A DNA stretch of 64,000 bases from Gammaproteobacteria bacterium (GTDB lineage: Bacteria > Pseudomonadota > Gammaproteobacteria > Steroidobacterales > Steroidobacteraceae). Shown here piece by piece: positions 1 through 64,000 of this stretch. Below the pieces are notes generated by a model, which worked only from the letters and a program-made list of their open reading frames with translations, was not told where the DNA came from and did no database searches. The translations under genes and the position numbers were made by a program. Position 1 is the first letter of the stretch, and each line of letters opens with the position of its first letter. The stretch is taken from NCBI GenBank assembly GCA_003164785.1, contig PLUE01000050.1, positions 1 through 64,000 on the forward strand, read 5' to 3'.

Positions 1-755
1 GGGATTATCAGGTAGCCGCCGGGGCGGTGAAATTCGTGGTCGCGGGTGGTGGACGGCTCGGCGCCGAACACTAATGTCCACTCTTGGTAAAGAAAGCTAA
101 CCAGCATATCGCGCCGCTGATCGTGGCTTTTGTGTTGGCGTGATGCCTCAAGGCCAAGTTGGGAGCCATGCGCCTGTAATCGAAGGACTGTTGTGTAGGT
201 CCAAAGTCTCTGCAACATCAATTTTTGATTGCCGAGCATGGGATCTTCGGATTCCGCGACAAGTCTCTGCATTTGTCTTTCGTAGCTAGTCTCCGGAGCG
301 CCGGCATTTTCTGGATTCAGTCTCACCCACTTGGACAAGTGATCGCCGACGCTGGCAAGTCTTTTGGCGCCCTCTCCTTGTTGAAGCCTCGAAAGCGCCT
401 TGAGCAGCTCAGCTGCCGCGCGCTCTACGCGATTCAATTTTTTTTTAATTGTCGCGTGGCTTTCGAGCGCGGCGTTTCGATCGTACAACCACAAGAAATG
501 AGCTGCCTGCGAAATAAAGATGTTGATGCCCGCCTCGCCATTCTTCAGTCGCTGGTGATCAAAGCTTTCTCTGATTTCGGAGCGTTGCGCCGCCGTCCAT
601 GGATTCACGCGGATATTTAGAGGTTTGGGAATGAATGGGTTCGGCGTTGTAAGAGGCGGACGAGAACGCGGGAGCGGTTTCTGTCGGGGAAGCGTGACAG
701 CGTTGGACCGTTCTTTTTTTGACTTGGCCGTGCCCTCAGTGGGCCGGAGCGGCAT
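1..755 (-). CDS. Unknown protein, coupled to the serine recombinase; partial
   Basis: The frame is open for 251 codons from an ATG at 755 and runs off the left edge of the window, so the C-terminus is missing. Its ATG overlaps the TAA stop of the upstream recombinase (TAATG), which indicates translational coupling and shared transcription. The first 50 or so residues are rich in Pro, Arg and Lys and look disordered. From about residue 55 the protein becomes mostly helical and charged, with a coiled-coil-like stretch near residues 103-130 (KKKLNRVERAAAELL). I recognise no domain. Its position suggests a recombinase partner or a cargo protein of the same element, but that is inference from context only. 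Confidence 0.6.
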   Translation of the reverse strand, partial: MPLRPTEGTAKSKKERSNAVTLPRQKPLPRSRPPLTTPNPFIPKPLNIRVNPWTAAQRSEIRESFDHQRLKNGEAGINIFISQAAHFLWLYDRNAALESHATIKKKLNRVERAAAELLKALSRLQQGEGAKRLASVGDHLSKWVRLNPENAGAPETSYERQMQRLVAESEDPMLGNQKLMLQRLWTYTTVLRLQAHGSQLGLEASRQHKSHDQRRDMLVSFLYQEWTLVFGAEPSTTRDHEFHRPGGYLII

Positions 756-1441
756 TATCGCAATCCGAGGCGCTTTGCTGCGATCAGAAGCGACGGCGCG
801 TGCCAGCGGCCGCCACCAGTCGATGCAATGCCGCGATCGTTGAGCAGATCGCAGGCCGCCCGAAGCGATGCGCCGTTCTTCAGTGCAAATTCAATGTTGG
901 GCCGGATCTCTTCGAGCTTCGCGAGCGATGCGGCCTTATTGGCTTCTCCGCCTTTCGCGGCAATCTCCTTCGTTTCGGCTTCGGTGCGGGCATCCATGCC
1001 AAGCTTGATTCCGCGAGCTTTCGCGGCGGCCAGTCCCGCCTTGGTGCGAGCCGCGATCATGCCCCGCTCCTTTTCGGCCAGCGCGGCGTACAGGTGCAAC
1101 ACAAAGGGGTCTGATTGCCGGCCCAGGTCGCACACCACGAATTCGACGCGCTGGCTCATCAAGCCGCTAATGAAGTGCACATCGCGCGAGAGCCGGTCGA
1201 GTTTCGCGACCAGCACCGGGACCTTGGCCTTTCGGGCAGCCTTCAACGCCGCAGCGAGCTTTGGGCGCCGCTCAAGGGCGTCAGAGCCCGATCCCGTCTC
1301 GATCTCCTCGTAGACCTGGCTGACGTCGAGGCCTTCGGCTTGGGCGAAGCGGGCGATCGCTGCGCGCTGGGCTTCGAGGCCGAGACCCGAGCGGCCCTGT
1401 GCTTTGGTGCTTACCCTCACATATCCCACAGCGGTCGTCAT
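755..1441 (-). CDS. Serine recombinase (resolvase/invertase family)
   Basis: A 228-residue protein with the N-terminal catalytic domain of resolvases and invertases: it opens with [11 protein letters not shown], where the Ser after RV is the nucleophile, followed by the LDRLSRD segment that carries active-site arginines. The C-terminal third ([18 protein letters not shown]) resembles the recombinase-associated helix-turn-helix. The frame is open further upstream, but the ATG at 1441 has AAGGGA eight bases before it and begins exactly where homologues begin. The protein should cut and rejoin DNA at short sites through a covalent serine intermediate. The size fits the small resolvase class, not large serine integrases. 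The stop overlaps the start of the next gene. Confidence 0.9.
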
Positions 1442-1744
1442 TTTGAGCATCCCTTTTTGGTACGGGACCAACTTTAGGGCATATCTGACCCTTTGTAAAG
1501 ACTCCTTGACGGACGTCATGCTATATTAACGTAACGATCTGCACACCGAAATAGGCCGGTGGTGATCCGGTGCTACCGCTTTCGAGCGCGCCTCACGTGC
1601 CCTCAGCAGAACGCCAATCAAAAACCTAGCACTCATGACAGTTAACTCCGTTTCCGCAATAGCGGCGGTCGCGACCGCTAGTACCGCGTGACAAAAAGTC
1701 GTAGCCCGGCACAGCTGCCAAGGGCTCCGCTCCGCTGTAGCGAA

Positions 1745-3154
1745 TCATCCATCGCCGAGCACGGCTTTTGGTCCTGAGGAATCGACAGAGTCGGCGCTCG
1801 ACGACTTCGCCTGCTCCAAACCAAAAATTTCTAGAACTGAAATGGTTGCTGACGTCAGAGTCGTAAAAAATGCGACATACAGAAATAACGTCGAGGCCGC
1901 CGCTCCCAACCGAACCCATAACTCGACCAGACCAACGTAGGCGATTTGATCTTGGGCTTCTTTGAATAAGACGGGCAGCGTACTTTCGACTTTTGAAATT
2001 TTGGGACAATATGTTTCGAATGCCGCGAGCAACGAACTTGCTTCATCGACTTTAGTTTTGTCAGGCATCTGCCCTGGCTTTTCAAAGCGAATCTGATCAG
2101 AGAGATAGCTTTGGGAGGCTGCACACTCGCTATCTGTCTCAGGGAGTTGAAGGGTTCCATCAGAAAACACGCCATGCTGAGAGTCATCATCTGAATCACC
2201 GTATTTAAGCAACGGAGGAACAGGAGATCCTGGTTTATATACAGACACGTATGGGGCGCGCGTCGCAAGTTCGAGCTCGTGAATGCTCCTTTGAATTTGT
2301 CGAAAGGACCTCAACCACCGCTCGTTGGAAGTCAGGAGTGAATCAAACCGAATCGGGACCTCAGAAGGATCGATGCTCCTTAATTTGTTTGTAAGTTCCG
2401 AAGTCAGATCAGATAGGGTGCTTCGCGCCGCCTCAAGCTTCACCACCGAATCGAGTTCATTGATACGAATCGCACGAGTAGTGAAAACCACAAGAAGTAA
2501 AGCAATAACAATTGCCGAGATAAGAGCGAGGACATCCTTCGGCCTATCCATCAGGCGCCGCGCCCATCTTTGAGCGGCCGCCGTTCCCAAACGGTCGATT
2601 AATGCTCGACGTCCAAACTCGGCGTTATTCCCCAACGATCTTTCGATGGATGTCCTAACGGACTTGGGAAGTTTGCTATATGAGTTCTTTGCGTCTTCCG
2701 ATAGCTTTTCTTCAATACGCATACGCCACTTCGAACCACCGAACAAGCCGAATGCAAAATAGAAGGGCGCTCGGAGTGTTCCTAGAAAAGCAATATACGC
2801 GCCGGCAAGCATTTTTCGTCGAGCATGACTCCATTGGGCGGTTTGGTCTGACAGCTCTGCGTAGGACCAAACAACGTTCGCGACCGCCCTCGCAAGAAAG
2901 ACTTCGCCGACCAACTCGACCAAAACACCGGTTGCGAAAATCAACAGCACTCCGCTTGCCAATAGTAGCGAAACAGATACATCCTTCGAGCTGACTGTTT
3001 GAGACACGTCCGCCTTAAAATAGTCGAGCGTTGAAACCGCTGTGATTACGACGATTGTCCCGGCCGTTAGTCGTCTTCTGCCACCGCCGTCCAGAACGGG
3101 GACTCGCTCAAGCAAAGCCTCGAGTTTGGATGTCGACTTCTCCTTGTCCTCCAT
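1745..3154 (-). CDS. Orphan multi-pass membrane protein
   Basis: A 469-residue protein that I do not recognise. Hydrophobic segments lie near residues 30-46, 60-85, 118-140, 208-228 and 410-440. A soluble stretch of about 180 residues (230-410), rich in Ser, Leu and acidic residues, sits between the last two, giving one large loop or domain bracketed by membrane helices. The short N-terminus is charged (MEDKEKSTSKLEALLERV). It stands alone between the recombinase and the excisionase-like gene and its lower GC content differs from the neighbours, consistent with cargo on a mobile element. A membrane effector of a defence system would fit the topology, but nothing in the sequence shows that function. 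Confidence 0.7.
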   Translation of the reverse strand: MEDKEKSTSKLEALLERVPVLDGGGRRRLTAGTIVVITAVSTLDYFKADVSQTVSSKDVSVSLLLASGVLLIFATGVLVELVGEVFLARAVANVVWSYAELSDQTAQWSHARRKMLAGAYIAFLGTLRAPFYFAFGLFGGSKWRMRIEEKLSEDAKNSYSKLPKSVRTSIERSLGNNAEFGRRALIDRLGTAAAQRWARRLMDRPKDVLALISAIVIALLLVVFTTRAIRINELDSVVKLEAARSTLSDLTSELTNKLRSIDPSEVPIRFDSLLTSNERWLRSFRQIQRSIHELELATRAPYVSVYKPGSPVPPLLKYGDSDDDSQHGVFSDGTLQLPETDSECAASQSYLSDQIRFEKPGQMPDKTKVDEASSLLAAFETYCPKISKVESTLPVLFKEAQDQIAYVGLVELWVRLGAAASTLFLYVAFFTTLTSATISVLEIFGLEQAKSSSADSVDSSGPKAVLGDG

Positions 3155-3525
3155 GCGCCCTCCCTAACTTACCTTTTCTCCGGTATTCGAATCGTATGGT
3201 TTAGCTAAATGTTACCGCCATAGATGGATTTACGCATCACGGATCGTGGAAGCAGTTCAAATCAAGAGTTTGTGTTGGTAAAACCAAAAGTGGCACCTGA
3301 CACTCCACGCGGCGCCGACGACGGTGGGCGGTTTACCAAAGACCAGACTCCAAGATGGGTTACTTCACTTGCCAACACTATGGAGTGTCGCTCGTTGGCT
3401 GTGCCGCCCTGGGACGGCTCCAAATGTCTTAGCGCAAAGCTCAAACCGGGGTCTATGGTCCGGTAATGTCAGTTATCGGACACGACGCCCGTAACTGTCC
3501 CTTGGAGGCACTCCGGCGCCTTTGC
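3155..3525. other. Intergenic, no gene seen
   Basis: About 370 bases between the orphan membrane gene and the excisionase-like gene. Short open frames exist on both strands, but none has a Shine-Dalgarno sequence, a recognisable domain or neighbour-like composition. The left part is probably the promoter of the membrane protein gene. Confidence 0.5.
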
Positions 3526-3756
3526 TCAGATCAATCCCCTCTCAACCAACTCCCTTCGGAGCTTCTCCCGCCGCGCATCCAGGCCTGAGCGGAAATCGGT
3601 CGCCTGGTCGTGCTTGTCTATGTGGACGTAATACCGACCAAATTCGATGCGACCGCCTGGGATTTCCAAGATTCGCTTCCGAAGTGTGGCAATCGTGGGG
3701 GCGCTGCCCTCGGCATAGACCAGCTTTCGAAACTGGGCGAGCTTAAGTAGACGCAT
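3526..3756 (-). CDS. Excisionase-like small DNA-binding protein
   Basis: A 76-residue protein whose layout matches phage and island excisionases: an N-terminal LAQFRKLVY segment, a short winged-helix core (SAPTIATLRKRILEIPGGRIEFGRYYVHID) and a basic tail. A strong ribosome site (GGGAGGT) lies about nine bases before the ATG at 3756. Proteins of this class bend DNA near the attachment site and bias the integrase toward excision. The palindrome and direct repeats at 3881-3931, just upstream on the coding strand, are candidate binding sites. Xis-like proteins are too short and divergent for certainty. Confidence 0.6.
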   Translation of the reverse strand: MRLLKLAQFRKLVYAEGSAPTIATLRKRILEIPGGRIEFGRYYVHIDKHDQATDFRSGLDARREKLRRELVERGLI

Positions 3757-3832
3757 CGATTCCGACCTCCCTAACCGTCGCAGGCCAAAAGCCCCCTTGC
3801 CGCCTATAAACGAGCTTGACGCGGGCCTTCAT
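3743..3832 (-). CDS. Possible 29-residue leader ORF upstream of the excisionase
   Basis: A short frame beginning MKARVKLVYRRQGGFW starts within a copy of the AACCCCATG repeat described for 12621-12875 and overlaps the first 14 bases of the excisionase-like gene in another frame. That arrangement would suit a leader peptide coupling translation to the next gene. There is no strong ribosome site, so it may be fortuitous. Confidence 0.25.
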   Translation of the reverse strand: MKARVKLVYRRQGGFWPATVREVGIDAST

Positions 3833-3880
3833 GGGGTTAAATAAAAAAACCGCGGAAGCCCATCGGAGACGCTCGAAACT

Positions 3881-3931
3881 CACCTGTCACGCGTACGGTC
3901 GCGTGACATCAACGCACCTGTCACGCGTACG
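3881..3931. repeat. Palindrome and direct repeats upstream of the excisionase-like gene
   Basis: CACCTGTCACGCGTACG occurs at 3881-3897 and again at 3915-3931, 34 bases apart (about three helical turns). Within and beyond the first copy is a perfect inverted repeat, GTCACGCG at 3886-3893 and CGCGTGAC at 3900-3907, with a six-base centre. This geometry fits a bound dimer plus a third half-site. Candidates are an operator for the rightmost genes or arm-type sites for an excisionase or recombinase. Confidence 0.6.
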
Positions 3932-4032
3932 AGGCTGCGACTCATTGGGGCTCCGTCGAATCTACCGCGGCATTGAAGTGGTTTTGCGTCACGGCCGCGC
4001 CGATCCTGGGAATTTCGCAGATACTCCGCCAG

Positions 4033-4260
4033 TTACATTTTTTCCCGCAATGCGTCAATAACCAGGCCGAGGGCTAGATCGACGTCGATGACCCCCTTGG
4101 TTGGCAGCATGGTAATGCGATGGGTTATCGAGTGTTGCCGCCGGCCGTGCATCGATGCTGGTACCGCCGATGAGCCTGCGGCAGCTGCCGATAGTTCGTC
4201 ATCACATTCGATTACGCGCTGGTAATCATGACTCTCGGGAGTGCCGTTGCAACAGTTCAT
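4033..4260 (-). CDS. Hypothetical protein, last gene of the leftward operon
   Basis: A 75-residue frame that I do not recognise. Its ATG at 4260 overlaps the stop of the 291-residue gene as ATGA and is preceded at seven bases by AGGAG, so translation is credible. The sequence begins with MNCCNG, has an Ala/Ser-rich centre, and ends in a hydrophobic-acidic segment (VIDVDLALGLVIDALREKM). It is the final member of the chain of overlapping genes that starts near 8279. Confidence 0.5.
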   Translation of the reverse strand: MNCCNGTPESHDYQRVIECDDELSAAAAGSSAVPASMHGRRQHSITHRITMLPTKGVIDVDLALGLVIDALREKM

Positions 4261-4459
4261 CGCTTTGCTCCTTGCACCGTCGGATGTCGCGCCTTAGCTC
4301 CTGAAGCCACCGCCGTGTGCCTCCGCCGCTGTAAGCGTTTCGTGCCGACCTGGCCTTTCCCACCTCGGTCCGGGGTCCCGTTGATCGTGCCCAGGGCTTC
4401 CAATTGCGGATCATCAGGCTTTGCCGCTGACGCCGCTCCTCCGTCCAACCGTTCGCCAT
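4226..4459 (-). CDS. Small basic protein encoded in another frame over the 3' end of the 291-residue gene
   Basis: A 77-residue protein beginning MANGWTEERRQRQ, with a WKPWARSTGPRTEVGKARSARNAYSGG core. From memory, this matches a small hypothetical family common in mobile regions of Proteobacteria (W-RPW-STGP-T--GKA-S-RNA). It has its own GGAG eight bases before the ATG at 4459. Unusually, about 200 of its 234 bases also encode the C-terminus of the 291-residue protein in a different frame on the same strand. The core is rich in Arg, Lys and Trp, so nucleic-acid binding is plausible but unproven. Confidence 0.6.
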   Translation of the reverse strand: MANGWTEERRQRQSLMIRNWKPWARSTGPRTEVGKARSARNAYSGGGTRRWLQELRRDIRRCKEQSDELLQRHSRES

Positions 4460-5132
4460 ATGTTTGCTCCAATAGTTCGTTTGGCCGATTCTCGATATTC
4501 TCACGCGAGGGCAATTGGTTGTTCACCTGCTGATGCCCATGGGAGACGTTAGCCTGGTCGGCGCGAACAAACGACACCTGGCGCGGATTCTTGAGTTCGT
4601 TCAGCGTCTCAAGGGTCATCCGACATTGGTTCTGCGCTTTCATGGCCATGTTCAGGAAATTTTGCGTGTTGCGGACAAACTCCTGGCCTCGGGCGCGCTG
4701 CGCAAAGTGGGTGAATATCGACTGCAGAGCGATCGCCTGACCCATGAGCATGGTTTCAGCCTGCGCCATGTCTCCGTCTGTCACTTTTCGCAAGGACTTA
4801 GATAGTTCGCCCTGCAGGGAACCCAGGCTGATGGCCGGGATGATGCTTTTCGAGTATTGCTCGACGACGATGGCGGAATTGACGCTGCTTTTAAACGCGA
4901 ACCTGGCTATCGCTTCTTCCTTCGCTTTTTCAGTCGCATCTTCAGGCACGGGAAGCGATGCCTTCGCCACCAACGGTTCGTCTGGAGGAGGCGGGGCCAC
5001 AGCGCCTTTACCTTGCGCGACGAGATCCAGCGGTCCTGTGGGGCCGCCTGTTTGTAATGGCAGCTTTTCCTTCGGCAGAGGACCTTGTTTAGCGCTGCCT
5101 TTTTTTGCTTTCGGCGTTTTAGTGTTCGTCAT
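4257..5132 (-). CDS. Conserved mobile-element protein of 291 residues
   Basis: The N-terminus is Lys/Pro-rich and disordered (residues 1-60). A helical domain follows (about 70-185, AIARFAFKSSVNSAIVVEQYSKS through QAIALQSIFTHFAQRA), then a Gln/Asn-rich linker and a conserved-looking C-terminal tail (NELLEQTYGERLDGGAAS). I recall the GERLD-G-AS tail from hypothetical proteins of Proteobacterial phage-like islands. No enzymatic motif is visible. Its ATG overlaps the TAA of the upstream gene (TAATG), and its stop overlaps the next ATG. A second protein is encoded in another frame over its last 200 bases. Confidence 0.75.
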   Translation of the reverse strand: MTNTKTPKAKKGSAKQGPLPKEKLPLQTGGPTGPLDLVAQGKGAVAPPPPDEPLVAKASLPVPEDATEKAKEEAIARFAFKSSVNSAIVVEQYSKSIIPAISLGSLQGELSKSLRKVTDGDMAQAETMLMGQAIALQSIFTHFAQRARGQEFVRNTQNFLNMAMKAQNQCRMTLETLNELKNPRQVSFVRADQANVSHGHQQVNNQLPSRENIENRPNELLEQTYGERLDGGAASAAKPDDPQLEALGTINGTPDRGGKGQVGTKRLQRRRHTAVASGAKARHPTVQGAKR

Positions 5133-5419
5133 TATGATGTCTGGACCTCATTGGTGGTGCGTTCTGCTATCAAGGCGTTCCGGCATTCATCCTCGAGCCG
5201 GTTGGCGTGGGCGATCAGGTCTGGGGCTTTGCGGGCGACGCCGAGGTAACGCAAGGCCGCTACGCATCCCTGAAAGTCGAGGCCGGCGCCCAGATCGGCG
5301 ATCGCTTCGCGTTCCCGCTCCTGCAGCTTGCGGAATTGGTCGATGCCGACGTTCCGAACGAAGCAGACGAGGGCGAGCTGGTGGGCTTCCTGCTGTCCTT
5401 CGATCTTGCGGCGGCTCAT
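5132..5419 (-). CDS. Hypothetical small protein of the operon
   Basis: A 95-residue protein (MSRRKIEGQQEAHQLALV) that appears all-helical, with two conserved-looking segments, FRKLQEREREAIADLG and FQGCVAALRYLGVARKAPDLIAHA. The ATG at 5419 overlaps the previous stop as ATGA, which fixes the start within a longer open frame, and its own stop overlaps the next start as TAATG. I recognise no family. Confidence 0.6.
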   Translation of the reverse strand: MSRRKIEGQQEAHQLALVCFVRNVGIDQFRKLQEREREAIADLGAGLDFQGCVAALRYLGVARKAPDLIAHANRLEDECRNALIAERTTNEVQTS

Positions 5420-5844
5420 GCGAATTCCTCGGTGAATACCGCTGCATAGCAAGCTTTTGTTGGGGGCGCCGATGCATTGGACCAGCGCCGTGATGTGGCC
5501 CCGGCGACGAAGAGGGCGAATCGGCTACAAGCCAAATGCTCGGCGGCGCATGCTCTCTGGAATGTGCAGCCATCGCACGGGCACGTACCGGCTCGCGTCA
5601 CCCATTCAGCGATAATTGGTTCGTGGGGCAGCCTCGGCACCATTGGTCGTGGGCGCGACTCGACGACACCACGCTGCCACCCATCGCGCTTAATCCGGTT
5701 GTAAACCGCTGCATGGCTTACACCATATTTGACGGCGATGTCGCGAACTGAGTTTTGGCCTGCCCGGCATCGAATTGCGACGTGGCTGGCACGGTAGGCC
5801 GCCTCGATGCTTATCCAATCCGTACAGGCCGCCTTTCCGCTCAT
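5416..5844 (-). CDS. Helix-turn-helix plus Cys-rich putative metal-binding protein
   Basis: A 142-residue protein. Residues 10-55 form a homeodomain-like helix-turn-helix (VRDIAVKYGVSHAAVYNRIKRDGW), typical of small-terminase or transposase DNA-binding modules. The C-terminal half holds a Cys cluster (CPCDGCTFQRACAAEHLAC) that should bind zinc or an iron-sulfur cluster. The frame is open upstream, but the ATG at 5844 overlaps the preceding stop as ATGA. A role in recognising element DNA is inferred. Related small-terminase-type proteins are the alternative. Confidence 0.65.
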   Translation of the reverse strand: MSGKAACTDWISIEAAYRASHVAIRCRAGQNSVRDIAVKYGVSHAAVYNRIKRDGWQRGVVESRPRPMVPRLPHEPIIAEWVTRAGTCPCDGCTFQRACAAEHLACSRFALFVAGATSRRWSNASAPPTKACYAAVFTEEFA

Positions 5845-6449
5845 GTGCGCTGCTTCCAATATTCGCTCTCGCCTTCCAGCCAGCCACCGGTATCGGGTCC
5901 GGTACCCCAAGAGACTTCGGCCAGGGTGACGTCATTCATCAAGCCCCACCGCAGTCCGTTCGGTTTGCATGGCCGGATCGAAGACGTACCGTCTCTGATG
6001 TCGAAGTTATGCCAAAAGCCCGGACTCAATTGGGACTCGACGAGTGCCATCACGGGTGTGTCACCGACGACGCCGAAAGTGCCCATCCCTGGCTCCATCG
6101 GGATGCGGTCGACCCATTCTTGGCGGTACCACGGGTCGGGGGGATCTCCGGCCGCCGCCGTGGGTAGCTGCGGACTCTTTCGGCCTGAGGGGAAGATTTT
6201 GCTCAAGGTCGAAATCTCTACGCCCGTAGAACTTTGCATCGCCGCCTTCATATAGCGCGCCGCCGTGCTGTATTGGAACTCGCAGTTGGCGGTCACCCAT
6301 GCCATGAACGCGCCGTGTCCCAAAAACGCTTTCTGGGATTGGAGTAATTGGCCGCAGCGGATAGCGTGCTGTATGGCGCTCTCCGCGCAGCTCCGCGCCA
6401 GGGCGTGCTCGCGGTTGATCTCCTGCGAAATGACTGGGGTGGTGCTCAT
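5841..6449 (-). CDS. DUF3102-family protein
   Basis: A 202-residue protein. Residues 8-75 (INREHALARSCAESAIQHAIRCGQLL, then WVTANCEFQYSTAARYMKAA) match my memory of the DUF3102 phage and plasmid family, a helical module associated with replication and partition regions. The remaining 120 residues are Pro/Gly/Trp-rich without a recognisable motif. GAGG precedes the ATG at 6449 by six bases. The gene follows the replication-like gene and overlaps the next one by ATGA. The exact function is unknown. Confidence 0.7.
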   Translation of the reverse strand: MSTTPVISQEINREHALARSCAESAIQHAIRCGQLLQSQKAFLGHGAFMAWVTANCEFQYSTAARYMKAAMQSSTGVEISTLSKIFPSGRKSPQLPTAAAGDPPDPWYRQEWVDRIPMEPGMGTFGVVGDTPVMALVESQLSPGFWHNFDIRDGTSSIRPCKPNGLRWGLMNDVTLAEVSWGTGPDTGGWLEGESEYWKQRT

Positions 6450-6563
6450 GCGTGCCTCATGGGATTAACCGTTCGGTAACCGTTTGGGTTTCGGTTGGGT
6501 TTGGGTTTTCTGCAAAAACGCCGTCCAAGCCGCTGAACGCCCACTTTTCGCTGTTTTGCACGC

Positions 6564-7358
6564 TCACGCGAGACTCGCAATTTTTGCCAAATCGACCGCC
6601 CGGCCTTTAGAGCGGGATTTGGAGGTGGAAACGGACTCGGGTCCACCCTCATCAGCACCATGCTGCGGCTGACCCCCGGCCAGAGTCTTAGAGGTATCAC
6701 CCCGTGGTTGATCGGAAACCCCCCTCTCCTTTACCCACCGTGGTTGATCGGTTTTCGTGCCTTCCGTACCCACCGTGGTTGATCGGCCTTTACCCACCGT
6801 GGTTGATACTGGAATTTTCTTTTTCCCATGATTTGCTTGGCTCACTTCGCGAACAGTTTTTTTCCAATCATTCGGCTGTTCCCACTTGACCCAACGGTTG
6901 CTTGGGAATGGGGACACCGCCACACCGCCGTCAAAGGCCACTTTGTCGGGAGCCTTGTCGATTCCCCGCCAGGTCAGCGCGAACAGGCTGCAAAGCTTCG
7001 TGCCGCTCTGGAGCCGCCCCTGCCTGGTGCACTGAATCAGGTCTACCCGTTTGAGCAGGTTGAGGCCCGCATAGAGCTTCCAGGGATGAACCACGCCGAG
7101 AGTCTTGGCATCTTTGATCGTGAGCGAGAGATCACCGTTGTTATGGCCGCCGTATCGGCCTGCCAGCGCGAACAACACGACCTTGGCGAAGTCTGGAAGC
7201 CCAACATAGGCCGGGCTCATCAGGACCTCCTCCGGCAGCAGTGCGTAGCGCTCACCGCGTGTGGTGCCAAGTCTGCCGGTTGCACGAGCTCGTCGATCGC
7301 GACCAGCCACACTAACGAGCCGCCGGATGATTTGAGGCGCTGACCGGCAAGGATTCAA
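6564..7358 (-). CDS. Replication-O-like winged-helix protein
   Basis: A 264-residue frame. Residues 37-140 (RYALLPEEVLMSPAYVGLPDFAKVVLFALAGRY, then LGVVHPWKLYAGLNLLKRVDLI) look like the winged-helix N-terminal domain of phage and plasmid replication initiators and helicase loaders. Residues 170-264 are low-complexity Lys/Ser/Gly. That tail is encoded over a set of direct DNA repeats (6696-6807) read in two different frames. Phage lambda gene O also carries its origin iterons inside its own coding sequence, so a replication initiator with an internal origin is the favoured reading. The true start could lie downstream of the first ATG; the first 35 residues are Arg-rich and poorly supported. 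Confidence 0.55.
   Translation of the reverse strand: MNPCRSAPQIIRRLVSVAGRDRRARATGRLGTTRGERYALLPEEVLMSPAYVGLPDFAKVVLFALAGRYGGHNNGDLSLTIKDAKTLGVVHPWKLYAGLNLLKRVDLIQCTRQGRLQSGTKLCSLFALTWRGIDKAPDKVAFDGGVAVSPFPSNRWVKWEQPNDWKKTVREVSQANHGKKKIPVSTTVGKGRSTTVGTEGTKTDQPRWVKERGVSDQPRGDTSKTLAGGQPQHGADEGGPESVSTSKSRSKGRAVDLAKIASLA
6696..6807. repeat. Iteron-like direct repeats inside the replication-like gene
   Basis: TACCCACCGTGGTTGATCGG occurs at 6732-6751 and 6767-6786. A 17-base copy is at 6791-6807 and a diverged copy (core CCGTGGTTGATCGG) is at 6702-6715. Start-to-start spacings are about 36, 35 and 24. Because 35 is not a multiple of three, the same DNA is read as DQPRWV in two copies and as STTVG in the other two, so the DNA and not the peptide is conserved. 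This is the behaviour expected of origin iterons or operator sites. Confidence 0.75.
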
Positions 7359-7551
7359 TGCGACCGAACTTCGTACCGTATTGTTGGGCGGTCGCCATTT
7401 TTTGTAGGCAGTGGTCGCGATAACTGAGGGGCCGATAGCTAGGACGCCGAGCGACTCGACCTAGCTCAGCCTTGGTAGCGGCCGACTGAGGCGGTGCATC
7501 GGCAACAGGCCGCTTGATCCGGTTGGCATATGTGGTAAGTTTCACTGGCAT
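7312..7551 (-). CDS. Hypothetical basic small protein
   Basis: A 79-residue frame (MPVKLTTYANRIKRPVADAPP) with a basic, Ser/Arg-rich composition. It overlaps the start of the replication-like gene by about 47 bases. A GAGGA sits very close to the ATG, and a TTG start nine codons upstream is also possible. No family is recognised. It is kept because the rest of this operon is packed with overlapping genes. Confidence 0.35.
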   Translation of the reverse strand: MPVKLTTYANRIKRPVADAPPQSAATKAELGRVARRPSYRPLSYRDHCLQKMATAQQYGTKFGRIESLPVSASNHPAAR

Positions 7552-7639
7552 TCCTCGCGCCGGCCGGGAAACCGTCAAGCTCCCGTGTCCGGCGCCAATT
7601 CAATCGTTTGTTCTAATTTGCAGCTACGGTTGCGCCTGA

Positions 7640-7780
7640 TCAGCCTGATTCCCGCGCACCGATCATTTGGCGCACCGCGTTGACATCGATCCTTAGAATC
7701 GCGGCGATCGTGTGATCCGAGTAACGCTGAGCCGCCAACGCTGCGGCAGCCGACTCGACCTCCACTTTGGTTTTTGGCAT
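7640..7780 (-). CDS. Tiny helix-turn-helix-like protein
   Basis: A 46-residue protein (MPKTKVEVESAAAALAAQRY), with SDHTIAAILRIDVNAVRQMIG reading as a minimal helix-turn-helix. AGAGG lies eight bases before the ATG at 7780. A longer frame upstream overlaps the AlpA-like gene and is less likely. Such proteins on integrative elements often regulate excision or conjugation genes, but nothing more specific is visible. Confidence 0.5.
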   Translation of the reverse strand: MPKTKVEVESAAAALAAQRYSDHTIAAILRIDVNAVRQMIGARESG

Positions 7781-7827
7781 GTGGGCCTCTGCGCGCGCTC
7801 GATATTCGGGCCCGAAGTCAGAGCCCA

Positions 7828-8043
7828 TCATGTCGTTGCCGATTGATCGCGACTTGCGATCACCCTTTGCTCGATCCATGCGTCGATCTCGCTTTCGAGC
7901 CACCCGCTGGCGCGATCAGAGATCTTGATCCGCCTTGGAAATTTGCCACGAACCTCGAGCCGGTAGATTTGCGTCTGCTTTAACCCGGTACGGTCCTCGA
8001 CCTTCGGTAAGCGAAGAATTCTCTTAACAGAAGTTGAGTTCAT
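7828..8043 (-). CDS. AlpA-family regulator (copy 1)
   Basis: A 71-residue protein with the AlpA/excisionase winged helix: ILRLPKVEDRTGLKQTQIYRLEVRGKFPRRIKISDRASGWLESEIDAWI. AlpA-type proteins activate or replace the excisionase of P4-like integrases. The ATG overlaps the stop of the upstream gene (ATGA). A close paralogue lies at 13954-14169 next to the P4-type integrase, so this copy may belong to a different, nested element or to the large recombinase. Confidence 0.85.
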   Translation of the reverse strand: MNSTSVKRILRLPKVEDRTGLKQTQIYRLEVRGKFPRRIKISDRASGWLESEIDAWIEQRVIASRDQSATT

Positions 8044-8279
8044 GCTTTTGCTACCGCTACCAGCGCTTCGGTGGTCCTATTCCAGCCGCGGGCCGCCAGT
8101 CGCTCCGCCTTGATCTTTCGCACGATCTCGGCAGCCTCTTCCGGGTAGAGCCGGGTTCCATCGCTGGCTATCACGTGGGGCACCAAACCCTGCACTGCCA
8201 ACTTGCCGACGTACTGCTGCGTGCAATCAGCTTTGACGCTGACGCCTCGGCTCGTCAGAACATATTGGGAACTGGACAT
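8040..8279 (-). CDS. MerR-like DNA-binding protein, first gene of the leftward operon
   Basis: A 79-residue protein (MSSSQYVLTSRGVSVKADCTQQYVGKLAVQGLVPHVIASDGTRLY) with the two-helix plus wing pattern of MerR-type DNA-binding domains and no effector domain. GAGGT lies five bases before the ATG at 8279. It heads the leftward chain of overlapping genes and faces the divergent gene at 8382, so the roughly 100-base gap probably holds both promoters. A role as regulator of this operon is inferred. Confidence 0.6.
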   Translation of the reverse strand: MSSSQYVLTSRGVSVKADCTQQYVGKLAVQGLVPHVIASDGTRLYPEEAAEIVRKIKAERLAARGWNRTTEALVAVAKA

Positions 8280-8381
8280 GCGCACCTCGTTTCAAGAACT
8301 ATGGCGATGTTTCGCCGTTTGCATGTTCCAATAATTAATGCCTTAATGGGTTCCCGCAAGTCCCCAGGAATCAGTTAGTTT

Positions 8382-9065
8382 ATGGAACGTCGGAAAGACA
8401 AACTGAAGCAAAAAATCATAATGCTTCGAAATACCGCGGTTGAACCGCTATCTGAAGCGGACATTGTTGGAGCTACACTAGAATTCGCGAACGGCGCAAT
8501 GCTTGATCTCAGAGATCTCGTCGCGGTGTTCGACTACGATTCTGAGGTGGTATTGGACCCTTGCACTGGCGACGAAGCTATTGAAAAAGCGGAGGCTCTG
8601 TTCGCCGCCGAAATGATGGAATCGCCGCGAAGCGTCGAACAACTGAGAAGGGAAGCTAGAACTTTTACGCGAGATCGCCTTCATGAGATAGTAAACAGAC
8701 CGATGGTCGCCGAAGATCTTGACGGGATCACAGACCAAGATTTGTTCCCCTATATAAATCCACGCCCATATTTGCGAAAAGTGCCGTCAGGCATAACGCT
8801 CGCGTTTTATTACTCGTTTGTAAGTGACCTGAGTCTCGTTCGGCTCGGCGAGATACTGTTCGAAGACACCGAGCGACCATTTCACAAGAAGCTTTGCCAA
8901 TGCCAATTACCTTCGTGCGGGATATTCTTTTTCGAAGTGAAACCATCGACGGGGCGCCCGCAGCGGAGATACTGCAGCGAGAAACATATGCTAGAAGCGC
9001 ACGACAACAATGCAGCGAAGCGAATGAAAAAAAAGCGTAGCGCGCCGGTAGCTAAACCAAAATAG
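8382..9065 (+). CDS. CGNR-like zinc-finger protein
   Basis: A 227-residue protein. The C-terminal segment CQCQLPSCGIFFFEV through RRYCSEKHMLEAHDNNAAKRMKKKR resembles the CGNR/ABATE zinc finger (paired Cys, a phenylalanine-rich strand, then RR-CS), although the second pair is C-x-x-x-H and not the canonical form. The N-terminal 150 residues are acidic and helical with no recognised fold. CGNR proteins are usually transcription regulators. This one is transcribed away from the leftward operon, alone. Confidence 0.55.
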   Translation: MERRKDKLKQKIIMLRNTAVEPLSEADIVGATLEFANGAMLDLRDLVAVFDYDSEVVLDPCTGDEAIEKAEALFAAEMMESPRSVEQLRREARTFTRDRLHEIVNRPMVAEDLDGITDQDLFPYINPRPYLRKVPSGITLAFYYSFVSDLSLVRLGEILFEDTERPFHKKLCQCQLPSCGIFFFEVKPSTGRPQRRYCSEKHMLEAHDNNAAKRMKKKRSAPVAKPK

Positions 9066-9183
9066 GGCGTACATCGAGAACATCGAGGTGCGGCACATCT
9101 TCGCGTAATTTTTCCTCCTCGACTTCTGAAAGCGGCATCTTCAGCGTTCCCGCCGAATTGACGAGGAGCAGCTTTGCGTAGCG
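9052..9183 (-). pseudogene. Possible remnant of a degraded gene
   Basis: On the minus strand, 44 codons ending at a TAG at 9052 read as a credible protein end (YAKLLLVNSAGTLKMPLSEV, then EEEKLREDVPHLDVLDVRP). An in-frame stop at 9184 precedes it, and a second short frame just upstream on the same strand (about 9200-9280, MIAEAWAWHKVMLIGDE) reads similarly. Two adjoining coding-like stretches broken by stops suggest a decayed gene. I do not recognise the family. Nothing else is seen up to 9370. Confidence 0.3.
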
Positions 9184-9370
9184 CTATGCTCCCTCAGTCA
9201 GCTATTCATTTGAGTCCATTTCGTCGCCAATCAACATCACCTTGTGCCAAGCCCACGCCTCAGCAATCATGGTGGCCTTCGCTCGCTTCATTGTCGACTC
9301 GCGGTGCTCTTCGCTCAGGTTGTTCTACCAACTTGCGCAAGCAGTGTCGTCGGCGGTCGCTGTTCCATGG

Positions 9371-9682
9371 TTAGGCCGCCTGTCGCAATGATTTGAGCTT
9401 GGGAGCGTCTTCCTGCCTTGCGGTCCATAGATCGTGCTGCGTCTGCAGGTTTGCCCATAGTTCGGCCTCTGTCTCGAACACCGCGGCGAGGCGCAGCGCC
9501 ATATCCGCCGTTACGCGCGCGCGCCCATTGATAATTCCAGACAGATGCTTGCTGGTGACACCCAGAGCCTTTGCCGCTTCCGTGATCGTTACGCGCATTG
9601 GCTTCAAATACATCTCGAGCAGGATCTCGCCAGGGTGCGACGGGCTGTGCATGGCCGCCGCTGCTTTAGTGATAGTCGCCAT
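9371..9682 (-). CDS. higA: HigA-type antitoxin
   Basis: A 103-residue protein with the XRE helix-turn-helix of HigA antitoxins: SHPGEILLEMYLKP, then TITEAAKALGVTSKHLSGIINGRARVTADMALRLAAVFETEAELWANLQ. It should neutralise the toxin encoded immediately upstream and repress the shared promoter. The ATG at 9682 lies inside the last 17 bases of higB, the usual toxin-first order with overlapping frames. The pair may stabilise the mobile element. Confidence 0.9.
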   Translation of the reverse strand: MATITKAAAAMHSPSHPGEILLEMYLKPMRVTITEAAKALGVTSKHLSGIINGRARVTADMALRLAAVFETEAELWANLQTQHDLWTARQEDAPKLKSLRQAA

Positions 9683-9944
9683 AGTCCACCTCGATTGCGT
9701 TTCCCGTCTCAAATCGGAAGATCACGCGAAAGTTCTCGTCCACCCAGACCGCGTAGCGCCCTGCTGGCTTGCCCTTGAGCGGGTGTAGCCGCAAGCCCGG
9801 GGCATTCAGCTGTCCCGCATGCGTCGCGCCATTCAGCATGGTCAGAATCATCTTCAGGCGCGCGGCGTGTTTAGCCTGGACCTTGCGAGCGCTTCCCGTG
9901 TTGAAAAGCTCTGCCAGGCCCTTGTGCTTGAAGGTCTTGATCAT
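9666..9944 (-). CDS. higB: HigB-type toxin
   Basis: A 92-residue RelE-superfamily toxin (MIKTFKHKGLAELFNTGSA), with the HigB core KHAARLKMILTMLNGA, LHPLKGKPAGRYAVWVDENFRVIFRFE and a C-terminal VDYGDYH. HigB toxins cleave mRNA on the ribosome. The start at 9944 matches the family N-terminus; a 13-residue upstream extension is less likely. The gene overlaps higA by 17 bases. Confidence 0.9.
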   Translation of the reverse strand: MIKTFKHKGLAELFNTGSARKVQAKHAARLKMILTMLNGATHAGQLNAPGLRLHPLKGKPAGRYAVWVDENFRVIFRFETGNAIEVDYGDYH

Positions 9945-10236
9945 GCGGCGCCAAGCATAACCCGGTTGGTTGTGTAGATGCAACCGATTTGGTTGTATTC
10001 GAGCAGCTAAAAACAGGTCGCTACACGCTCTGCGAGCAACACAAAAGCTCTGCGTTTAATGAACTCCGGAGCGTGCGCGTTACGAAGGCGACGTTCTGGT
10101 ATAAATCCCTTACCGGCCAAGAAATAGGCTGAAAAATGGGGATTTTATGGATACCGTTCATTATGGCAATTCGGCCCCACTTAATTACTCGCTGGGGGGC
10201 GGCCAGAAAAGACGCAGAGCGCGGAGATCACGCGCC

Positions 10237-12219
10237 ATGTCAGTCAAGAACATCGATTTCGATCAGCTCAAAGGCATCCTGCTCGAGCGGCTGGGGCAAC
10301 CCGGAATGCCCACCGCCGCTACGGCAGCCAACGCCCTGTCTGCCATGACTGAATTCCTGCGGGAACGAGGTATAGCGACCACCGAGATAGTCGGTTCGAC
10401 GCTGCGCTTGAGTTTCTACCGAGAACGAGACGAGCACCTGGCGACGCTACGAGCGCGCCGATCCACGGCTTACATCAATAACCGCAGATCGCTGCTCGGC
10501 TATTGGCGCCAGCTGATCCGGGCACTCGACCACGAAGGCGCCACCCACGACGGAACGACGACGCCACTACAGCAAGTGCTACGGACGTTCATGGAGGAGC
10601 GCAAACTCAAGCCGACCGCCAAACTGGCGGGCATGTCACCGGCGACGTTAGCTCGGTGGCTAAAAGGCGCGCTGCCGCGGCCCGGCATGGACCACTACCT
10701 CACGCGCCTTGAAGTGATTGGCGAATTGCCGCCCAGGCATTTTACGGATCTGCTGCCGTACAACACATGGCGCCGCGGAGCCCCAGCGCAGGATCTAAGT
10801 CCCGTCATCGAATATCGCACGCGGCTTGCGAAGCAATCCAAGGACCCCTACCAGTTGAAGCGCCATTCCGCGCTCTCGCAACTGCGTACCGAATGGCGCT
10901 TGCTACTCGCCTACAAAACGTCCTCATCGGATACCGTTCGGCCAATTTCGTCCACCAAGATCTCCGCGGTCGAGATGCTGCGCGGTGCGCTCGCGGTGGA
11001 AGAGGACCTGTCCGAGAAGCAGTGGCGCCTCGTGTCCTGCGATCGCTCGGCCGCTTTCAATGACGAGCGCGACTGGGTCGATGTCATCGCCGGCCAGGAA
11101 TGCGCAACCGCTGGGATTGATTTTGCCTATGCGGCCAATTTTATGGGCTGGGCGATGCTCCCGGTGGAACGCGGTGGTCGCGGACTTTCGCCGGAAGCGG
11201 CGCAGACGCTCGGCCTATTCTGCGATCAGGAATTGATAGCGGCATTCCTCGAGTGGCGCGTGGAGCGATCGGACGGCATTAACTCCTCGGTCACCTCATT
11301 TCTGAATTTTGCCGCGATGCTGCTGCATGCGGAATCTGGGTTTCTCACGACCCAGGCCGATATCGCTGCACGCTGCCGGTTTGAGCCAGCGGCATGGGTC
11401 GAGCGTTGTGAGACTGTGCATGCGTGGATCAATGCCTACAAGCGAAAGATCAGCCGTCACGTGGTGCTCAGTCGTGACCCGAAGGACCCGATCCGCGCAT
11501 CGCTTGATTTGCCGATGCCGCTCGACAACTTCACGCTGGCGATCCGGCGCCTGGAGAGTTGCAAGCCATCAACGGGCGGTGAAGATGAGGCGATTTGGGC
11601 GCGCGATGTGCTGATGCTCGCGCTGCTGGTGTCGAACCCATTGCGCGCGCTGAACATCCGGCGCATGACGTACAAGCCGGACAATACGGGTCATCTGCGA
11701 CAAAACACCGCCGGTGAGTGGCGGATCTTCATCGACAAAAAGGAATTCAAAAACGTTCGGGGTGCGGCCAAACATAAACACTACGATCAAGCCGTCGATG
11801 AGTCGGTATGGCCGTACATTCGACGCTACCTCAAGGATTATCGGAAAACGCTCGGCGGCTCGCGCCCGGAACTGATCTTTGTCTCGTCGGACCAGCCGAA
11901 TGGCCTGTGGGGCGCTGGCCTGAACCGTCGCTATGCCGCCTTGACCAAACGGTACGTGCCGGGCTGTCCCGGTGTTGGTCCGCATGCGTTTCGCCACCTC
12001 GTGTGCACTTCAATCATTCTTCGCACTCAGGACTTCACGCTGGCGGCGGATACCCTGCACGATATGGAAGCCACGGTTCGGACGAAATACACGCATCTGC
12101 TCGCCAGCAACGGCGATCGCGGTCGCAAAAGCGCGTTGGGCAGCACCCTCGCCCAGATGGCTCCGAGGCCGTTTGTACCCCCGACCCACCCAAAGCCAAC
12201 CGACGGAGATCGTTTATAG
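10237..12219 (+). CDS. Large atypical tyrosine recombinase
   Basis: About 660 residues, much longer than usual integrases (350-450). The C-terminal third carries the catalytic signature: NPLRALNIRRM (first Arg), a lysine-bearing strand (IFIDKKEFKN), HAFRH (His-x-x-Arg-His) and a final TKYTH with the Tyr nucleophile. The N-terminal half has a helix-turn-helix-like segment (LAGMSPATLARWLKG) and a helical DNA-binding region. An ATG 30 codons earlier (10147) is possible but adds a low-complexity basic leader. It should catalyse strand exchange between element ends. It is not adjacent to a tRNA and is followed by the unusual repeat field at 12340-12875, possibly its substrate. Confidence 0.8.
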   Translation: MSVKNIDFDQLKGILLERLGQPGMPTAATAANALSAMTEFLRERGIATTEIVGSTLRLSFYRERDEHLATLRARRSTAYINNRRSLLGYWRQLIRALDHEGATHDGTTTPLQQVLRTFMEERKLKPTAKLAGMSPATLARWLKGALPRPGMDHYLTRLEVIGELPPRHFTDLLPYNTWRRGAPAQDLSPVIEYRTRLAKQSKDPYQLKRHSALSQLRTEWRLLLAYKTSSSDTVRPISSTKISAVEMLRGALAVEEDLSEKQWRLVSCDRSAAFNDERDWVDVIAGQECATAGIDFAYAANFMGWAMLPVERGGRGLSPEAAQTLGLFCDQELIAAFLEWRVERSDGINSSVTSFLNFAAMLLHAESGFLTTQADIAARCRFEPAAWVERCETVHAWINAYKRKISRHVVLSRDPKDPIRASLDLPMPLDNFTLAIRRLESCKPSTGGEDEAIWARDVLMLALLVSNPLRALNIRRMTYKPDNTGHLRQNTAGEWRIFIDKKEFKNVRGAAKHKHYDQAVDESVWPYIRRYLKDYRKTLGGSRPELIFVSSDQPNGLWGAGLNRRYAALTKRYVPGCPGVGPHAFRHLVCTSIILRTQDFTLAADTLHDMEATVRTKYTHLLASNGDRGRKSALGSTLAQMAPRPFVPPTHPKPTDGDRL

Positions 12220-12339
12220 GCGGCGATCCCACCCTACCCCGCTACTCGCGTACCCCAGGAATACCGTCTGGGGCGTCTGGAAAGCCTCCGGCGGCGATAG
12301 GGGTTCGGGATCGGTGAGCGCGCCAGGGGCGGTTCCGCT

Positions 12340-12602
12340 GCGTACCGGCGCTGCGTACCGCAGCCGGGCCTCAAAAAGGGAGCTTTCGGTGGATACCGAA
12401 GTGGATACCAGCGCTTTGGATACCCAGTAAGGCAAGGCGATCGCACCGACGTTGCTGAGGGACGCGATGTTGCCAAAAGGGCGTTTTCCCTGGCTACCCG
12501 GCTGGCTACCGCCCGCTTTGGCTACCAGAGAACTGGCCATGACGGCCTCCAAAAGGGGGCGTTTCCCTGGTAACCGCACTGGTAACCAGCGTCTTGGTAA
12601 CC
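12340..12602. repeat. Modules of heptamer triplets with module-specific sequence
   Basis: Four consecutive modules each contain an identical heptamer repeated at fixed spacing, but the heptamer differs between modules: GCGTACC at 12340 and 12353; GGATACC at 12391, 12403 and 12418; GGCTACC at 12492, 12504 and 12520; GGTAACC at 12569, 12581 and 12596. Spacings within a triplet are 12 then 15 (16 in one). The last three modules are each preceded by a similar stretch, about CCAAAAGGG-GC-TTTCCC. The 16-base spacing breaks any common reading frame, so this is repetition at DNA level. No convincing gene lies between 12220 and 13077. Confidence 0.75.
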
Positions 12603-12620
12603 ACGATCATCGGACGCCTC

Positions 12621-12875
12621 ATGGGGTTCGTTTTACAAAATGTCGGTTGACGTCCAGCTGAGGAGGGGCTTGACACCAGCCTCCATGGGGTTGGTTTCAC
12701 AAATCGTGTATCGGAGCGCGCCGAGCCCTTGATTTTTGGGCCCCATGGGGTTTGAATCAAAATCGATCTAAAAGCGGCATCCGGGCCTCCTGCATGGGGT
12801 TGTTTCAAAAAAGCCCTATCGAGCCACCGGAGGGGCTTGCGGCGGGTGCTCCATGGGGTTATTTCTGAAAACGGC
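12621..12875. repeat. Five-copy direct repeat array (ATGGGGTT family)
   Basis: ATGGGGTT starts at 12621, 12685, 12745, 12794 and 12853 (steps of 64, 60, 49 and 59). Each is preceded by a C-rich CTCC-like sequence and followed by NNTTTNANAAAA and often CG. A sixth copy with the same right flank lies at 3831 in the same orientation. The spacing is irregular and the motif short, so this is not a CRISPR. Read leftward, each copy is AACCCCATG followed by a tiny open frame. Function unknown; recombinase or regulator binding sites are the leading options. Confidence 0.75.
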
Positions 12876-13077
12876 TCACAACGACGCACTGACGGGCAAT
12901 TTAAGCCCTCGTAGGCGTCCAATTCAGAGGCGGTTGGCAGTAACACAAGCGGCTTCTTGACTCTGTCGCCGCACCCTCTAGACTGAGTCGTGACAAGTCG
13001 CCCCTACATCTCGAACCGGCTCCGTATGGAGTGCTTGCCTTGGATACCCACGGCTAGAATGCAGGATCGCAAGATCT

Positions 13078-13105
13078 AAGCCCCGTAATTGGGGCTTTCT
13101 CTTTT
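13078..13105 (+). terminator. Rho-independent terminator on the plus strand
   Basis: AAGCCCC at 13078-13084, a six-base loop GTAATT, GGGGCTT at 13091-13097, then a T-rich tail (TCTCTTTT). The tail is on the plus strand only, so it ends rightward transcription, although no rightward gene lies between the large recombinase (stop 12219) and this point. It may end the recombinase transcript after it crosses the repeat field, or an unannotated RNA. Confidence 0.7.
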
Positions 13106-13108
13106 GCG

Positions 13109-13714
13109 CTACCCGAAGTGCCAGACATCGGCGATTCGCGGCTTCAGCATCAGCTTCCACCGCTCACGATCCTCCCGCTCTCGTTCCGCCCGCGTAATGG
13201 CGCCGATGCACATATCGGCAAGCTGCATGAGCGGATCGCGTTCTGAGTCGGCCATCTTCACGTCCTTGATCCGCGCACCGAGCTCTCGCCGCAGGTAGCT
13301 ATTCAGTGCTCTTTGGAAATCGCGGCCGCCGCTGCCATCGATACGAACTCGGGCGGCGTCCAGCGTCCCGCCGTCATGCGCCATCAGCATTTTCACGAAA
13401 TAGTTGTAGAAACTGTCCGTTTCGGTGCGCAAGTGCGGACTGTGGAGCGCTTCTTTTTTGACAATGACGGCGCGCACCGTGAATGGGCAGCGCACCACGC
13501 ACTCAAAGAATTTGTCGCGCAGTACGGAGCTTGATTTGCTGAATTTGAATTCGGTCTTGTGCTTCAGCACCACGCGAAGCTCCGCTATCGCCCTCTCGGT
13601 GGCAGCCGCGTCCTCGCCATTGGCGAAGATGACCATGCCCAAGCCAAACACGGGATCTGAGCCCCTCGTGAATTTGAAACCGGGGCACCCGCTCTCATCG
13701 ATCAGCACTAGCAA
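13109..13714 (-). CDS. DUF3800 protein
   Basis: A 201-residue protein opening MLVLIDESGCPGFKF, the signature acidic strand of DUF3800, with later acidic positions (VRIDGSGGRDFQRALNSYL and MQLADMCIGAI). DUF3800 is predicted to have an RNase H-like fold with a metal site formed by such Asp/Glu residues. The family is common as cargo in mobile and defence regions and its substrate is not known to me. It runs leftward, downstream of the AlpA copy 2 and integrase genes. Confidence 0.85.
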   Translation of the reverse strand: MLVLIDESGCPGFKFTRGSDPVFGLGMVIFANGEDAAATERAIAELRVVLKHKTEFKFSKSSSVLRDKFFECVVRCPFTVRAVIVKKEALHSPHLRTETDSFYNYFVKMLMAHDGGTLDAARVRIDGSGGRDFQRALNSYLRRELGARIKDVKMADSERDPLMQLADMCIGAITRAEREREDRERWKLMLKPRIADVWHFG

Positions 13715-13897
13715 GATATCGCTCCAGTCATACCGTTCGTCGTCGGGGAAAGCATAGCGTCACGACTTGGAGCGAGTCGGGCAGCGATGAAGGATATACC
13801 TGTGCGCGTTGACGGGCGGATCTGGCTTTGATCCTCTGGGGGGTCTGGCTCCAACTCTACCTGTCAAAAACCCATTGCTTTTTTGCCGAGCGAATCG

Positions 13898-13919
13898 GTG
13901 GACGGGGTCCGCCGTCCAC
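13898..13919. repeat. Perfect 8-bp inverted repeat between AlpA copy 2 and DUF3800
   Basis: GTGGACGG at 13898-13905 and CCGTCCAC at 13912-13919 surround a six-base centre. No U-run follows on either strand, so a protein-binding site is as likely as a terminator. Its size and six-base centre resemble the palindrome at 3886-3907. Confidence 0.5.
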
Positions 13920-13953
13920 GATTTCGCGAAATGCCGTTCGAGAACGCGGACGT

Positions 13954-14169
13954 TTATGCAGTTGCAGGGGAACTCGCGCCAGCGCTGATCTTTTGCTCCA
14001 CCCATTCGTCAATCGCTCGAGAGTCCCAACCGCTCGCCCGATCCGAGATTTTGAATCTGCGTGGGAACCTACCCTTAATTTCAAGCCTGTAGATCTGAGT
14101 TTGCTTCAGCCCGACGCGGCGCTCGACTTCTGGGAGTCGAAGAATTCTTCTTGGTATTACGTCGCTCAT
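13954..14169 (-). CDS. AlpA-family regulator (copy 2)
   Basis: A 71-residue protein with the AlpA winged helix (ILRLPEVERRVGLKQTQIYRL, then FPRRFKISDRASGWDSRAIDEWVEQ). It is highly similar along its length to copy 1 at 7828-8043. It lies just downstream of the P4-type integrase on the same strand, the classic Int-AlpA arrangement, and should act as the excision or regulation factor for that integrase. Confidence 0.88.
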   Translation of the reverse strand: MSDVIPRRILRLPEVERRVGLKQTQIYRLEIKGRFPRRFKISDRASGWDSRAIDEWVEQKISAGASSPATA

Positions 14170-14240
14170 CCTGTGGTCTCACTTGGTTGTGGGTAACAGG
14201 AATGAGTAGGTCGCGATTTTATTTCTCGGCGGGTGGTCGC

Positions 14241-15431
14241 TTATGCCTTTACCGCCGCCCTGAGTTTGTCCAAATGTTCCGCCCAGGCTTGCATCATTCG
14301 TCTGCGCTCGGCCAGCAACACGGCGCGGTTGTATACAGGCCGGACACCACGCTCTTTGTGCGCTAGTTGCAGCTCGATTGCATCCGGATTCCAGCCGAGT
14401 TCGTTCAGTAACGTGCTGGCGATTACGCGGAAGCCGTGGCCGACTTGTTCATCGCCGGCATATCCGAGTCGGCGTAGGGCCGCGTTGACCGTGTTTTCAC
14501 TCATCGGGCGATTGCCAGATCTCAGCGATGGGAAAAGATAGCGCCCATCGCCGGTGTAAGCCTGGAGATCTCGCAAAATGGTCACCGCCTGGGTGGCAAG
14601 CGGGATGACATGGGCGTCCTTCATCTTCATTTTCTCGGCCGGAATGCGCCACGTGGGCTCGGTCTCATCGAGATCGAATTCAGTCCATTCCGCATGGCGC
14701 AGCTCCCCCGGCCGAACAAACGTCAGGGGACCAAGCTTGAGCGCGGCCCGTACACCGGGTTGCCCTGAATAGCCGTCAAGCGCACGCAGCAGTTCGCCGA
14801 CGCGCCGCGGTTCGGTGATGGCGGCGAAATTGGTGACGACGGTCGCTTCGAGGGCGCCTTTGAGGTCCGAGGTTATATCTCGAGTGGCCCGCCCTGTCGC
14901 GACCGCATAGCGCCAAGCGCGTCCGCACGCCGCCAAGGTGCGATGCGCGGTCTCCTGGAATTCGAGTGCCTCGATCCGGCGAAGCGCGGCGAGAAGCTCC
15001 GGCGGTTCGACGGCGGCGATGGGCCGCTTCCCAAGCGTGGGGTAAATGTACTTTTCGAACCGTCGTCGGTCGCGCCGGAGCGTACCGGCCGAGACGTCCT
15101 TTCGTTTTTCGAGCCACTCCCGGGTGAGCGCCTCAACTGAATCCGCGCGCGCCACCTTCGCGGCCTTCCGCACGCTGCTGGGATCAACGCCATCGCCGAC
15201 GAACTTCCGAGCCTCATCGCGCTTTTCACGTGCTTTTTTGAGGCCGACCTCCGGAAAGTGGCCGAGCCCGATCAGCTTTTCGCGTCCCTCGAACTTGTAT
15301 TTGAACCGCCACATCGCCCCGCCAGCCGGCGTCAGCAAAATGAACAGGCCACCCTGGTCATATCGCTTCACCGGCTTCTCAGCGGTCTTGACGGCGCGGA
15401 TTGCCGCCTTTATGGCGATGTCTGTGAGCAT
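14241..15431 (-). CDS. P4-type tyrosine integrase
   Basis: A 396-residue integrase. The N-terminal DUF4102-like arm-binding domain (LTDIAIKAAIRAVKTAEKPVKRYDQGG, GLFILLTPAGGAMWRFKYKFEGREKLIGLGHFPEV) is followed by a SAM-like core-binding domain and the catalytic domain with FVRPGELRHAEW (Arg), HVIPLA, HGFRVIASTLLNELGW and VYNRAVLLAERR (Tyr). The frame is open well upstream into the tRNA gene, but the ATG at 15431 begins at the family's usual N-terminus. It points away from the tRNA 3' end, 165 bases distant, as expected for an island integrated there. Confidence 0.95.
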   Translation of the reverse strand: MLTDIAIKAAIRAVKTAEKPVKRYDQGGLFILLTPAGGAMWRFKYKFEGREKLIGLGHFPEVGLKKAREKRDEARKFVGDGVDPSSVRKAAKVARADSVEALTREWLEKRKDVSAGTLRRDRRRFEKYIYPTLGKRPIAAVEPPELLAALRRIEALEFQETAHRTLAACGRAWRYAVATGRATRDITSDLKGALEATVVTNFAAITEPRRVGELLRALDGYSGQPGVRAALKLGPLTFVRPGELRHAEWTEFDLDETEPTWRIPAEKMKMKDAHVIPLATQAVTILRDLQAYTGDGRYLFPSLRSGNRPMSENTVNAALRRLGYAGDEQVGHGFRVIASTLLNELGWNPDAIELQLAHKERGVRPVYNRAVLLAERRRMMQAWAEHLDKLRAAVKA

Positions 15432-15595
15432 TTGGGGGTACGTACTTGATGCGTGAAGAAATACCCCAGCTTTGTACCCGTACCCCAACGGCACTGTCAA
15501 GGAACGACAAGGACCGTCATGGAGATCGAAACGCCCATTTCTCCAGCGTTTTAAACGGCCCGGGCACCGGTAAGGAACGTTAAGAAATGGTCGGT

Positions 15596-15897
15596 TGGTG
15601 GGCCCGCTCGGACTCGAACCGAGGACCAAGGGATTCACTCGACCCCGCCGTTTCCGGTGGGAGTGGACTATCTCTTCACCCACGTGGGGTGCGGGACGCT
15701 CTAGCCTGTTATCAAGCGCGCTGCAGCGCTCAGGTAGTCTCTGCACCTTCCGGCGGTGTACCGCCGGCTTGGCTCAGGGTTGCCATCGGCCGAGCCGTTA
15801 AGGTTTCCCTGAATTCATCCCGTCCACTTCACACCTCGCGATGTGAAGGCACCATTATTGATGAGTCCCCTGCTCTAACCAACTGAGCTACAGGCCC
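15596..15897 (-). tRNA. tRNA with CAU anticodon, interrupted by a group I intron
   Basis: The 5' exon (15861-15897) supplies the acceptor strand GGGCCTG, the D arm and the anticodon stem through CAU. The 3' exon (15596-15635) starts AATCCCTTGGTC, then a TTCGAGT T-loop, CGGGCCC and encoded ACCA. Joined, they give a standard cloverleaf with seven acceptor pairs. The CAU anticodon could be elongator Met or lysidine-modified Ile2. The C4-G69 and C5-G68 pairs and the AATCCCTTGGTC context favour Ile(CAU), as in the Azoarcus intron-bearing gene, but I cannot settle it. The P4-type integrase lies next to the 3' exon, so this is the probable attachment site. Confidence 0.9.
15636..15860 (-). ncRNA. 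Group I self-splicing intron in the anticodon loop
   Basis: A 225-nt insertion directly after the anticodon U, ending in G before A37, the required U-G splice boundaries. The guide GTG about nine bases inside can pair with exon CAU, leaving the conserved U-G wobble. A P2 hairpin follows (CTTCACA and TGTGAAG). Core elements include TTCAGGGAAACCTTAA, GTGCAGAGACTA (P7 5' strand GACTA, 15735-15739) and AAGAGATAGTCC (P7 3' strand TAGTC, 15666-15670). This closely parallels the small IC3 intron in Azoarcus tRNA-Ile(CAU). There is no homing endonuclease frame. Confidence 0.92.
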
Positions 15898-15957
15898 GAC
15901 GCTGCGCATCCTACCACGCCCGACGGGGCGCCCGCCGTAGGGTATCGTACCGCCGCT

Positions 15958-18489
15958 ATGAGCCGGCTCCCGCTACCTTTCCTACCCATCGACGACGCGC
16001 TGCCCGCGCTCACGCTGGCGTTGCAGGCCCACACCCGGGTGCTGCTCCAAGCTCCACCGGGCGCCGGCAAGAGCACCATCGTCCCGCTGTCCCTCCTGGA
16101 TGCCCCCTGGCGCGCCGGGAAGAAAATCCTGATGCTCGAGCCCCGCCGGCTGGCGGCTCGAGCAGTGGCGAATCGCATGGCTCAATTGCTGGGCGAGCCG
16201 GTGGGTCACACCGTGGGATACCGCACGCGGCTCGAGACCAAGGTCGGACGCGACACCCGCATCGAGGTGGTCACCGAGGGCATTCTCACCCGGATGCTCC
16301 AAGACAATGCCGAGCTGCCGGGATTCGCCATCGTCATTTTCGATGAGTTCCATGAGCGAAGCCTGAATGCCGACCTCGGGTTGGCGCTCTGTCTCGAGAG
16401 CCAGCAGACGCTGCGCGAAGATCTGCGCCTCTTGGTGATGTCGGCGACTCTGGACCTGCAACCGCTCGCCCGACTCCTTGAAGCCCCCATCGTCAGTTCC
16501 GCGGGCCGCGCCTTCGACGTGGAGACGCACTACGTCGCGCGCCGCGCCGACCTCCATCTTGAGTTGCAGATGGCCCAGGTAATTCGCAACGCCTTGAATG
16601 CCCACGACGGCGACGTCCTGTGTTTTCTGCCGGGCGCCTCGGAAATCAGCCGCGTCCAACGCAATCTCGAGTCAGCCGGACTGGAGCCGGGCGTCAGCGT
16701 GCTGCCGTTGTTCGGCGATCTTGCCGGGGCCGCGCAGGACGCCGCCCTGGCCCCGGCGCCCCCCGGCAGGCGCAAGATCGTCCTGGCCACCACCATCGCC
16801 GAGACCAGCCTCACCATCGAAGGGATCCGGGTGGTGGTGGACTCGGGATTGCGGCGCTACGCCGAATTCGACGCCGCCACGGGCATGAGCCGGCTGGTGA
16901 CGGGAAAAGTTTCGCAGGCCGCTGCCGATCAGCGTCGCGGTCGAGCCGGACGTATAAGTGCAGGATGGTGCTATCGGCTATGGTCCGAGGGCACTCAAAC
17001 CTCGCTGGCGGCGCAGACGGCGCCCGAAATCGCCCACGCGGACCTGGCACCCTTGGCGTTGGAACTCAGCTGCTGGGGGACGGCCGACGCGGCGAGCCTG
17101 CGCTGGTTGGATCCCCCTCCCGCGGCGCCGCTGGCGCAGGCCCGCGATCTGTTGCGCCAGCTGGATGCCATCGATTCCGCCGGACGCGTCACCCCGCATG
17201 GACGCGAACTCGCCCGGGTCGGCGCGCACCCGCGCCTGGCTCACATGCTCGTCAAATCCCGTGCGCTGGGCGCGCCGCGCCTGGGCTGCGATCTCGCCGC
17301 CATTTTGAGCGAACGCGATATCCTGCGAGCCACGTTCGGCGCTCGGGATGTCGACCTGCGCCTGCGGGTCAGCGCCTTGCGGGGCGACACCCGCGGCCTG
17401 CCCACCGGCATCAGTGTCGACACCCGCGCACTCACGCAGGCGGCCCGCAGCTCGGGCAGCTGGCAGCGGGAATTCTCACGCGGCTCCCCCGACACCGAGG
17501 ACCCGCACGATGCCACCGGCAAGCTGTTGGCGCTGGCCTACCCGGACCGCATCGGCAGGTCGCGGGGCGAGGGTGGCCGTTATGTGCTCGCCAATGGACG
17601 GGGTGCCCGATTCGGCGAGCCGCAGGCGCTGTCGAAATCCGAGTTCATCGTGGCCGCCGAACTCGACGGTGCGGAGCGCGAGGCGCGCATTTTTCTCGCG
17701 GCGCCCCTGACGCTCGGCGACATCGAGCAGCTGTTCGCCGCCCACATCACCGAGACCGCCGAGATCGGCTGGGACGACCGCGAGCAACTCGTGCGCGCCC
17801 GCCGCGAACGGCGCCTAGGCGCACTCGTCCTCGACTCCAGCGACTTGCGCAATCCCGATGCAGACGCCATGCAGCGCGCAGCGCTCGACGGCCTGCGTCA
17901 GCTCGGACTGGCGGCGCTGCCGTGGACGACCGAATTGGGGCAATGGCGTGCGCGGGTGGCGCTGATGCTCAAATACGCCGTGCCGGCCCCCGATCCCTGG
18001 CCCGATCTCAGCGACGCCGCCTTGTCGGCGACGCTGGCGGATTGGGCGCCACCGTGGATCGTGGGATTTTCACGTCGCGACCACTTCTCCCGGATGGACT
18101 TGGGCAACGCGCTGCGATCCCGCCTGACCTACCCCCAAAACACCATTCTGGAGCGCGAGGCACCGACGCATTATGTCGTCCCCAGCGGCTCCCGGATTCC
18201 CATCGACTATCGGGACGGTGACATACCCACCCTGTCGGTCCGGCTGCAGGAGATGTTCGGTCTGCACGAGACGCCCACCGTCGCCGGCGGAAAACTCCCG
18301 CTGCTGCTGAAACTGCTCTCGCCCGCGCATCGCCCGGTGCAGATCACCCGCGACCTTGTGAGTTTTTGGGAGCGTGGTTACCACGAGGTCAAAAAAGACC
18401 TCAAGGGCCGCTACCCGAAACACTACTGGCCGGATGATCCGTATACCGCCGCGCCCACGGCGCGCCGCTCGCGGCCCCGGCCGCCGTAA
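15958..18489 (+). CDS. hrpB: ATP-dependent RNA helicase HrpB
   Basis: An 843-residue DEAH/RHA-type helicase of normal HrpB length. Visible motifs: Walker A APPGAGKST (33-40), DEFHERS near 128-134, SAT (MSATLDL), and QRRGRAGR of motif VI. The HrpB-specific C-terminal domain ends with KKDLKGRYPKHYWPDDP, where MRRPW-type endings are usual in the family. It unwinds RNA in an ATP-dependent manner; its cellular role in bacteria is poorly defined. The start lies 61 bases from the divergent tRNA gene, so both promoters share that gap. It marks the beginning of the chromosomal segment. Confidence 0.96.
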   Translation: MSRLPLPFLPIDDALPALTLALQAHTRVLLQAPPGAGKSTIVPLSLLDAPWRAGKKILMLEPRRLAARAVANRMAQLLGEPVGHTVGYRTRLETKVGRDTRIEVVTEGILTRMLQDNAELPGFAIVIFDEFHERSLNADLGLALCLESQQTLREDLRLLVMSATLDLQPLARLLEAPIVSSAGRAFDVETHYVARRADLHLELQMAQVIRNALNAHDGDVLCFLPGASEISRVQRNLESAGLEPGVSVLPLFGDLAGAAQDAALAPAPPGRRKIVLATTIAETSLTIEGIRVVVDSGLRRYAEFDAATGMSRLVTGKVSQAAADQRRGRAGRISAGWCYRLWSEGTQTSLAAQTAPEIAHADLAPLALELSCWGTADAASLRWLDPPPAAPLAQARDLLRQLDAIDSAGRVTPHGRELARVGAHPRLAHMLVKSRALGAPRLGCDLAAILSERDILRATFGARDVDLRLRVSALRGDTRGLPTGISVDTRALTQAARSSGSWQREFSRGSPDTEDPHDATGKLLALAYPDRIGRSRGEGGRYVLANGRGARFGEPQALSKSEFIVAAELDGAEREARIFLAAPLTLGDIEQLFAAHITETAEIGWDDREQLVRARRERRLGALVLDSSDLRNPDADAMQRAALDGLRQLGLAALPWTTELGQWRARVALMLKYAVPAPDPWPDLSDAALSATLADWAPPWIVGFSRRDHFSRMDLGNALRSRLTYPQNTILEREAPTHYVVPSGSRIPIDYRDGDIPTLSVRLQEMFGLHETPTVAGGKLPLLLKLLSPAHRPVQITRDLVSFWERGYHEVKKDLKGRYPKHYWPDDPYTAAPTARRSRPRPP

Positions 18490-18626
18490 GATGCTGGGCG
18501 ACTGCATCCAGATGGGCTTCCCACCCGAATACCTCAGCGAACATCACCATGGCATCCAAAACATTCTTCAAGATCCTGTTCGCGAAGCCGGCCAAGGACT
18601 GAAACCCTTGGAACCCGCCTCGGTCG

Positions 18627-19676
18627 CTAGCCGCGGCATCCATGCACGCACCGATCGCGCTCGATCTGCAACGTCGCATGATCGATGCGAAAGCGCTGCT
18701 TGAGGTTCGGCGTCAACGAGCCGAGCAAGGCGTCATCAGCCTCGCGGTCGGGCACGACCAGGTGCGCGGTCAGCGCCACGCTCGTGGTGCTCAGCGCCCA
18801 AATGTGCAGGTCGTGAACGTCGGTCACTCCTTGCTGACCGGACAGAAACGACAAGATGGCGGTCGAGTTGACGCCCTCCGGCACCGCGTCGAGCGACAGA
18901 TTGATGGAATCGCGCAGCAGACTCCAGGTGCTCACCAAAATGATCGCGACGATCACGATGCTCACCGCCGGATCCAGCCAATTCCAGCCGGTGTACACGA
19001 TGAGCGCGCCGGACACGAGCACGCCTGCGGAAATCGCCGCATCGCCCAACATGTGAATGAACGCGCTTCGTCGATTCAAGTCGTCGTGGCTGCCACCGTG
19101 CAGCAACCACGCGCTGACCCCGTTCAGAACGATGCCGATGGCCGCAACACCCATGACCGTGGTCCCCGCCACGGCCGGTGGTGACGCGAGACGCATCGCC
19201 GCCTCCCAAGCGATCGCACCACAGGCCACGAGCAGCAACACGGCGTTGGTCAGTGCGGCGAGCACGGACGAGCGGCCCAACCCATAGGTGAATTTCCCGC
19301 CCGGCGGCCGGCGGGTCAGGACGATCGCAGTCCATGCGCAGATCAATCCCAACACGTCGCCCAAGTTGTGCCCGGCGTCCGCGATGAGCGCCACCGAATT
19401 CGACAGAAAGCCAAACCCACTTTCGATGACGACGAAAATCAGATTGAGCACCACGGCCAAGCCCATGCGCTTGTTGATGCCCTCGGCCGTCAGCGCATGA
19501 CTGTGGCCATGGCCATGAGCATGCCCGTGGGCATGGCCATGATGCGCGTGGTCATCCACGGGTGATTCGCCATGCCCGTGGGCTTCGTGCCCATGCTCAT
19601 GGTCGTGCGCCTCGTACTCATGGTCGTGCGCCTCGTGCTCGTGCTTCGAGTGTCCGCCGTGGTCGCTATGTTCCAT
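18627..19676 (-). CDS. CDF-family divalent cation exporter with His-rich N-terminus
   Basis: A 349-residue cation diffusion facilitator (CzcD/ZitB type), which exports Zn, Co or related ions in exchange for protons. Six membrane helices span about residues 70-270, with the metal-site motifs ALIADAGHNLGD and AFIHMLGDAAIS (HxxxD). The cytoplasmic ferredoxin-like domain follows (VTDVHDLHIWALSTTSVALTAHLVV). The first 63 residues contain more than 20 His in Asp/Glu/Gly-rich repeats, a metal-sensing or buffering tail. It starts one base after the MFS exporter gene, so the two form an operon. Confidence 0.95.
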   Translation of the reverse strand: MEHSDHGGHSKHEHEAHDHEYEAHDHEHGHEAHGHGESPVDDHAHHGHAHGHAHGHGHSHALTAEGINKRMGLAVVLNLIFVVIESGFGFLSNSVALIADAGHNLGDVLGLICAWTAIVLTRRPPGGKFTYGLGRSSVLAALTNAVLLLVACGAIAWEAAMRLASPPAVAGTTVMGVAAIGIVLNGVSAWLLHGGSHDDLNRRSAFIHMLGDAAISAGVLVSGALIVYTGWNWLDPAVSIVIVAIILVSTWSLLRDSINLSLDAVPEGVNSTAILSFLSGQQGVTDVHDLHIWALSTTSVALTAHLVVPDREADDALLGSLTPNLKQRFRIDHATLQIERDRCVHGCRG

Positions 19677-19677
19677 T

Positions 19678-21024
19678 CTATGAATGATCCTTGAGCTGAT
19701 CGAAACTCTGCAGGCGGCGCAGTCGCGGAAACAACGCGCCTGCCCACAGAGCCGTGACCGCCAATGTTACTACGCCGCCCACCACGATGGCCGGCACCAG
19801 CCCGAACCAGGCAGCCGTAAGGCCCGATTCGAACTCGCCCAACTCGTTGGACGCCCCGATGAACACGGAGTTCACCGCGCTCACGCGGCCGCGAATCTCG
19901 TCCGGGGTCTCCAACTGGACCAGCAAATGGCGAATATACACGCTCACCATGTCGCCGCCGCCCATCAGCACCAGAGCCAGGAATGCCACCCAAAACCGAT
20001 CGGTCAGCCCGAATACCACGGTCGCCAGGCCAAACAATGCCACCCCGCCGAACATCTGGACCCCCACCCGGCGTGTGACCGGGCGCCAGGTCAGCCACAA
20101 TGCGGTGAGGCCCGCACCGACGCCAGGGGCCGCCCGCAGATAGCCGAATACCTCCGGGCCCGCGTGCAGCACATCCTTGGTGAAGGCCGGCAACAGCGCG
20201 GTCGCTCCGCCGAACAATACCGCAAACAAATCGAGCGAAATGGCACCCAGTACCGGTTTTCGACGCCACACGAAGCGCAGTCCCTCGAGCAGACTGTCCC
20301 AGGTTGCCGCGGTGCGCTCGAAGGCGGCACGCCGCGCCGTGATGAACAGCATCATCGCCAACGAAGCGGCCAACATCGTGCCGGCGACGCCGTAAACCCA
20401 GGCGGCCCCGCCCTGGACTCCATGCATCGTTTCGCCGAACGCGTACACAACCCCACCGATGCTGGGCCCCACGATGGTCGCCACCTGGAAGGTCGAGGAA
20501 CTCACCGCGATCGCGTTGCCGAGTGTCGCCACGGGAACGATGTTGGGCACGAAGGATTGGGCGGCGGGCGTCTGGAATGCCCGCGCCATGCCCAGGAAGG
20601 CCAGCACGAGGTAGATCGGCCAGACCACCGCGATCTTGGCCAGGGCAAAACCCAACAGCAGGGCCGCGCAGAGCGAATACACCGACAAGCACAGGACGAT
20701 GATCCAGCGGCGGTCGAACTGGTCGGCCGCATGACCCGCAAACAGCGACAGACACAGGAATGGAACGAACTGCGAAAGCCCGATCAAGCCAAGATCGAGC
20801 ACGCGGCCGGTGATGTGATACACCTGCCAGCCCACCGCGATGATCAGCATTTGCGTCGCAACGGACGCGAGGAATCGCCCGCACAGATACAGGGTGAAAT
20901 CGCGGTGCTGCAATACCGCGAATCCACGCGTGACGGTGAAACTCAAAGCCGGGGAGCGCTCAACGACGCAGGCTCGTCTTGGGACGACGAGGGAGGCAAC
21001 GGCGATGGATCCATAGCGATACAC
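19678..21024 (-). CDS. MFS exporter (MFS_3 / EntS-like)
   Basis: A 448-residue, twelve-helix major facilitator. The segment FAVLQHRDFTLYLCGRFLASVATQM near residues 35-60, followed by ADQFDRRWII, is typical of the MFS_3 group (EntS and related drug or siderophore exporters). The family's usual start corresponds to about residue 28, so the first 25 residues may not be translated, but no better ATG is evident. It is cotranscribed with the downstream CDF exporter. The substrate is not predictable. Confidence 0.85.
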   Translation of the reverse strand: MYRYGSIAVASLVVPRRACVVERSPALSFTVTRGFAVLQHRDFTLYLCGRFLASVATQMLIIAVGWQVYHITGRVLDLGLIGLSQFVPFLCLSLFAGHAADQFDRRWIIVLCLSVYSLCAALLLGFALAKIAVVWPIYLVLAFLGMARAFQTPAAQSFVPNIVPVATLGNAIAVSSSTFQVATIVGPSIGGVVYAFGETMHGVQGGAAWVYGVAGTMLAASLAMMLFITARRAAFERTAATWDSLLEGLRFVWRRKPVLGAISLDLFAVLFGGATALLPAFTKDVLHAGPEVFGYLRAAPGVGAGLTALWLTWRPVTRRVGVQMFGGVALFGLATVVFGLTDRFWVAFLALVLMGGGDMVSVYIRHLLVQLETPDEIRGRVSAVNSVFIGASNELGEFESGLTAAWFGLVPAIVVGGVVTLAVTALWAGALFPRLRRLQSFDQLKDHS

Positions 21025-21072
21025 GGAGATTAGGCACGGCCTTTCTATTGTAGTCTGGAACCCGGCCGACGA

Positions 21073-21447
21073 TCATCCGCCGTCGCACTGGTCGCCCCAG
21101 ACGGCCCGGGGCAACGATTCGAGCATCAACAGGTCGTAAATGGCCAGCGTGTCGACCATCGCGCGAATGTCCGCCGCGATCGCGCCGGGTTCTCCGCCGA
21201 ATTCCCGGCAAAGCAATTCCACCGCCGCGCTCAGCAGCACCGGCTGCGCGAGCACCTCCCAGAGCCGCAGGCCGATGTCGTCCAACATCACGCATTGTCC
21301 GTGCCCCGCGTTCATGACCAGGAATGTACCCGGCGCGCCGGCCGCGCAGACCGCATCGGAATGGCGACGGATTGTCACGTCCCGGCAGGGAGCGCTCGCG
21401 ACCGGCCGCCGGGCACGCGGCGGGGCTGAGATGCGGGGCGGCGCCAC
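21073..21447 (-). CDS. PqqD-like protein
   Basis: A 124-residue protein whose residues 40-110 (GTFLVMNAGHGQCVMLDDIGLRLWEVLAQPV, LLCREFGGEPGAIAADIRAMVDTLAIYDLL) fit the PqqD fold, a small winged-helix module that presents precursor peptides to modifying enzymes. No precursor peptide, radical SAM enzyme or lasso cyclase gene is visible nearby, so it is an orphan here. The N-terminus is Pro/Arg-rich and the start uncertain. It lies 13 bases downstream of the sigma factor gene and is probably cotranscribed. Confidence 0.7.
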   Translation of the reverse strand: MAPPRISAPPRARRPVASAPCRDVTIRRHSDAVCAAGAPGTFLVMNAGHGQCVMLDDIGLRLWEVLAQPVLLSAAVELLCREFGGEPGAIAADIRAMVDTLAIYDLLMLESLPRAVWGDQCDGG

Positions 21448-21460
21448 GACGAGCAGCGTG

Positions 21461-21925
21461 TCATTCGCCGTCTGCCGCTATCGCCGCGTGCGCGCGGGCA
21501 ATGTGTCGGTCGACCGAGATGACCGCGATTCCTAGATGCAGTGCGATCTCGACGTGGGTATAGCCGAACAGATGCGCGAAGAAAATCTCCCGCGTGCGCG
21601 GATTCAGGGCCTGCAGAAATGCGCTGATGTTGTCCAAGTTTTGCTGCGCATCGAGCGCTTGCTCCGGCGTGGGCCCGGCCGCGATCAGCGGTACGTGCCG
21701 ATCGAGCTGCTCGATGGGACAGGCATGTATCCGCTTCGAGCGCTGACGCAGCAGTTCGCGTCGCGACAGATCCCGCAGGGTCCGCCGCAGGAATCTGCCG
21801 GGATCGCCGGGCCCCTCATGTCGCAGGTATCGGCATAGATGCAGCATGGCATCCTGAGCGAGATCCTCGGCGTCGGCGGGAGTTCGGGCCTTGCCTCTCG
21901 CCCATTTCGAGATTTCGATGCGCAT
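21461..21925 (-). CDS. ECF RNA polymerase sigma factor
   Basis: A 154-residue ECF sigma factor. Region 2 is represented by AEDLAQDAMLHLCRYL and GRFLRRTLRDLSRRELLRQRSKR, and region 4 by LQALNPRTREIFFAHLFGYTHVEIALHLGIAVISVDRHIARA. The N-terminus is a little short for region 2.1, and a TGA lies two codons before the ATG, which rules out an in-frame extension. FecI-like region 4 sequence suggests control of an envelope or iron-type regulon, but no FecR-like anti-sigma gene is adjacent. Confidence 0.88.
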   Translation of the reverse strand: MRIEISKWARGKARTPADAEDLAQDAMLHLCRYLRHEGPGDPGRFLRRTLRDLSRRELLRQRSKRIHACPIEQLDRHVPLIAAGPTPEQALDAQQNLDNISAFLQALNPRTREIFFAHLFGYTHVEIALHLGIAVISVDRHIARAHAAIAADGE

Positions 21926-22034
21926 GCATCAAGAAGACGTTTCTTGGTGGAAAATTGGTCAGGCGCACCCGCTATTTTTGCGGCAATGCGGGACCGGTGC
22001 TGCCGCCCGAGGCGGCAGTCTGGGCTCAGCCGCG

Positions 22035-22985
22035 CTACTGGCCCCGCCGCAGCAGCCGATCGATGGCCAGTCGCGCCGGCGCGGAGGGCTGAGCGCCCAC
22101 CTTCGTCACCGACAAGGCGGCTGCCGCATTGGCAAAGCGCACCGCATCCGGCAGCGCATCGCCCTCGGCCAGCGCCACCGCCAACGCCCCGTTGAACACA
22201 TCGCCCGCCGCGGTCGTGTCCACCGCCTTCACCTTGAAGCCGGGCACGAGCTGCTGGCCGTGGTCGTCGGCAAGAAAGGCGCCGCGAGAGCCCAACGTGA
22301 TGATCACGGTCTTCACGCCACGCGCGCGCAGCCGGGCGCATGCCTTGGCCGCGGACGCATCGTTGCTCACCTTGATGCCCGTCAGCAGTTCCGCCTCGGT
22401 CTCATTGGGTGTCAGGATGGAGACCCATTTGAGCAGCGAGTCGGGCAGCGGCTGCGCCGGCGCAGGATTCAGGATCATCGGTACGCCAAAGTGTCCGGCG
22501 ATGTCGGCCGCCACCTCGACCGTATCCATCGGCGTTTCCAACTGAATGAGAAGAAGCGCCGCGGAGCGAATGGCGGCGGAGGCCCTTTCGATGTCGGCGG
22601 TCGTGAGCCGGGCATTCGCGCCGCTCGCGACCGCGATGCTGTTCTCCCCATCCTCGGCGACGAAGATGAGCGCCACACCCGAGGGAACCCGGCTGTCGCG
22701 ACGAACATGCTTCACATCGATGCCATGACGCTCGTAACCGGCGATGGCGTCGTCGCCGAATGTATCCTTCCCGACACGCCCGACGAAAATCACCCGTCCA
22801 CCCGCCCGCGCGGCACCCACCGCTTGATTCGCGCCTTTGCCGCCCGCGGCGGTGAGGAATTCACCACCCAGCAGCGTTTCACCCGGACGGGGTAGGCGCG
22901 GCAGGCGCACGATCATGTCGGTGTTCGAACTACCGACCACCACGATCGATTTCTTGCGGACGGTACCGTCAGAATTTAGAGGCAA
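22035..22985 (-). CDS. rbsK: Ribokinase (PfkB family)
   Basis: A 316-residue sugar kinase. Diagnostic elements are the N-terminal VVVGSSNTDMIVRLPRLPRPGET, the substrate-binding GGKGANQAVGAAR and the C-terminal anion-hole and catalytic motif DTTAAGDVFNGALAV, in which the Asp is the base. It should phosphorylate ribose or a related sugar at the terminal carbon. The start overlaps the end of the degraded sugar permease gene by 17 bases, so it is in the same leftward unit as the permease and agaS remnants. Confidence 0.92.
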   Translation of the reverse strand: MPLNSDGTVRKKSIVVVGSSNTDMIVRLPRLPRPGETLLGGEFLTAAGGKGANQAVGAARAGGRVIFVGRVGKDTFGDDAIAGYERHGIDVKHVRRDSRVPSGVALIFVAEDGENSIAVASGANARLTTADIERASAAIRSAALLLIQLETPMDTVEVAADIAGHFGVPMILNPAPAQPLPDSLLKWVSILTPNETEAELLTGIKVSNDASAAKACARLRARGVKTVIITLGSRGAFLADDHGQQLVPGFKVKAVDTTAAGDVFNGALAVALAEGDALPDAVRFANAAAALSVTKVGAQPSAPARLAIDRLLRRGQ

Positions 22986-23442
22986 TCAAGACCCCCAAGC
23001 CCAGCAGATAGAATACGAACATCGCCGCCAGCAGCGACGGATTGCCTTCTGGTTTCACCGCATACGTCGTGAATACCCCGATGACGAGCGCAAGGCCGAT
23101 CCCAACGGGAAACGCGACGGCCATGCCGGCGATATCGATCGCCGCGACCAGCAAAATGTTGGCAAGGTTGAAGATGACGCCGCCGAGAAATGCCGAACCG
23201 AGCCATTGCCGCTCGGCCTGCAGAAGATCCACGATAAAGCCACGTCCGCCGCTGCCGCGGCTGCCCAACGTGAACGCGAGCGCCAGCGAGAACAGAAACA
23301 CGCCGATCGCGTAATCCCAATAGAACAATTGGAACCGCCATTCCTTGCTGGCCAGCTTCTGCGTGTTGGCCCAGGAACCCCAGCACAGCATCGTGACGAC
23401 GCAGGAGGCGACGGCCAGCGGATAAGACTCGATGATGAACAT
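22969..23442 (-). pseudogene. GRP/RhaT-type sugar permease with an internal deletion
   Basis: A 157-residue frame. The first 130 residues match the N-terminal half of ten-helix GRP-type sugar permeases (MFIIESYPLAVASCVVTMLCWGSWANTQKL, FYWDYAIGV). The last 25 (LLAAMFVFYLLGLGVLIAS) match my memory of that family's extreme C-terminus. Full-length members have about 340 residues, so roughly 180 internal residues have been lost in frame. The remaining four or five helices are unlikely to transport. It lies between ribokinase and the agaS remnant, in a decaying sugar locus. Confidence 0.6.
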
Positions 23443-23498
23443 ACGTCCGCTCCAGCATGACGCCGCGGCTTTGGGCTGCGATGACCCGCAAAAGTCGA

Positions 23499-23865
23499 CT
23501 AGAGTAGCGCTCGCGCGTGCATGGCCACAAGATGCGGCGCGCGGCCGCGGCGCGTGTAGTGATCATTGCCGAGCATCACCACCACGAGCGACTGCGCGTT
23601 GACGATCGTCTTCGGGCCGTGCCGAAAGCCCAGCGGGGTGTCCGAAATCGCCACCACCTGCCCGTCGCTGAGTTCGAGCGTTTTCAGCGCCGCTTCGCGC
23701 GCCAAGCCCTTGAGCGCGTTGCTGCCCAGATACACGATGCGCTCGAAGCGGTCGCGCACCGCGATGCACGCGCGCCCAGATCGCCGGCTGCTGCGAGATC
23801 TCAGTCGCCGTCGAGTAACCGCCCGACTGCTCCAAGACTTCCTGCGAAATTCCAAGATGATTCAT
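23499..23865 (-). pseudogene. agaS: Degraded agaS (SIS-domain aminosugar isomerase/deaminase)
   Basis: One frame begins at 23865 with MNHLGISQEVLEQSGGYSTA and TEISQQPAIWARV, typical of AgaS N-termini. It then loses sense, while another frame carries a C-terminal piece (RFERIVYLGSNALKGLAREA, LSDGQVVAISDTPLGFRHGPKTIVN). AgaS normally has about 380 residues; only some 120 codons remain, in two frames, so the gene has suffered a large deletion and a frameshift. Intact AgaS acts in N-acetylgalactosamine or galactosamine catabolism. Confidence 0.75.
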
Positions 23866-23949
23866 GATGTACCTATAACGGGACCGTTGCGTTAGGCCGC
23901 GTCACGCAACCGCGACCGACGCAGCGAACGCGGCGCCGCCGAGATCCCA

Positions 23950-24030
23950 AAAACGAAAGAAAAAGATAGAAATATTACAATATTAACTTTCTTATTCCTT
24001 CATATAATCTTATTATTACTTTCGATAATG
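23950..24030. promoter_or_regulatory. AT-rich divergent promoter with repeated CTTTC boxes
   Basis: This segment is sharply richer in A and T than its surroundings and separates agaS from the divergent DeoR-type gene. It contains several CTTTC or GAAAG boxes: GAAAGAAAAAGATAGAAA around 23953-23972, AACTTTCTTATT around 23986-23996 and TACTTTCGATAAT around 24018-24030. Tandem TTTC-type boxes are the described operator style of AgaR/DeoR repressors, so this is probably the autoregulated control region of the locus. Confidence 0.6.
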
Positions 24031-24166
24031 TCAATCACCCCGTTACACCGCTGCCCGACCGATGAATCTGAAGCCGACGGATTCCTTTCTTCTCACCCGC
24101 GAGAAAGAGAGAGAATGCCGACGATGGACTTCAATCTACCTGGGCAAAATGCTGCATAGTCAGGAC

Positions 24167-24979
24167 ATGCCGCAATCCCCGACCTCCCTGACGGAGCGTG
24201 CGAGCGAGCCGGGCCTGCTCGTGGCCGAACGACGCCATCGCATCCTGGAAATCCTGCGCGAGCGCGGACGAGTGACCGTGGAGGAGCTCGCGGGACGGTT
24301 CGCGACCTCTCAGGTCACGATTCGAACCGATCTTGCCAATCTGGAAGCGAGCGGAGCGCTGGAGAGAACACATGGCGGCGCGCTGCTGCCCCGGGACGAT
24401 GACGAGCAGGTCACCACGCTCAGCCCCTCCCCGCACCACGCGGAGAAGGTGCGCATCGCCCAGGTGGCCGCCTCGCTCATCGAGGACGGCGAGACCATCA
24501 TCCTCGATTCCGGGACCACGACCGCCGAGATCGCGCGGCAGATTCGCCGGCTCGAGCTTCGCTCGATCAACGTCATCACCAACGCGCTGAACATCGCCAC
24601 CCTGCTCGCGGACATACCCTCGGTTCGCCTCATCATGCCAGGCGGCATTTTCAGACCGGAGTCGGATTCGCTGTCCGGTCCCATGGCCGAAGCCGCCCTC
24701 GATAACCTGCAGGCGGACCGGCTGTTTCTGGGCGCCGACGGCGTCGATCCCGAACTCGGAATCATGACGCCCCATCTCGCCGAGGCCCAGCTCAATGCCA
24801 AGATGATCGGGATCTCGCGCCAGGTCATCGCCGTCGCCGACTCCTCGAAGCTGCTGCGCAGAAACATCTCCCTGATCGCCCGTGTGGAACAGCTGCACAT
24901 GCTCATCACGGATGCCGGCGCGAATCCCGACGTCGTCGCGGAGTTGCGGCGGCGCGGCGTGGACGTTCGACTCGCTTGA
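24167..24979 (+). CDS. DeoR/AgaR-family transcription regulator
   Basis: A 270-residue repressor of the DeoR family. The N-terminal DeoR helix-turn-helix is RRHRILEILRERGRVTVEELAGRFATSQVTIRTDLANLEASG, and the sugar-phosphate-sensing domain follows, with LDSGTTTAEIARQI and VADSSKL. The ATG at 24167 has AGGA just upstream and gives the normal family length; open sequence upstream allows a longer start. It probably represses the adjoining sugar and amino-sugar genes through the AT-rich boxes upstream. Several of those targets are now broken. Confidence 0.9.
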   Translation: MPQSPTSLTERASEPGLLVAERRHRILEILRERGRVTVEELAGRFATSQVTIRTDLANLEASGALERTHGGALLPRDDDEQVTTLSPSPHHAEKVRIAQVAASLIEDGETIILDSGTTTAEIARQIRRLELRSINVITNALNIATLLADIPSVRLIMPGGIFRPESDSLSGPMAEAALDNLQADRLFLGADGVDPELGIMTPHLAEAQLNAKMIGISRQVIAVADSSKLLRRNISLIARVEQLHMLITDAGANPDVVAELRRRGVDVRLA

Positions 24980-25632
24980 AGACGAACGAATGTCGACTGG
25001 TGATCTTCGATTGCGACGGCGTGCTCGTCGACAGCGAAGTCATCACGAACCGCGTGTACGTCAAGATGCTGAATGAGCTGGGTGTCACCGTGACCCTCGA
25101 GGACATGTTTGAACGATTCGTCGGTCGACCGATGAGCTATTGTTGGGAGCTGGTCACCGACATGCTGGGACGTCCGCTGCCGGAGGGTCTGATCGAGGAA
25201 TATCGTGTTCGCACCACGGCCGCGCTCGAAGCCGAACTGAAGGCGGTGCGGGGCATCGAGGCGACGTTGGATGCGTTGACGGCGAAGCACGTTCCCTTCT
25301 GCGTCGCCTCGAGCGGCACGCACGAGAAGATGCGAACGACGCTCGGCATCACCGGTCTTTTGCCCCGCTTCGAGGGCCGGATGTTCAGCGTGACGGAAGT
25401 GGCGCGGGCCAAGCCGGCCCCCGACGTGTTCCTCCATGCCGCCGGCAGGAACGGGATTGCGCCCGAAGCATGTTGCGTCATCGAAGACAGCCCCACCGGC
25501 GTAAAGGCCGGCGTTGCCGCCGGCATGACCGTCTACGGATATTGCGGCCTCACCCCCGCGCATCGATTGCTCGAGGCTGGCGCGCATCACACGTTTTCCG
25601 ACATGCGCCTGCTGTCGACGCTCCTGCTGTGA
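24976..25632 (+). CDS. HAD-superfamily phosphatase (beta-phosphoglucomutase-like)
   Basis: A 218-residue HAD hydrolase of subfamily IA: motif I VIFDCDGVLVDSE (Asp nucleophile), motif II CVASSGT, motif III KPAPDVFLHAA and motif IV VIEDSPTGVKAG. It should remove phosphate from a small sugar phosphate. A TTG start at 24976 overlaps the TGA of the regulator gene, implying translational coupling. Confidence 0.88.
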   Translation: MKTNECRLVIFDCDGVLVDSEVITNRVYVKMLNELGVTVTLEDMFERFVGRPMSYCWELVTDMLGRPLPEGLIEEYRVRTTAALEAELKAVRGIEATLDALTAKHVPFCVASSGTHEKMRTTLGITGLLPRFEGRMFSVTEVARAKPAPDVFLHAAGRNGIAPEACCVIEDSPTGVKAGVAAGMTVYGYCGLTPAHRLLEAGAHHTFSDMRLLSTLLL

Positions 25633-25653
25633 ACACGGCGCGGCAGCCTCACG

Positions 25654-26115
25654 TTGATGGACGCGATTCGTAAGATGAGCCTCATGCCGGCCGAGCGACT
25701 GGAAAAATCGACGGTGGCCGCGCGGCGCAAGGGACGGCTCCAGGAAGGCGCGGATGCGGACGTCATCGCATTCGATCCGAAGACGGTGGCGGATCGGGCA
25801 ACCTATCAATCGCCGCGAGAACCCAGCGTGGGGATGCGCTATGTGCTGGTGAATGGAACCATCTTGGTGGATGGCGGAAAGATCGTTGGCGGTCGTTTTC
25901 CGGGGCGGGCGATGCAGGGCACTCGAGCGGCACTCGCGATGAGGCTCTGGAATGCTACTCTGTGGAGCTTCCATGACGAAAACACCGAGCGCTGTTTTTC
26001 GGCAGCTCGCGACCGTGGCGGCCCCAGGTGGCCCGGAGCGCAGCCAAATCCAACACAGCCAAGACCGCCGACCCATCGACGCGGAGAGCATCTGAATGAG
26101 CAAGACCCTCATTGA
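25654..26115 (+). pseudogene. C-terminal stub of a D-aminoacylase-type amidohydrolase
   Basis: The reading from about 25633 to 25925 matches the last 90 or so residues of N-acyl-D-amino-acid deacylases (LTLMDAIRKMSLMPAERLE, RKGRLQEGADADVIAFDP, SVGMRYVLVNGTILVDGGKI). The metal-binding barrel that makes up the other 380 residues is absent, and a TGA lies just upstream at 25630. The frame continues to 26115 as unrelated, low-quality sequence. It is a remnant left by deletion next to the HAD gene. Confidence 0.7.
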
Positions 26116-27079
26116 ACTCGCAGCGCAAGGCGCCCCTGTCGGCGAACCATGGAGAACGAGCGCCCGGCGCCGTCGGTCCGGGCGCGTCGTGACGCTGTCC
26201 GCCGCGCTGTTGGCGGTTCTCGGGTTGCACGCCGCGAGCGCCGACGCACGGCCGGTGACGGTGTCGGATCTCTTATCGGTTTCCAGCCCCGAAGACTGGC
26301 GCACGCCGGATGCCGCCAACACCCTGTATCTGCAGTTGTCGGGAGGGCGGGTCATTATCGAGCTCGCGCCCCGCGTTGCGCCCCGGCACGTCGCGAACAT
26401 CAAGGCGCTTGCCCGCGCCCACTATTTCGACGGACTGGCGATCGTGCGGGTGCAGGACAACTACGTGGTGCAGTGGGCCGACCCCGACCATCGGCGGGCC
26501 ATTCCGGCCGGCGTGACCACGGTGGCGCCCGAACTCACCGCGGAGGCCGGCGCCAATGCCCGGTTCGAGCCATTGCCGGACGCTGACGTCTACGCCTCGG
26601 AGGTGGGATTTCTCGACGGCTTTCCCGCTGCGCGCGAGCGGCGCTCACACACGGTCTGGTTGGCGCATTGCTACGGCATGGTCGGTGTGGGACGCGACGA
26701 TCCGCCGGAAAGCGATGGGACCGAGATGTATGCCGTGATCGGCCACGCGCCGCGGCAGCTCGACCGTAACGTCGCGCTGGTGGGACGAGTGCTCCAGGGC
26801 ATCGAACTGCTGTCCAGTCTGCCTCGCGGGACAGGCGATATGGGCTTCTACGTCTCGCCGCAACAACCGGTACCGATCGTTTCGATGCGCGTCGCTGCGG
26901 ACGTGCCCGAAGCCGAGCGCACGCCGCTGCAGGTGCTTCGCACCGAGAGCCCCATGTTCCGCAAGGTGCTCGATCAGCGACGCAACCGGCGCGAGACGTG
27001 GTTCCAGTTCAATCCCGGTCGCATCGACATCTGCAACATTCCGCTGCCGGTTCGCACCGACCCCGCGGCCAAGCATTAA
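26096..27079 (+). CDS. Exported cyclophilin-type peptidyl-prolyl isomerase
   Basis: A 327-residue protein with an N-terminal signal (SARRRRSGRVVTLSAALLAVLGLHAASADA, residues 22-52), then a cyclophilin fold: NTLYLQLSGGRVIIELAPRVAPRHVANIKALARAHYFDGLAIVRVQDNYVVQWADP. A long insertion and the C-terminal NPLP-rich tail distinguish it from the compact PpiA type. It should assist folding of periplasmic or outer-membrane proteins. Several active-site positions of classical cyclophilins are changed, so activity is uncertain. Confidence 0.85.
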   Translation: MSKTLIELAAQGAPVGEPWRTSARRRRSGRVVTLSAALLAVLGLHAASADARPVTVSDLLSVSSPEDWRTPDAANTLYLQLSGGRVIIELAPRVAPRHVANIKALARAHYFDGLAIVRVQDNYVVQWADPDHRRAIPAGVTTVAPELTAEAGANARFEPLPDADVYASEVGFLDGFPAARERRSHTVWLAHCYGMVGVGRDDPPESDGTEMYAVIGHAPRQLDRNVALVGRVLQGIELLSSLPRGTGDMGFYVSPQQPVPIVSMRVAADVPEAERTPLQVLRTESPMFRKVLDQRRNRRETWFQFNPGRIDICNIPLPVRTDPAAKH

Positions 27080-27271
27080 GACGACAGCCTGACGGTCCGG
27101 TGCCCTCTTCCAGATCCTCGAGGTTTCGCTGTAGCAGGGTCCATTCAGCTATATACCCCCTCGGCCCCCGGCGCCGTCAACTTGGAAATCGAAGGTCCTT
27201 TCAGAGATATCGAGACGGCCCGCGCTCACCATCGAGCGGACGCCGGATCGGGGCCAGACCGACCGGTCGAT

Positions 27272-27520
27272 TCATTTACGGGCGCCGAACCGAGCCAGCA
27301 TGGCGGAAAGTGCCTCGGGCGAGATATAAAAGTGGTCGCATATCCGACCCCACAGCATGGCCGTCGGCACGTTTCGGCCACCCCGTTCCTTCTGCGCCTC
27401 GTGCAGAACATACAAGACGACGCGCTCCTCGCGAGTCAATCCGTCGCGGACGTCCGGTATCTTGTCGTAGAGCTGACGCTCACGGTCGCCGTCCGGAGTT
27501 CCTTCCCGATTGACTGTCAT
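27272..27520 (-). CDS. Small hypothetical helical protein
   Basis: An 82-residue protein (MTVNREGTPDGDRERQLYDK), then LTREERVVLYVLHEAQKERGGRNVPTAMLWGRICDHFYISPEALSAML. The well-balanced C-terminal sequence looks like real coding and resembles a winged-helix-like module. The frame is open for another 107 codons upstream, but that part reads as low quality. The gene is divergent from the small membrane protein at 27659. I do not recognise the family. Confidence 0.5.
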   Translation of the reverse strand: MTVNREGTPDGDRERQLYDKIPDVRDGLTREERVVLYVLHEAQKERGGRNVPTAMLWGRICDHFYISPEALSAMLARFGARK

Positions 27521-27658
27521 TGCGTGGCCCCCGCACCCGATGAATGGATGGGATTGACGTACCCCAACGGGCCTGACTCTATATTGCACTGAGAGCGCCT
27601 CTTCCGCACGCCAAGCTTCAGTGGTATTAGCCGAACCCCTATATAGGGAGTCAAGAGC

Positions 27659-27796
27659 ATGGCCCCGCGAGCTTTGTTTGAACGAGCCAACCCCTCTCAC
27701 CACGTAACGGGTTATTGCTGCGTGCTGCTCGCCATCGGCTATGTCATCGCCATCGTGACCCTCGTCGGCTATTTGATCGCGTGCCTCATGGGTTAA
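27659..27796 (+). CDS. Small single-pass membrane protein (45 residues)
   Basis: An ATG at 27659 preceded at eight bases by AGGGAG opens 45 codons ending TAA at 27794-27796. A soluble N-terminus (MAPRALFERANPSHHV) is followed by one strongly hydrophobic helix (CCVLLAIGYVIAIVTLVGYL, then IACLMG). The ribosome site and clean topology make this a credible small protein. Function unknown; small single-helix proteins are often regulatory subunits or toxins. Confidence 0.55.
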   Translation: MAPRALFERANPSHHVTGYCCVLLAIGYVIAIVTLVGYLIACLMG

Positions 27797-27880
27797 TGCA
27801 ACCAGGGCTTGCCGGACGGTCAAGTCGAGGAACAGAATCATGTCCTTGGACCCCGTTCACGACAACCTGAAGGATTGATC

Positions 27881-28183
27881 ATGCACCGAATCGTTGCACT
27901 CTATGAAACGCCCAAAGACCCGGAGCATTTCCGCGCCTATTACACGAACACGCACCTCCCCCTCGCGTCCAAGTTGCCCGGCTTGCGCAAGATGTATCAC
28001 AGCTTCAACGTGGAACCGCTGGGACCCGGGAAGGGCTTCTTCTGCATCTGGACGGGCGAATTCGACGATGCCGCCTCGGCCGCCTCGGCCATGCAATCGG
28101 ACGAGGGTCAGGCCGTCGGCAACGACGTGCCGAACTATGCGTCGGGCGGGGTGATGCTGATTCAGTATACGAGCGACAAGTAA
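27881..28183 (+). CDS. EthD-family protein
   Basis: A 100-residue ferredoxin-like fold protein: MHRIVALYETPKDPEHFRAYY, then HLPLASKLPGLRKMYHSF and a C-terminal YASGGVMLIQY. AAGGA lies seven bases before the ATG at 27881, which selects this start over an upstream one. EthD-like proteins accompany oxygenase and dehydrogenase systems for ethers, steroids and aromatics without a fully defined role. It opens a rightward cluster with the flavoprotein and cytochrome c genes. Confidence 0.9.
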   Translation: MHRIVALYETPKDPEHFRAYYTNTHLPLASKLPGLRKMYHSFNVEPLGPGKGFFCIWTGEFDDAASAASAMQSDEGQAVGNDVPNYASGGVMLIQYTSDK

Positions 28184-28225
28184 GCTCGGCGACGAGACCT
28201 ACAGCATGTTCGCCGCGAGCTTGCC

Positions 28226-29734
28226 TTGAGCACGCCGGCGCTGCCACCGGGTGTCGGCGCGGGCGAATTCGCCCGCGCGCTCGCGGCCTTCCGCGACGCG
28301 GTCGGCGCCAATCATGTCCTATCCGATGCCGCTCAACTGCTGCCCTACGGCCGCGTCATGCTGCCGGTGCCCGAGGAGGAACATCAGCCCTCGGGCGTGG
28401 TGATGCCCCAGTCGGTCGCGGAGATCCAGCGTGTGCTGGCAGTCGCGCAGCGCTACAAGATTCCCCTGTGGACGGTATCGACCGGGCGTAATTTCGGCTA
28501 CGGCTCGGCGGCGCCGGCAACCGCCGGCCAGGTCGTGCTCGATCTGAAGCGCATGAATCGAATCATCGCGGTGGATGGCGAACTCGGCACCGCATTGATT
28601 GAGCCCGGAGTGACCTACAAACAGTTGCAGGACCACCTGCGGGAACGAAACATCCCGCTGTGGCTCGACTTCCCCGCGCCCGGTCCCCTGGTGAGTCCGG
28701 TCGGCAACAGCCTCGAACGAGGGGGTGGCCTCACGCCATATGGCGACCATTTCGGCCATGTCTGCGGAATGGAAGTCGTGCTGGCGGACGGCAGTCTTCT
28801 CAAGACCGGCCTCGGTGGCGTCGCGAATACGCAAAGTTGGCAGGCGCACCGCTATGGATTCGGGCCTTACGTCGACGGCTTGTTCTCGCAATCGAATTTC
28901 GGCATCGTCACCAAGATGGGGCTTTGGTTGATGCCGGCGCCTCCCGCCCATCGGACCATCATGGCGCAATGGTGGAGGGACGATGACATCGGTCGAGCGG
29001 TCGACGCGATCCGGCCGCTGCGCCTCAGCGAGACCATTCAAAACTTCGGCGTGCTCGCGAATGCGACGCTGATCATGACGTCGATGACGAAGCGCCGAGA
29101 CGTCTACGACGGTCCCGGCGCCATACCGACGGCACGGGCCCTCGAATTCGCTAAATCGAAGGGGCTGCCGGCATGGGTGTATCTGTTCAGTCTTTACGGC
29201 ACCCAGGAACAGATCGACGTCGACACACGGATCGTCACGGCCGCGCTCGAAGCATCGGGCGCCACGCTGGTGCTCGATTTTCACGATCCGATGCAAAGCA
29301 ATGAGTTGTCGCTGCAGGCGTTCACGCTGTTTAATTGGAACGGCGGCGGCGGTCTGTGCTGGTTCTCGCCGGTTTGTCCCAATCGGGGCACGGATGTCGT
29401 GCGCCAGACCGATCTCGCACGCCGCATCATGGATGCGCACGGAGTCGATTTCATGACTGGGATGACCATCAACGGCCGCGACATCCTGAATGTCATGCCC
29501 CTGGTGTTCAATCGCGCGGATGCCGCGGAAACGCTGCGCGTACGCACGTGCTTCCATGAATTGTTGACGGCTTTCGCCGCGGACGGCTACGGCTTCTATC
29601 GCACCGGCATCGGCTTCATGGACCGGGTCGCCGAGTTGCACGGCAGCGCCTCGCGGGATTTTGCGCAGCGTCTGAAGCGGGCCCTGGATCCCCACGGCAT
29701 ACTCGCGCCGGGCAAGTCCGGAATCCGGGTTTGA
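28226..29734 (+). CDS. FAD-linked oxidase of the 4-cresol dehydrogenase / vanillyl-alcohol oxidase family
   Basis: A 502-residue flavoprotein with the PCMH-type FAD domain (PQSVAEIQRVLAVAQRYKIPLWTVSTGRNFGYG, GNSLERGGGLTPYGDHFGHVCGMEVVLADG) and the substrate-binding cap domain typical of VAO-family enzymes. Family members oxidise 4-alkylphenols or aromatic alcohols. The c-type cytochrome gene beginning at its stop codon makes the cytochrome-linked dehydrogenase type (PchF) more likely than an oxygen-using oxidase. It starts at a TTG; no better ATG is near. Confidence 0.9.
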   Translation: MSTPALPPGVGAGEFARALAAFRDAVGANHVLSDAAQLLPYGRVMLPVPEEEHQPSGVVMPQSVAEIQRVLAVAQRYKIPLWTVSTGRNFGYGSAAPATAGQVVLDLKRMNRIIAVDGELGTALIEPGVTYKQLQDHLRERNIPLWLDFPAPGPLVSPVGNSLERGGGLTPYGDHFGHVCGMEVVLADGSLLKTGLGGVANTQSWQAHRYGFGPYVDGLFSQSNFGIVTKMGLWLMPAPPAHRTIMAQWWRDDDIGRAVDAIRPLRLSETIQNFGVLANATLIMTSMTKRRDVYDGPGAIPTARALEFAKSKGLPAWVYLFSLYGTQEQIDVDTRIVTAALEASGATLVLDFHDPMQSNELSLQAFTLFNWNGGGGLCWFSPVCPNRGTDVVRQTDLARRIMDAHGVDFMTGMTINGRDILNVMPLVFNRADAAETLRVRTCFHELLTAFAADGYGFYRTGIGFMDRVAELHGSASRDFAQRLKRALDPHGILAPGKSGIRV

Positions 29735-29736
29735 CC

Positions 29737-30093
29737 ATGCAACGGCGCGGCACCTTCAATGGTCTCGCAATGGCAGCACCCTCGTTCACGGCGTTCGCAA
29801 TGGCGCTGGTGGCAGTGGCCGGCAGCGCCCGCTCGGCGCCCGATTCGGCGGGAGAGTCGGCGATGAGTGTCCCCGCGTCGGCACTGTGGGCGAATGCATG
29901 CACGTACTGTCACGACACCGGCGTCGCGCCGCCCATCTTCGGCCGGGGTCTGCGTCCGGAAACGATCGCGGCCGTGGTCCGAAACGGCCTGAACGGCATG
30001 CCCGCATTCCATCCGTCCGAAATCTCGGACGAGCGGCTGGCGCTGTTCGCCGATTGGGTTGCGCGGCAGCCCGGCGCCATCGCCAAGCCCTGA
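29737..30093 (+). CDS. c-type cytochrome, probable PchC-like partner
   Basis: A 118-residue exported monoheme cytochrome c. A signal peptide (MAAPSFTAFAMALVAVAGSARSA, about residues 12-34) is followed by CTYCH as the heme-binding motif, a GRGLRPETIAAVVRNGLNGMPAF segment with the axial Met, and a C-terminal helix LALFADWVARQ. It follows the flavoprotein gene by two bases and should take electrons from it, like the cytochrome subunit of p-cresol methylhydroxylase. Confidence 0.88.
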   Translation: MQRRGTFNGLAMAAPSFTAFAMALVAVAGSARSAPDSAGESAMSVPASALWANACTYCHDTGVAPPIFGRGLRPETIAAVVRNGLNGMPAFHPSEISDERLALFADWVARQPGAIAKP

Positions 30094-30100
30094 GGTAACC

Positions 30101-30451
30101 ATGCGGCGACGAGACTTTCTATGGCAATCATCCGCATGGGGACTGCTGGTGAGCTCACGCCCAGGCACCGCCGCCGCCCTCGCGGAAATCCCCGCGACCT
30201 TCGTCTTCGTGACCGACCGGCCCGGGAAATGCGCGTACGCCTCGCATACGGTACGCATTTCCCCCGGCGCTTTTCTGCCTCCCTCCTGGCACGCGGGCCT
30301 GCGCGTCCGATCCGTTCTGGCCGCGCTCGGTGCCGCAAACGCGCTGCTTCTCATGGAATCGCTGCGCGATGTACGCGCCCACATCCTCGACGTGCGCCGT
30401 ACCGGGGACGTCGAACTGATCGCCGCGGTAGCTGCCGTCAGCCGCCGTTGA
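30101..30451 (+). CDS. Small Tat-exported protein of the phenolic-oxidation cluster
   Basis: A 116-residue protein starting MRRRDFLWQSSAWGLLVSS, a twin-arginine signal (RRRDF). The mature part (IPATFVFVTDRPGKCAYASHTVRISPGAFLPPSWHAGLRVRSVLAALGAANAL) has no family that I recognise. It lies seven bases after the cytochrome c gene. Tat export suggests it folds, possibly with a cofactor, before crossing the membrane and acts with the flavoprotein and cytochrome. Confidence 0.6.
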   Translation: MRRRDFLWQSSAWGLLVSSRPGTAAALAEIPATFVFVTDRPGKCAYASHTVRISPGAFLPPSWHAGLRVRSVLAALGAANALLLMESLRDVRAHILDVRRTGDVELIAAVAAVSRR

Positions 30452-31054
30452 TGGCGTCAATTTACTTAAGCCGGCGGGACAGTGCAGCGTCTACCTGGTC
30501 CAAGGTTCGTTCGTGGCGCCTTGAGGTTCACGGGGCGGGCGATGTTCCGACTCCCGAACTCCAAGACGCAGCGCCACCAGCGCGGGCCGACCGCTCGCGA
30601 CGACGACATCGAGCCTTCGCTGCTGCTGGATGGTGACATGACCACCAGGGTCAGCTTGACGCTCGGGCCGCACGTCGACGTGTCGGAATTCCGCTTGTCC
30701 CCCAAAGCCCAAGTCGATCAATTCGAATTGAAGGCTCGATTTGGTGTGGTTCCGGACTATTACGCCTTGGAGAACGCCGGACGCGAAAACGGCCGAGCGG
30801 AGCTTGCTGGAGTGGATCCCCGCGACGTCGCCGGTGCCGTGGTCGCGGGTGTCCGGCCCTTGTCGTCACCCAGCCTGCTCGATGATGCGGTCGAGTTCAA
30901 TCGAGAGGTCGAGTCAGCGCCACGTGCATCGCCACGCCACAACCAGCATCCGGGCGTGCGCGTCGATTACGACTCGATCGACACCAAGATCGCGATTAAA
31001 CGTCGAGGCTGTAGCTCTGGAACATTTTGCTCAGGTGCTGAGCCGTCTGATTGC
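30452..31054. other. Unresolved 600-base stretch, probably degenerate
   Basis: No convincing gene. A rightward frame beginning at 30482 is open through this region and on across the antisense of the sulfotransferase gene. Its first 190 codons read moderately well (MTTRVSLTLGPHVDVSEFRL), but no family is recognised. All three leftward frames contain stops or read as low quality. It may be a decayed gene or simply high-GC open sequence. Confidence 0.3.
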
Positions 31055-33070
31055 CTACTGTCCGTAGCGCTGCCGCGCGTCGCCGAGCGCGGACTTCAGG
31101 CCCCCGAGCCGCGACTCGAAATGCTTCCACTGCTCGAGTCCGTCGCGGAAGATGGGCTGGCGCACCTGCTCCGAGCTGGCAGTGCGGACGCTTCTGATCG
31201 TTGCGTGAAACTCGACGCACGTCGCCTCGAACTCGAGCCCGCAGAACTCGAGGATGCGGCGCACGCTGCCGTCGAGATCGTCGACCACCGACTCGTGCTC
31301 GACGCGCAGTATCTGGCCGGGAAGCACGTCGTTCCAGTGCTGCATGAGGTCGAGATAGGTTCGGTAATACCGCGCGATGTCCTCGATGCTATAGGTGAAT
31401 TCCTGCCCGGCGGCAAACAGCTGCTTGAAGTTGCTGAAACAACAGGCCATCGGTTCGCGTCGCGCGTCGATGATCTTGGCGTTCGGCAGAATGAGGCGAA
31501 TCAGCCCGATATGCCGAAAATTGTTGGGCATCTTGTCGATGAAGAATGGCCTCGAGCTGCCGCGGTAGATGCGTGTGTCGCACAGATACTTCTCGCCGAG
31601 CCGCCGACACTCGTCCGCCGTCAGGTCGGCCAGCACGCCGGGATAACGCGGATCGTTCAAGTCCGGATCGCGCCCCTGAAGATCCAGCACCAGGCGCGGA
31701 ATTTCCGCGAGCTCCTGGGTGCCTTCGACGCGTGAATGGGACGCGAGAATCTGTTCGATCAGCGTGGAACCGGCACGGGGCAACCCCACGATGAAGATCG
31801 GGTCGGGATTTCCGGCCCCCCACCCTTGGCGGGCCTCGAAGAACTCCCGCGTGCACGTCGCGATCTGCAATTGGGTGTTGCGTTCGATGATCTCCGGTCG
31901 ATAACGGCTTTCGGTTCTCTTCAAGGCATTACCCCGCTCATAAAAGTCGAACGAGTCCGCGTAATTGCCGCGGTCCTCATGGGCCTTTCCCAGCGCGAAA
32001 CACAGGTGAAGCCGGTCGGCCGCCGGTGTGCCCGGCGCGGTTTCTTCGAGCCTCATGCGATCGATCTCGTCGGCGCCGAATCGATAGGTCTTGAGGTTGG
32101 CAAGACTCCAATAGGCATCGCCGTAATTCGGACGGGCGGCGGCGGCGGCGCGGTACGCGTCGATCGCCTCCTGTCGCCGTCCCAGTGTCTTCAGCGAATG
32201 GGCCAACGACAGCAGAAGATCGGCGGACGACGGTTCATCCGTCAGAAGATGACGATACACAGCAATCGATTTCTCGTGGTCCCCGAGGCCGGCACACGCG
32301 GTCGCGTAGAGCGTCTGGTATTGCCTGTTCTGGGGCTCGAATGCCAGCAGCGTGTCGAGTTCTTCGCGCGCGCGCAGGTACTTGTGCCGCTGCAACAGCA
32401 CCCTCGCATAGTCGAAACGGGCGGCCCGGTAATCCGGAGCGAGTTCGAGAACGGCTTCGAGCAGAAGGTCCGCATCGTCGAGCACGTCGCGCGCGATGCT
32501 GATTCTGGCCAGCAGCCGCATGGCCTCCACATGATCGCCGTGCTTCAGTAAATAAGCGCGAACGATGGCTTCCGCGGGGGTCAGATCACCGTCGGAGAAC
32601 AGCGAGGTGGCGGCGACCACCTCGGGCGGCAGACGCTTCAGGGTCTCCACATGCGCCGCAGCCATGGCCGCATTTTCAGGTTGACCCACCATGCCATACA
32701 GCCCTTCGAGCATGCTCCAGCTCTGACGCAGCGCCGGATTGATATTGACGCCCATCAGAAATGCGGCGATGGCCGCGGCCGCTTCCTTGCGCGCCACATG
32801 GCAATTGCCCTGCTCCTGATAAAGACGGCTGTAACCGGGGTGGTACCGCCGCAGGCGCTCGAGCGTCGCCAGCGCATCCGGCACCTTCCCCAGATAGCGC
32901 TGATTGATCGCCAGGAGATACAGCACGTCGCGGTTCTCAGGAACGTCGGCGGAGAGCGATTCGGCCGCCGCCAGCGCCTCGGCATAGAGTTGCCGTTCGA
33001 ACAGCGCACGGATGCGGTGAACTTCGTCTTCGACGGGCGACACGGCGGTTGTTTGAGCAGTGCTGTTCAT
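31055..33070 (-). CDS. TPR-repeat sulfotransferase
   Basis: A 671-residue protein. Residues 1-400 are tandem TPR units (for example DVLYLLAINQRYLGKVPDALATLERLRRYHPGYSRLYQEQGN). The C-terminal sulfotransferase domain starts with the PAPS phosphate-binding loop FIVGLPRAGSTLIEQILASH and includes DKMPNNFRHIGLIRLILPNAKII and RREPMACCFSNF. It should transfer sulfate from PAPS, perhaps to a protein or glycan brought by the repeats. A frame 24 codons longer is open, but the ATG at 33070 is the sensible start. Such genes commonly sit next to TonB receptors, as here. Confidence 0.93.
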   Translation of the reverse strand: MNSTAQTTAVSPVEDEVHRIRALFERQLYAEALAAAESLSADVPENRDVLYLLAINQRYLGKVPDALATLERLRRYHPGYSRLYQEQGNCHVARKEAAAAIAAFLMGVNINPALRQSWSMLEGLYGMVGQPENAAMAAAHVETLKRLPPEVVAATSLFSDGDLTPAEAIVRAYLLKHGDHVEAMRLLARISIARDVLDDADLLLEAVLELAPDYRAARFDYARVLLQRHKYLRAREELDTLLAFEPQNRQYQTLYATACAGLGDHEKSIAVYRHLLTDEPSSADLLLSLAHSLKTLGRRQEAIDAYRAAAAARPNYGDAYWSLANLKTYRFGADEIDRMRLEETAPGTPAADRLHLCFALGKAHEDRGNYADSFDFYERGNALKRTESRYRPEIIERNTQLQIATCTREFFEARQGWGAGNPDPIFIVGLPRAGSTLIEQILASHSRVEGTQELAEIPRLVLDLQGRDPDLNDPRYPGVLADLTADECRRLGEKYLCDTRIYRGSSRPFFIDKMPNNFRHIGLIRLILPNAKIIDARREPMACCFSNFKQLFAAGQEFTYSIEDIARYYRTYLDLMQHWNDVLPGQILRVEHESVVDDLDGSVRRILEFCGLEFEATCVEFHATIRSVRTASSEQVRQPIFRDGLEQWKHFESRLGGLKSALGDARQRYGQ

Positions 33071-33081
33071 AAAATCCAAGT

Positions 33082-33107
33082 GGGTGCGCCCTAGCCTAAG
33101 CGCACCC
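33082..33107. repeat. Hairpin in the sulfotransferase leader
   Basis: GGGTGCGC at 33082-33089 and GCGCACCC at 33100-33107 form an 8-bp inverted repeat ending 12 bases before the sulfotransferase ATG and directly after the TonB receptor terminator. It would fold in the 5' leader close to the ribosome site and could limit translation. Confidence 0.5.
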
Positions 33108-33111
33108 AATG

Positions 33112-33136
33112 AAAAAGGCGGGCACCGGGGCCCGCC
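33112..33136 (-). terminator. Rho-independent terminator after the TonB receptor gene
   Basis: On the minus strand, GGCGGGC, a six-base loop and GCCCGCC are followed by TTTTTC. It lies 29 bases after the TonB receptor stop and before the sulfotransferase gene, so the two genes are at least partly separated transcriptionally. Confidence 0.8.
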
Positions 33137-33164
33137 TCTCATTCTACGGCAGTCGGCTACGGAC

Positions 33165-35792
33165 TCAGAATTTGTAGCCGAACTTGACGCCGAGGACGCG
33201 CGGCCTAACCGGCACTTCCGACTTGATGAACTCCGCCGACGAGGTGAACACGCTGGCGTTCGAATTGGACAAGTTCTGACCGAACAGCGATGCCGTCCAG
33301 TTGTCCTTGGCCACGCCGAGCGCCGCGTCGTACAAGGTATACGACGGCATTTCGTAGCGCAGCAGCGTCGTCGTCGGCACCACCACCGTGTTGCCGTCCG
33401 TTGCCGTATCCACCTGGTTGTACGAGTGCCCGGTGAAGGCTCCGCCGAACGACAGGAATCCCTTGTAGTCGTTGAGCGTCATGTCGTACCGGGCATGCAG
33501 ATTGGCCTGCAGTGCCGGGGAATTCGCCGGCTCGCCGCCCTCCGCACCGAAGGGATTGAAGAACGGCTGGCCCTTGACCTCGGTGATGCAGGTTCCGTAG
33601 CCGGGACTGGTGGCAATGTTGTCCGGCAGGCACGGTGAATTGGTCTGCTTCGAGCTGTTGTACGATCCGGACGACTGCACCGTCAGACCGTCGGTGACCT
33701 TGGCGATCACCTGCAATTCGATGCCATGGATGGAATAGTCGGGACCGTTGGTGCCGAACGTGGTGTTGCCCAACTGCACCGGATTGAAGAACAGCACCTG
33801 GGTGTTGGTCCAATCCATGTGGTAGACCGACGCGTTGACCATGATTCGGTGATCCAGGAATTCGGCTTTGATGCCGATCTCCTGGTTGGTCAACGAATCG
33901 GGTGCATAGCCCGACGGTTTCTCGAACTGCGGATTGCCGGCGGCATCCTTCGCCACCGCACTTACCGTGCGGTTGAAGGCCCCCGGACGGAAGCCCTGCG
34001 AATAGGTGTAGTACACCATGGTGTCCGGCGTGATGTGCCAGGTGATGTTGGCCCGGCTCTTGAATCCATTGTAGGTCTTGGTCAGGTTCGCCGCGTTGAT
34101 GTTGTGCTCGCCGCCGGTGCAGGCGCCGTTCGCCACGTCGACGCAACCGGTGGTCGTGCCGTACTGCGATCCCGTTTCGAACTCACTGTACGTGTAGTAG
34201 CGCGTGCCGCCTGTGATGGTCAATACTTTCGGGATGAGGTCATAGTCGACCGAGGCGAAGAATGCCGTCTGTTTGTAGCCGCGCTGCAGATCTTCGCCGA
34301 ACGCCGTCGTATCGCCACGGACACCGGGATCGCTCGCGGTCGACCCGGGCGCCGTCGCGACGTTCGCCACGCAGGTGGGGCCGCCGGCAAGCGCGGCCGC
34401 CAGAGCATCGGGCGTACAGGACGGGATCGTCTTGTAGTTGAAGTTCATGACGTCGCGGATCTCGAAATCTTCCCAGTACGCGCCAACCAAGCCACGCACG
34501 AACAGGTCGTCCGGCGTCGTTGCACGCAATTCATGGCTCTGATGGGTGTTTTGCACCGAATCGTGCCAGGACGTCGCCGGCGTATAGCATTGCACCGCGG
34601 CCGTCGTGCCGGCGCCCAATAATCCCGAACCCGCCGCACCGCCCGCGCACGAGTAATACAGGCCGCCCGCGCTGCGCGAATAATTCGTGTAGTCCGCCTG
34701 CTGTTCGATGTGACGGACCAGATAGCCGCCGCTATACACCAATTTGATCGGACCCACTTTGCCGTTGACGGTCAACGCCGTGTTTTCGTAGCGGTCCTTG
34801 TCGTAGGCCGGGGAGAATGCCGTCACCTGATCCTTGCCAAGAGACTGGAAGTCCGAGCCCACCGGATATTGGTCGAACTCGCCATCCGCCTCCATTTGTT
34901 GATAACTCTGGGCAATCAACGCATTCCAGTCCTCGTTGATTTTATACAGCGCGGATAAGCGAAAACCCTTGTATGTGACCGGATTCTGATTATCCGCCGC
35001 AATGCTGCTGTTGTTGACCACCTGGCTGCTTGCCGGCACCACGCCTCCCGTATAGGCGACGACACCGGGATCGGTGGCCCTGCGGGTGAACGTGCTCGGC
35101 ACGTTGTCGATATAACCGCCGCGCTGATCGTCGTAGATGACGCCACGCACGGCGAGGGTGTCCGCGATGAGGGGCAGGTTGAGCACCGCATTCACGCTGC
35201 TGTTGTCGTCGCCGCCCGCGGTCGTGCCGTAACTCGCATCGACGCTGCCTTCCGTGACGTCGAGTTTCGGTTTGTTCGTGATGTAGCGAACCGCACCCGC
35301 TTCAGCGCCGCCGCCGAACAGGGTTCCTTGAGGGCCTTCGAGCACCTCGATGCGCTCCATGTCGACCATGTACACGTCGACGTTGCGCGAGGGGAAGGTC
35401 ATCGACTGATCGTCGAGATACAGCGCCACGTTCGGGAATGGTGCAATGCTGGCGCTCGATTGTTCGCCCAAGAAGCCGGTGCTCAATCCACGCATGTAGA
35501 TGTTGCCCTGGCCGGGGCCGTTCGAGGGAAATTGCACGTTCGGCAGAAACCGCACGACGTCATCGAACGTGGCCACGCTCAAATCCTTCAATTGCGCGCC
35601 GGTGATCGCCTGGATGGTGATCGGCACATCCTGGATCGATTCGTTGCGGCGCTGTGCCGTCACGGTGATTTCCTGAATGCCCTCGGAATCACTGGCGTCG
35701 GTCGTCGTGGCCGTCGCCGCATAGGAGAGTCCCATCGGTAGTCCGCTCAATATGGCGGCGATCGCATAGGACAATCTCGGATTCGAATTCAT
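33165..35792 (-). CDS. TonB-dependent outer-membrane receptor
   Basis: An 875-residue protein with a signal peptide (LSYAIAAILSGLPMGLSYA, then cleavage near residue 25), a TonB box (IQEITVTAQRR), a plug domain (QDVPITIQAITGAQLKDL, ERIEVLEGPQGTLFGGGAEAG) and a long barrel ending in the aromatic C-terminus GVKFGYKF. AAGGA precedes the ATG at a suitable distance. It belongs to the large group of receptors in Gamma- and Alphaproteobacteria for glycans, siderophores or small organics; the ligand cannot be predicted. Confidence 0.96.
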   Translation of the reverse strand: MNSNPRLSYAIAAILSGLPMGLSYAATATTTDASDSEGIQEITVTAQRRNESIQDVPITIQAITGAQLKDLSVATFDDVVRFLPNVQFPSNGPGQGNIYMRGLSTGFLGEQSSASIAPFPNVALYLDDQSMTFPSRNVDVYMVDMERIEVLEGPQGTLFGGGAEAGAVRYITNKPKLDVTEGSVDASYGTTAGGDDNSSVNAVLNLPLIADTLAVRGVIYDDQRGGYIDNVPSTFTRRATDPGVVAYTGGVVPASSQVVNNSSIAADNQNPVTYKGFRLSALYKINEDWNALIAQSYQQMEADGEFDQYPVGSDFQSLGKDQVTAFSPAYDKDRYENTALTVNGKVGPIKLVYSGGYLVRHIEQQADYTNYSRSAGGLYYSCAGGAAGSGLLGAGTTAAVQCYTPATSWHDSVQNTHQSHELRATTPDDLFVRGLVGAYWEDFEIRDVMNFNYKTIPSCTPDALAAALAGGPTCVANVATAPGSTASDPGVRGDTTAFGEDLQRGYKQTAFFASVDYDLIPKVLTITGGTRYYTYSEFETGSQYGTTTGCVDVANGACTGGEHNINAANLTKTYNGFKSRANITWHITPDTMVYYTYSQGFRPGAFNRTVSAVAKDAAGNPQFEKPSGYAPDSLTNQEIGIKAEFLDHRIMVNASVYHMDWTNTQVLFFNPVQLGNTTFGTNGPDYSIHGIELQVIAKVTDGLTVQSSGSYNSSKQTNSPCLPDNIATSPGYGTCITEVKGQPFFNPFGAEGGEPANSPALQANLHARYDMTLNDYKGFLSFGGAFTGHSYNQVDTATDGNTVVVPTTTLLRYEMPSYTLYDAALGVAKDNWTASLFGQNLSNSNASVFTSSAEFIKSEVPVRPRVLGVKFGYKF

Positions 35793-36049
35793 GTTTCTCT
35801 GTTCCTTCGCGTTAAAAGATTCGCAATACGGCTTAACGCCGCCGTCTTGTTGCCCAAATACATCAGTCGCGCCCCGGCAAAGGGGTCGGCCGACCCACTG
35901 CGTTGCGTTTTGCTCACAGCGGGGACGCGAAAAGTACCGGAAGTTGATGACTACCTTGTGACAACCCGTCGACGCGATCGAACGGGCCGGGCAAGGCGCG
36001 GCACGCCGCTTTGCGGGCGGCCGGCAAAGCGCCCCGGGTATGCCGGGGG

Positions 36050-37021
36050 CTATTTTGGCGGGAGGCCGCCGTCCTTGAGCAAGGCGACGGCGCCTCGATT
36101 CCAGGAATAGTCCGCCCCGATGTGCAGGTCGCTGGCCCGTGTCTCAATGACGGTGCCGCTGTGCGCGTCGCGAATCTGATACCGCACCGTGTATTCCGTA
36201 CGGCTGATCCGAGTGACGACACCGAGAAAGGATTGATCGGCGCCGAGAGTGAGTGCGAGCGCGGCCTCACAGCCCGCGCAATGATGCAGATCGCGTGTCC
36301 GGGCTGCCGCCTCCGCGGCGCTCGAGGCATCGACGAGAACATAGCGCCCGGATTCGCCGAGAAGGCGCCGCACATCGACGGTGACCCGATCCAGCTGGAC
36401 CGCGTCGGCGGATGCATCCGCCCAAACGCCCGCGCCGCCGCTAAAATCATCCAGTTCGAATCCGAATACCGCCAATTTGATCGGTGGCCCAGCGCTCGCA
36501 CCGCTGGCCACCCGTAATCCTGCGGTGATTTGGCGAACGACGAATGGCTCCGCCTGCCTCCACGACACGTCCGAGTCTCCGCGAAAGCTGAAGACCCGGC
36601 TGAAGACGGCTTGTCCCGTCGTCACGTCGATCACCTCGACTCGCGCCCACTGCACCAGGGTGCTCATCTTGTGAAATCCACCCACCAGTAACCACCGCGC
36701 TCCGACACCCCGCGCCGCGGTGCGCAGTTCCTCCCGGCTGAAATCGGTGGAATCGCTCGTACAGGGGGTCTGGCCACACAGGGGAAGGACGACGAGATGG
36801 GCATCGGCGGCCGCCAGGTCGTTCCTGAGCCCGGCCATGAACGTGCGTAACCAAGCCTCATGTTCCTGGCGCTGGTCGCGCTCTTCGCCCGATGTATCGA
36901 CGTAATCGAAATCCACGATCACCATCGTGGTTGCCGCCGCGGACGCCTCCCGGCTGGCGGCACGAGCGCCGCCCGGGAGGCAACACGCGACGAGCGCTAC
37001 CCAAATGACGAGATGACCCAT
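36050..37021 (-). CDS. Periplasmic protein with tandem DUF2380-like domains
   Basis: A 323-residue protein with a signal peptide (MGHLVIWVALVACCLPGGARAA). Two similar halves start MVIVDFDYVDTSGE (about residue 33) and IKLAVFGFELDDFSGG (about 184). Each then has a RWLLVGG or ALALTLGA-type strand and a helix, the layout of DUF2380/DUF3280-type proteins. Conserved Cys are present (CGQTPCTS, CAGCEAAL). Homologues often lie near two-component systems and PQQ or lanthanide-type dehydrogenase genes. Here a NarL-type sensor and regulator lie divergently upstream, suggesting that it senses or scaffolds for them. Confidence 0.65.
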   Translation of the reverse strand: MGHLVIWVALVACCLPGGARAASREASAAATTMVIVDFDYVDTSGEERDQRQEHEAWLRTFMAGLRNDLAAADAHLVVLPLCGQTPCTSDSTDFSREELRTAARGVGARWLLVGGFHKMSTLVQWARVEVIDVTTGQAVFSRVFSFRGDSDVSWRQAEPFVVRQITAGLRVASGASAGPPIKLAVFGFELDDFSGGAGVWADASADAVQLDRVTVDVRRLLGESGRYVLVDASSAAEAAARTRDLHHCAGCEAALALTLGADQSFLGVVTRISRTEYTVRYQIRDAHSGTVIETRASDLHIGADYSWNRGAVALLKDGGLPPK

Positions 37022-37213
37022 GTTGACCTCCCCTTCGTGATGAGAGCGTCAGACTGCACCGACCGAGGCGACGGCCCCAGGGCATGAGCCCTGCGACAGG
37101 CCGGGCGAATTGCCCGTCCTCCCGGCCCAGGCTTCCCAGACGGGAGCGTTTGCTCTAGATTGCAGCAGACCCCATGCCGCAATGGCTCGTCAGCGGTCGC
37201 AGAGGGCTCGTCC

Positions 37214-38623
37214 ATGCCGGGTTCGCGCCTTGATCTGAAAGTCCGAATTGCCTTGCGGGTCGCCGCATTGGGCGCCATCTGTTTCGTCGCCGCCGTCGTC
37301 TGCGTGCTGGTCACGGCGAATCGGGCAGCCCGCGAGCGGGCCGATTCGATCTCCGACCTGGTAGCCCGCGAGCTGGGCACGCAGTGGGAGCGGAGCCAGT
37401 GGGTCAAGAGCGCGGCAATCCCGTTCCCCGATCTGCAAACTCTAGCCCAGGCGGTGACGGAGCCGGGACTCTGCATCGCGTATCGAACACCCGACGGACG
37501 GCCCGTTCAGCGGCTGTGCGAGGGCATTGCCCCCGCCGATGCCGCGGTACCTGCGATGTTTACGACGATCTACCAACGGCTCTTCGGATTTGGCACCGAA
37601 TCAACTCATGCGGTCCGCTTCGGCACGGGGCGTCCCGGTGCAGCCGTTGCATCGATCGACAGTCAGCGTGTCATCGGCCAAGGATGGCGCGAGACCCGCG
37701 TGCTGATCGGCCTGTTGGCCGCCACGTTGTTTGTACTCTGCCTGCTGATTTACGCTGTGCTCGCGTACGCGCTGCGTCCGACACGCACCATCCGGGCGGG
37801 TCTCGCCCGCCTCGCCGCGGGAGACCTATCGACGCGCCTGCCGCCCTTCGATCTTGCGGAATTGTCGGCCGTTGGCGAGGTGTTCAATACGCTCGCAGAC
37901 CAACTGGATCGCGCCCTGGCGGAGCGGCGGATTCTCACGCAGCGACTGATCGCCGTCCAAGATGATGAACGCCGTCACCTCGCGCGCGAATTGCATGATG
38001 AATTCGGCCAATGCCTGGCGGCAATCAGCGCCATGGCCGCCTCTGCCGCGCAGACCGCCAGACACCGCTGCCCGGAGCTGTTGCCCGAGTGTGAGCACAT
38101 GTCACGGACGTCGGCGCATATGAGGGACATCCTGCGCAGCGCGCTGCTGCGGCTGCGGCCGCCGGAGGTCGAGGAGCTCGGCCTCGCCGCCGGTCTCGAA
38201 GGGCTCGTCGCCGGCTGGAACGGGCGGCGGTCAGGAACCCGGTTCTCCATTGAAATTTCGGGGCACGTTGATGACCTTCCACCTCATTTTTGCTCGAGCG
38301 TCTACCGAATCGCCCAGGAAGCGATCACCAACGCCGCAAAGCACGCCGACGCCTCACACGTCCAGCTCCGCTTGACTCGCCGAGATCCCAGCCATTCCGG
38401 AGATCCCGCCCGTATCGAGCTAGACATTGACGACAACGGCAAGGCCGGCGAGGACTCCGTGATCCACTCCGGCATGGGGCTGCTGGGCATACGCGAACGC
38501 ATCGAGGGTTTGGGCGGTCAGCTCGCCATCCAGTTGCAACGGCCCAGCGGCCTCGCGCTTCGCGTGCAGATTCCCCTGCCGTCGCAGACCGATCGCGGCC
38601 ACGTCCGGCTGAACGCGGCGTGA
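37214..38623 (+). CDS. NarL-type membrane sensor histidine kinase
   Basis: A 469-residue kinase. Two membrane helices (about residues 14-35 and 165-190) enclose a small periplasmic sensor domain. HAMP follows (ALRPTRTIRAGLARLAAGDLSTRLPPFDLAEL), then HisKA_3 with RRHLARELHDEFGQCLAAI (phosphorylated His) and a HATPase domain (YRIAQEAITNAAKHADASHVQL, GMGLLGIRERIEGLGG). The ATG at 37214 places the first helix correctly; a TTG start 18 codons earlier is possible. The response regulator gene overlaps its stop. Confidence 0.93.
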   Translation: MPGSRLDLKVRIALRVAALGAICFVAAVVCVLVTANRAARERADSISDLVARELGTQWERSQWVKSAAIPFPDLQTLAQAVTEPGLCIAYRTPDGRPVQRLCEGIAPADAAVPAMFTTIYQRLFGFGTESTHAVRFGTGRPGAAVASIDSQRVIGQGWRETRVLIGLLAATLFVLCLLIYAVLAYALRPTRTIRAGLARLAAGDLSTRLPPFDLAELSAVGEVFNTLADQLDRALAERRILTQRLIAVQDDERRHLARELHDEFGQCLAAISAMAASAAQTARHRCPELLPECEHMSRTSAHMRDILRSALLRLRPPEVEELGLAAGLEGLVAGWNGRRSGTRFSIEISGHVDDLPPHFCSSVYRIAQEAITNAAKHADASHVQLRLTRRDPSHSGDPARIELDIDDNGKAGEDSVIHSGMGLLGIRERIEGLGGQLAIQLQRPSGLALRVQIPLPSQTDRGHVRLNAA

Positions 38624-39267
38624 ATGCACGCGCCACGATCATGCTGGTCGACGATCACGCAATCGTACGGCAGGGCTATCGGACGTTGCTCGAGAAACAA
38701 GCGACGCTTCGCGTCGTCGCCGAAGCGGGGGACGGCGCAGATGCGTATCGGCTATATCAAGAGATGAGGCCTGATCTCGTCATCATGGATTTGACGCTGC
38801 CCCGAATGGGAGGCCTGGAAGGCATTCGCCGGATTCTGCAATGGGACTCCCACGCCCGCATATTGGTGTTCACGATGCATCACAATGCAGCCTACGCCGT
38901 GCAGGCGATGCGCGCCGGCGCCAAGGGTTACATGACCAAGACGGGGGCTCCGCAAGACCTGGTACAGGCCGTATTCGATGTGCTGCAGGGAAAAATCGCC
39001 CTGAGCGCCGACATCGATCACGAACTCGCGCTCAGCCGGATCGCCGAGGCAGGCTCCGTGATCGATGAGCTCACGCCGCGGGAATTCGACATCCTCCGGA
39101 TGCTGCTCACCGGCAAGACGGTCGAGGACATCGCAGGCATCCTTCACCTCAGCCGAAAAACCGTGGCCAATACGCATTATCAGATCAAGAACAAGCTCGG
39201 TGTCTCGTCCGACATTGCGCTCGTGCTGATCGCCCTTCGGCACGGAGTCTTGGAAGTGAATGCCTAG
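38620..39267 (+). CDS. NarL/FixJ-type response regulator
   Basis: A 215-residue regulator. The receiver domain has the acidic pair DD (11-12), the phospho-acceptor Asp57 (LVIMDLTLP) and the conserved Lys in YMTKTG. The LuxR-type output domain follows (LTPREFDILRMLLTGKTVEDIAGILHLSRKTVANTHYQIKNKLGV). It starts at a GTG overlapping the kinase stop codon. It should be phosphorylated by that kinase and control transcription, perhaps of the divergent DUF2380-like gene. Confidence 0.95.
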   Translation: MNARATIMLVDDHAIVRQGYRTLLEKQATLRVVAEAGDGADAYRLYQEMRPDLVIMDLTLPRMGGLEGIRRILQWDSHARILVFTMHHNAAYAVQAMRAGAKGYMTKTGAPQDLVQAVFDVLQGKIALSADIDHELALSRIAEAGSVIDELTPREFDILRMLLTGKTVEDIAGILHLSRKTVANTHYQIKNKLGVSSDIALVLIALRHGVLEVNA

Positions 39268-39325
39268 GCGATGGCGCCCTCGAGTCCCCAGAAACCAAGG
39301 CTAGCGACTGAATAAGGGCGCGAGA

Positions 39326-39403
39326 ATGGACATGCTGCACGCTTTCACCTGGGGCTACCACGGCTGGGGCAGCTCGCAGGTCGAAAGCCGCGCCATTATT
39401 TAA
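39326..39403 (+). pseudogene. Possible N-terminal fragment of a conserved hypothetical gene
   Basis: Twenty-five codons (MDMLHAFTWGYHGWGSSQVE) end at TAA 39401. The LHAFTWGY-GWG pattern recalls, from memory, the start of a family of about 200 residues. The rest of such a gene is absent; the following DNA is the end of the convergent gene. Either a stub or chance. Confidence 0.3.
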
Positions 39404-39454
39404 CATATAGTGAAACCTTGGTAGCGCTCAGAGCGACACGGCAACCGGCCAGCC

Positions 39455-40681
39455 TCACACCCCCTGCTTCAGCCACCGAAACACCGCCGCATGCCCATCC
39501 CGCAGCGCTTTGCGCAGCGCCAACTCCTCCTCGCCCCGCCCCGCCCGCCGCGCATCGATCCAGCGATGCACGATGCGATAGGCCTCTTCAGCGGCGGTGT
39601 CACCGGTGGGCAGCTCGGCGATCTGCCGATTGAGGCCGGGCTCACGGAGCAGTAGCCACGCGGGGAAATCGGCGGCGCCGAGCGCCGCCTCGGCGCCGTC
39701 CGATAGCTCATCCCCGCCATCCACGAATCGTCGCCACGACGCGCTGATCCCGGTGTCGGGCTGGCGGCGATTCTCGAGGGCGGCGACGGCCTGGTCCGGC
39801 GCGCGCCAGCACACCTGGAACCATGCCTGCAGCGCGTCGCTGCGACGCTGTTGATGAAAACTGCTTTGTGCGAGGCGCAAGCACAACGGCACGTGCAGCC
39901 GCCACTGGTATTCCCCGCGCACGGCGTCGCTGGCACCCGGCCAATCCTGTGCCTGGATGAGCGCGAAACTCCGGTGCAGGTTGGGCTCGACGCTCGAATA
40001 ATGTTGACCTGCCAGGGCCTCGGCGAGCTGCCGCCATAGTGGCGCGAGCAGGTCCCGCGCCTCCCAGCCCAGCAGACGTTTCGCGGCCGGCGTGATATCC
40101 AGCAGAAACGCCAGTTCCTCCCGCGGATCCGCAATGGCCTGATCCAGATGCCCGAGAGCGGCCAGCAACCGATCGAAGGGAGCGAGGTCCGTGTGGTTGG
40201 GCGCCTGCGCGTACAGTCGATCCAATTGCCGCTGAGCGTCGCGCACATGGCGAGCCGATAGCGCGCGCACGATGCCGTTGGTCAGCACCACCACCGGATT
40301 GTCGAAGAACAAATCCATCTGCGGAGCGGTCTGCGCCGGCGCGTAGCGGCTGCCGATGAGCCGCTGCAACCGAGCATCCGCGCTGATGTGCAGCGGCTCA
40401 TCGGCGTGATCCGCGCCCTGAGTCCAGGCGTACACGGGTTGGGGTGTTTCCACCAGCCCGATGCGGCGGGCGTAACCGGCTGCGGATTCGAGCTGCGCGC
40501 GAATTTTCTCCGCGCTACCCATGAGCACCTCGTCCAACGACTCGATCTCGCGGCGTCGCCAGCTTTCGTAGTCCGCATGCGCCAGCCGCCCGGCATCCAG
40601 CAGGAACTCGAGCGGCACGAACGCGCCCTGCTCGAGGATCTGGGTGTCGATCTGGGTCTGCAATGCGCTGTCGATGGTCAT
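39455..40681 (-). CDS. Conserved partner protein of the SNF2 helicase
   Basis: A 408-residue soluble, helix-rich protein (MTIDSALQTQIDTQILEQGA) with repeated Leu/Ala/Trp/Arg segments and no visible catalytic motif; membrane helices and signal peptide are absent. Its start overlaps the SNF2 helicase stop by four bases (ATGA), so the proteins are produced together and probably act together. I do not recognise the family beyond an impression that it accompanies this helicase type in Gammaproteobacteria. Confidence 0.75.
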   Translation of the reverse strand: MTIDSALQTQIDTQILEQGAFVPLEFLLDAGRLAHADYESWRRREIESLDEVLMGSAEKIRAQLESAAGYARRIGLVETPQPVYAWTQGADHADEPLHISADARLQRLIGSRYAPAQTAPQMDLFFDNPVVVLTNGIVRALSARHVRDAQRQLDRLYAQAPNHTDLAPFDRLLAALGHLDQAIADPREELAFLLDITPAAKRLLGWEARDLLAPLWRQLAEALAGQHYSSVEPNLHRSFALIQAQDWPGASDAVRGEYQWRLHVPLCLRLAQSSFHQQRRSDALQAWFQVCWRAPDQAVAALENRRQPDTGISASWRRFVDGGDELSDGAEAALGAADFPAWLLLREPGLNRQIAELPTGDTAAEEAYRIVHRWIDARRAGRGEEELALRKALRDGHAAVFRWLKQGV

Positions 40682-43600
40682 GCGGCGAACAGTTGCTCGA
40701 GGTCGGCCGACGTCAGGGGCGCGGCGGTCTCGCTGTAGAGCTGCGTGACCAGGGCGAGTTTGTCCGCCTGCAGTTGCAGAATTTTCTCCTCCACCGTCCC
40801 CTGGGCGATGAGCTTGTACACGAATACCGGTTTATCCTGGCCGATGCGATGCGCGCGATCGGTGGCCTGCGCTTCGACCGCGGGATTCCACCACGGATCG
40901 TAGTGAATGATGGTGTCCGCGGCGGTGAGATTCAGTCCCGTGCCGCCGGCCTTCAGACTGATCAAAAACAACGGCACGCCGCCCGCCTGAAAGCGCTCCA
41001 CCAGCTCGGCCCGTTCCCGCGTCTCGCCCGTCAACAGGCAGAAGGGAATGCCGAGTTCGTTCACCCGCGTCTCGATGAGGCTGAGCATGGACGTGAATTG
41101 CGAGAACAGCAGAATGCGCCGGCCCTCCGCGATGAGCTCCGGCAGGGTGGTGGACAGCCAGTCGAGCTTGGCCGAGGGGATGGCCCGCGTCGGTGCGTCC
41201 GCGTCGACCAGCCGCGGATCGCAGCAGGCCTGTCGCAACTTGAGCAGCGCATTGAGCACGGTGAGCTGGCTACGTGCCAGGCCCTGCTGTTCGATCGCCT
41301 CGCGCACCCGACGGTGCTGGCCCAGGCGGATGGCATCGTAAAAGTCCCTCTGCATCTCATCGAGTTCGATGGCCTCGACGATGTGGATCTTGGGCGGCAA
41401 ATCGCGCGCCACCGCGTCCTTGGTACGCCTCAACAGAAAGGGTTGCACGCGACGGTTGAGCGCTGCGGCGCGCCGGGTGTCGCCCGCTGTTTCGATGGGC
41501 GTGCGATATGACCGTTGAAATTCCGTGCGGTCGCCGAGCAGGCCGGGCTGCACGAAGTGGAACAGCGCCCACAGATCGCCCAGATGATTCTCCATGGGCG
41601 TGCCGGTTAGGCACAGCCGGTGCTCGGCGCGCAGCGCCTGCGCCGCCTGCGACACTTTGGCGTGCGGATTCTTGATGGTCTGCGCCTCATCGAGAATCAC
41701 GAAACAGAAATCGCGCTCGCGCAAGAGTTCGCTGTCGATGAACAGCAGCGGGTAGCCGATGAGAACGACGTCGGCCGAGTCGATGGACGCGTATCGCGCC
41801 AGACGCTTGGCCCCATGCAGGACCACGAGCGTCAGCTCGGGCGCGAAGCGGCGCAGCTCCTGCTGCCAATTGCCCAGGACGCTCACGGGCGCCACGATCA
41901 GCGAAGGCTTGCGCAGGCGGCCCGCGCGTTTCTCGATGACCAGATGCGCCAGCGTCTGCACGGTCTTGCCCAACCCCATGTCGTCGGCCAAGATCCCGCC
42001 CAGGCCATGACGGCGCAGACACTGCAGCCAACCCAAGCCCTCTTCTTGGTAGGGGCGCAGGGTTGCCGAGAAATGCGCCGGCGCGGCCAAGGGCTCGATG
42101 TCGCAGAACGCCTTCGCGGCGTCGATGCGCGTGAGCAGCAGCGGATCATGGGAGTCGAACGCGGGCGCATCCGGCTCCAGCGCGAGCTGCGCCAGGCGTC
42201 CCGCCTGAGCGGCCGGCAGGGTGAGCGCCTCGTGCTCGTTCAATCCCTCCTCGCTCAGTTCCACCAGCGTGTCGGCGATCCGCTGAATGCGTGCCAGCGG
42301 CATGGGTAGATAGCGCCCATCCTCCAGGCGCACCAACAAGTGATCGCCGGCCACCAAGCTCAAGGCATCGTGCTGCCCGGCCGCCTCGCGCGCCACGCCC
42401 TGCAGATAACTGACCAAGGCAGGCAGCACGTTGACGGCGCGACCGTCCACCTTGACGCCGAACCGGAAGTCGAACCATTCGCGCGAAGTCTTCGTGCCCC
42501 GCCGCGGCGCCGGGGTGTGCAGGTCCGCGTACCAACTCTCCACCGCCGCGATCCGGTACGGAAAGGCGGGCTCCGCGATGACCTGCCATCCGTGCGCCTC
42601 CAGGGCCGGCACACCGTTCATCATGAACGAGAGCCACGCCTCGCCGTCGCGCGGGATGCCCAGCGCCCCATCCAGTTGCGTACCGAGCTCGGCCTCGATC
42701 CCGAGGTCGCGCGCGATTTCATGCACCACAGCGCCGTCCCAATGCCGCACCGAGCCCCAGGTGCCCGGCGCGGTTGCGTCCACGGCCACGACCTCGTCAT
42801 ACAGAAACTGCGGAGTGGCCTTAGGTCCGGCACCGAGAATCAACCGGCCTCGCAGGCTGGCGCGCGCGCGAGGCTGCCGCGTCAAATGCCGAAGCCGCGG
42901 AAAGCCGATGCCGTCGGCGTCGGCCGAAGCGTTGTCGACGCGTCCGTCGCGGGCGAGCGCCGCGTTGACGGCCGGAATCTCGGTCGGGTCCACCGCTCGA
43001 CCCCAATACCGGTGCAACAATCCCAGCGGATACGGCACCTCGACGGCACCGCAGCTGCCGCACCCGGCCACGTACACCGCGGGCTCCAGATCCAACAGGA
43101 AATCGAGCGCGTCGGGTGCCATGCATCGGAGTCGCTGGTCGCCATTGGACAACACCTGCCATTCGAACTGTAACTCTCGCGCCGCCGCTGCACGCAGCGG
43201 CTGGCGCCGAAGCGCTTGGGGCTGCAGCGCCGCTGCGCCCGGCGGCACACCCTGAAGCGACGGCGCGTCCTCGCTCACCGCATCCGGCAAGGCTCGCCAG
43301 AATGCGCGCCCGGTCGCAAGGGCTCCCTGCAACGCCTCGAATCCAGCCGCGCCCGCCAGTTCCCACGGACCACTTTGCCGCGATGCCAGCGCCTCCAGCA
43401 ACGCCCGGTCACGCCAATCGACGTAACGCGGATAGTCCCCGCTCCCGTCCGAGGTTCGCGTCACGAAACGGCGTGCCCCCGGTTGAATGCGCCCCCCCAG
43501 GCTCTGCGCCACCCACGCGGACAGCCTGCCGCCGACGCCGCCGGGCTCGATGACGTAGTACAGCGCCTGCCCCGCGTGCGCACGCTCCGCCGGCGGCGGC

Positions 43601-43944
43601 GGCAGAGCATCGGCGCCCCGGGCGCGACGATCCGTCGGCACGCGCGAGATCCCCGAGACGGCCGCCATCACCATCGCCGCCACATGCACACAAGGACTTT
43701 GCGCGCCGCAACTGCACTCGCCCTCGAAAGCCTGCTCACCCACGCGCTCGAATTGGAGATAGACGCGCTGCCGGTCACCCGCAATCCCCGTCACCACGCG
43801 GCCGTCTTGGAGCACGCGAACGTCAGACACACCGCCTGCCTCGATCAACTGCCGTGCCGCCCGGTACAACGGCGCGTCGAAAGTGTTTTGCAGGGAAGCA
43901 AGCGGCTCGGCAGTGGCGTCGTCGGATGCGAGGTTTACGGGCAT
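40678..43944 (-). CDS. SWIM-zinc-finger SNF2 helicase (1088 residues)
   Basis: The N-terminal region carries a SWIM zinc finger ([16 protein letters not shown], residues 75-95). A long central region follows, then the SNF2 ATPase: [15 protein letters not shown] (Walker A), [12 protein letters not shown] (DEAQ) and [15 protein letters not shown]. The helicase C domain has [56 protein letters not shown]. SNF2 proteins translocate on DNA to remodel bound proteins. The bacterial HepA/RapA-like group is implicated in transcription recycling and the SWIM finger in nucleic-acid or protein binding. Cotranscribed with the 408-residue gene. Confidence 0.95.
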   Translation of the reverse strand: [1088 protein letters not shown]

Positions 43945-44044
43945 GGGGGGATTTTATTTCAACTTTCAGCTTTGCGTGCTTTTACCGCACGCTACGGCCG
44001 ATACGGGACATATGGGATTGATGCACGCCGAGCCCACGGTAAAC

Positions 44045-44693
44045 CTATGTAAGGACATCAAACTCAGCAGCTGTGTCTGGCAAGATACGACGCGCAATGA
44101 ATACCCCAATGATCGGAACATCGGTCGCCACAGTTTCTCGTAGCCGACGCTCGCAACATTTGAAGTGTTTCCTGGTGGTCAACACGTCGTCGAACAGCAC
44201 AATGACTTGGCGAACGGGACATGCATTCAAGACGGAGCGATCGACTTCCGTCAACGCATACAAAGCGTCCGGCGTGAGGCGGCTCGCCGCGTTGTGGTCA
44301 GCCTCCGTACTCGATGTCTGGCGCAACAGAGGACGGATGTCGGCATCATAATCATTGAAGGCCTTTGCCATAATTCGGGTAAGTCGGTCGTCATGGTCGG
44401 GATGACCGAGAACCTTCGAAGGTGGCATGGGGACCCACGTCATGCGCTCGGCGTTTTCTTGCGTCATCGCTTTGCGTAGGCCGGTGGCCACTGTCTCGAT
44501 GGCATGCTCCTTGTAACTGCGTCGGGCAACATTTGTCACGGCAATCGACGGTTTGCATTTGAGGTTGAATATTAACTGGTTGGTACCGCCACCTTGGTAG
44601 CCCCGGTAGGCAAAGTACTCGCCAAAGAAGAAACATCGATCGCCCGGATCGTGCTTCGAAATCGTCAGCGGGGAGGGAGAACAGATCGCTCAT
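44045..44693 (-). pseudogene. Phosphoribosyltransferase-like gene with a single-base frameshift
   Basis: A start with a good GGAAG site at 44693 reads MSDLFSLPADDFE, then runs out of sense. One frame over, the sequence continues as HDPGDRCFFFGEYFAYRG and on to MPPSKVLGHPDHDDRLTRIM, IVLFDDVLTTRKHFKCCERRLRET and a stop at 44045. LFDDVLTT is the phosphoribosyl-binding loop of ComF/PRTase-like proteins. Removing one base of GAAG near 44653-44657 would restore one continuous frame of about 215 codons. The downstream frame alone has an internal ATG at 44539 and could yield a truncated product. Confidence 0.65.
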
Positions 44694-44849
44694 GGATCTT
44701 CCATTATCACTTTCATGACTGTACAAATATACAGCATTAGTTGGGGTTCTGCACCAATCGGATGGACGTTCAGGTCGACGCCCCTATTGCGAGGACTATA
44801 CACGCAAGACCCACGCGGTCGTGCCTAGCCACCATCCATAGTCACCGAG

Positions 44850-45191
44850 TTACCAACCTTCGCATCGAGTGACCTGGCGGCCTGTCTCACGAAGAACCAG
44901 CGCAAGAAATGCGTCGGGATCCTCTGCCTGGACCAGGAGCGAAACCTCTAGGTCCGGCCCGCCACATGGCTGCGCACTCACCTCGAGGCCACCACCCGAC
45001 GCCAGAAACAACTTCACCGTGTCGGCGTAGCGGTCCGCCCGTACGTGGACCAAGCCCAGCTGGGACAATTGCTGCAGCCGCTGTGCCGTCAGCACTTGAA
45101 CGATGCCGGCATTGCCCACCGCGTATCCTTGTCGCACCAGTCCGAGCGCCGCGTCTGCCGAACCGAGAGCCTGCTGTTGTGCTTGAATGGC
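44850..45191 (-). pseudogene. C-terminal fragment of an outer-membrane efflux channel (TolC/NodT-like)
   Basis: The reading AIQAQQQALGSADAALGLVR, YAVGNAGIVQVLTAQRLQQL and RADRYADTVKLFLASGG matches the last helical hairpin and C-terminus of NodT-type RND outer-membrane factors (usually about 480 residues). Only 110 codons remain, followed by an unrelated tail. The upstream end stops abruptly where a LysR fragment on the other strand begins, so it is a recombination remnant. Confidence 0.7.
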
Positions 45192-45369
45192 GCTGGAGGC
45201 TCGTCTAGGCGTTCGACTCGTCGAGCGCGGGCCGCGTCGCTTCACGTTGACCAAAGAGGGGATCGTTCAGATCTTGAACGACCTGGACGACGCAGAAGCT
45301 GAAACGAGCGTCAGGGCAAAGGCGCCTCGAGGGCGGCTTCGCGTCGGCGCGCCCCTCGAGACAGTATAA
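45187..45369 (+). pseudogene. Internal fragment of a LysR-type regulator
   Basis: Sixty codons (MALEARLGVRLVERGPRRFTL, ILNDLDDAEAE, PRGRLRVGAPLETV) correspond to residues of about 30-95 of LysR regulators: the end of the helix-turn-helix, the linker helix and the first strand of the effector domain. Both ends of the gene are missing. It abuts the efflux-channel fragment head to head, suggesting that an efflux operon and its regulator were collapsed by deletion. Confidence 0.65.
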
Positions 45370-45452
45370 ACCAGCCCTTGGACTACGCATCAGGCGAAAA
45401 GGCCGCGGGTTCGCTCAGGCGTGCTCCTAAGGCAGCAATCTCCTTGCCATTG

Positions 45453-47981
45453 CTACCGACCCAGGCCGGCGACGAGACGCGATAGCGCCACAATGACTTG
45501 TTGCAGCACTTGCGGTTCGGGTAGCGGCAACTTGAGCACCGACCGGCCCGTCGTTGCGTCGGTCTCGACCCAGCCGCTCGATTGATGAGTATGACCATTT
45601 CCACCACCACGGCTGGCGGTCTCGTGCGGCGGCGGCGCGGCCAGCGTTTCCAGCAGCTTCAGGCCCGCACTCAGCAGCGGCGCCCAGGGATTCTCGCCCT
45701 CGCAATTTTCTTCGACACTCATGGCAGCGCCCTGCGTCCTTACACCCGACGACGCCTCCGACGTTACCGGAACATCGGTCTCCTGACTTGGCCGCGAGAG
45801 GCTTTGGGGTGCCTCTGACTCCGGCGCCGGCTCAGCCGCCGGAGTCCCATCGCGCCGCGTGACCGCGTCCACACTTTCCATGAATTTCGTGAGCCGCGTG
45901 CCACCCAGGAATATCTCGCTCTCCCCGCCGTCGAGTACGCCGGCGAACAGGGACCTCTTGAACGCGAGTATCGACAGCATCTTTTCCTCGATCGTTCCCT
46001 CGGCGACGAAATTGACCACCTGCACACTTTTCGACTGACCCAGCCGGTGGACCCGGCCAATGCGTTGTTCGAGTATCGCGGGATTCCAGGGCAGGTCCAT
46101 ATTGATGATGGTGGCGGCGGCGTGCTGCAGATTGAGACCGACGCCGCCGGCGTCCGTGGAGAGGAAGACCCGGCACGCGGGGTCGGCGTGAAAGCGATCC
46201 ACCAGGCCAGCGCGATGATCGCTGGGCACGCCGCCGTGAAACAGCGCGTAGTCCCAACCGCGCTTCTTCAGCCGCCGAATGATCAACTCATGCGTACCGA
46301 CCCATTGACTGAAAACGACGGCTTTGGCCTGCGGCTGCTCAAACTGTTCGTCGAGCAAGGTCACGAGTTCATCGACCTTGGTGCCATGATCGGTCTTGTG
46401 ATCGAGCAGGTAGGTGCTGTTGCAGGACATTCGCATGTTCATCAGACAACAGGTCAGACGGCGCTGGTCGGCATCTGATAGATACCCGGTCTTGCGCCAG
46501 CGGCTGACGATGCGATCGACGATCTCACCGTTCTCGTCGTGATGGGCCTGCTGCTCGTCGGTCATCGCCACGAATACCGTGTTGTCCACGCGGGAGGGGA
46601 GCTGTTTGAGCACTTCAGACTTGCGCCGCCGAAGGAAAATCGGCTCCAACGTCCGGCCGATCTGCTGCAGATTCCGATAACCAATCACGCGTCCCGCCTC
46701 GTCCACGGTTTGATGCTCGTGACGCAACCGCCAGGTTGCACCGAGGCGATGGCGGTCAACGTACTGGACGATCGACAACAACTCCTCCAGCCGATTTTCG
46801 AGCGGCGTGCCGGTCAGAACGATGGCATAGGGGCTTTCGATGCGCTTCAACGCACGGGCTGCGATCGTATTCCAGTTCTTGACGCGTTGCGCTTCGTCGA
46901 CGATCACGACGTCCGGCGACCAGGCGTTGATCGCCTCGAGGTCCTTGGACAGCACGTCGTAGTTGGTGATCTTGCAAAATCCGGGTTCGGCATACTGCGC
47001 TTGGCGCACGCCACGCGGACCGCCGATCACCAGCGCCTCACGATCGGTGAACTTGGCTATCTCCCGCCGCCATTGATGCTTGAGCGAGGTCGGGCAAATG
47101 ACCAGCACGCGTTCGGCGCCGAAGTGCCGCGCAAACAACTCCGTGGCAGCGATCGCTTGGATGGTCTTGCCCAACCCCATTTCGTCGCCAATCAGACAAC
47201 GGCCGGCGCGCGCCGCGAACAGCGCTCCCTCGGCCTGATAGGGATACAGATCCGTCTTGACCACGTGTTTGAGGTTCGGGCTTCCGGGGCCTTCCGGGTA
47301 TGCCTGATCGATTATTCGTTGCCGTTCGCGGGCATCGCGGGCTTGCGCAATGAAGCCGAGCGCATCCTCATAGCATCGTAGGTCGTGGCCGCTCTTTTGC
47401 GCGCTCGCGAGAAAACCCGCCAATTTCCGGAAATTCTCCACGGGCATGGCGCCGGCGGGCGATCCATCGAACAGCTTTCGCGCACTCTTGGCAAGCGACC
47501 CGGGACAGTCGGTGCCGGCACGGAAGCATACTTGGCGCTCGCCCGCATAGAGCAAATAGATTTCGCTGTACGGCGGATGGAATCCGCCTGCAAGCGCCTT
47601 CTTGGCGTCGCGTTTCTTCTCTAATTTCCCGAGGACGAACTCGATGTGCTTGCAGGTACCGAGATCGTTGGTGGCAAAATCCGGGCACCCACAAAAATTT
47701 TCTCCCGGATTGGCGCCACGGATCGCGACCCGATAGCGATTGCCGTTCTGCGGGTTGGTCACCTCATAATCCGAGAACACTGCCGCCTCGCCGACATTCT
47801 TGAGCTTGAAGGACTGCGCCCGGCCGAATTGGCGCCGCAATTGGGTCTGCCAGACCTTGACGTCCATCCCCAACGGGCGGCGCAGATGGGATACCGATGG
47901 TTCATGAGCAACCCGGCGGATTTTGCCGGCGCGCTTCTTGCGTGTCTCCCGCACGTTGCTGGACTTTATTCTGTCTGCCAT
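45453..47981 (-). CDS. Second SWIM-zinc-finger SNF2 helicase (842 residues)
   Basis: The N-terminal SWIM-like zinc finger is FCGCPDFATNDLGTCKHIEF (about residues 95-115). The SNF2 ATPase has CLIGDEMGLGKTIQAI, VIVDEAQRVKNWN and VLTGTPLENRLEEL. The helicase C domain has AVVFSQWVGTHELIIRRL, RVFLSTDAGGVGLNLQHAAATIINMDLPWNPAILEQRIGRVHRLGQ. The last 150 residues are Pro/Glu/Ser-rich with a terminal helix. It differs from the helicase at 40678 in order and length, so it is not a recent duplicate. Its location among gene remnants suggests horizontal acquisition; DNA translocation or remodelling is expected, and a defence role is possible but not shown. Confidence 0.93.
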   Translation of the reverse strand: MADRIKSSNVRETRKKRAGKIRRVAHEPSVSHLRRPLGMDVKVWQTQLRRQFGRAQSFKLKNVGEAAVFSDYEVTNPQNGNRYRVAIRGANPGENFCGCPDFATNDLGTCKHIEFVLGKLEKKRDAKKALAGGFHPPYSEIYLLYAGERQVCFRAGTDCPGSLAKSARKLFDGSPAGAMPVENFRKLAGFLASAQKSGHDLRCYEDALGFIAQARDARERQRIIDQAYPEGPGSPNLKHVVKTDLYPYQAEGALFAARAGRCLIGDEMGLGKTIQAIAATELFARHFGAERVLVICPTSLKHQWRREIAKFTDREALVIGGPRGVRQAQYAEPGFCKITNYDVLSKDLEAINAWSPDVVIVDEAQRVKNWNTIAARALKRIESPYAIVLTGTPLENRLEELLSIVQYVDRHRLGATWRLRHEHQTVDEAGRVIGYRNLQQIGRTLEPIFLRRRKSEVLKQLPSRVDNTVFVAMTDEQQAHHDENGEIVDRIVSRWRKTGYLSDADQRRLTCCLMNMRMSCNSTYLLDHKTDHGTKVDELVTLLDEQFEQPQAKAVVFSQWVGTHELIIRRLKKRGWDYALFHGGVPSDHRAGLVDRFHADPACRVFLSTDAGGVGLNLQHAAATIINMDLPWNPAILEQRIGRVHRLGQSKSVQVVNFVAEGTIEEKMLSILAFKRSLFAGVLDGGESEIFLGGTRLTKFMESVDAVTRRDGTPAAEPAPESEAPQSLSRPSQETDVPVTSEASSGVRTQGAAMSVEENCEGENPWAPLLSAGLKLLETLAAPPPHETASRGGGNGHTHQSSGWVETDATTGRSVLKLPLPEPQVLQQVIVALSRLVAGLGR

Positions 47982-48112
47982 GTCATCGACCCTTCATTGC
48001 TCTCGCGGGAGAGCATATCCTTTGGTTTGACGTCTCGGTACACGACCGGCTTTGTGAAGGTCGGGAACGCCTCGGTGATGAAGGAGTCCTTCTCTATCTG
48101 CGCCGTGGACAC
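47966..48112 (-). CDS. Possible small coding region overlapping the SNF2 helicase start
   Basis: A minus-strand frame ends at a TAA (47966-47968) inside the first codons of the helicase and is open back to a TAG near 48240. It reads as good protein for about 60 codons (LTEVELIDAPLAEHAARVST, SFITEAFPTFTKPVVYRDVK). No ATG precedes that stretch; GTG at 48112 is one possible start. The 16-base overlap would couple its translation to the helicase. The family is not recognised. Confidence 0.35.
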   Translation of the reverse strand: MSTAQIEKDSFITEAFPTFTKPVVYRDVKPKDMLSRESNEGSMTWQTE

Positions 48113-48554
48113 GCGGGCCGCATGTTCAGCGAGGGGAGCGTCAATCAGTTCGACTTCGGTGAGTGACCCAGACGGCGTAGCCCCTGATAGACAATTTCGA
48201 TTTGATGAGCAGTGGGAATCGGCGATTACCCAGCCGACCTATTGATAACCCGGAATCTTTGCGCTCGGCTCGTGGAATATACCGCACAAGCCGTTGATTT
48301 GTATGGATACCGCTCGGCAACATCCACAGTCATGGCGCACTAATCGATACAGCGATTACTTCGGCTGTGAGCCCCTATGTCGGCGTTCTAGTTCGTCCGT
48401 GAGCTCTTCGACAGAGGGGTTACCCAGACGATTTTCTTCCGGGTTCTCCCGCCGGTATTGCAGGCCGAATGAGCCGCAATATTAGCCGCCAATTCGACTT
48501 CGAAGAAGCCAGCTTAACGTTCCTGTTCGTGTGCGCAGTCGTGGCAGGTCTCGC
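48113..48554. other. Intergenic, no gene seen
   Basis: About 440 bases between the helicase promoter side and the end of the serine hydrolase gene. The part up to 48240 continues the open frame described for 47966-48112. From 48240 to 48554 I see no credible gene, repeat or terminator; base composition is lower in GC than the flanking genes. Confidence 0.45.
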
Positions 48555-49709
48555 TCACGGTGGATTCACCTCGATATCCGCATCGAGAAGGTGCAGGCCG
48601 ATGTCGTCGGCTCCGGCGGCGGTCTGCGCGTTGATTAACGCAACCACGCCGAGACGCTTGGTCGGCTCGTAGCCCATAAAGGCGCGAAAACCCGAGACGC
48701 TGCCGTTTTTCCATGCGATTTCCCGCGACCCTTCCGTGTAGATGTTCCATCCGAGGGCTACCTGCGTGACGCCATGCCGACCGCCCGTGGAGGGCGGCGG
48801 CGCACCGCCCGGCCGGCGGGTTCGAACCATCGCTTCCATCGCAGGCGCCAGCGGCGTCTTGCGATAGCCGAGTACCGCCTCCAAGAATGTCAGTAAATCG
48901 TTGGTCGTCGAGCGCAGGGCGCCCGCGCTTCCCAACACCCGAAAGTGGTCGTGCGCCACGGGCACGAGGCGCGAGTCGTAGCCGACGGGTGTGCGCGCCG
49001 CCATTGCGGTACTGGGCGTGATGTCGGTATCGTTCATGCCGAGTGGTTGGGTGATACGCTCTTTCAGCAGAACCTCATAGCTCCGCCCTGCTTTGCGCGC
49101 CAGCACCTCTCCCAGCAGACCGTAGCCCACGCTCGAATACTGGTAGTAGGTCCCGGGATCTCGCGTGGGGACATAAGAGGACAGGAACTGATACAGCAAG
49201 TCGGCTGGGTATCCGTGTGCCTGCTTGGGATCCGACGGGTCAAGGTTGGCCGGGCGCGAAGGAAATCCGGCCGTGTGCGTCGCAAGGTCCGCGAGGGTAA
49301 TTTGCTTGCCGCCGTGCGTATGAAGATGCACATCCGTCGGCAGGTATTGTTGGGCCGGATCGTCGAGCATCACTTCGCCGCGCTGAACCATCTCGGACAA
49401 CGCGAGGGCGGTGAACACCTTGGTGATCGAGCCCAAGTCGAACACCGTGTCGCCGCCGACCGGTCGCGTGTCCCCGACGCCCATGGTCCCATAAGCAAGC
49501 ACCCGTTTGCCCTTGCGATCGATGACGCCCACGACGATCCCCGTCCCCTGCCGCTGATCATCGATTCGCGCGATGAGCATCCGATGCAGCTGCGCATCCG
49601 AGATTATGGATGGCTCCGGCGCCTCGGCGAACGCCGGCATCGCGAACGCGAGCAGGAACACGCCGTGGCGCAGGTGGATGCAAGCAGATTTGCAGATTTC
49701 ACCGTGCAT
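48555..49709 (-). CDS. Exported serine hydrolase (beta-lactamase/DD-peptidase fold)
   Basis: A 384-residue protein with a signal peptide (HLRHGVFLLAFAMPAFAEA, residues 12-30). The class C fold motifs are SITK (Ser nucleophile plus Lys, in FDLGSITKVFTALA), YSSVGYGLLGEVL (the Tyr motif, here Y-S-S where YxN is usual) and a C-terminal WKNGSVSGF in place of KTG. Such proteins include beta-lactamases, esterases and D-aminopeptidases; the modified motifs make a classical beta-lactamase less likely. It stands alone. Confidence 0.9.
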   Translation of the reverse strand: MHGEICKSACIHLRHGVFLLAFAMPAFAEAPEPSIISDAQLHRMLIARIDDQRQGTGIVVGVIDRKGKRVLAYGTMGVGDTRPVGGDTVFDLGSITKVFTALALSEMVQRGEVMLDDPAQQYLPTDVHLHTHGGKQITLADLATHTAGFPSRPANLDPSDPKQAHGYPADLLYQFLSSYVPTRDPGTYYQYSSVGYGLLGEVLARKAGRSYEVLLKERITQPLGMNDTDITPSTAMAARTPVGYDSRLVPVAHDHFRVLGSAGALRSTTNDLLTFLEAVLGYRKTPLAPAMEAMVRTRRPGGAPPPSTGGRHGVTQVALGWNIYTEGSREIAWKNGSVSGFRAFMGYEPTKRLGVVALINAQTAAGADDIGLHLLDADIEVNPP

Positions 49710-49935
49710 TTACCAGGCAGCGTACAGCAGCGCCGGCGCCGTGGCGATATCATGGAGGCGGTGAAGATCACGCTCGCGCATTTGCGCCGCTACGCTATCG
49801 CGCGCGCTGTTTAAACCGACGACGCTCAAACGCGATCGACAAACTCGGGGCCTAATGACAGCTTTGTTGCCGCGGAAACGTCCGGCGACGATCCGCTGCA
49901 CCAACACTGCCCCGCGGATCGCAGAACCCCGGCAG

Positions 49936-50322
49936 TCAAACCCGCTTGCGCGCTTTTTTGCCGACCTTCTTTCGGGCCGGAGATGTAGCCTTCCGCCGCG
50001 CGGTTTTTTTCGTCTTGGGCTTTGGAGCCGGCAACGCATCGGCGGTGGTGCGGATTAGGCCCGCGAGGAACTCCGGGTCATCGAGATCCACCAGCAAGAA
50101 CCAGTTCGTGGCGCCCGCAAACGGCGGCGCTTCGGTCGGCGTCCCCAGGATTGCACGGCCCGGTGCCGTCGGCTTGATGAACAGTTGGTTGTCGCACACC
50201 AGCCCAACCACCTGGTCGCGCAGGTAGACGGCTGCCTCGCCGAACATACGCTTCGAGGAGATGTCGCCGGCCCCGCGCAGCTGCTCACACACGAACGCCA
50301 CGAATTCTCGATCTGATGCCAT
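49936..50322 (-). CDS. TfoX N-terminal domain protein
   Basis: A 128-residue protein. Residues 1-95 match the TfoX/Sxy N-terminal domain (SDREFVAFVCEQLRGAGDIS, SKRMFGEAAVYLRDQVVGLVCDNQLFIKPT). The C-terminal 30 residues are Lys/Arg/Pro-rich, a DNA-binding-like basic tail, with no TfoX C-terminal domain. Full TfoX regulates competence; stand-alone N-domains are common and of unclear function. Confidence 0.88.
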   Translation of the reverse strand: MASDREFVAFVCEQLRGAGDISSKRMFGEAAVYLRDQVVGLVCDNQLFIKPTAPGRAILGTPTEAPPFAGATNWFLLVDLDDPEFLAGLIRTTADALPAPKPKTKKTARRKATSPARKKVGKKARKRV

Positions 50323-50675
50323 GCTCGAATCTCCGCCACCGGTTCCGAATGCAGGGGACTATATCCACCCGAGCCGCACAATGCTCGATTCCATCCGCCT
50401 CCGGCGCTTCCGGAAACATTGCCGCGGAAACGCCTGTGGATAACTTGGGTTCTCTGTGAGTAACTTTTGGGCCCTGCGCGATACAACTGTGGTTTGGCGG
50501 CCAGTGCCACTGTCAGAAGCTCGGGATACCGTTGCAAACAGAGATGTATAAGCCGGCAGCGCCCTTTGTGGATCGTGACGGCGTTATTACTGCTGTGGTA
50601 ACATCGATCCCTCGAGGAACTGTGGCTATCCAACCCGTCCAACGGACGCCGCGAGGGCAGTCGACGAGGTGAAGT
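50323..50675. other. Intergenic, promoter region of the AbrB-Doc pair
   Basis: About 350 bases with no credible gene. The right end carries GAGGTGAAGT immediately before the AbrB-type ATG, a good ribosome site. Two similar segments, GTGGATAACTTGG and GTGAGTAACTTTTGG, lie near 50437 and 50457, but I see no assignable operator. Confidence 0.45.
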
Positions 50676-50903
50676 ATGGTTGCGCTGAAAATCCGCAAGG
50701 TGGGTAATTCCCTTGGACTCGTGCTCCCGAAGGAAGTGATCAATCGCCTTCGAACTGGCGAGGGCGAGGACGTGTTCCTCATCGAGGGACCCAACAACAC
50801 CTATCGACTCACGCCCTTCGACCCGGTCTTCGAGCAGAAGATGGAGAAGGCGGAGGAGATCATGTCGCGCTACCGGAACACGCTTCACGTCCTGGCGAAA
50901 TGA
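50676..50903 (+). CDS. AbrB/MazE-type antitoxin
   Basis: A 75-residue swapped-hairpin AbrB DNA-binding protein (ALKIRKVGNSLGLVLPKEVI), followed by a C-terminal toxin-binding tail (FDPVFEQKMEKAEEIMSRYRNTL). It should repress the operon and neutralise the Doc toxin. Its stop overlaps the toxin start by four bases. Confidence 0.9.
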   Translation: MVALKIRKVGNSLGLVLPKEVINRLRTGEGEDVFLIEGPNNTYRLTPFDPVFEQKMEKAEEIMSRYRNTLHVLAK

Positions 50904-51286
50904 GCGAGCCGGTCTGGATCGACGAGGCGCTGGCTCTCGCGATCCATGACAGGCAGCTTGTCGAGCATGGTGGTGCAGCGGGCCTCCGTGACGAAGGCTT
51001 GCTCCATTCCGCACTAAATCGACCATTGAACCGGCTCGCTTACGCCAGCTCAGACATCATCGAATTCTCAATGCTGTACACGGCCGGCATTGTGAAAAAT
51101 CATCCGTTCGTCGATGGCAACAAGCGCACCGGGTTTGTTATGGGTGTGCTTTTCCTCGAGCTCAATGGCTACCGTTTCACGGCCAGTGAGGAGGCCGCGG
51201 CGCAGGCCATCATCGAACTCGCCGCCGGCACGATCGATGAAGAAGGCTTCTGCGCTTTCCTTCGCGCCAACGTGACCGAATTGTGA
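50900..51286 (+). CDS. doc: Doc-type toxin (Fic fold)
   Basis: A 128-residue death-on-curing toxin. The Fic/Doc catalytic motif is HPFVDGNKRTGFVMG, and the N-terminus IDEALALAIHDRQLVEHGGAAGLRDEGLLHSAL is typical of Doc. Doc phosphorylates elongation factor Tu and stops translation; the antitoxin gene lies directly upstream with an ATGA overlap. All key Fic-motif residues for Doc appear intact. Confidence 0.93.
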   Translation: MSEPVWIDEALALAIHDRQLVEHGGAAGLRDEGLLHSALNRPLNRLAYASSDIIEFSMLYTAGIVKNHPFVDGNKRTGFVMGVLFLELNGYRFTASEEAAAQAIIELAAGTIDEEGFCAFLRANVTEL

Positions 51287-51393
51287 GGGCGCTCATAGAC
51301 TGACCAAGCCACTGGAAGAGCCTTGGCGGGCTCCCATGGCGCGGCCGATCGCGTGGTCACCGACCGAATTATTGCGGTGGGTTCGACAGGGCT

Positions 51394-52188
51394 TTATCCA
51401 ATCGACGGTCGCGGCAATCGTGCGATCCCCGAAATGACACGGCCGAGCGTCACCACGTCGTTGATGTCGAGGTGATAGACCGGATGACCGACGGCGAGCG
51501 TCGGCGTGCACGCCTTCAAATTCGAACTCCGGGGCTGCAGGGCCGAATAGCGCTCGCCGGGCCGAAGTCGATTGAGTACCCGCACGCCATCCATGGGACC
51601 TTGGAAATCGGCGACCCAAATCTGGATCCGCTTGAGGCCTCGGTTCAGGGCCAATTCGCGGCCGTGCGGGAGCTTGAATCCGGCGACGTAAAGCGTCGGT
51701 TCACGTGTTGGCTTGAAATTCTCGTTGAGCCAGGCTTCGGCCGCGATGCTCTCGCGGATGAGCGCAGCTCCCGCGTGCGAACCCCTTGCCGCTGCCAGCT
51801 GCATCCCGATGCTCTCGACGACCGGCTGCGCCAACGTCACCCAGATCACTGCGCCGGCCGGATGCTCGTAGTCGACCGGCGAACTCAATGCCACCGCATC
51901 GGCGAGCACCCACGCGTGGCGATAGCGGGAGGTCTCACTCGTCGAGCCGGATCGATGTAGGGATTCCGCGGCCCGTATCTCGTCGATGGACATCGGTCCG
52001 AGCGAATCGATGATTCGCGCAATGCCGACCACCTTACCCGATCCCTTTCGGATGAGGCCGATCCAACCGCGCTTGGTGGTGTGCCGCGAGCGTAGCTCCC
52101 ACGTCTTTTCGCCTCGCAGGATTTTGCTGATCCACGGCTCGTCGATGATGAGAGCGTCGTGCACGAGCGGCGGGTCATCGGTCCGCAT
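51394..52188 (-). CDS. ASCH-domain protein coupled to hsdR
   Basis: A 264-residue protein. The N-terminal 75 residues are an ASCH/PUA-like domain (HDALIIDEPWISKILRGEKTWELRSRHTTKRGWIGLIRKGSGKVVGIARI), a fold that binds RNA or modified bases. A second, unrecognised domain follows, with GPMDGVRVLNRLRPGERY. The start at 52188 lies two bases after the hsdR stop, so it is the last gene of the restriction operon. It may recognise modified nucleic acid or regulate the system; that is inference. Confidence 0.75.
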   Translation of the reverse strand: MRTDDPPLVHDALIIDEPWISKILRGEKTWELRSRHTTKRGWIGLIRKGSGKVVGIARIIDSLGPMSIDEIRAAESLHRSGSTSETSRYRHAWVLADAVALSSPVDYEHPAGAVIWVTLAQPVVESIGMQLAAARGSHAGAALIRESIAAEAWLNENFKPTREPTLYVAGFKLPHGRELALNRGLKRIQIWVADFQGPMDGVRVLNRLRPGERYSALQPRSSNLKACTPTLAVGHPVYHLDINDVVTLGRVISGIARLPRPSIG

Positions 52189-52190
52189 CG

Positions 52191-55100
52191 TCAGACCGCC
52201 ACCGCCCAGTCCGCGCACAACAACTCCGCCTGCGCGAGCACGGTCTTGACCGCCTCCTGTTGCAAGTCCGGCGGGTAGCCGTATTTGTTCAGAATGCGTT
52301 TCACCATCACCTTGATCTTCGCCCGGGCGCTTTCGCGCAGCGTCCAGTCGATAGTCACACTCTTTTTGACCTGGGTGATCAATTCCGCCGCGATCAACCG
52401 GAGCTTGTCGTCGCCCATCGCGGTCACGGCAGATTCATTGGCGGCGAGGGCGTCGTAAAAGGCTTTCTCGTCATCGCTGAGCCCCATCGCCTTGCCGGCC
52501 TTCGTGGCTTTGTCGAGATCCTTGGCAAGCTTGATGAGCTCTTCGATCACCTGCATCGTCGAGATCGCGCGATTGTGGTACGCATTCAGGGTCTTCTTGA
52601 GTTTCTCGGAAAACACTTGGCTCTGTACGAGGTTGCGCTTTGCACGCTCCTTCAGTTCGTCCTTGAGCAGCTTCTCCAGTAGCTCGGCAGCGACGTTTTT
52701 GTGCTTGAGGCCGCGGACTTCGGCGAGGAACTGATCACTCAGGATACTGATGTCCGGCTTGGACAAGCCGGCGGCGGTGAACACGTCGATCACCTGCCCT
52801 TCGGTGGTGATGGCCTTGCTCACGAGCTGACGGATGGCGGCGTCCATCTGCTCCGGAGTCTTGCGGTTGATGCTGCTCTGCTTGTTCAGCGCGGCTTGCA
52901 GGGCTTGAAAGAAGGAGACGTCGTCGCGAATCTTGGTCGCCTCATCGCTGGACGCGCACAGGGCGAAGGCGCACGACAGCTCTCTGACCACCTGTACCCA
53001 GCGCTTCTTGCCGTCCTCCTGCTGGAGGATGTGCTCCTGACCGGCCGGGATGAGGCTGAGGCGTTCAGTGGGTTTGCCGGTGACCCATTTGTCCCAGTCG
53101 AAGCCATGCAGAAGATCGCAGGCGACGCCGTGTTTCTCCAGCATGACGGCGATGGCTTGCGGAATATCCAGGGTGGGATCGCCCTGGCCACCGCTTTCGG
53201 TGTACGTGATGAGCGCCTTCTTGAGCTGATCGGCGAGACCGAGATAGTCCACCACCAGACCGCCCGGCTTGTCGCGAAAGACACGGTTGACGCGGGCGAT
53301 GGCCTGCATGAGTCCGTGGCCCTGCATGGGCTTGTCCGCATACATGGTGTGCAGACAGGGCGCGTCGAAGCCGGTCAGCCACATGTCGCGCACGATGACG
53401 ATGCGGAACGGGTCTTTGGCATCCTTGAATCGGTTCGCCAGCTTGCGGCGCTTGTCCTTGCTGCGGATGTGCGGCTGCCAATCGGGGCCGTCGTCGGCGC
53501 TGCCGGTCATCACGACTTTCACCACGCACACCCTGCCCTTCTCGGATTCCGCGTCGTCGTCCTGGGCACTGGCCCAATCGGGACGCAGGGCGATGAGTGC
53601 CTTGTACAAGTCAACCGCAATGCGGCGGCTCATACAGACGATCATCGCCTTGCCGTTCATCGCCTCTACGCGTTTCTCGAAATGCGTCACCATGTCCGAC
53701 GCCACGAGCGCGATGCGTTTCGGATCACCCACCAACGCCTCGAGCGCAGCCCATTTCGTCTTGAGCTTCTCCTTCTTCGTCAGCTCCTCGCCTTCGGTGA
53801 TTTCCTCGAATTCCGCGTCCAGCTTCGGCAGTTCGGCGGCGTTGAGGCTCAACTTCGAGATGCGGCTCTCGTAATAAATCGGCACCGTGGCCTGGTCGGC
53901 GACGGCCCGCTGGATGTCGTAGATGGAAATATAATCGCCGAACACCGCCCGCGTGTTCGCATCCGTCTTTTCGATGGGGGTGCCGGTGAAGCCGATGAAC
54001 GACGCGTTCGGCAGGGCATCTCGCAGGTTGCTGGCGAAGCCGTAGGACATCTCGCCGGTCTTCTCGTTGACCTTGCCGCCAAACCCATACTGGCTGCGGT
54101 GCGCCTCATCCGCGATCACGACGATGTTCTGTCGCCCGCTCAACTGGGGCATTTCCTCGCCCTTTTCCGCAGTGAATTTGTGGATGGTCGTGAACACCAC
54201 GCCGCCGCTCGCCCGGTTCAGTAGCTCGCGCAAATGCTCGCGCCCGCCGGCCTGCACCGGCGTCTGGCCGAGGATTTCCGCGCAGCGCTGGAACTGGCCG
54301 AAAAGCTGGTCGTCGAGATCGTTGCGGTCGGTCAGCACCACGAGCGTGGGGTTTTTCATCGCCGGGTGTCGCACCACGCGCGCGGCGTAGAAAAGCATGG
54401 AGAAGCTCTTGCCACTCCCCTGCGTGTGCCAGACCACCCCCGCTCGTCGGTCGCCCGGCTTACCGCCGCGCATCCGCTCAGCCCAGTAGGCGCCCCCGTC
54501 ATCGCGCACCATGTTGCCGGTCTCAGCCGTGCCGCTGGCACGCACCGTCTCTTCCACCGCCGCATTCACCGCATGGAACTGATGGTACCCCGCGATGATC
54601 TTGTGCAAAGAATCCGAGTCCGGATCGTCCTCGAAGACGATGAAATGGTGCAGTAGGTCGAGGAAGCGCCGCCGCTCGAACACCCCGCGCACTAGGACTT
54701 CCAGCTCCAACACCGTCTTCGGCGCGTCGCCCTCGCGGTCGATCGTGCGCCACACCTTGAACCATTCCTGGTTCGCGGTCACCGACCCCACGCGCGCCTG
54801 CAAGCCGTCGCTCACCACCAGCACCGCGTTGTACTGCAGCAGCGAGGGTATCTCCGCCTTGTAGGTTTGAAGTTGCGCGTACGCGCTCCAGATCGTCGCG
54901 TCCTCATCCGCCGCATTCTTGAGTTCGATCAGCCCCAGCGGTAGGCCATTGAGGAACACCACGATGTCCGGCCGCCGGTTGTGCTGCCCCTCGATCACCG
55001 TGAATTGATTTACCGCCAGCCAATCGTTCGCTCGCACATCGCCGAAATCCACCAGCCGTACATGATCGCCCGCGATGCTGCCATCCGGCCGGGAATATTC

Positions 55101-55397
55101 GACCGGCACGCCATCGCGCAGCATCTGATGAAAGGCGCGGTTCGACTGGGTGAGCGAAGCCGTTCCCACTCGCAGCACTTTGCGCAAGGCCTCGTCGCGC
55201 GCCTCCTCGGGGACGGAGGCGTTTAGCCGCCCAATGGCTTCGCGTAAGCGTCCGACCAGTACCGCCTCGCCAAACGATTGGCGCTCGGCCGCCCGTTCTC
55301 CGGGAGCGATATGCGGTCCGTGGCCGATCGCATAGCCCAGCGCCTCAAACCAGGCCAGGGCTGCGTCTTCGACGATGGATTCATTAACTGCTGGCAT
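52191..55397 (-). CDS. hsdR: Type I restriction enzyme, R subunit
   Basis: A 1068-residue HsdR. The N-terminal nuclease domain has the PD-(D/E)xK core ([20 protein letters not shown], near residue 165). The translocase follows, with Walker [40 protein letters not shown] and [19 protein letters not shown]. The C-terminal HsdR/M-binding helices ([21 protein letters not shown] and beyond) are complete. It should cut unmodified DNA after ATP-driven translocation with the HsdM and HsdS products. It starts 65 bases after the fic gene, and not next to hsdS as usual. Confidence 0.96.
54875..55397. repeat. Direct repeat of the hsdR 5' end, partner of 56545-57080
   Basis: By eye, the roughly 520 bases of the hsdR start and the block 56545-57080 are alike at well over four bases in five, with the same orientation and co-linear coding. 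Divergence is abrupt after the AYAQLQT codons. The two copies flank the fic gene, so homologous recombination between them could delete fic and leave one hsdR. Confidence 0.8.
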
Positions 55398-55462
55398 TGC
55401 GGCTCTGCATTTTGATCGATTCCCACGCTATTACCCTGACTATTACCCCCATGTAAGGGTTA

Positions 55463-56524
55463 TTACCCCTTCCTGTACCAGACAGCGGCGGGTCCTCGTC
55501 CCCGGCATTCCACGGCACCGGCGGTTTGTTGTTCGCGCAGAACCCGCCGCACCATATCGCGGCTCACCCCCGGACTGGTTTGTTCGAGCTCACCAATCGT
55601 GAATCGCGTTCCGGATATAGATGTGAGTCGCGCAATGCCCGCCAACACCTGTTCACGCTTCGCGCCGCGCGGCGCCTTTATTTCTCCAACGCGCTCGGCA
55701 AACTCATGGTATGCGGACTTGAGAATTGACAGCACATAGTTGATGTACGGCCAAGGATCGTGCTTACCCTCGTGCCAGCCTTGCGAGCTCTGTTCCAGAG
55801 TTTCGTAATAGCGATCCTTGTTCTGCTCAACCCAGCGTTCCAAGCTAATGTACCGGCCCACTTCGTAACCCAACTGATAGCTCTGCAATAGCCACAGCAG
55901 GCGCGACACGCGGCGATTCCCATCGCGAAATGGGTGGATACACAAGAAATCCAAATTAAATGCAGCCAGGACCACCAACGCCGGAGCCCAACGCTCATCC
56001 AGGCAGGTTTGCCAATCTGCAATCAGCCGCGACATGGCGTCCGGCGTGTCGACAGCCTTCACGGTTCGAAAGCGGACTCGTTCGCCGCCGTCGGCATATC
56101 GTTCGATGATGTCACCGTCACGTTCCTTGTACTTGCCGGCATCCCATATCTGCCCACGCGCCGTCGCATGCAATTGTTTGATGGTGTCCTCGGTGAACGG
56201 AATCCCTGCCGCATCCCGATGAATCCACGTCAGGGCATCGCGATAGCCACGCACTTCCTCTTCATCTCGGTCCCGGAACAGCGGACGAGGTGACGCCAGC
56301 AAATCACGGACGCGCGATGGTTCAACCGCCACCCCCTCGATTCGATTCGACGACACCGAACTTTCGATCAATGCGTGCTCGCGCAACGTTTTCAGTCGCT
56401 GCGGTGACTGGCGCGTGTACAGCTCCTGCTTTCCGCGATACTCGCCAAGGTCAGATAAGTACCAGGCTGTTGTGGCTGGAATCTGAAATTGCGATGAGGC
56501 AAATAGACGAAGGGTGCGCATCAT
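55463..56524 (-). CDS. Fic-domain protein inserted in the restriction operon
   Basis: A 353-residue Fic protein. The inhibitory motif SSVSSNRIEG (S-x-x-x-E-G) lies N-terminal, making it class II. The catalytic motif is HPFRDGNRRVSRLL. A winged-helix tail (FTIGELEQTSPGVSRDMVRRVLREQ) follows. Such proteins transfer AMP to target proteins unless the helix blocks the site. The ATG at 56524 lies one base after the stop of the truncated hsdR copy; a longer in-frame start would overlap that copy. Fic genes inside type I loci are known, but the flanking hsdR duplication is unusual. Confidence 0.93.
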   Translation of the reverse strand: MMRTLRLFASSQFQIPATTAWYLSDLGEYRGKQELYTRQSPQRLKTLREHALIESSVSSNRIEGVAVEPSRVRDLLASPRPLFRDRDEEEVRGYRDALTWIHRDAAGIPFTEDTIKQLHATARGQIWDAGKYKERDGDIIERYADGGERVRFRTVKAVDTPDAMSRLIADWQTCLDERWAPALVVLAAFNLDFLCIHPFRDGNRRVSRLLWLLQSYQLGYEVGRYISLERWVEQNKDRYYETLEQSSQGWHEGKHDPWPYINYVLSILKSAYHEFAERVGEIKAPRGAKREQVLAGIARLTSISGTRFTIGELEQTSPGVSRDMVRRVLREQQTAGAVECRGRGPAAVWYRKG

Positions 56525-56525
56525 T

Positions 56526-57080
56526 TCATCCCGGCATGCCGTGCCGGGCGGTTTGGAGCTGCGCGTAGGCGCTCCAGATCGTCGCGTCCTCATCCGCCGC
56601 GTTCTTGAGTTCGATCAGACCCACGGGCAACTCATTGAGAGACACCACGATGTCCGGGCGCCGGTTGGCCTGCCCCTCGATCACCGTGAACTGGTTCACC
56701 GCCACCCAATCGTTGGCTCTGACCTCGCCAAAATCCACGAGCCGCACGTGATCGCCCGCGATGCTGCCATCGGGCCGGGAATATTCGACCGGCACGCCAT
56801 CGCGCAGCATCCGGTGAAAGGCGCAGTTCGTCTGCGTGAGCGAAGGCGTCCCCACCCTCAGCACTTTTCGCAATGGCTCCTCCCGCGCCTCCTCGGGGAT
56901 GGAAGCATTTAACGGCCGTATGGCCTCGCGCAAGCGGCCCACCAGCACCACCTCGCCAAACAATTCCCGCTCCGCGGCCGGCTCACCGGGCGCGAGATGA
57001 GGCCCGTGCCCGACCGCAAAACCAAGCTCCTCAAACCATTCAAGGGCAGCGACTTCGACGACGGATTCGTTAAGGCTCAT
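56526..57080 (-). pseudogene. Truncated extra copy of the hsdR 5' end (copy 2)
   Basis: A 184-residue frame almost identical in layout to residues 1-180 of intact HsdR (MSLNESVVEVAALEWFEELG, PRLN-type spacing, [41 protein letters not shown]). It then ends in seven unrelated residues and a stop where the fic gene begins. It includes the PD-(D/E)xK strand with Asp and ELK, so it could fold as an isolated nuclease domain, but without motor or docking regions it is more likely a remnant. The DNA is very similar to 54875-55397. Confidence 0.85.
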
Positions 57081-57193
57081 GAGCGTAGGTGGTTTGCGTC
57101 TACAGTGGAGAGAGGAGTCATTGCAGCCGTGTTTGCCACTCTGTTCCGTCAGCTCTTCTTCGGTGACAGCGCAGGACGGTGGACGGATGCGAT

Positions 57194-57823
57194 TTAAGCT
57201 GCCCGATCTTCAGCAAGTTTTCCAAACTCACGCGGATCTCCTATCAGGACTATCTTCGGCTCCTTCGCGATCCTGGACACAAAGCGGTCGCTCTGCACAC
57301 GCTTTTCATTAAATACCGCCTTGGTCATCACCACCGGGTTCACTTCGCGACCCAGGCGAGTTGGGCCGGCGTGGCAAGCCCCGACCACGTCTGCAAACAG
57401 CACGGATCCGACGACGAGCAGATCGACGTCGCTGTTCGCACGCTCCTTGCCCTGCGCGACCGAACCAAAGATCAGTGCTAGCGCAATCTTGCTTTGCAAT
57501 GGTGCCAGCAAATCTCGCAGCACATCTGCCAAACCGGCGGTCTTGCGAAAAATCCCGGCCAACTCTTCATAAATCGGGCATTCACGATTTGCCTGATAGC
57601 GCACCTGATTACCCGCCGTAGTACGGAGCAGCAGTCCGGCGTCCAACAGCAACTTCAACTCACGATGTAACGAACCTGCTGGCACCCCGGTGAGTCGGGC
57701 GATTTCACGCACATAGAAGGTTTCGTCGGGGCGCAGAAGCAGCAGACCAAGAATCTGCCGACGATAGGCACCGAACAGAATTTCCACCAATTGCGGATGC
57801 GGGGTCGAATTATGTGATCTCAT
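57194..57823 (-). CDS. Winged-helix nucleotidyltransferase
   Basis: A 209-residue protein. The N-terminal winged helix (ILFGAYRRQILGLLLLRPDETFYVREIARLTGVPAGSLHRELKLLLDAGLL) is followed by a MNT-type nucleotidyltransferase core FGSVAQGKERANSDVDLLVVG, with the GS and DxD catalytic elements. Related enzymes modify tRNA or proteins as toxins or act as antitoxins; no HEPN partner is adjacent. It lies between two hsdR 5' remnants. Paired TTGAGAACAA sites directly before the start suggest autoregulation through its own winged helix. Confidence 0.85.
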   Translation of the reverse strand: MRSHNSTPHPQLVEILFGAYRRQILGLLLLRPDETFYVREIARLTGVPAGSLHRELKLLLDAGLLLRTTAGNQVRYQANRECPIYEELAGIFRKTAGLADVLRDLLAPLQSKIALALIFGSVAQGKERANSDVDLLVVGSVLFADVVGACHAGPTRLGREVNPVVMTKAVFNEKRVQSDRFVSRIAKEPKIVLIGDPREFGKLAEDRAA

Positions 57824-57824
57824 A

Positions 57825-57855
57825 TTGAGAACAAATGTAGCTTATTTGAGAACAA
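57825..57855. promoter_or_regulatory. Paired operator-like repeats before the nucleotidyltransferase gene
   Basis: TTGAGAACAA occurs at 57825-57834 and 57846-57855, 21 bases apart (two helical turns), directly upstream of and touching the start codon region of the winged-helix gene at 57823. Direct repeats on one DNA face fit a repressor that binds as two side-by-side units; the gene's own winged helix is the obvious candidate. Confidence 0.65.
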
Positions 57856-57871
57856 GATTGCAAGGCCTTGT

Positions 57872-57965
57872 CTGGCGCGAGATGCGGCCCTTGGCCGACC
57901 GCGTCGGTCCAGTTGCCCGAACCATTCGGGGGGGCGTCTTCGAGACTGGATTCGTAGACGCTCAT
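57872..57965 (-). pseudogene. Frameshifted remnant of a third hsdR 5' end (copy 3)
   Basis: From an ATG at 57965 overlapping the DUF262 stop (ATGA), the sequence begins MSVYESSLEDA and, one frame over, contains GAATGGTTCGGGCA (EWFGQ) and then GQGPHLAP. These match MSLNESVVEVAALEWFEELG and GHGPHLAPG of copy 2. Similarity stops at GCGCCAG (57872), just before the nucleotidyltransferase promoter. It probably marks the original hsdR start, directly coupled to the DUF262 gene. Confidence 0.75.
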
Positions 57966-59734
57966 GGTTGCTTTAGCGACTCAAATCCCTTCCGTATGAT
58001 CGCCGCCATCAATTTGCGCCGTTCGATCAAAAATACGTCGTAGGCCATCGATTGCCACCCGCCTGGCAAAGCGTGATGATCGAGCATACATTTCCACTCA
58101 TCGGCCGAGAAACGGCGCTGAATCTCGGGCACATATAGGGCGGGCGAATCGTCGCTAATGTCGATGTTGTCTGGCCATTCCAGCAGCGCAAAATTGCCCA
58201 CCTGATTGATGCGCTTCAAGTCATCGATACCCTGGCGCTCTAGCCAAGCACGAGGAAATAAATGATGCCTCTCCAACGCCTTCTTCTTAGTTTTGATCGA
58301 AGGATCGAGAAGATCCGCAACCTTCTTGTGTGAGAACAGCACCGGAGCACCCAGACGATTTTGGGCAGCTGTATACGCAAAGAGCTCCGGGTTACGTGCC
58401 GATGAACTGTCTAAATTAGAAGGCAGCGTGACTGTCCAATAATCATTTGTGAGTTCATTGTCCATGATGGTCTGGAGGGTCGCAACGAATCCCACGGCGT
58501 CCTTCACCTCTTTGAGGCGGTTCAAATCGCCATCCATCACGGTCTCGGGTGAATTGGTGTAGCGCCCGGTCAGGCTCGCTGCGAAGAACCAGCGTCCAAT
58601 CAGTCGTTGAAGCTGATGTTCGATCAAGTCGAAACGCTTTCGGCCGACAAGGTAGAACGCATAGGCGTAGAGCATCGCGTTCTGCGACGAAATCATATCT
58701 CCGCTGCGGAAACCGGCGCCTATCAGGCAGGAAAGAAACTGGTGCCAGTGAGTCAGGTTCAGCACTTCGTCCTGAGCCGCCCGCAGTGCACCGAACTGTT
58801 GGTCCCGGCGTTCGGGCGAATACAGGCCCGTATCCATGTCCTTACCGCGCAGGACTTGGTATACACTCTTGAGGCGTCCCCTCTGAAAACCATAGGCGAC
58901 AGCCACTCGCAGAAGCTGGTCGGGATCCGGCTGAATGAAGTGATTGAACGGGGATGGCGGGCTACCCGGCGAAGGGGCCTGCCGCGACTGACGGCAAAAC
59001 GTTTCAAGCGCCATCCGGCCATCGTCCCAGAAAACGGACATCAAGGTAAGGATGAAATCCGCCTGATTCAGGCGAACTCCCTCGCTGTTGATGCGGACGA
59101 AGATATCCGCGACTTGCTCTTCGTCGACTGAAGAGGCGATCTCCAACGCGGTGAATGGATACTTTTGAAGATCGATTAGCCTGTCGACATTGAAGGCGAT
59201 TGCCTCCTCATCATCAGAGGTCAAGGGATCCTTCACTCCAAGCTTGGCGATGAAGTCATTGACGAGTTTGCGACTGGAACTCCGCGATGCCCAAAGCTGT
59301 GAAATATTGGGAATCCATTCCGGATCGCGCCGGATTGCGGCATCGGCCACCTCGAACTTCCCATCGCGCGGACGGAAGGCGACGTCGATCTGCCGCTCTT
59401 TATAGTCTTCATCTAGTACTTTACGGCCACGGAATACAGCAAAGAGCGAAGTCAATCGTTGCTGCCCGTCCACGATCAGCAGACGTGCGATGACGTGCTG
59501 TTTGCTCCCGACGCCGATCTGCTTCGTGGCGCCTCCTGTCACGTTTTCCCAGAAGGGGAAATAGCCGACTGGAAAGCCGCGATACATGGAGTCGAACAGG
59601 TCGCGCACTTTGGCGTTGGACCAGACAAATGGCCGCTGGATGTCGGGCAACGCGATATCGCCAATGTCGATGTAGTGAAGCAACCCATTGAGGTCATAAT
59701 CCACTTTTTTGAAACAGGTATTTAACTCGCTCAT
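57962..59734 (-). CDS. DUF262/HNH nuclease (GmrSD-like) in the restriction operon
   Basis: A 590-residue protein. The N-terminal DUF262 domain has the signature VDGQQRLTSLF (about residue 90) and IPDIQRPFVWSN-type lead-in (here ALPDIQRPFVWS). The C-terminal DUF1524-like HNH domain has ALERHHLFPRAWLER and NQVGNFALLEWPDNIDISD. GmrSD/BrxU-type proteins with this pair cut DNA carrying modified bases. It starts inside the hsdS stop (ATGA), so it is an integral part of the type I operon and could widen it to modified phage DNA. Confidence 0.93.
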   Translation of the reverse strand: MSELNTCFKKVDYDLNGLLHYIDIGDIALPDIQRPFVWSNAKVRDLFDSMYRGFPVGYFPFWENVTGGATKQIGVGSKQHVIARLLIVDGQQRLTSLFAVFRGRKVLDEDYKERQIDVAFRPRDGKFEVADAAIRRDPEWIPNISQLWASRSSSRKLVNDFIAKLGVKDPLTSDDEEAIAFNVDRLIDLQKYPFTALEIASSVDEEQVADIFVRINSEGVRLNQADFILTLMSVFWDDGRMALETFCRQSRQAPSPGSPPSPFNHFIQPDPDQLLRVAVAYGFQRGRLKSVYQVLRGKDMDTGLYSPERRDQQFGALRAAQDEVLNLTHWHQFLSCLIGAGFRSGDMISSQNAMLYAYAFYLVGRKRFDLIEHQLQRLIGRWFFAASLTGRYTNSPETVMDGDLNRLKEVKDAVGFVATLQTIMDNELTNDYWTVTLPSNLDSSSARNPELFAYTAAQNRLGAPVLFSHKKVADLLDPSIKTKKKALERHHLFPRAWLERQGIDDLKRINQVGNFALLEWPDNIDISDDSPALYVPEIQRRFSADEWKCMLDHHALPGGWQSMAYDVFLIERRKLMAAIIRKGFESLKQP

Positions 59735-60960
59735 AAAATAGATTCCATCTGCCTGGTCATGTCTGCAATGCTCAGTTCGCCGCTCAGCAGCTTCGGCAAC
59801 AACGTGTCGCGCAAAGTGGCGAGGATCCGGGATTCGGAAGAGTTAGCCTTTATCTTCGCCATGAGTGGAGCGGTTATTTCCTCGAAGCGATGTGCGATCT
59901 CGGGCGTTGGGACCGCGAGCCAAAATGAGTTGAAACACTCGGACGGGACACGTTGACGCCCGCTGGTGCCGGTCATGTTGTGAATCGCGTGGGAACGCAA
60001 GGAGTCGGAGCGAGCGAGGAGATAGCCAAAGTGCAAGGGCAGCGGTGGCTTTGGCGCGAGAACGATGTATTCCGTGGAGCCCCAACCGACTTGTTTATTC
60101 TCTAGAAAATCGACGTAGCCGGTCTTGCCGTTTTCCAAACAGGGCGTAATGCGGGCCATCAGCGTGTCGCCATTCTGAAATTTTGTGCCAGAGCCGAACT
60201 TGCGGTCGACTACATCCTCGGCAGAATGGCCCTGCGTCGGCAAATTTTTCATATCCAGGTAAGGAGCGACAGTTCCAACCTTCAACGTACGTCGCGGATT
60301 TACTTCAATGGCGTCGGGCAACCGTTGCGCCTGCCATCCGTGCGGAATAGGACCGAGGCTGGAATCTTGGAATGCGTCAGGGAAGAGAGCGGCGGTCGCT
60401 ACATCCAAAGCTGCGGGCGATTGGCCATCAAGTTTGGCGCGAACAGGGTCAAAATCCACGAACCAACTCTGGAACAGCGCACGAGCCATGGCCTCCAGGG
60501 TCGCGTTCATCCGTCGATTTAGCTCGATCTTGTCGTCCAGTGTCCCAAGCACCGCCGCAATGGCCCTTTGCGCGGCGAGGGGCGGCAGCAAAACGGGGAT
60601 CCGGTGGAGGTCATTCCGATTGACGCCGGGCACGCTACTTTTGTCACTGCACGAGCGAAAATCGATGGTTCGCAAAAGATACGATGCGAAGAGTGGGTCA
60701 TTGCCGTGAAAGTCTTTGACCCAGAGTGTTGTATTTAGCGGCCAGTAATCTTCCGTGATGAGAAACACTTGCCCTATGGTGCCGTATCGTCCGGTCACAA
60801 CGCCGGGGCCTTTGACGCCGACTTCGGAGTGGTAGTCGCTTACGCCAGAAGACGACACGATTGGCACCTTGCCCGGTTTGCGGTTTTGCGAAGGCAAATC
60901 GAAACCACGTTGGAGTGTGATTACTTCACCGAGCGGAACTTCGGCCCACTCACTCGCCAT
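59731..60960 (-). CDS. hsdS: Type I restriction enzyme, specificity subunit
   Basis: A 409-residue HsdS with two target-recognition domains separated by conserved helices: TRD1 ([20 protein letters not shown], then [40 protein letters not shown]) and TRD2 ([21 protein letters not shown], then [21 protein letters not shown]). It sets the DNA sequence methylated and cut by the complex. It overlaps hsdM by 11 bases. The bipartite target cannot be predicted from sequence alone. Confidence 0.95.
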
Positions 60961-62539
60961 AACCTAGCCCTTTGAGGTTTGCGCTAATAGCCTGCTCCAG
61001 TTTCGCGGACTCCGCGAACTGAGCGTGCAATTCCGCGACGAGCCTCTTCATCTTATCCTCGAACGGCTCCCCATCGTCCTCGACTTCCTCGGCTCCCACG
61101 TAGCGCCCCGGCGTGAGCACATAACCGTGAGCGGCGATTTCAGCCGTGGTGGCGGATTTGCAGAATCCGGCGATGTCTTCGTACGCCCCCGCCCGCGATT
61201 TTCCTCGCCAGTGGTGATAGGTAGTGACGATCTTCTGAACGTCGGCATCGATCAGCTCGCGGTGCACTCGGTCGATGAGCGTGCCGAGCTTGCGGGCATC
61301 GATGAACAGCGTCTGCTTGCGGCGGTCGCGGAAGCCGCGCTTGGCGTCGGCGCCTTTGCTCTTTGCGAGGAACCATAGGCAGACGGGTATCTGCGTGCTG
61401 TAGAACAGCTGACCGGGAAGCGCGACCATGCAGTCCACGAGGTCCGCCTCGATAATGGCGCGGCGGATGTCGCCTTCACCGGACTGGTTGGAGGACATGC
61501 TGCCGTTCGCCAGGACGAATCCGGCCATGCCATGGGGCGCAAGGTGGTGGATGAAGTGCTGGACCCAGGCGAAATTGGCGTTGCCCTTGGGCGGAACTCC
61601 GAACTGCCAGCGAACGTCGTCGTCCTTGCGAAACCAGTCGGAGTCGTTGAAGGGTGGGTTGGCGAGGACGTAGTCGGCGCGCAGGTCGGGATGCAGATCG
61701 CGGCGGAACGTATCGGCTTGTTCGGGGCCGAAGTCAGCCTCGATGCCGCGCAGGGCAAGATTCATCACGGCAAGGCGGCGGGTGGTGGCGTTGCTCTCCT
61801 GGCCGTAAATGCTGATGTCGCCCAATTTGCCGCCGTGGGATTCAACGAATTTCTCCGATTGCACGAACATGCCGCCGGAGCCGCAGGCCGGGTCGTAGAT
61901 GCGGCCCTTGTACGGCGCGAGCATTTCGACGAGGCAGCGCACGACGCACGACGGCGTGTAGAACTGGCCGCCGTTCTTGCCCTCGGCGCTGGCGAAGCGC
62001 GTGAGGAAATACTCGTAAACGCGGCCGAGCAAGTCAACGGAGCGGTGGGTCTTCTCGCCCTCGCTGGCGGCGGTAAGTTCGATGGTCGCGATGACGTCGA
62101 TGAGTTCGCCGAGGCGCTGTTTGTCGAGACCGGGCCGGGCGTAGTCTTTGGGGAGGACGCCTTTGAGGCGCGGGTTATCGCGCTCGAGGGCCACCATGGC
62201 GTCGTCCACGGTCTTGCCGATGGTGGGCTGCTTGGCACTAGCCTGGAGGTGGGACCAGCGCGCCTCGGCCGGCACCCAGAAGACGTTCTCGGCTTTGTAC
62301 TCGTCTGGGTCTTCGGCATTGGCCCCGGCATAGTCACCCTGGCCGGCGAGAAGCTTGGCGCGGTGTTCCTCGAAGGTATCGGAAATGTATTTGAGGAAGA
62401 TGAGGCCGAGCACGACGTGCTTGTACTCTGCCGCGTCCATGTTGTTGCGCAGCTTGTCGGCGGTCAGCCAGAGCTTGGCCTCGAAACCGATGGTGGCCGA
62501 GGACTGGGCGGCCGCGGTGTTGGATTTCGTACGAGCCAT
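60950..62539 (-). CDS. hsdM: Type I restriction enzyme, methyltransferase subunit
   Basis: A 529-residue adenine-N6 methyltransferase. The N-terminal HsdM helical domain ([36 protein letters not shown]) is followed by SAM motif I ([14 protein letters not shown]) and catalytic motif IV ([13 protein letters not shown]). The ATG at 62539 has GAGGGA seven bases upstream and fits the family start; the open frame upstream of it does not. First gene of the operon, transcribed leftward with hsdS, the DUF262 gene, hsdR and the ASCH gene. Confidence 0.96.
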
Positions 62540-62818
62540 GAAAGTCCCTCTATCTTTAACTTTTGATTGTAACAGCGTGCCGCATGATGAACCGTCGAAT
62601 GACGCACAGCGGATCACCGAATCTCCATGAAACTGGATCTCCACGAAATTGGAGGCGCTGGATGGATCGATTGACCTGCTGCGAGGCGAGGTCGAGTGGG
62701 CGGTTCACCTGCCACGGTCGATGAGGTTGGCGCCTGAACGTCGCGACAGCGAGCTTGGCTCTGCCGAAATCATTCGCATGCCAGCAGCAGATTGCCGCTG
62801 CGTCCTTCCCCGCCGGAC

Positions 62819-63094
62819 TTACGCCGCTTGCCGTAACGCGAGGGATATTTTCAGCCCTGCGCGCCCGGCGAGATCGAATAATGCATCCAGGCTAAATTTG
62901 TCGATTTTACCGCGCAACAGATCGTTCAGACGCGGTTGCGTCAACCCGAGCCGGTTGGCAGCACTCTTTTGCGACAGTTCCCAGGAATTGATTGTTTTTT
63001 GCAGCGCCCGCATCAATTGCGCCCGCGCCTTCATGCTGGCGGCATCGCTCTGAGAGTCCTCGATCGCATCCCATACGCTGGCAAATGTCTTCAT
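62819..63094 (-). CDS. HigA-type (XRE) antitoxin
   Basis: A 91-residue protein with an XRE helix-turn-helix: LMRALQKTINSWELSQKSAANRLGLTQPRLNDLLRGKIDKFSLDALFDLAGRAGL, typical of antitoxins paired with Gp49-like HigB toxins. The start overlaps the toxin stop as ATGA. It should bind the toxin and the operon promoter. Confidence 0.9.
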   Translation of the reverse strand: MKTFASVWDAIEDSQSDAASMKARAQLMRALQKTINSWELSQKSAANRLGLTQPRLNDLLRGKIDKFSLDALFDLAGRAGLKISLALRQAA

Positions 63095-63435
63095 GAATTC
63101 CTCTTGGTCAATACTGCTTGATACCGGTCCTTTGCCAATGCCAGATCCTTGCCTGCGGTCGCCCGTGTCTTCTTCTGGAACGCGTGCAGCACGTAGATTG
63201 CCTCCGGAAATTTGGCCACGTATATCAACCTGAATGCGCCGGCATCATCCCGCACTCGAATTTCGTGCACGCCAATACCGACTGTGGTCATCGGCTTCCA
63301 ATCGTCGGCCTGTTCACCGCGCTGTACCTTATCTAGCTGAAAACCTGCCTGGCGTCGGGCACCTCGCGGAAAGTCCCGCAAATCATCCAGCGAAGACCCC
63401 ACGAATGTTGCCGGCTTGGGGCCCGAATCTTTCAT
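63091..63435 (-). CDS. HigB/Gp49-like toxin (RelE superfamily)
   Basis: A 114-residue protein of the phage-derived Gp49-like type: FVGSSLDDLRDFPRGARRQAGFQLDKVQRGEQADDWKPM, VHEIRVRDDAGAFRLIYVAKFPEAIYVLHAFQKKTRAT. Family members are ribosome-dependent mRNA nucleases. Toxin first, antitoxin second, with a four-base overlap. It is not closely related to the HigB at 9666. Confidence 0.92.
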   Translation of the reverse strand: MKDSGPKPATFVGSSLDDLRDFPRGARRQAGFQLDKVQRGEQADDWKPMTTVGIGVHEIRVRDDAGAFRLIYVAKFPEAIYVLHAFQKKTRATAGKDLALAKDRYQAVLTKRNS

Positions 63436-63546
63436 CGGGATACTATATCAGAAGCGATATAAAGGCGCATAGCGGACGGTCATGCGGGTTCCTTGGCTGG
63501 ATGCGGGTTCTGCGGTCCCATCATCGAACACGCCGCTCGCGCCGCC

Positions 63547-64000
63547 CTATTCAAGCGCCATTCCCCTTCCATCATCGAGCACCAGTTCTCGCTCCGGCCA
63601 CCGCACCGCCGCCAGACGGCACTCGAACTGCCCCCGATGCCCCGTCACACGTTCCCTGTATCGCGCGCCCACCGCAAAATCGACGCAGAACACGTTGTGC
63701 CCGGCGCCAAACCAATGATGCCACGCATGCCCCTCGAACATGTCCGGCTCGCCGCGCGAATGCGCGTCGCGCGCGGCCGGCGTGGGCCAGCGCCAGTAAT
63801 GCCCGATGATCACCGGAGTCGACTCCCGATACTCGTCCCACCACGGAATGCGTTCGACCATGCGCCATTTGCCGCTGGCGAAGAACGGCTTCTGCGCGAC
63901 GCGCTCGATCCCGGAGGTGATGATGCGCACGGGATTGCTGAGTTGATGCAGCTCTTCGAGTGCCCCCTCGTTCGGCAACAACGGCATCGCGAAGTGCGGG
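63547..64000 (-). CDS. Metallophosphoesterase, C-terminal part (partial)
   Basis: Open from the right edge to a stop at 63547, 151 codons visible. The sequence (LSNPVRIITSGIERVAQKPFFASGKWRMVERIPWWDEY, PVIIGHYWRWPT, NVFCVDFAVGARYRERV) matches the C-terminal half of serine/threonine-type and Ap4A-like metallophosphoesterases, with GHYW as a late metal-binding His motif. The N-terminal DxH and GDxxD motifs lie beyond the window, so the specificity is not assignable. Confidence 0.75.
   Translation of the reverse strand, partial: PHFAMPLLPNEGALEELHQLSNPVRIITSGIERVAQKPFFASGKWRMVERIPWWDEYRESTPVIIGHYWRWPTPAARDAHSRGEPDMFEGHAWHHWFGAGHNVFCVDFAVGARYRERVTGHRGQFECRLAAVRWPERELVLDDGRGMALE

Follow-up and report, generated by a model that had tools for sequence, protein, structure and literature searches.

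Serial hsdR 5' ends separated by accessory genes suggest successive gene capture at the hsdR start of type I restriction-modification loci

The window, a 64,000-nucleotide stretch of gammaproteobacterial DNA, carries a type I restriction-modification locus in which hsdM, hsdS and hsdR lie together with their characteristic domains. On the minus strand, the order is hsdM, hsdS, a DUF262/GmrSD_N gene, a remnant of the hsdR 5' end (head copy 3), a nucleotidyltransferase gene, a second remnant (copy 2), a Fic gene and the intact hsdR (copy 1), with the following features:

60950..62644, minus strand: hsdM (Pfam N6_Mtase and HsdM_N)
59731..60960, minus strand: hsdS (Pfam Methylase_S)
57962..59734, minus strand: DUF262/GmrSD_N gene, the first cargo after hsdS (Pfam GmrSD_N)
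57874..57966, minus strand: hsdR head remnant copy 3 (alignment, shuffles, PWM score 16.4)
57194..57823, minus strand: winged-helix nucleotidyltransferase cargo (Pfam Polbeta/HTH_20; PADLOC PDC-M05A, PDLC04368, E 8.8e-73)
57118..57231, minus strand: truncated partner gene of the nucleotidyltransferase (comparison with the partner in locus L107)
56526..57080, minus strand: hsdR head remnant copy 2 (177 homologous codons plus 7)
55463..56524, minus strand: Fic cargo gene adjoining the intact hsdR (Pfam Fic, PADLOC SoFic)
52191..55397, minus strand: intact hsdR, copy 1 (HSDR_N, SWI2_SNF2 and T1RH-like_C; TIGR00348)

The stop codon of the DUF262/GmrSD_N gene, which has an 85% identical homologue in L074, overlaps the ATG of copy 3 (ATGA; stop offset +3), while copy 2 stops one base before the Fic ATG. 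It should be noted that the Fic open reading frame spans 56593-55463, and that its probable start at 56524 was picked by us. In L107, a 62% identical homologue of the window nucleotidyltransferase, followed by a partner gene of 144 amino acids, lies just upstream of the intact hsdR; the truncated partner gene in the window has about 18 codons resembling the start of that gene, then unrelated codons and a stop.

The original prediction of three hsdR 5' ends in series was staked on nucleotide alignment of the heads, which confirmed it: copies 1 and 2 are related at the DNA level and copy 3 is homologous to them. Copies 1 and 2 share 443 of 524 nucleotides (84.5%) without gaps (55387-54864 vs. 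57073-56550), the longest identical run being 39 nt, and the homology of copy 2 stops after 177 codons, inside the HSDR_N domain. Copy 3 is about 95 nt long, has small indels, and its frame stays open for 51 codons into the nucleotidyltransferase start. It matches copy 2 at 72 of 89 aligned nucleotides with 8 gap positions; the alignment score of 60 compares with a best of 30 in 500 mononucleotide shuffles and of 31 among 456 pieces from elsewhere in the window. The predicted common motifs held in part. The GHGPHLAPG stretch is exact in copy 2 and reads GHGPHIAPG in copy 1 and GQGPHLAPD in copy 3; the MSxNES opening is found only in copy 2 (MSLNES), with the NES type also in copy 1 (MPAVNES), while copy 3 has MSVYES. 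A search of the 5.85-Mb assembly with 186 head residues detected copies 1 and 2 and nothing else at E<=0.001, a limit that copy 3 does not reach.

Copies 1 and 2 are sisters in a tree of 41 heads (100/95; bootstrap not settled), and differ by a dS of 0.56 with a dN of only 0.076 (dN/dS 0.136). Because of this low dN, copy 2 appears to have diverged as a functional gene, or to be constrained still, and not as a dead duplicate. Since the two are sisters, the donor at the window would be a near-relative allele, or the duplication an old and constrained one; a foreign donor is putative for the window itself. The predicted switching of content by recombination between the repeats is possible on the basis of their sequence.

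The pattern recurs well beyond the window. Among 81 loci (80 plus the window), 15 lacking an hsdR start or 1 kb of upstream sequence were left uncounted, and hsdR 5' remnants occur upstream of the intact gene and on the same strand in 18 of the other 66 (window included), from several phyla. The genes between successive heads vary among loci. This count leaves out L036 and L069, which have weak single-query matches, and adds L099 from a PWM scan; L085 has three heads and an hsdR lacking a normal 5' end, and therefore stands outside the 66. With hsdR nt 1-600 as query (the heads of L071, L104 and L064 were excluded as queries because of repeats), plus-strand matches at E<=1e-5 were obtained in 19 of the 66 loci, including the two weak ones. 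Four other 600-nt segments (nt 601-3000) gave no plus-strand remnant in the same loci and a single minus-strand match, and no hsdR remnant was found in the downstream sequence of 54 loci. The PWM scan, which covered 494 kb at a threshold of at least 8 bits, yielded 25 plus-strand sites (one doubtful, in L069) vs. none on the minus strand. Together, the shuffles, the strand control and the segment control rule out chance or low complexity as the source of the heads.

The heads range from about 35 to 540 nt in length. In L034 (second remnant), L042, L056, L067, L071, L077 and L085, the left joint is close to hsdR nt 198; other joints fall at roughly nt 35-110 and at nt 531. A 244-nt head, 90% like the hsdR of its own locus, is found on the complete plasmid of Deinococcus grandis ATCC 43672, and a record of Synechococcus sp. 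1G10 that is not labelled as a MAG has two heads. In addition, the one-contig genome of L127 contains a partial head corresponding to codons 59-99, and not to the very start of hsdR. These three cases counter an assembly artefact as the explanation of the whole pattern, although single MAGs could still be affected.

Beyond these 66 loci, heads are less frequent and the pattern is less clear-cut. Head remnants are present in 2 of 15 testable loci of a class sample (L127 being one), which leaves out L117 as well as L129-L132, picked for small head-like matches. L113 also has a 3' hsdR piece, L129 and L130 have mid-gene pieces, and the mid-gene matches of L115 and L126 resemble dispersed repeats. 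One of six plasmid loci, picked from 20 listed among 2,947 records, has a head; L139 (D. aquaticus) offers too little upstream sequence. The short loci L004-L032 cannot show ladders because they extend to at most about 3.5 kb, and a search of a phage collection returned three records, covering 2-7% of the query. Among the titles and abstract openings listed in searches of open-licence literature, none described hsdR heads in series. Truncated hsdR genes of Staphylococcus epidermidis are described, in passages of PMC6918075, as belonging to non-functional systems.

A search of related genomes for the same junctions with other cargo, as originally proposed, was productive: the joint between a cargo gene and hsdR exists intact in some loci, whereas in others the joined head is truncated and more cargo comes after it. 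L037 has the order cargo-hsdR, while in L067 this cargo is followed by 199 nt of hsdR head, then by RhuM and hsdR. The two loci match at 307 of 341 aligned nucleotides (90.0%) from the end of the cargo on into the head, and the match stops at hsdR nt 199. Likewise, RhuM upstream of the second remnant in L034 shows 90%, 93% and 87% DNA identity to RhuM at the intact hsdR in L042, L046 and L064, respectively. Further remnant/intact cargo pairs are L059/L077, L085/L078, L091/L109 and the window nucleotidyltransferase with L107. Furthermore, L034 and L077 have a block of 1,731 identical nucleotides out of 1,934 that starts exactly at the remnant ATG, whereas the sequences before it (364 and 374 nt) share no more than 12 nt. 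These pairs and this block support the original proposal that a gene enters together with a fresh hsdR head at the hsdR start. An upstream match of at least 120 nt was absent in all 39 remnant pairs with similar downstream cargo (mostly RhuM, and not independent); L042 and L071 share about 23 nt upstream. Cargo is linked to the beginning of the head (P=0.02 for amino acids 1-20) but not to its later part (0.41 for amino acids 61-140), in a modest test in which some cargo families derive from mechanically called open reading frames. In a separate observation, folding of a hairpin before RhuM in 11 loci gave mixed z-scores.

Two kinds of joint are seen in the related loci. One lies within shared homology: the two heads of L074, remnant and intact, have an identity of 67% over nt 1-15 and 33% over nt 16-30 but agree at 75 of 76 positions over nt 30-105, which places the switch near nt 30. 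The other is between unrelated sequences, as seen in the end of the L067/L037 match at nt 199 and in the hsdS C-terminal coding sequence within spacers. Such sequence follows the remnant in 6 of 19 spacers (L039, L056, L059, L066, L067 and L074) vs. 9 of 380 shuffled ones, and 13 of the 19 have no hsdS match; the L067 spacer matches the hsdS end of L035, where RhuM also comes next. At some joints, in our reading, hsdR and hsdS ends have a GCGGG microhomology in common. The inserts are flanked by direct repeats of the target, and the uninterrupted relatives are other genomes rather than sister strains, with no empty site from one and the same strain among them. A steady decay of remnants with distance from hsdR was also considered and dropped, as PWM scores in two-remnant ladders follow no consistent trend: they agree with it in the window, L034 and L104, but not in L059, L066 or, by a small margin, L056. 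This irregularity counts against serial capture.

Remnant reading frames run to the start of the next gene more often than the alternative frames do. In 15 of 22 cases, the remnant frame closes no more than 20 nt from that start, vs. 12 of 44 for the other frames (P=0.001), or P=0.009 with one remnant per related group, a rough correction for relatedness in a test where cargo starts and homology ends were chosen by us. Three remnants without a clear next start and L085 5315 (gap +15, running into Ns) were left out. Of the 22 heads, 21 have no stop before the joint, while that of L042 is closed by one. Because the scars are short, mostly open and end in frame near the next start, they may serve as translational bridges to the next gene.

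Taken together, the recurrence of the heads in several phyla suggests that type I operons gain defence genes successively at the hsdR start. We consider it probable, at roughly three chances in four, that the heads are scars of serial capture of cargo plus hsdR start from other type I loci, with the stranded heads retained. We infer that capture combines homologous exchange in hsdR at one end of the insert with illegitimate joining at the other end. Donor DNA from another type I locus, consisting of the end of hsdS or a spacer, the cargo and an hsdR start, would pair with the resident hsdR and cross over by homology inside it, while its other end would be fused illegitimately to an early part of the resident gene. 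The resident head would then be stranded upstream while the newcomer provides a fresh start, leaving hsdR whole, and the event could be repeated. Once formed, a rung of head, cargo and hsdR could spread by ordinary homologous recombination between heads. Short open heads ending at the next gene start would be favoured, as they would let ribosomes pass the joint and so preserve translational coupling along the operon.

Tandem duplication of the hsdR start within a locus, with genes landing later between the copies, is unlikely in our estimate. It would suit the sister relationship of copies 1 and 2 in the window, the stretches of 98-99% likeness between remnant and intact heads in L034 and L074, and AU tests that do not reject sisterhood of remnant and intact head in L034 (p-AU 0.22), L077 (0.42), L067 (0.21) and L056 (0.053), on short alignments (198 nt). 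However, a dead duplicate would show dN close to dS on its branch, unlike the pair in the window, so that the successive duplications offered as the second option in the original prediction fit less well, the sister relationship notwithstanding. The L067 remnant is closer to the heads of L033 (92.8%) and L037 (90.4%) than to its own intact head (80.7%), the L074 heads differ over their first 29 or so nucleotides before becoming identical, and only 5' ends are found in the 66-locus set.

If each head had instead been acquired in front of its cargo, as a translational leader or regulatory peptide, the frames running from head to next start and the open heads would be expected, but it is the upstream cargo whose DNA runs on into the head (L037/L067, L039/L077, L034/L046), and head lengths vary widely; we regard this as quite improbable. 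Still more improbable is a site-specific system using the hsdR start as attachment site, as in integrons or tyrosine-recombinase islands. The joints near nt 198 in several loci point that way, yet several of them may be one event because they have RhuM or AlbA_2 cargo in common, joints also fall at the other positions given above, and the GCGGG reading speaks against it. In addition, Pfam detected no integrase domain in 32 cargo and neighbouring proteins; as the joint positions also vary, an integron-type cassette array has no support within this set.

If serial capture is correct, the ladders are a readable record of defence genes formerly carried by a restriction operon, and explain why Fic, RhuM and AAA_13 ATPases sit between hsdS and hsdR. 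The 5' heads would be a simple signature for unrecognised defence cargo, and the entry of accessory genes into restriction loci would become testable through before/after pairs. More tentatively, and with somewhat more doubt than belief, the hsdR start of type I operons may serve defence genes generally as a docking site that needs no integrase, each captured gene bringing a new hsdR start and the stranded starts being kept as short translational adaptors; the ladder would then be both a fossil record of earlier defence cargo and a working part of the operon through which homologous recombination can add, remove or exchange cargo.

Several known systems bear comparison. L042 has a full-length AAA_13 protein in its type I hsd operon, a family that PrrC/RloC proteins match. 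This resembles EcoprrI, where the abortive-infection gene prrC is embedded in a type IC hsd operon (PMC3874165, PMC12707154); the passages on prrC in these articles do not mention hsdR head remnants. In Vibrio cholerae type VI secretion clusters, passages of PMC5361080 ascribe orphan immunity-gene arrays to homology-facilitated illegitimate recombination, and also name Rhs. As described there, modules are likewise inserted successively at one locus, with older pieces pushed along and kept as an array; however, the immunity genes lie at the 3' ends of effector loci, whereas here hsdR 5' heads alternate with whole accessory genes and the core gene, hsdR, stays whole. Orphan toxin-tip arrays of Rhs/CDI systems consist of gene pieces that were displaced and lined up at a recombination hot spot. 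Those pieces are 3' regions, in contrast to the 5' heads described here. Finally, insertion with long target duplication was reportedly found for restriction-modification genes in Helicobacter by Nobusato et al. in 2000. It shares with our loci the restriction-modification genes and the long direct repeats of the target, but there the restriction-modification genes are the insert, whereas here the restriction gene is the target, accessory genes are the inserts, and the events are stacked.

In the window, a minus-strand type I operon reads hsdM, hsdS, DUF262/GmrSD_N, copy 3, a winged-helix nucleotidyltransferase, copy 2, Fic and the intact hsdR, whose 5' end is copy 1. The hsdR 5' pieces upstream of the intact gene (head remnants) are:

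95 nt, minus strand: hsdR head remnant copy 3, between DUF262/GmrSD_N and the winged-helix nucleotidyltransferase
177 codons, minus strand: hsdR head remnant copy 2, between the nucleotidyltransferase and Fic

The predicted homology of the three 5' ends was borne out by alignment. Copy 2 is identical to the intact head at 443/524 nt without gaps, and copy 3 to copy 2 at 72/89 aligned nt, with an alignment score of 60 vs. maxima of 30 for 500 shuffles and 31 for 456 other window pieces. The three copies had also been said to share their opening and a GHGPHLAPG stretch; the MSLNES start and the exact GHGPHLAPG are found in copy 2 only. A search of the 5.85-Mb assembly with 186 head residues gave no heads besides copies 1 and 2. 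Gene pairs resembling toxin-antitoxin modules, presumably AbrB-type plus Doc-type and HigA/HigB-type, lie on both sides of the operon, at 50676-51286 (plus strand) and 62819-63435 (minus strand).

Genome contigs were scanned with full HsdR, and 66 loci (from the best 80 of 580 confirmed stretches ranked by HsdR similarity, plus the window) included the start of hsdR together with ≥1 kb of upstream sequence; loci from other genomes carry L-numbers. Plus-strand upstream matches to hsdR nt 1-600 were found in 19 of the 66 (E≤1e-5), including weak matches to one query each in L036 and L069. At the same threshold, the four remaining 600-nt hsdR segments gave no plus-strand match upstream and a lone minus-strand match (L060); the downstream sequence of 54 loci had no match. 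A 48-nt weight matrix (at least 8 bits, 494 kb) detected 25 plus-strand sites vs. 0 on the minus strand, newly yielding L099 and a weak additional head in L066. With L036 and L069 dropped and L099 added, 18/66 loci, including the window, bear remnants. Their record labels, namely: Verrucomicrobiota, Pseudomonadota, Cyanobacteriota, Planctomycetota and Nitrospira, are possibly wrong in places, most of these loci being MAGs. L085, with three heads and an hsdR lacking a normal start, is outside the 66.

For more distant HsdR from the window's class, head remnants occur in 2 of 15 testable loci: two in L124 and one, keeping codons 59-99, in L127. As this class sample also holds a 3' hsdR piece (L113) and, among loci selected for head-like matches, mid-gene pieces (L129, L130), the claim of a 5' asymmetry is restricted to the 66-locus set. 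Among plasmid loci, 1/6 has a head; it lies on a complete plasmid (Deinococcus grandis ATCC 43672) and is annotated in that record as a hypothetical protein.

Several further arrangements were seen. L113:1625-13105 is a tandem pair of type I systems whose first hsdR is gutted to a head scrap and ~74 end codons. At L133:6558-12123 (Pseudomonas plasmid), a PDDEXK gene and hsdR adjoin a gene annotated TraX; hsdM and hsdS are absent from its incomplete gene table. The hsdR head of L033, labelled a Klebsiella pneumoniae MAG (a doubtful bin label), shares 94% identity with the heads of L035 (Chthoniobacter MAG) and L037. Palindromic REP-like inserts and a common ~39-nt insert lie within intact heads (L071, L104) and remnants (L034, L085, L042, L043), and keep the frame in those copies of L071 and L043 that were read.

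Related genomes do show hsdR junctions with differing cargo, the accessory genes between heads. L037 has a 540-codon cargo gene followed by intact hsdR; L067 has the same gene, then a 199 nt hsdR head, RhuM and hsdR. Over this joint 307/341 aligned nt are identical, and the match breaks off at hsdR nt 199. The L067 remnant resembles the heads of L033 (92.8%) and L037 (90.4%) more closely than its own intact head (80.7%). The RhuM before L034's second remnant has 87-93% DNA identity to the RhuM that adjoins an intact hsdR in L042, L046 and L064. Similar remnant/intact cargo pairs occur in L059, L085, L091 and L104 (129 nt only), and for the window nucleotidyltransferase (66% over 431 nt).

L034 and L077 have a common block (1,731/1,934 nt identical) whose first base is that of the remnant's ATG; in the 364 and 374 nt ahead of it, matches do not exceed 12 nt. 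The L074 remnant and its intact head differ over their first ~29 nt but agree at 75/76 positions across nt 30-105, the pattern that a crossover near nt 30 joining a donor start would leave. After the remnant, 6/19 spacers match an hsdS C-terminus (L039, L056, L059, L066, L067, L074) vs. 9/380 shuffled spacers; the remaining 13/19 have no such match. For L067, the matching hsdS end is that of L035, where RhuM follows hsdS. Such matches are expected if the donor piece started within its own hsdS, and add support to the hsdS side of an insertion. Taken together, the pairs, the L034/L077 block, the L074 heads and the hsdS spacers fit homology-anchored, one-sided illegitimate insertion, with the individual steps inferred: a donor piece starting in its own hsdS and carrying cargo and an hsdR start would enter at the resident hsdR, its hsdR start being joined by a crossover inside hsdR.

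The original prediction that a gene plus a fresh hsdR head entered at the hsdR start agrees with the remnant/intact pairs. In the window itself, copies 1 and 2 are sisters in the tree (100/95; bootstrap not settled), which taken alone would suit duplication. In short 198-nt alignments, AU tests did not reject remnant and own intact head as sisters in four loci besides the window. That copy 2 is a dead duplicate of copy 1 is nevertheless unlikely, since dN is 0.076 and dS 0.56, and nearly all divergence would therefore have arisen with both copies constrained. Judging from these rates, copy 2 would be either an allele working until recently or a remnant still constrained.

Cargo shows a modest association with the start of the head (P=0.02 for aa 1-20, vs. 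P=0.41 for aa 61-140; 76 same-cargo pairs out of 2,346), with some cargo families being mechanically called ORFs. Upstream matches of at least 120 nt were found in 0/39 remnant pairs with similar downstream cargo, mostly RhuM and non-independent; L042 and L071 share ~23 nt upstream. Beyond these 39, six pairs lack upstream sequence and one matches in the head only. No steady drop of remnant quality with distance was found.

Cargo in related loci has Pfam matches to RhuM, AlbA_2/HATPase, AAA_13, Fic, DUF3644, GmrSD, DUF3800, IrrE-like plus DUF4411, AAA plus DUF4435, a DCD domain, DUF4268, AAA with OLD-like TOPRIM, and ParA-like plus HEPN (HEPN below the curated cut-off). Seven scanned proteins had no Pfam match (L067 715-2337, the L107 partner, L056 4398-5156, L071 9264-10001 and three of L137). 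The defence link of the window cargo genes comes from PADLOC; many related-locus families we take to be defence-associated. The homologous nucleotidyltransferase of L107 has a 144-aa partner gene behind it that runs into hsdR. Its window counterpart (57231-57118, minus strand) consists of ~18 codons resembling the L107 partner start, then unrelated codons and a stop; by this comparison, the window's nucleotidyltransferase cargo is without most of its partner gene. Just before RhuM in L046, L042, L062, L034, L067 and L035 there are short hairpins, perfect or nearly so, that differ in sequence; folding z-scores were mixed (11 loci).

Reading frames were compared for 22 of 26 listed remnants, excluding three without a clear next start and one running into Ns. 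All but window copy 2 (540 nt) extend no more than 225 nt from their ATG (21/22), full hsdR being ~3.2 kb, and the frame is open through to the joint in 21/22. The distance from the frame's end to the start of the next gene is at most 20 nt in 15/22 remnants vs. 12/44 alternative frames (P about 0.001 for random frame choice; 0.009 with one remnant per related group), and exact start-stop overlaps number 8 vs. 5 (P 0.03). Of the window's own joints, the DUF262 stop overlaps copy 3's ATG, the copy 3 frame runs 14 nt into the nucleotidyltransferase ORF before it stops, and a single base separates the end of copy 2 from the Fic ATG. From the frame test we propose that selection would favour short open heads as translational bridges to the next gene.

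The nearest described process to the hsdR head ladder is found in V. cholerae T6SS clusters, where homology-facilitated illegitimate recombination makes orphan immunity arrays grow (PMC5361080). Restriction genes have been reported to insert with long target duplication. Type I operons with embedded accessory genes are also known, the classic example being prrC (PMC3874165, PMC12707154). Among the titles and abstract openings of the open-licence papers searched, none described hsdR heads in series.
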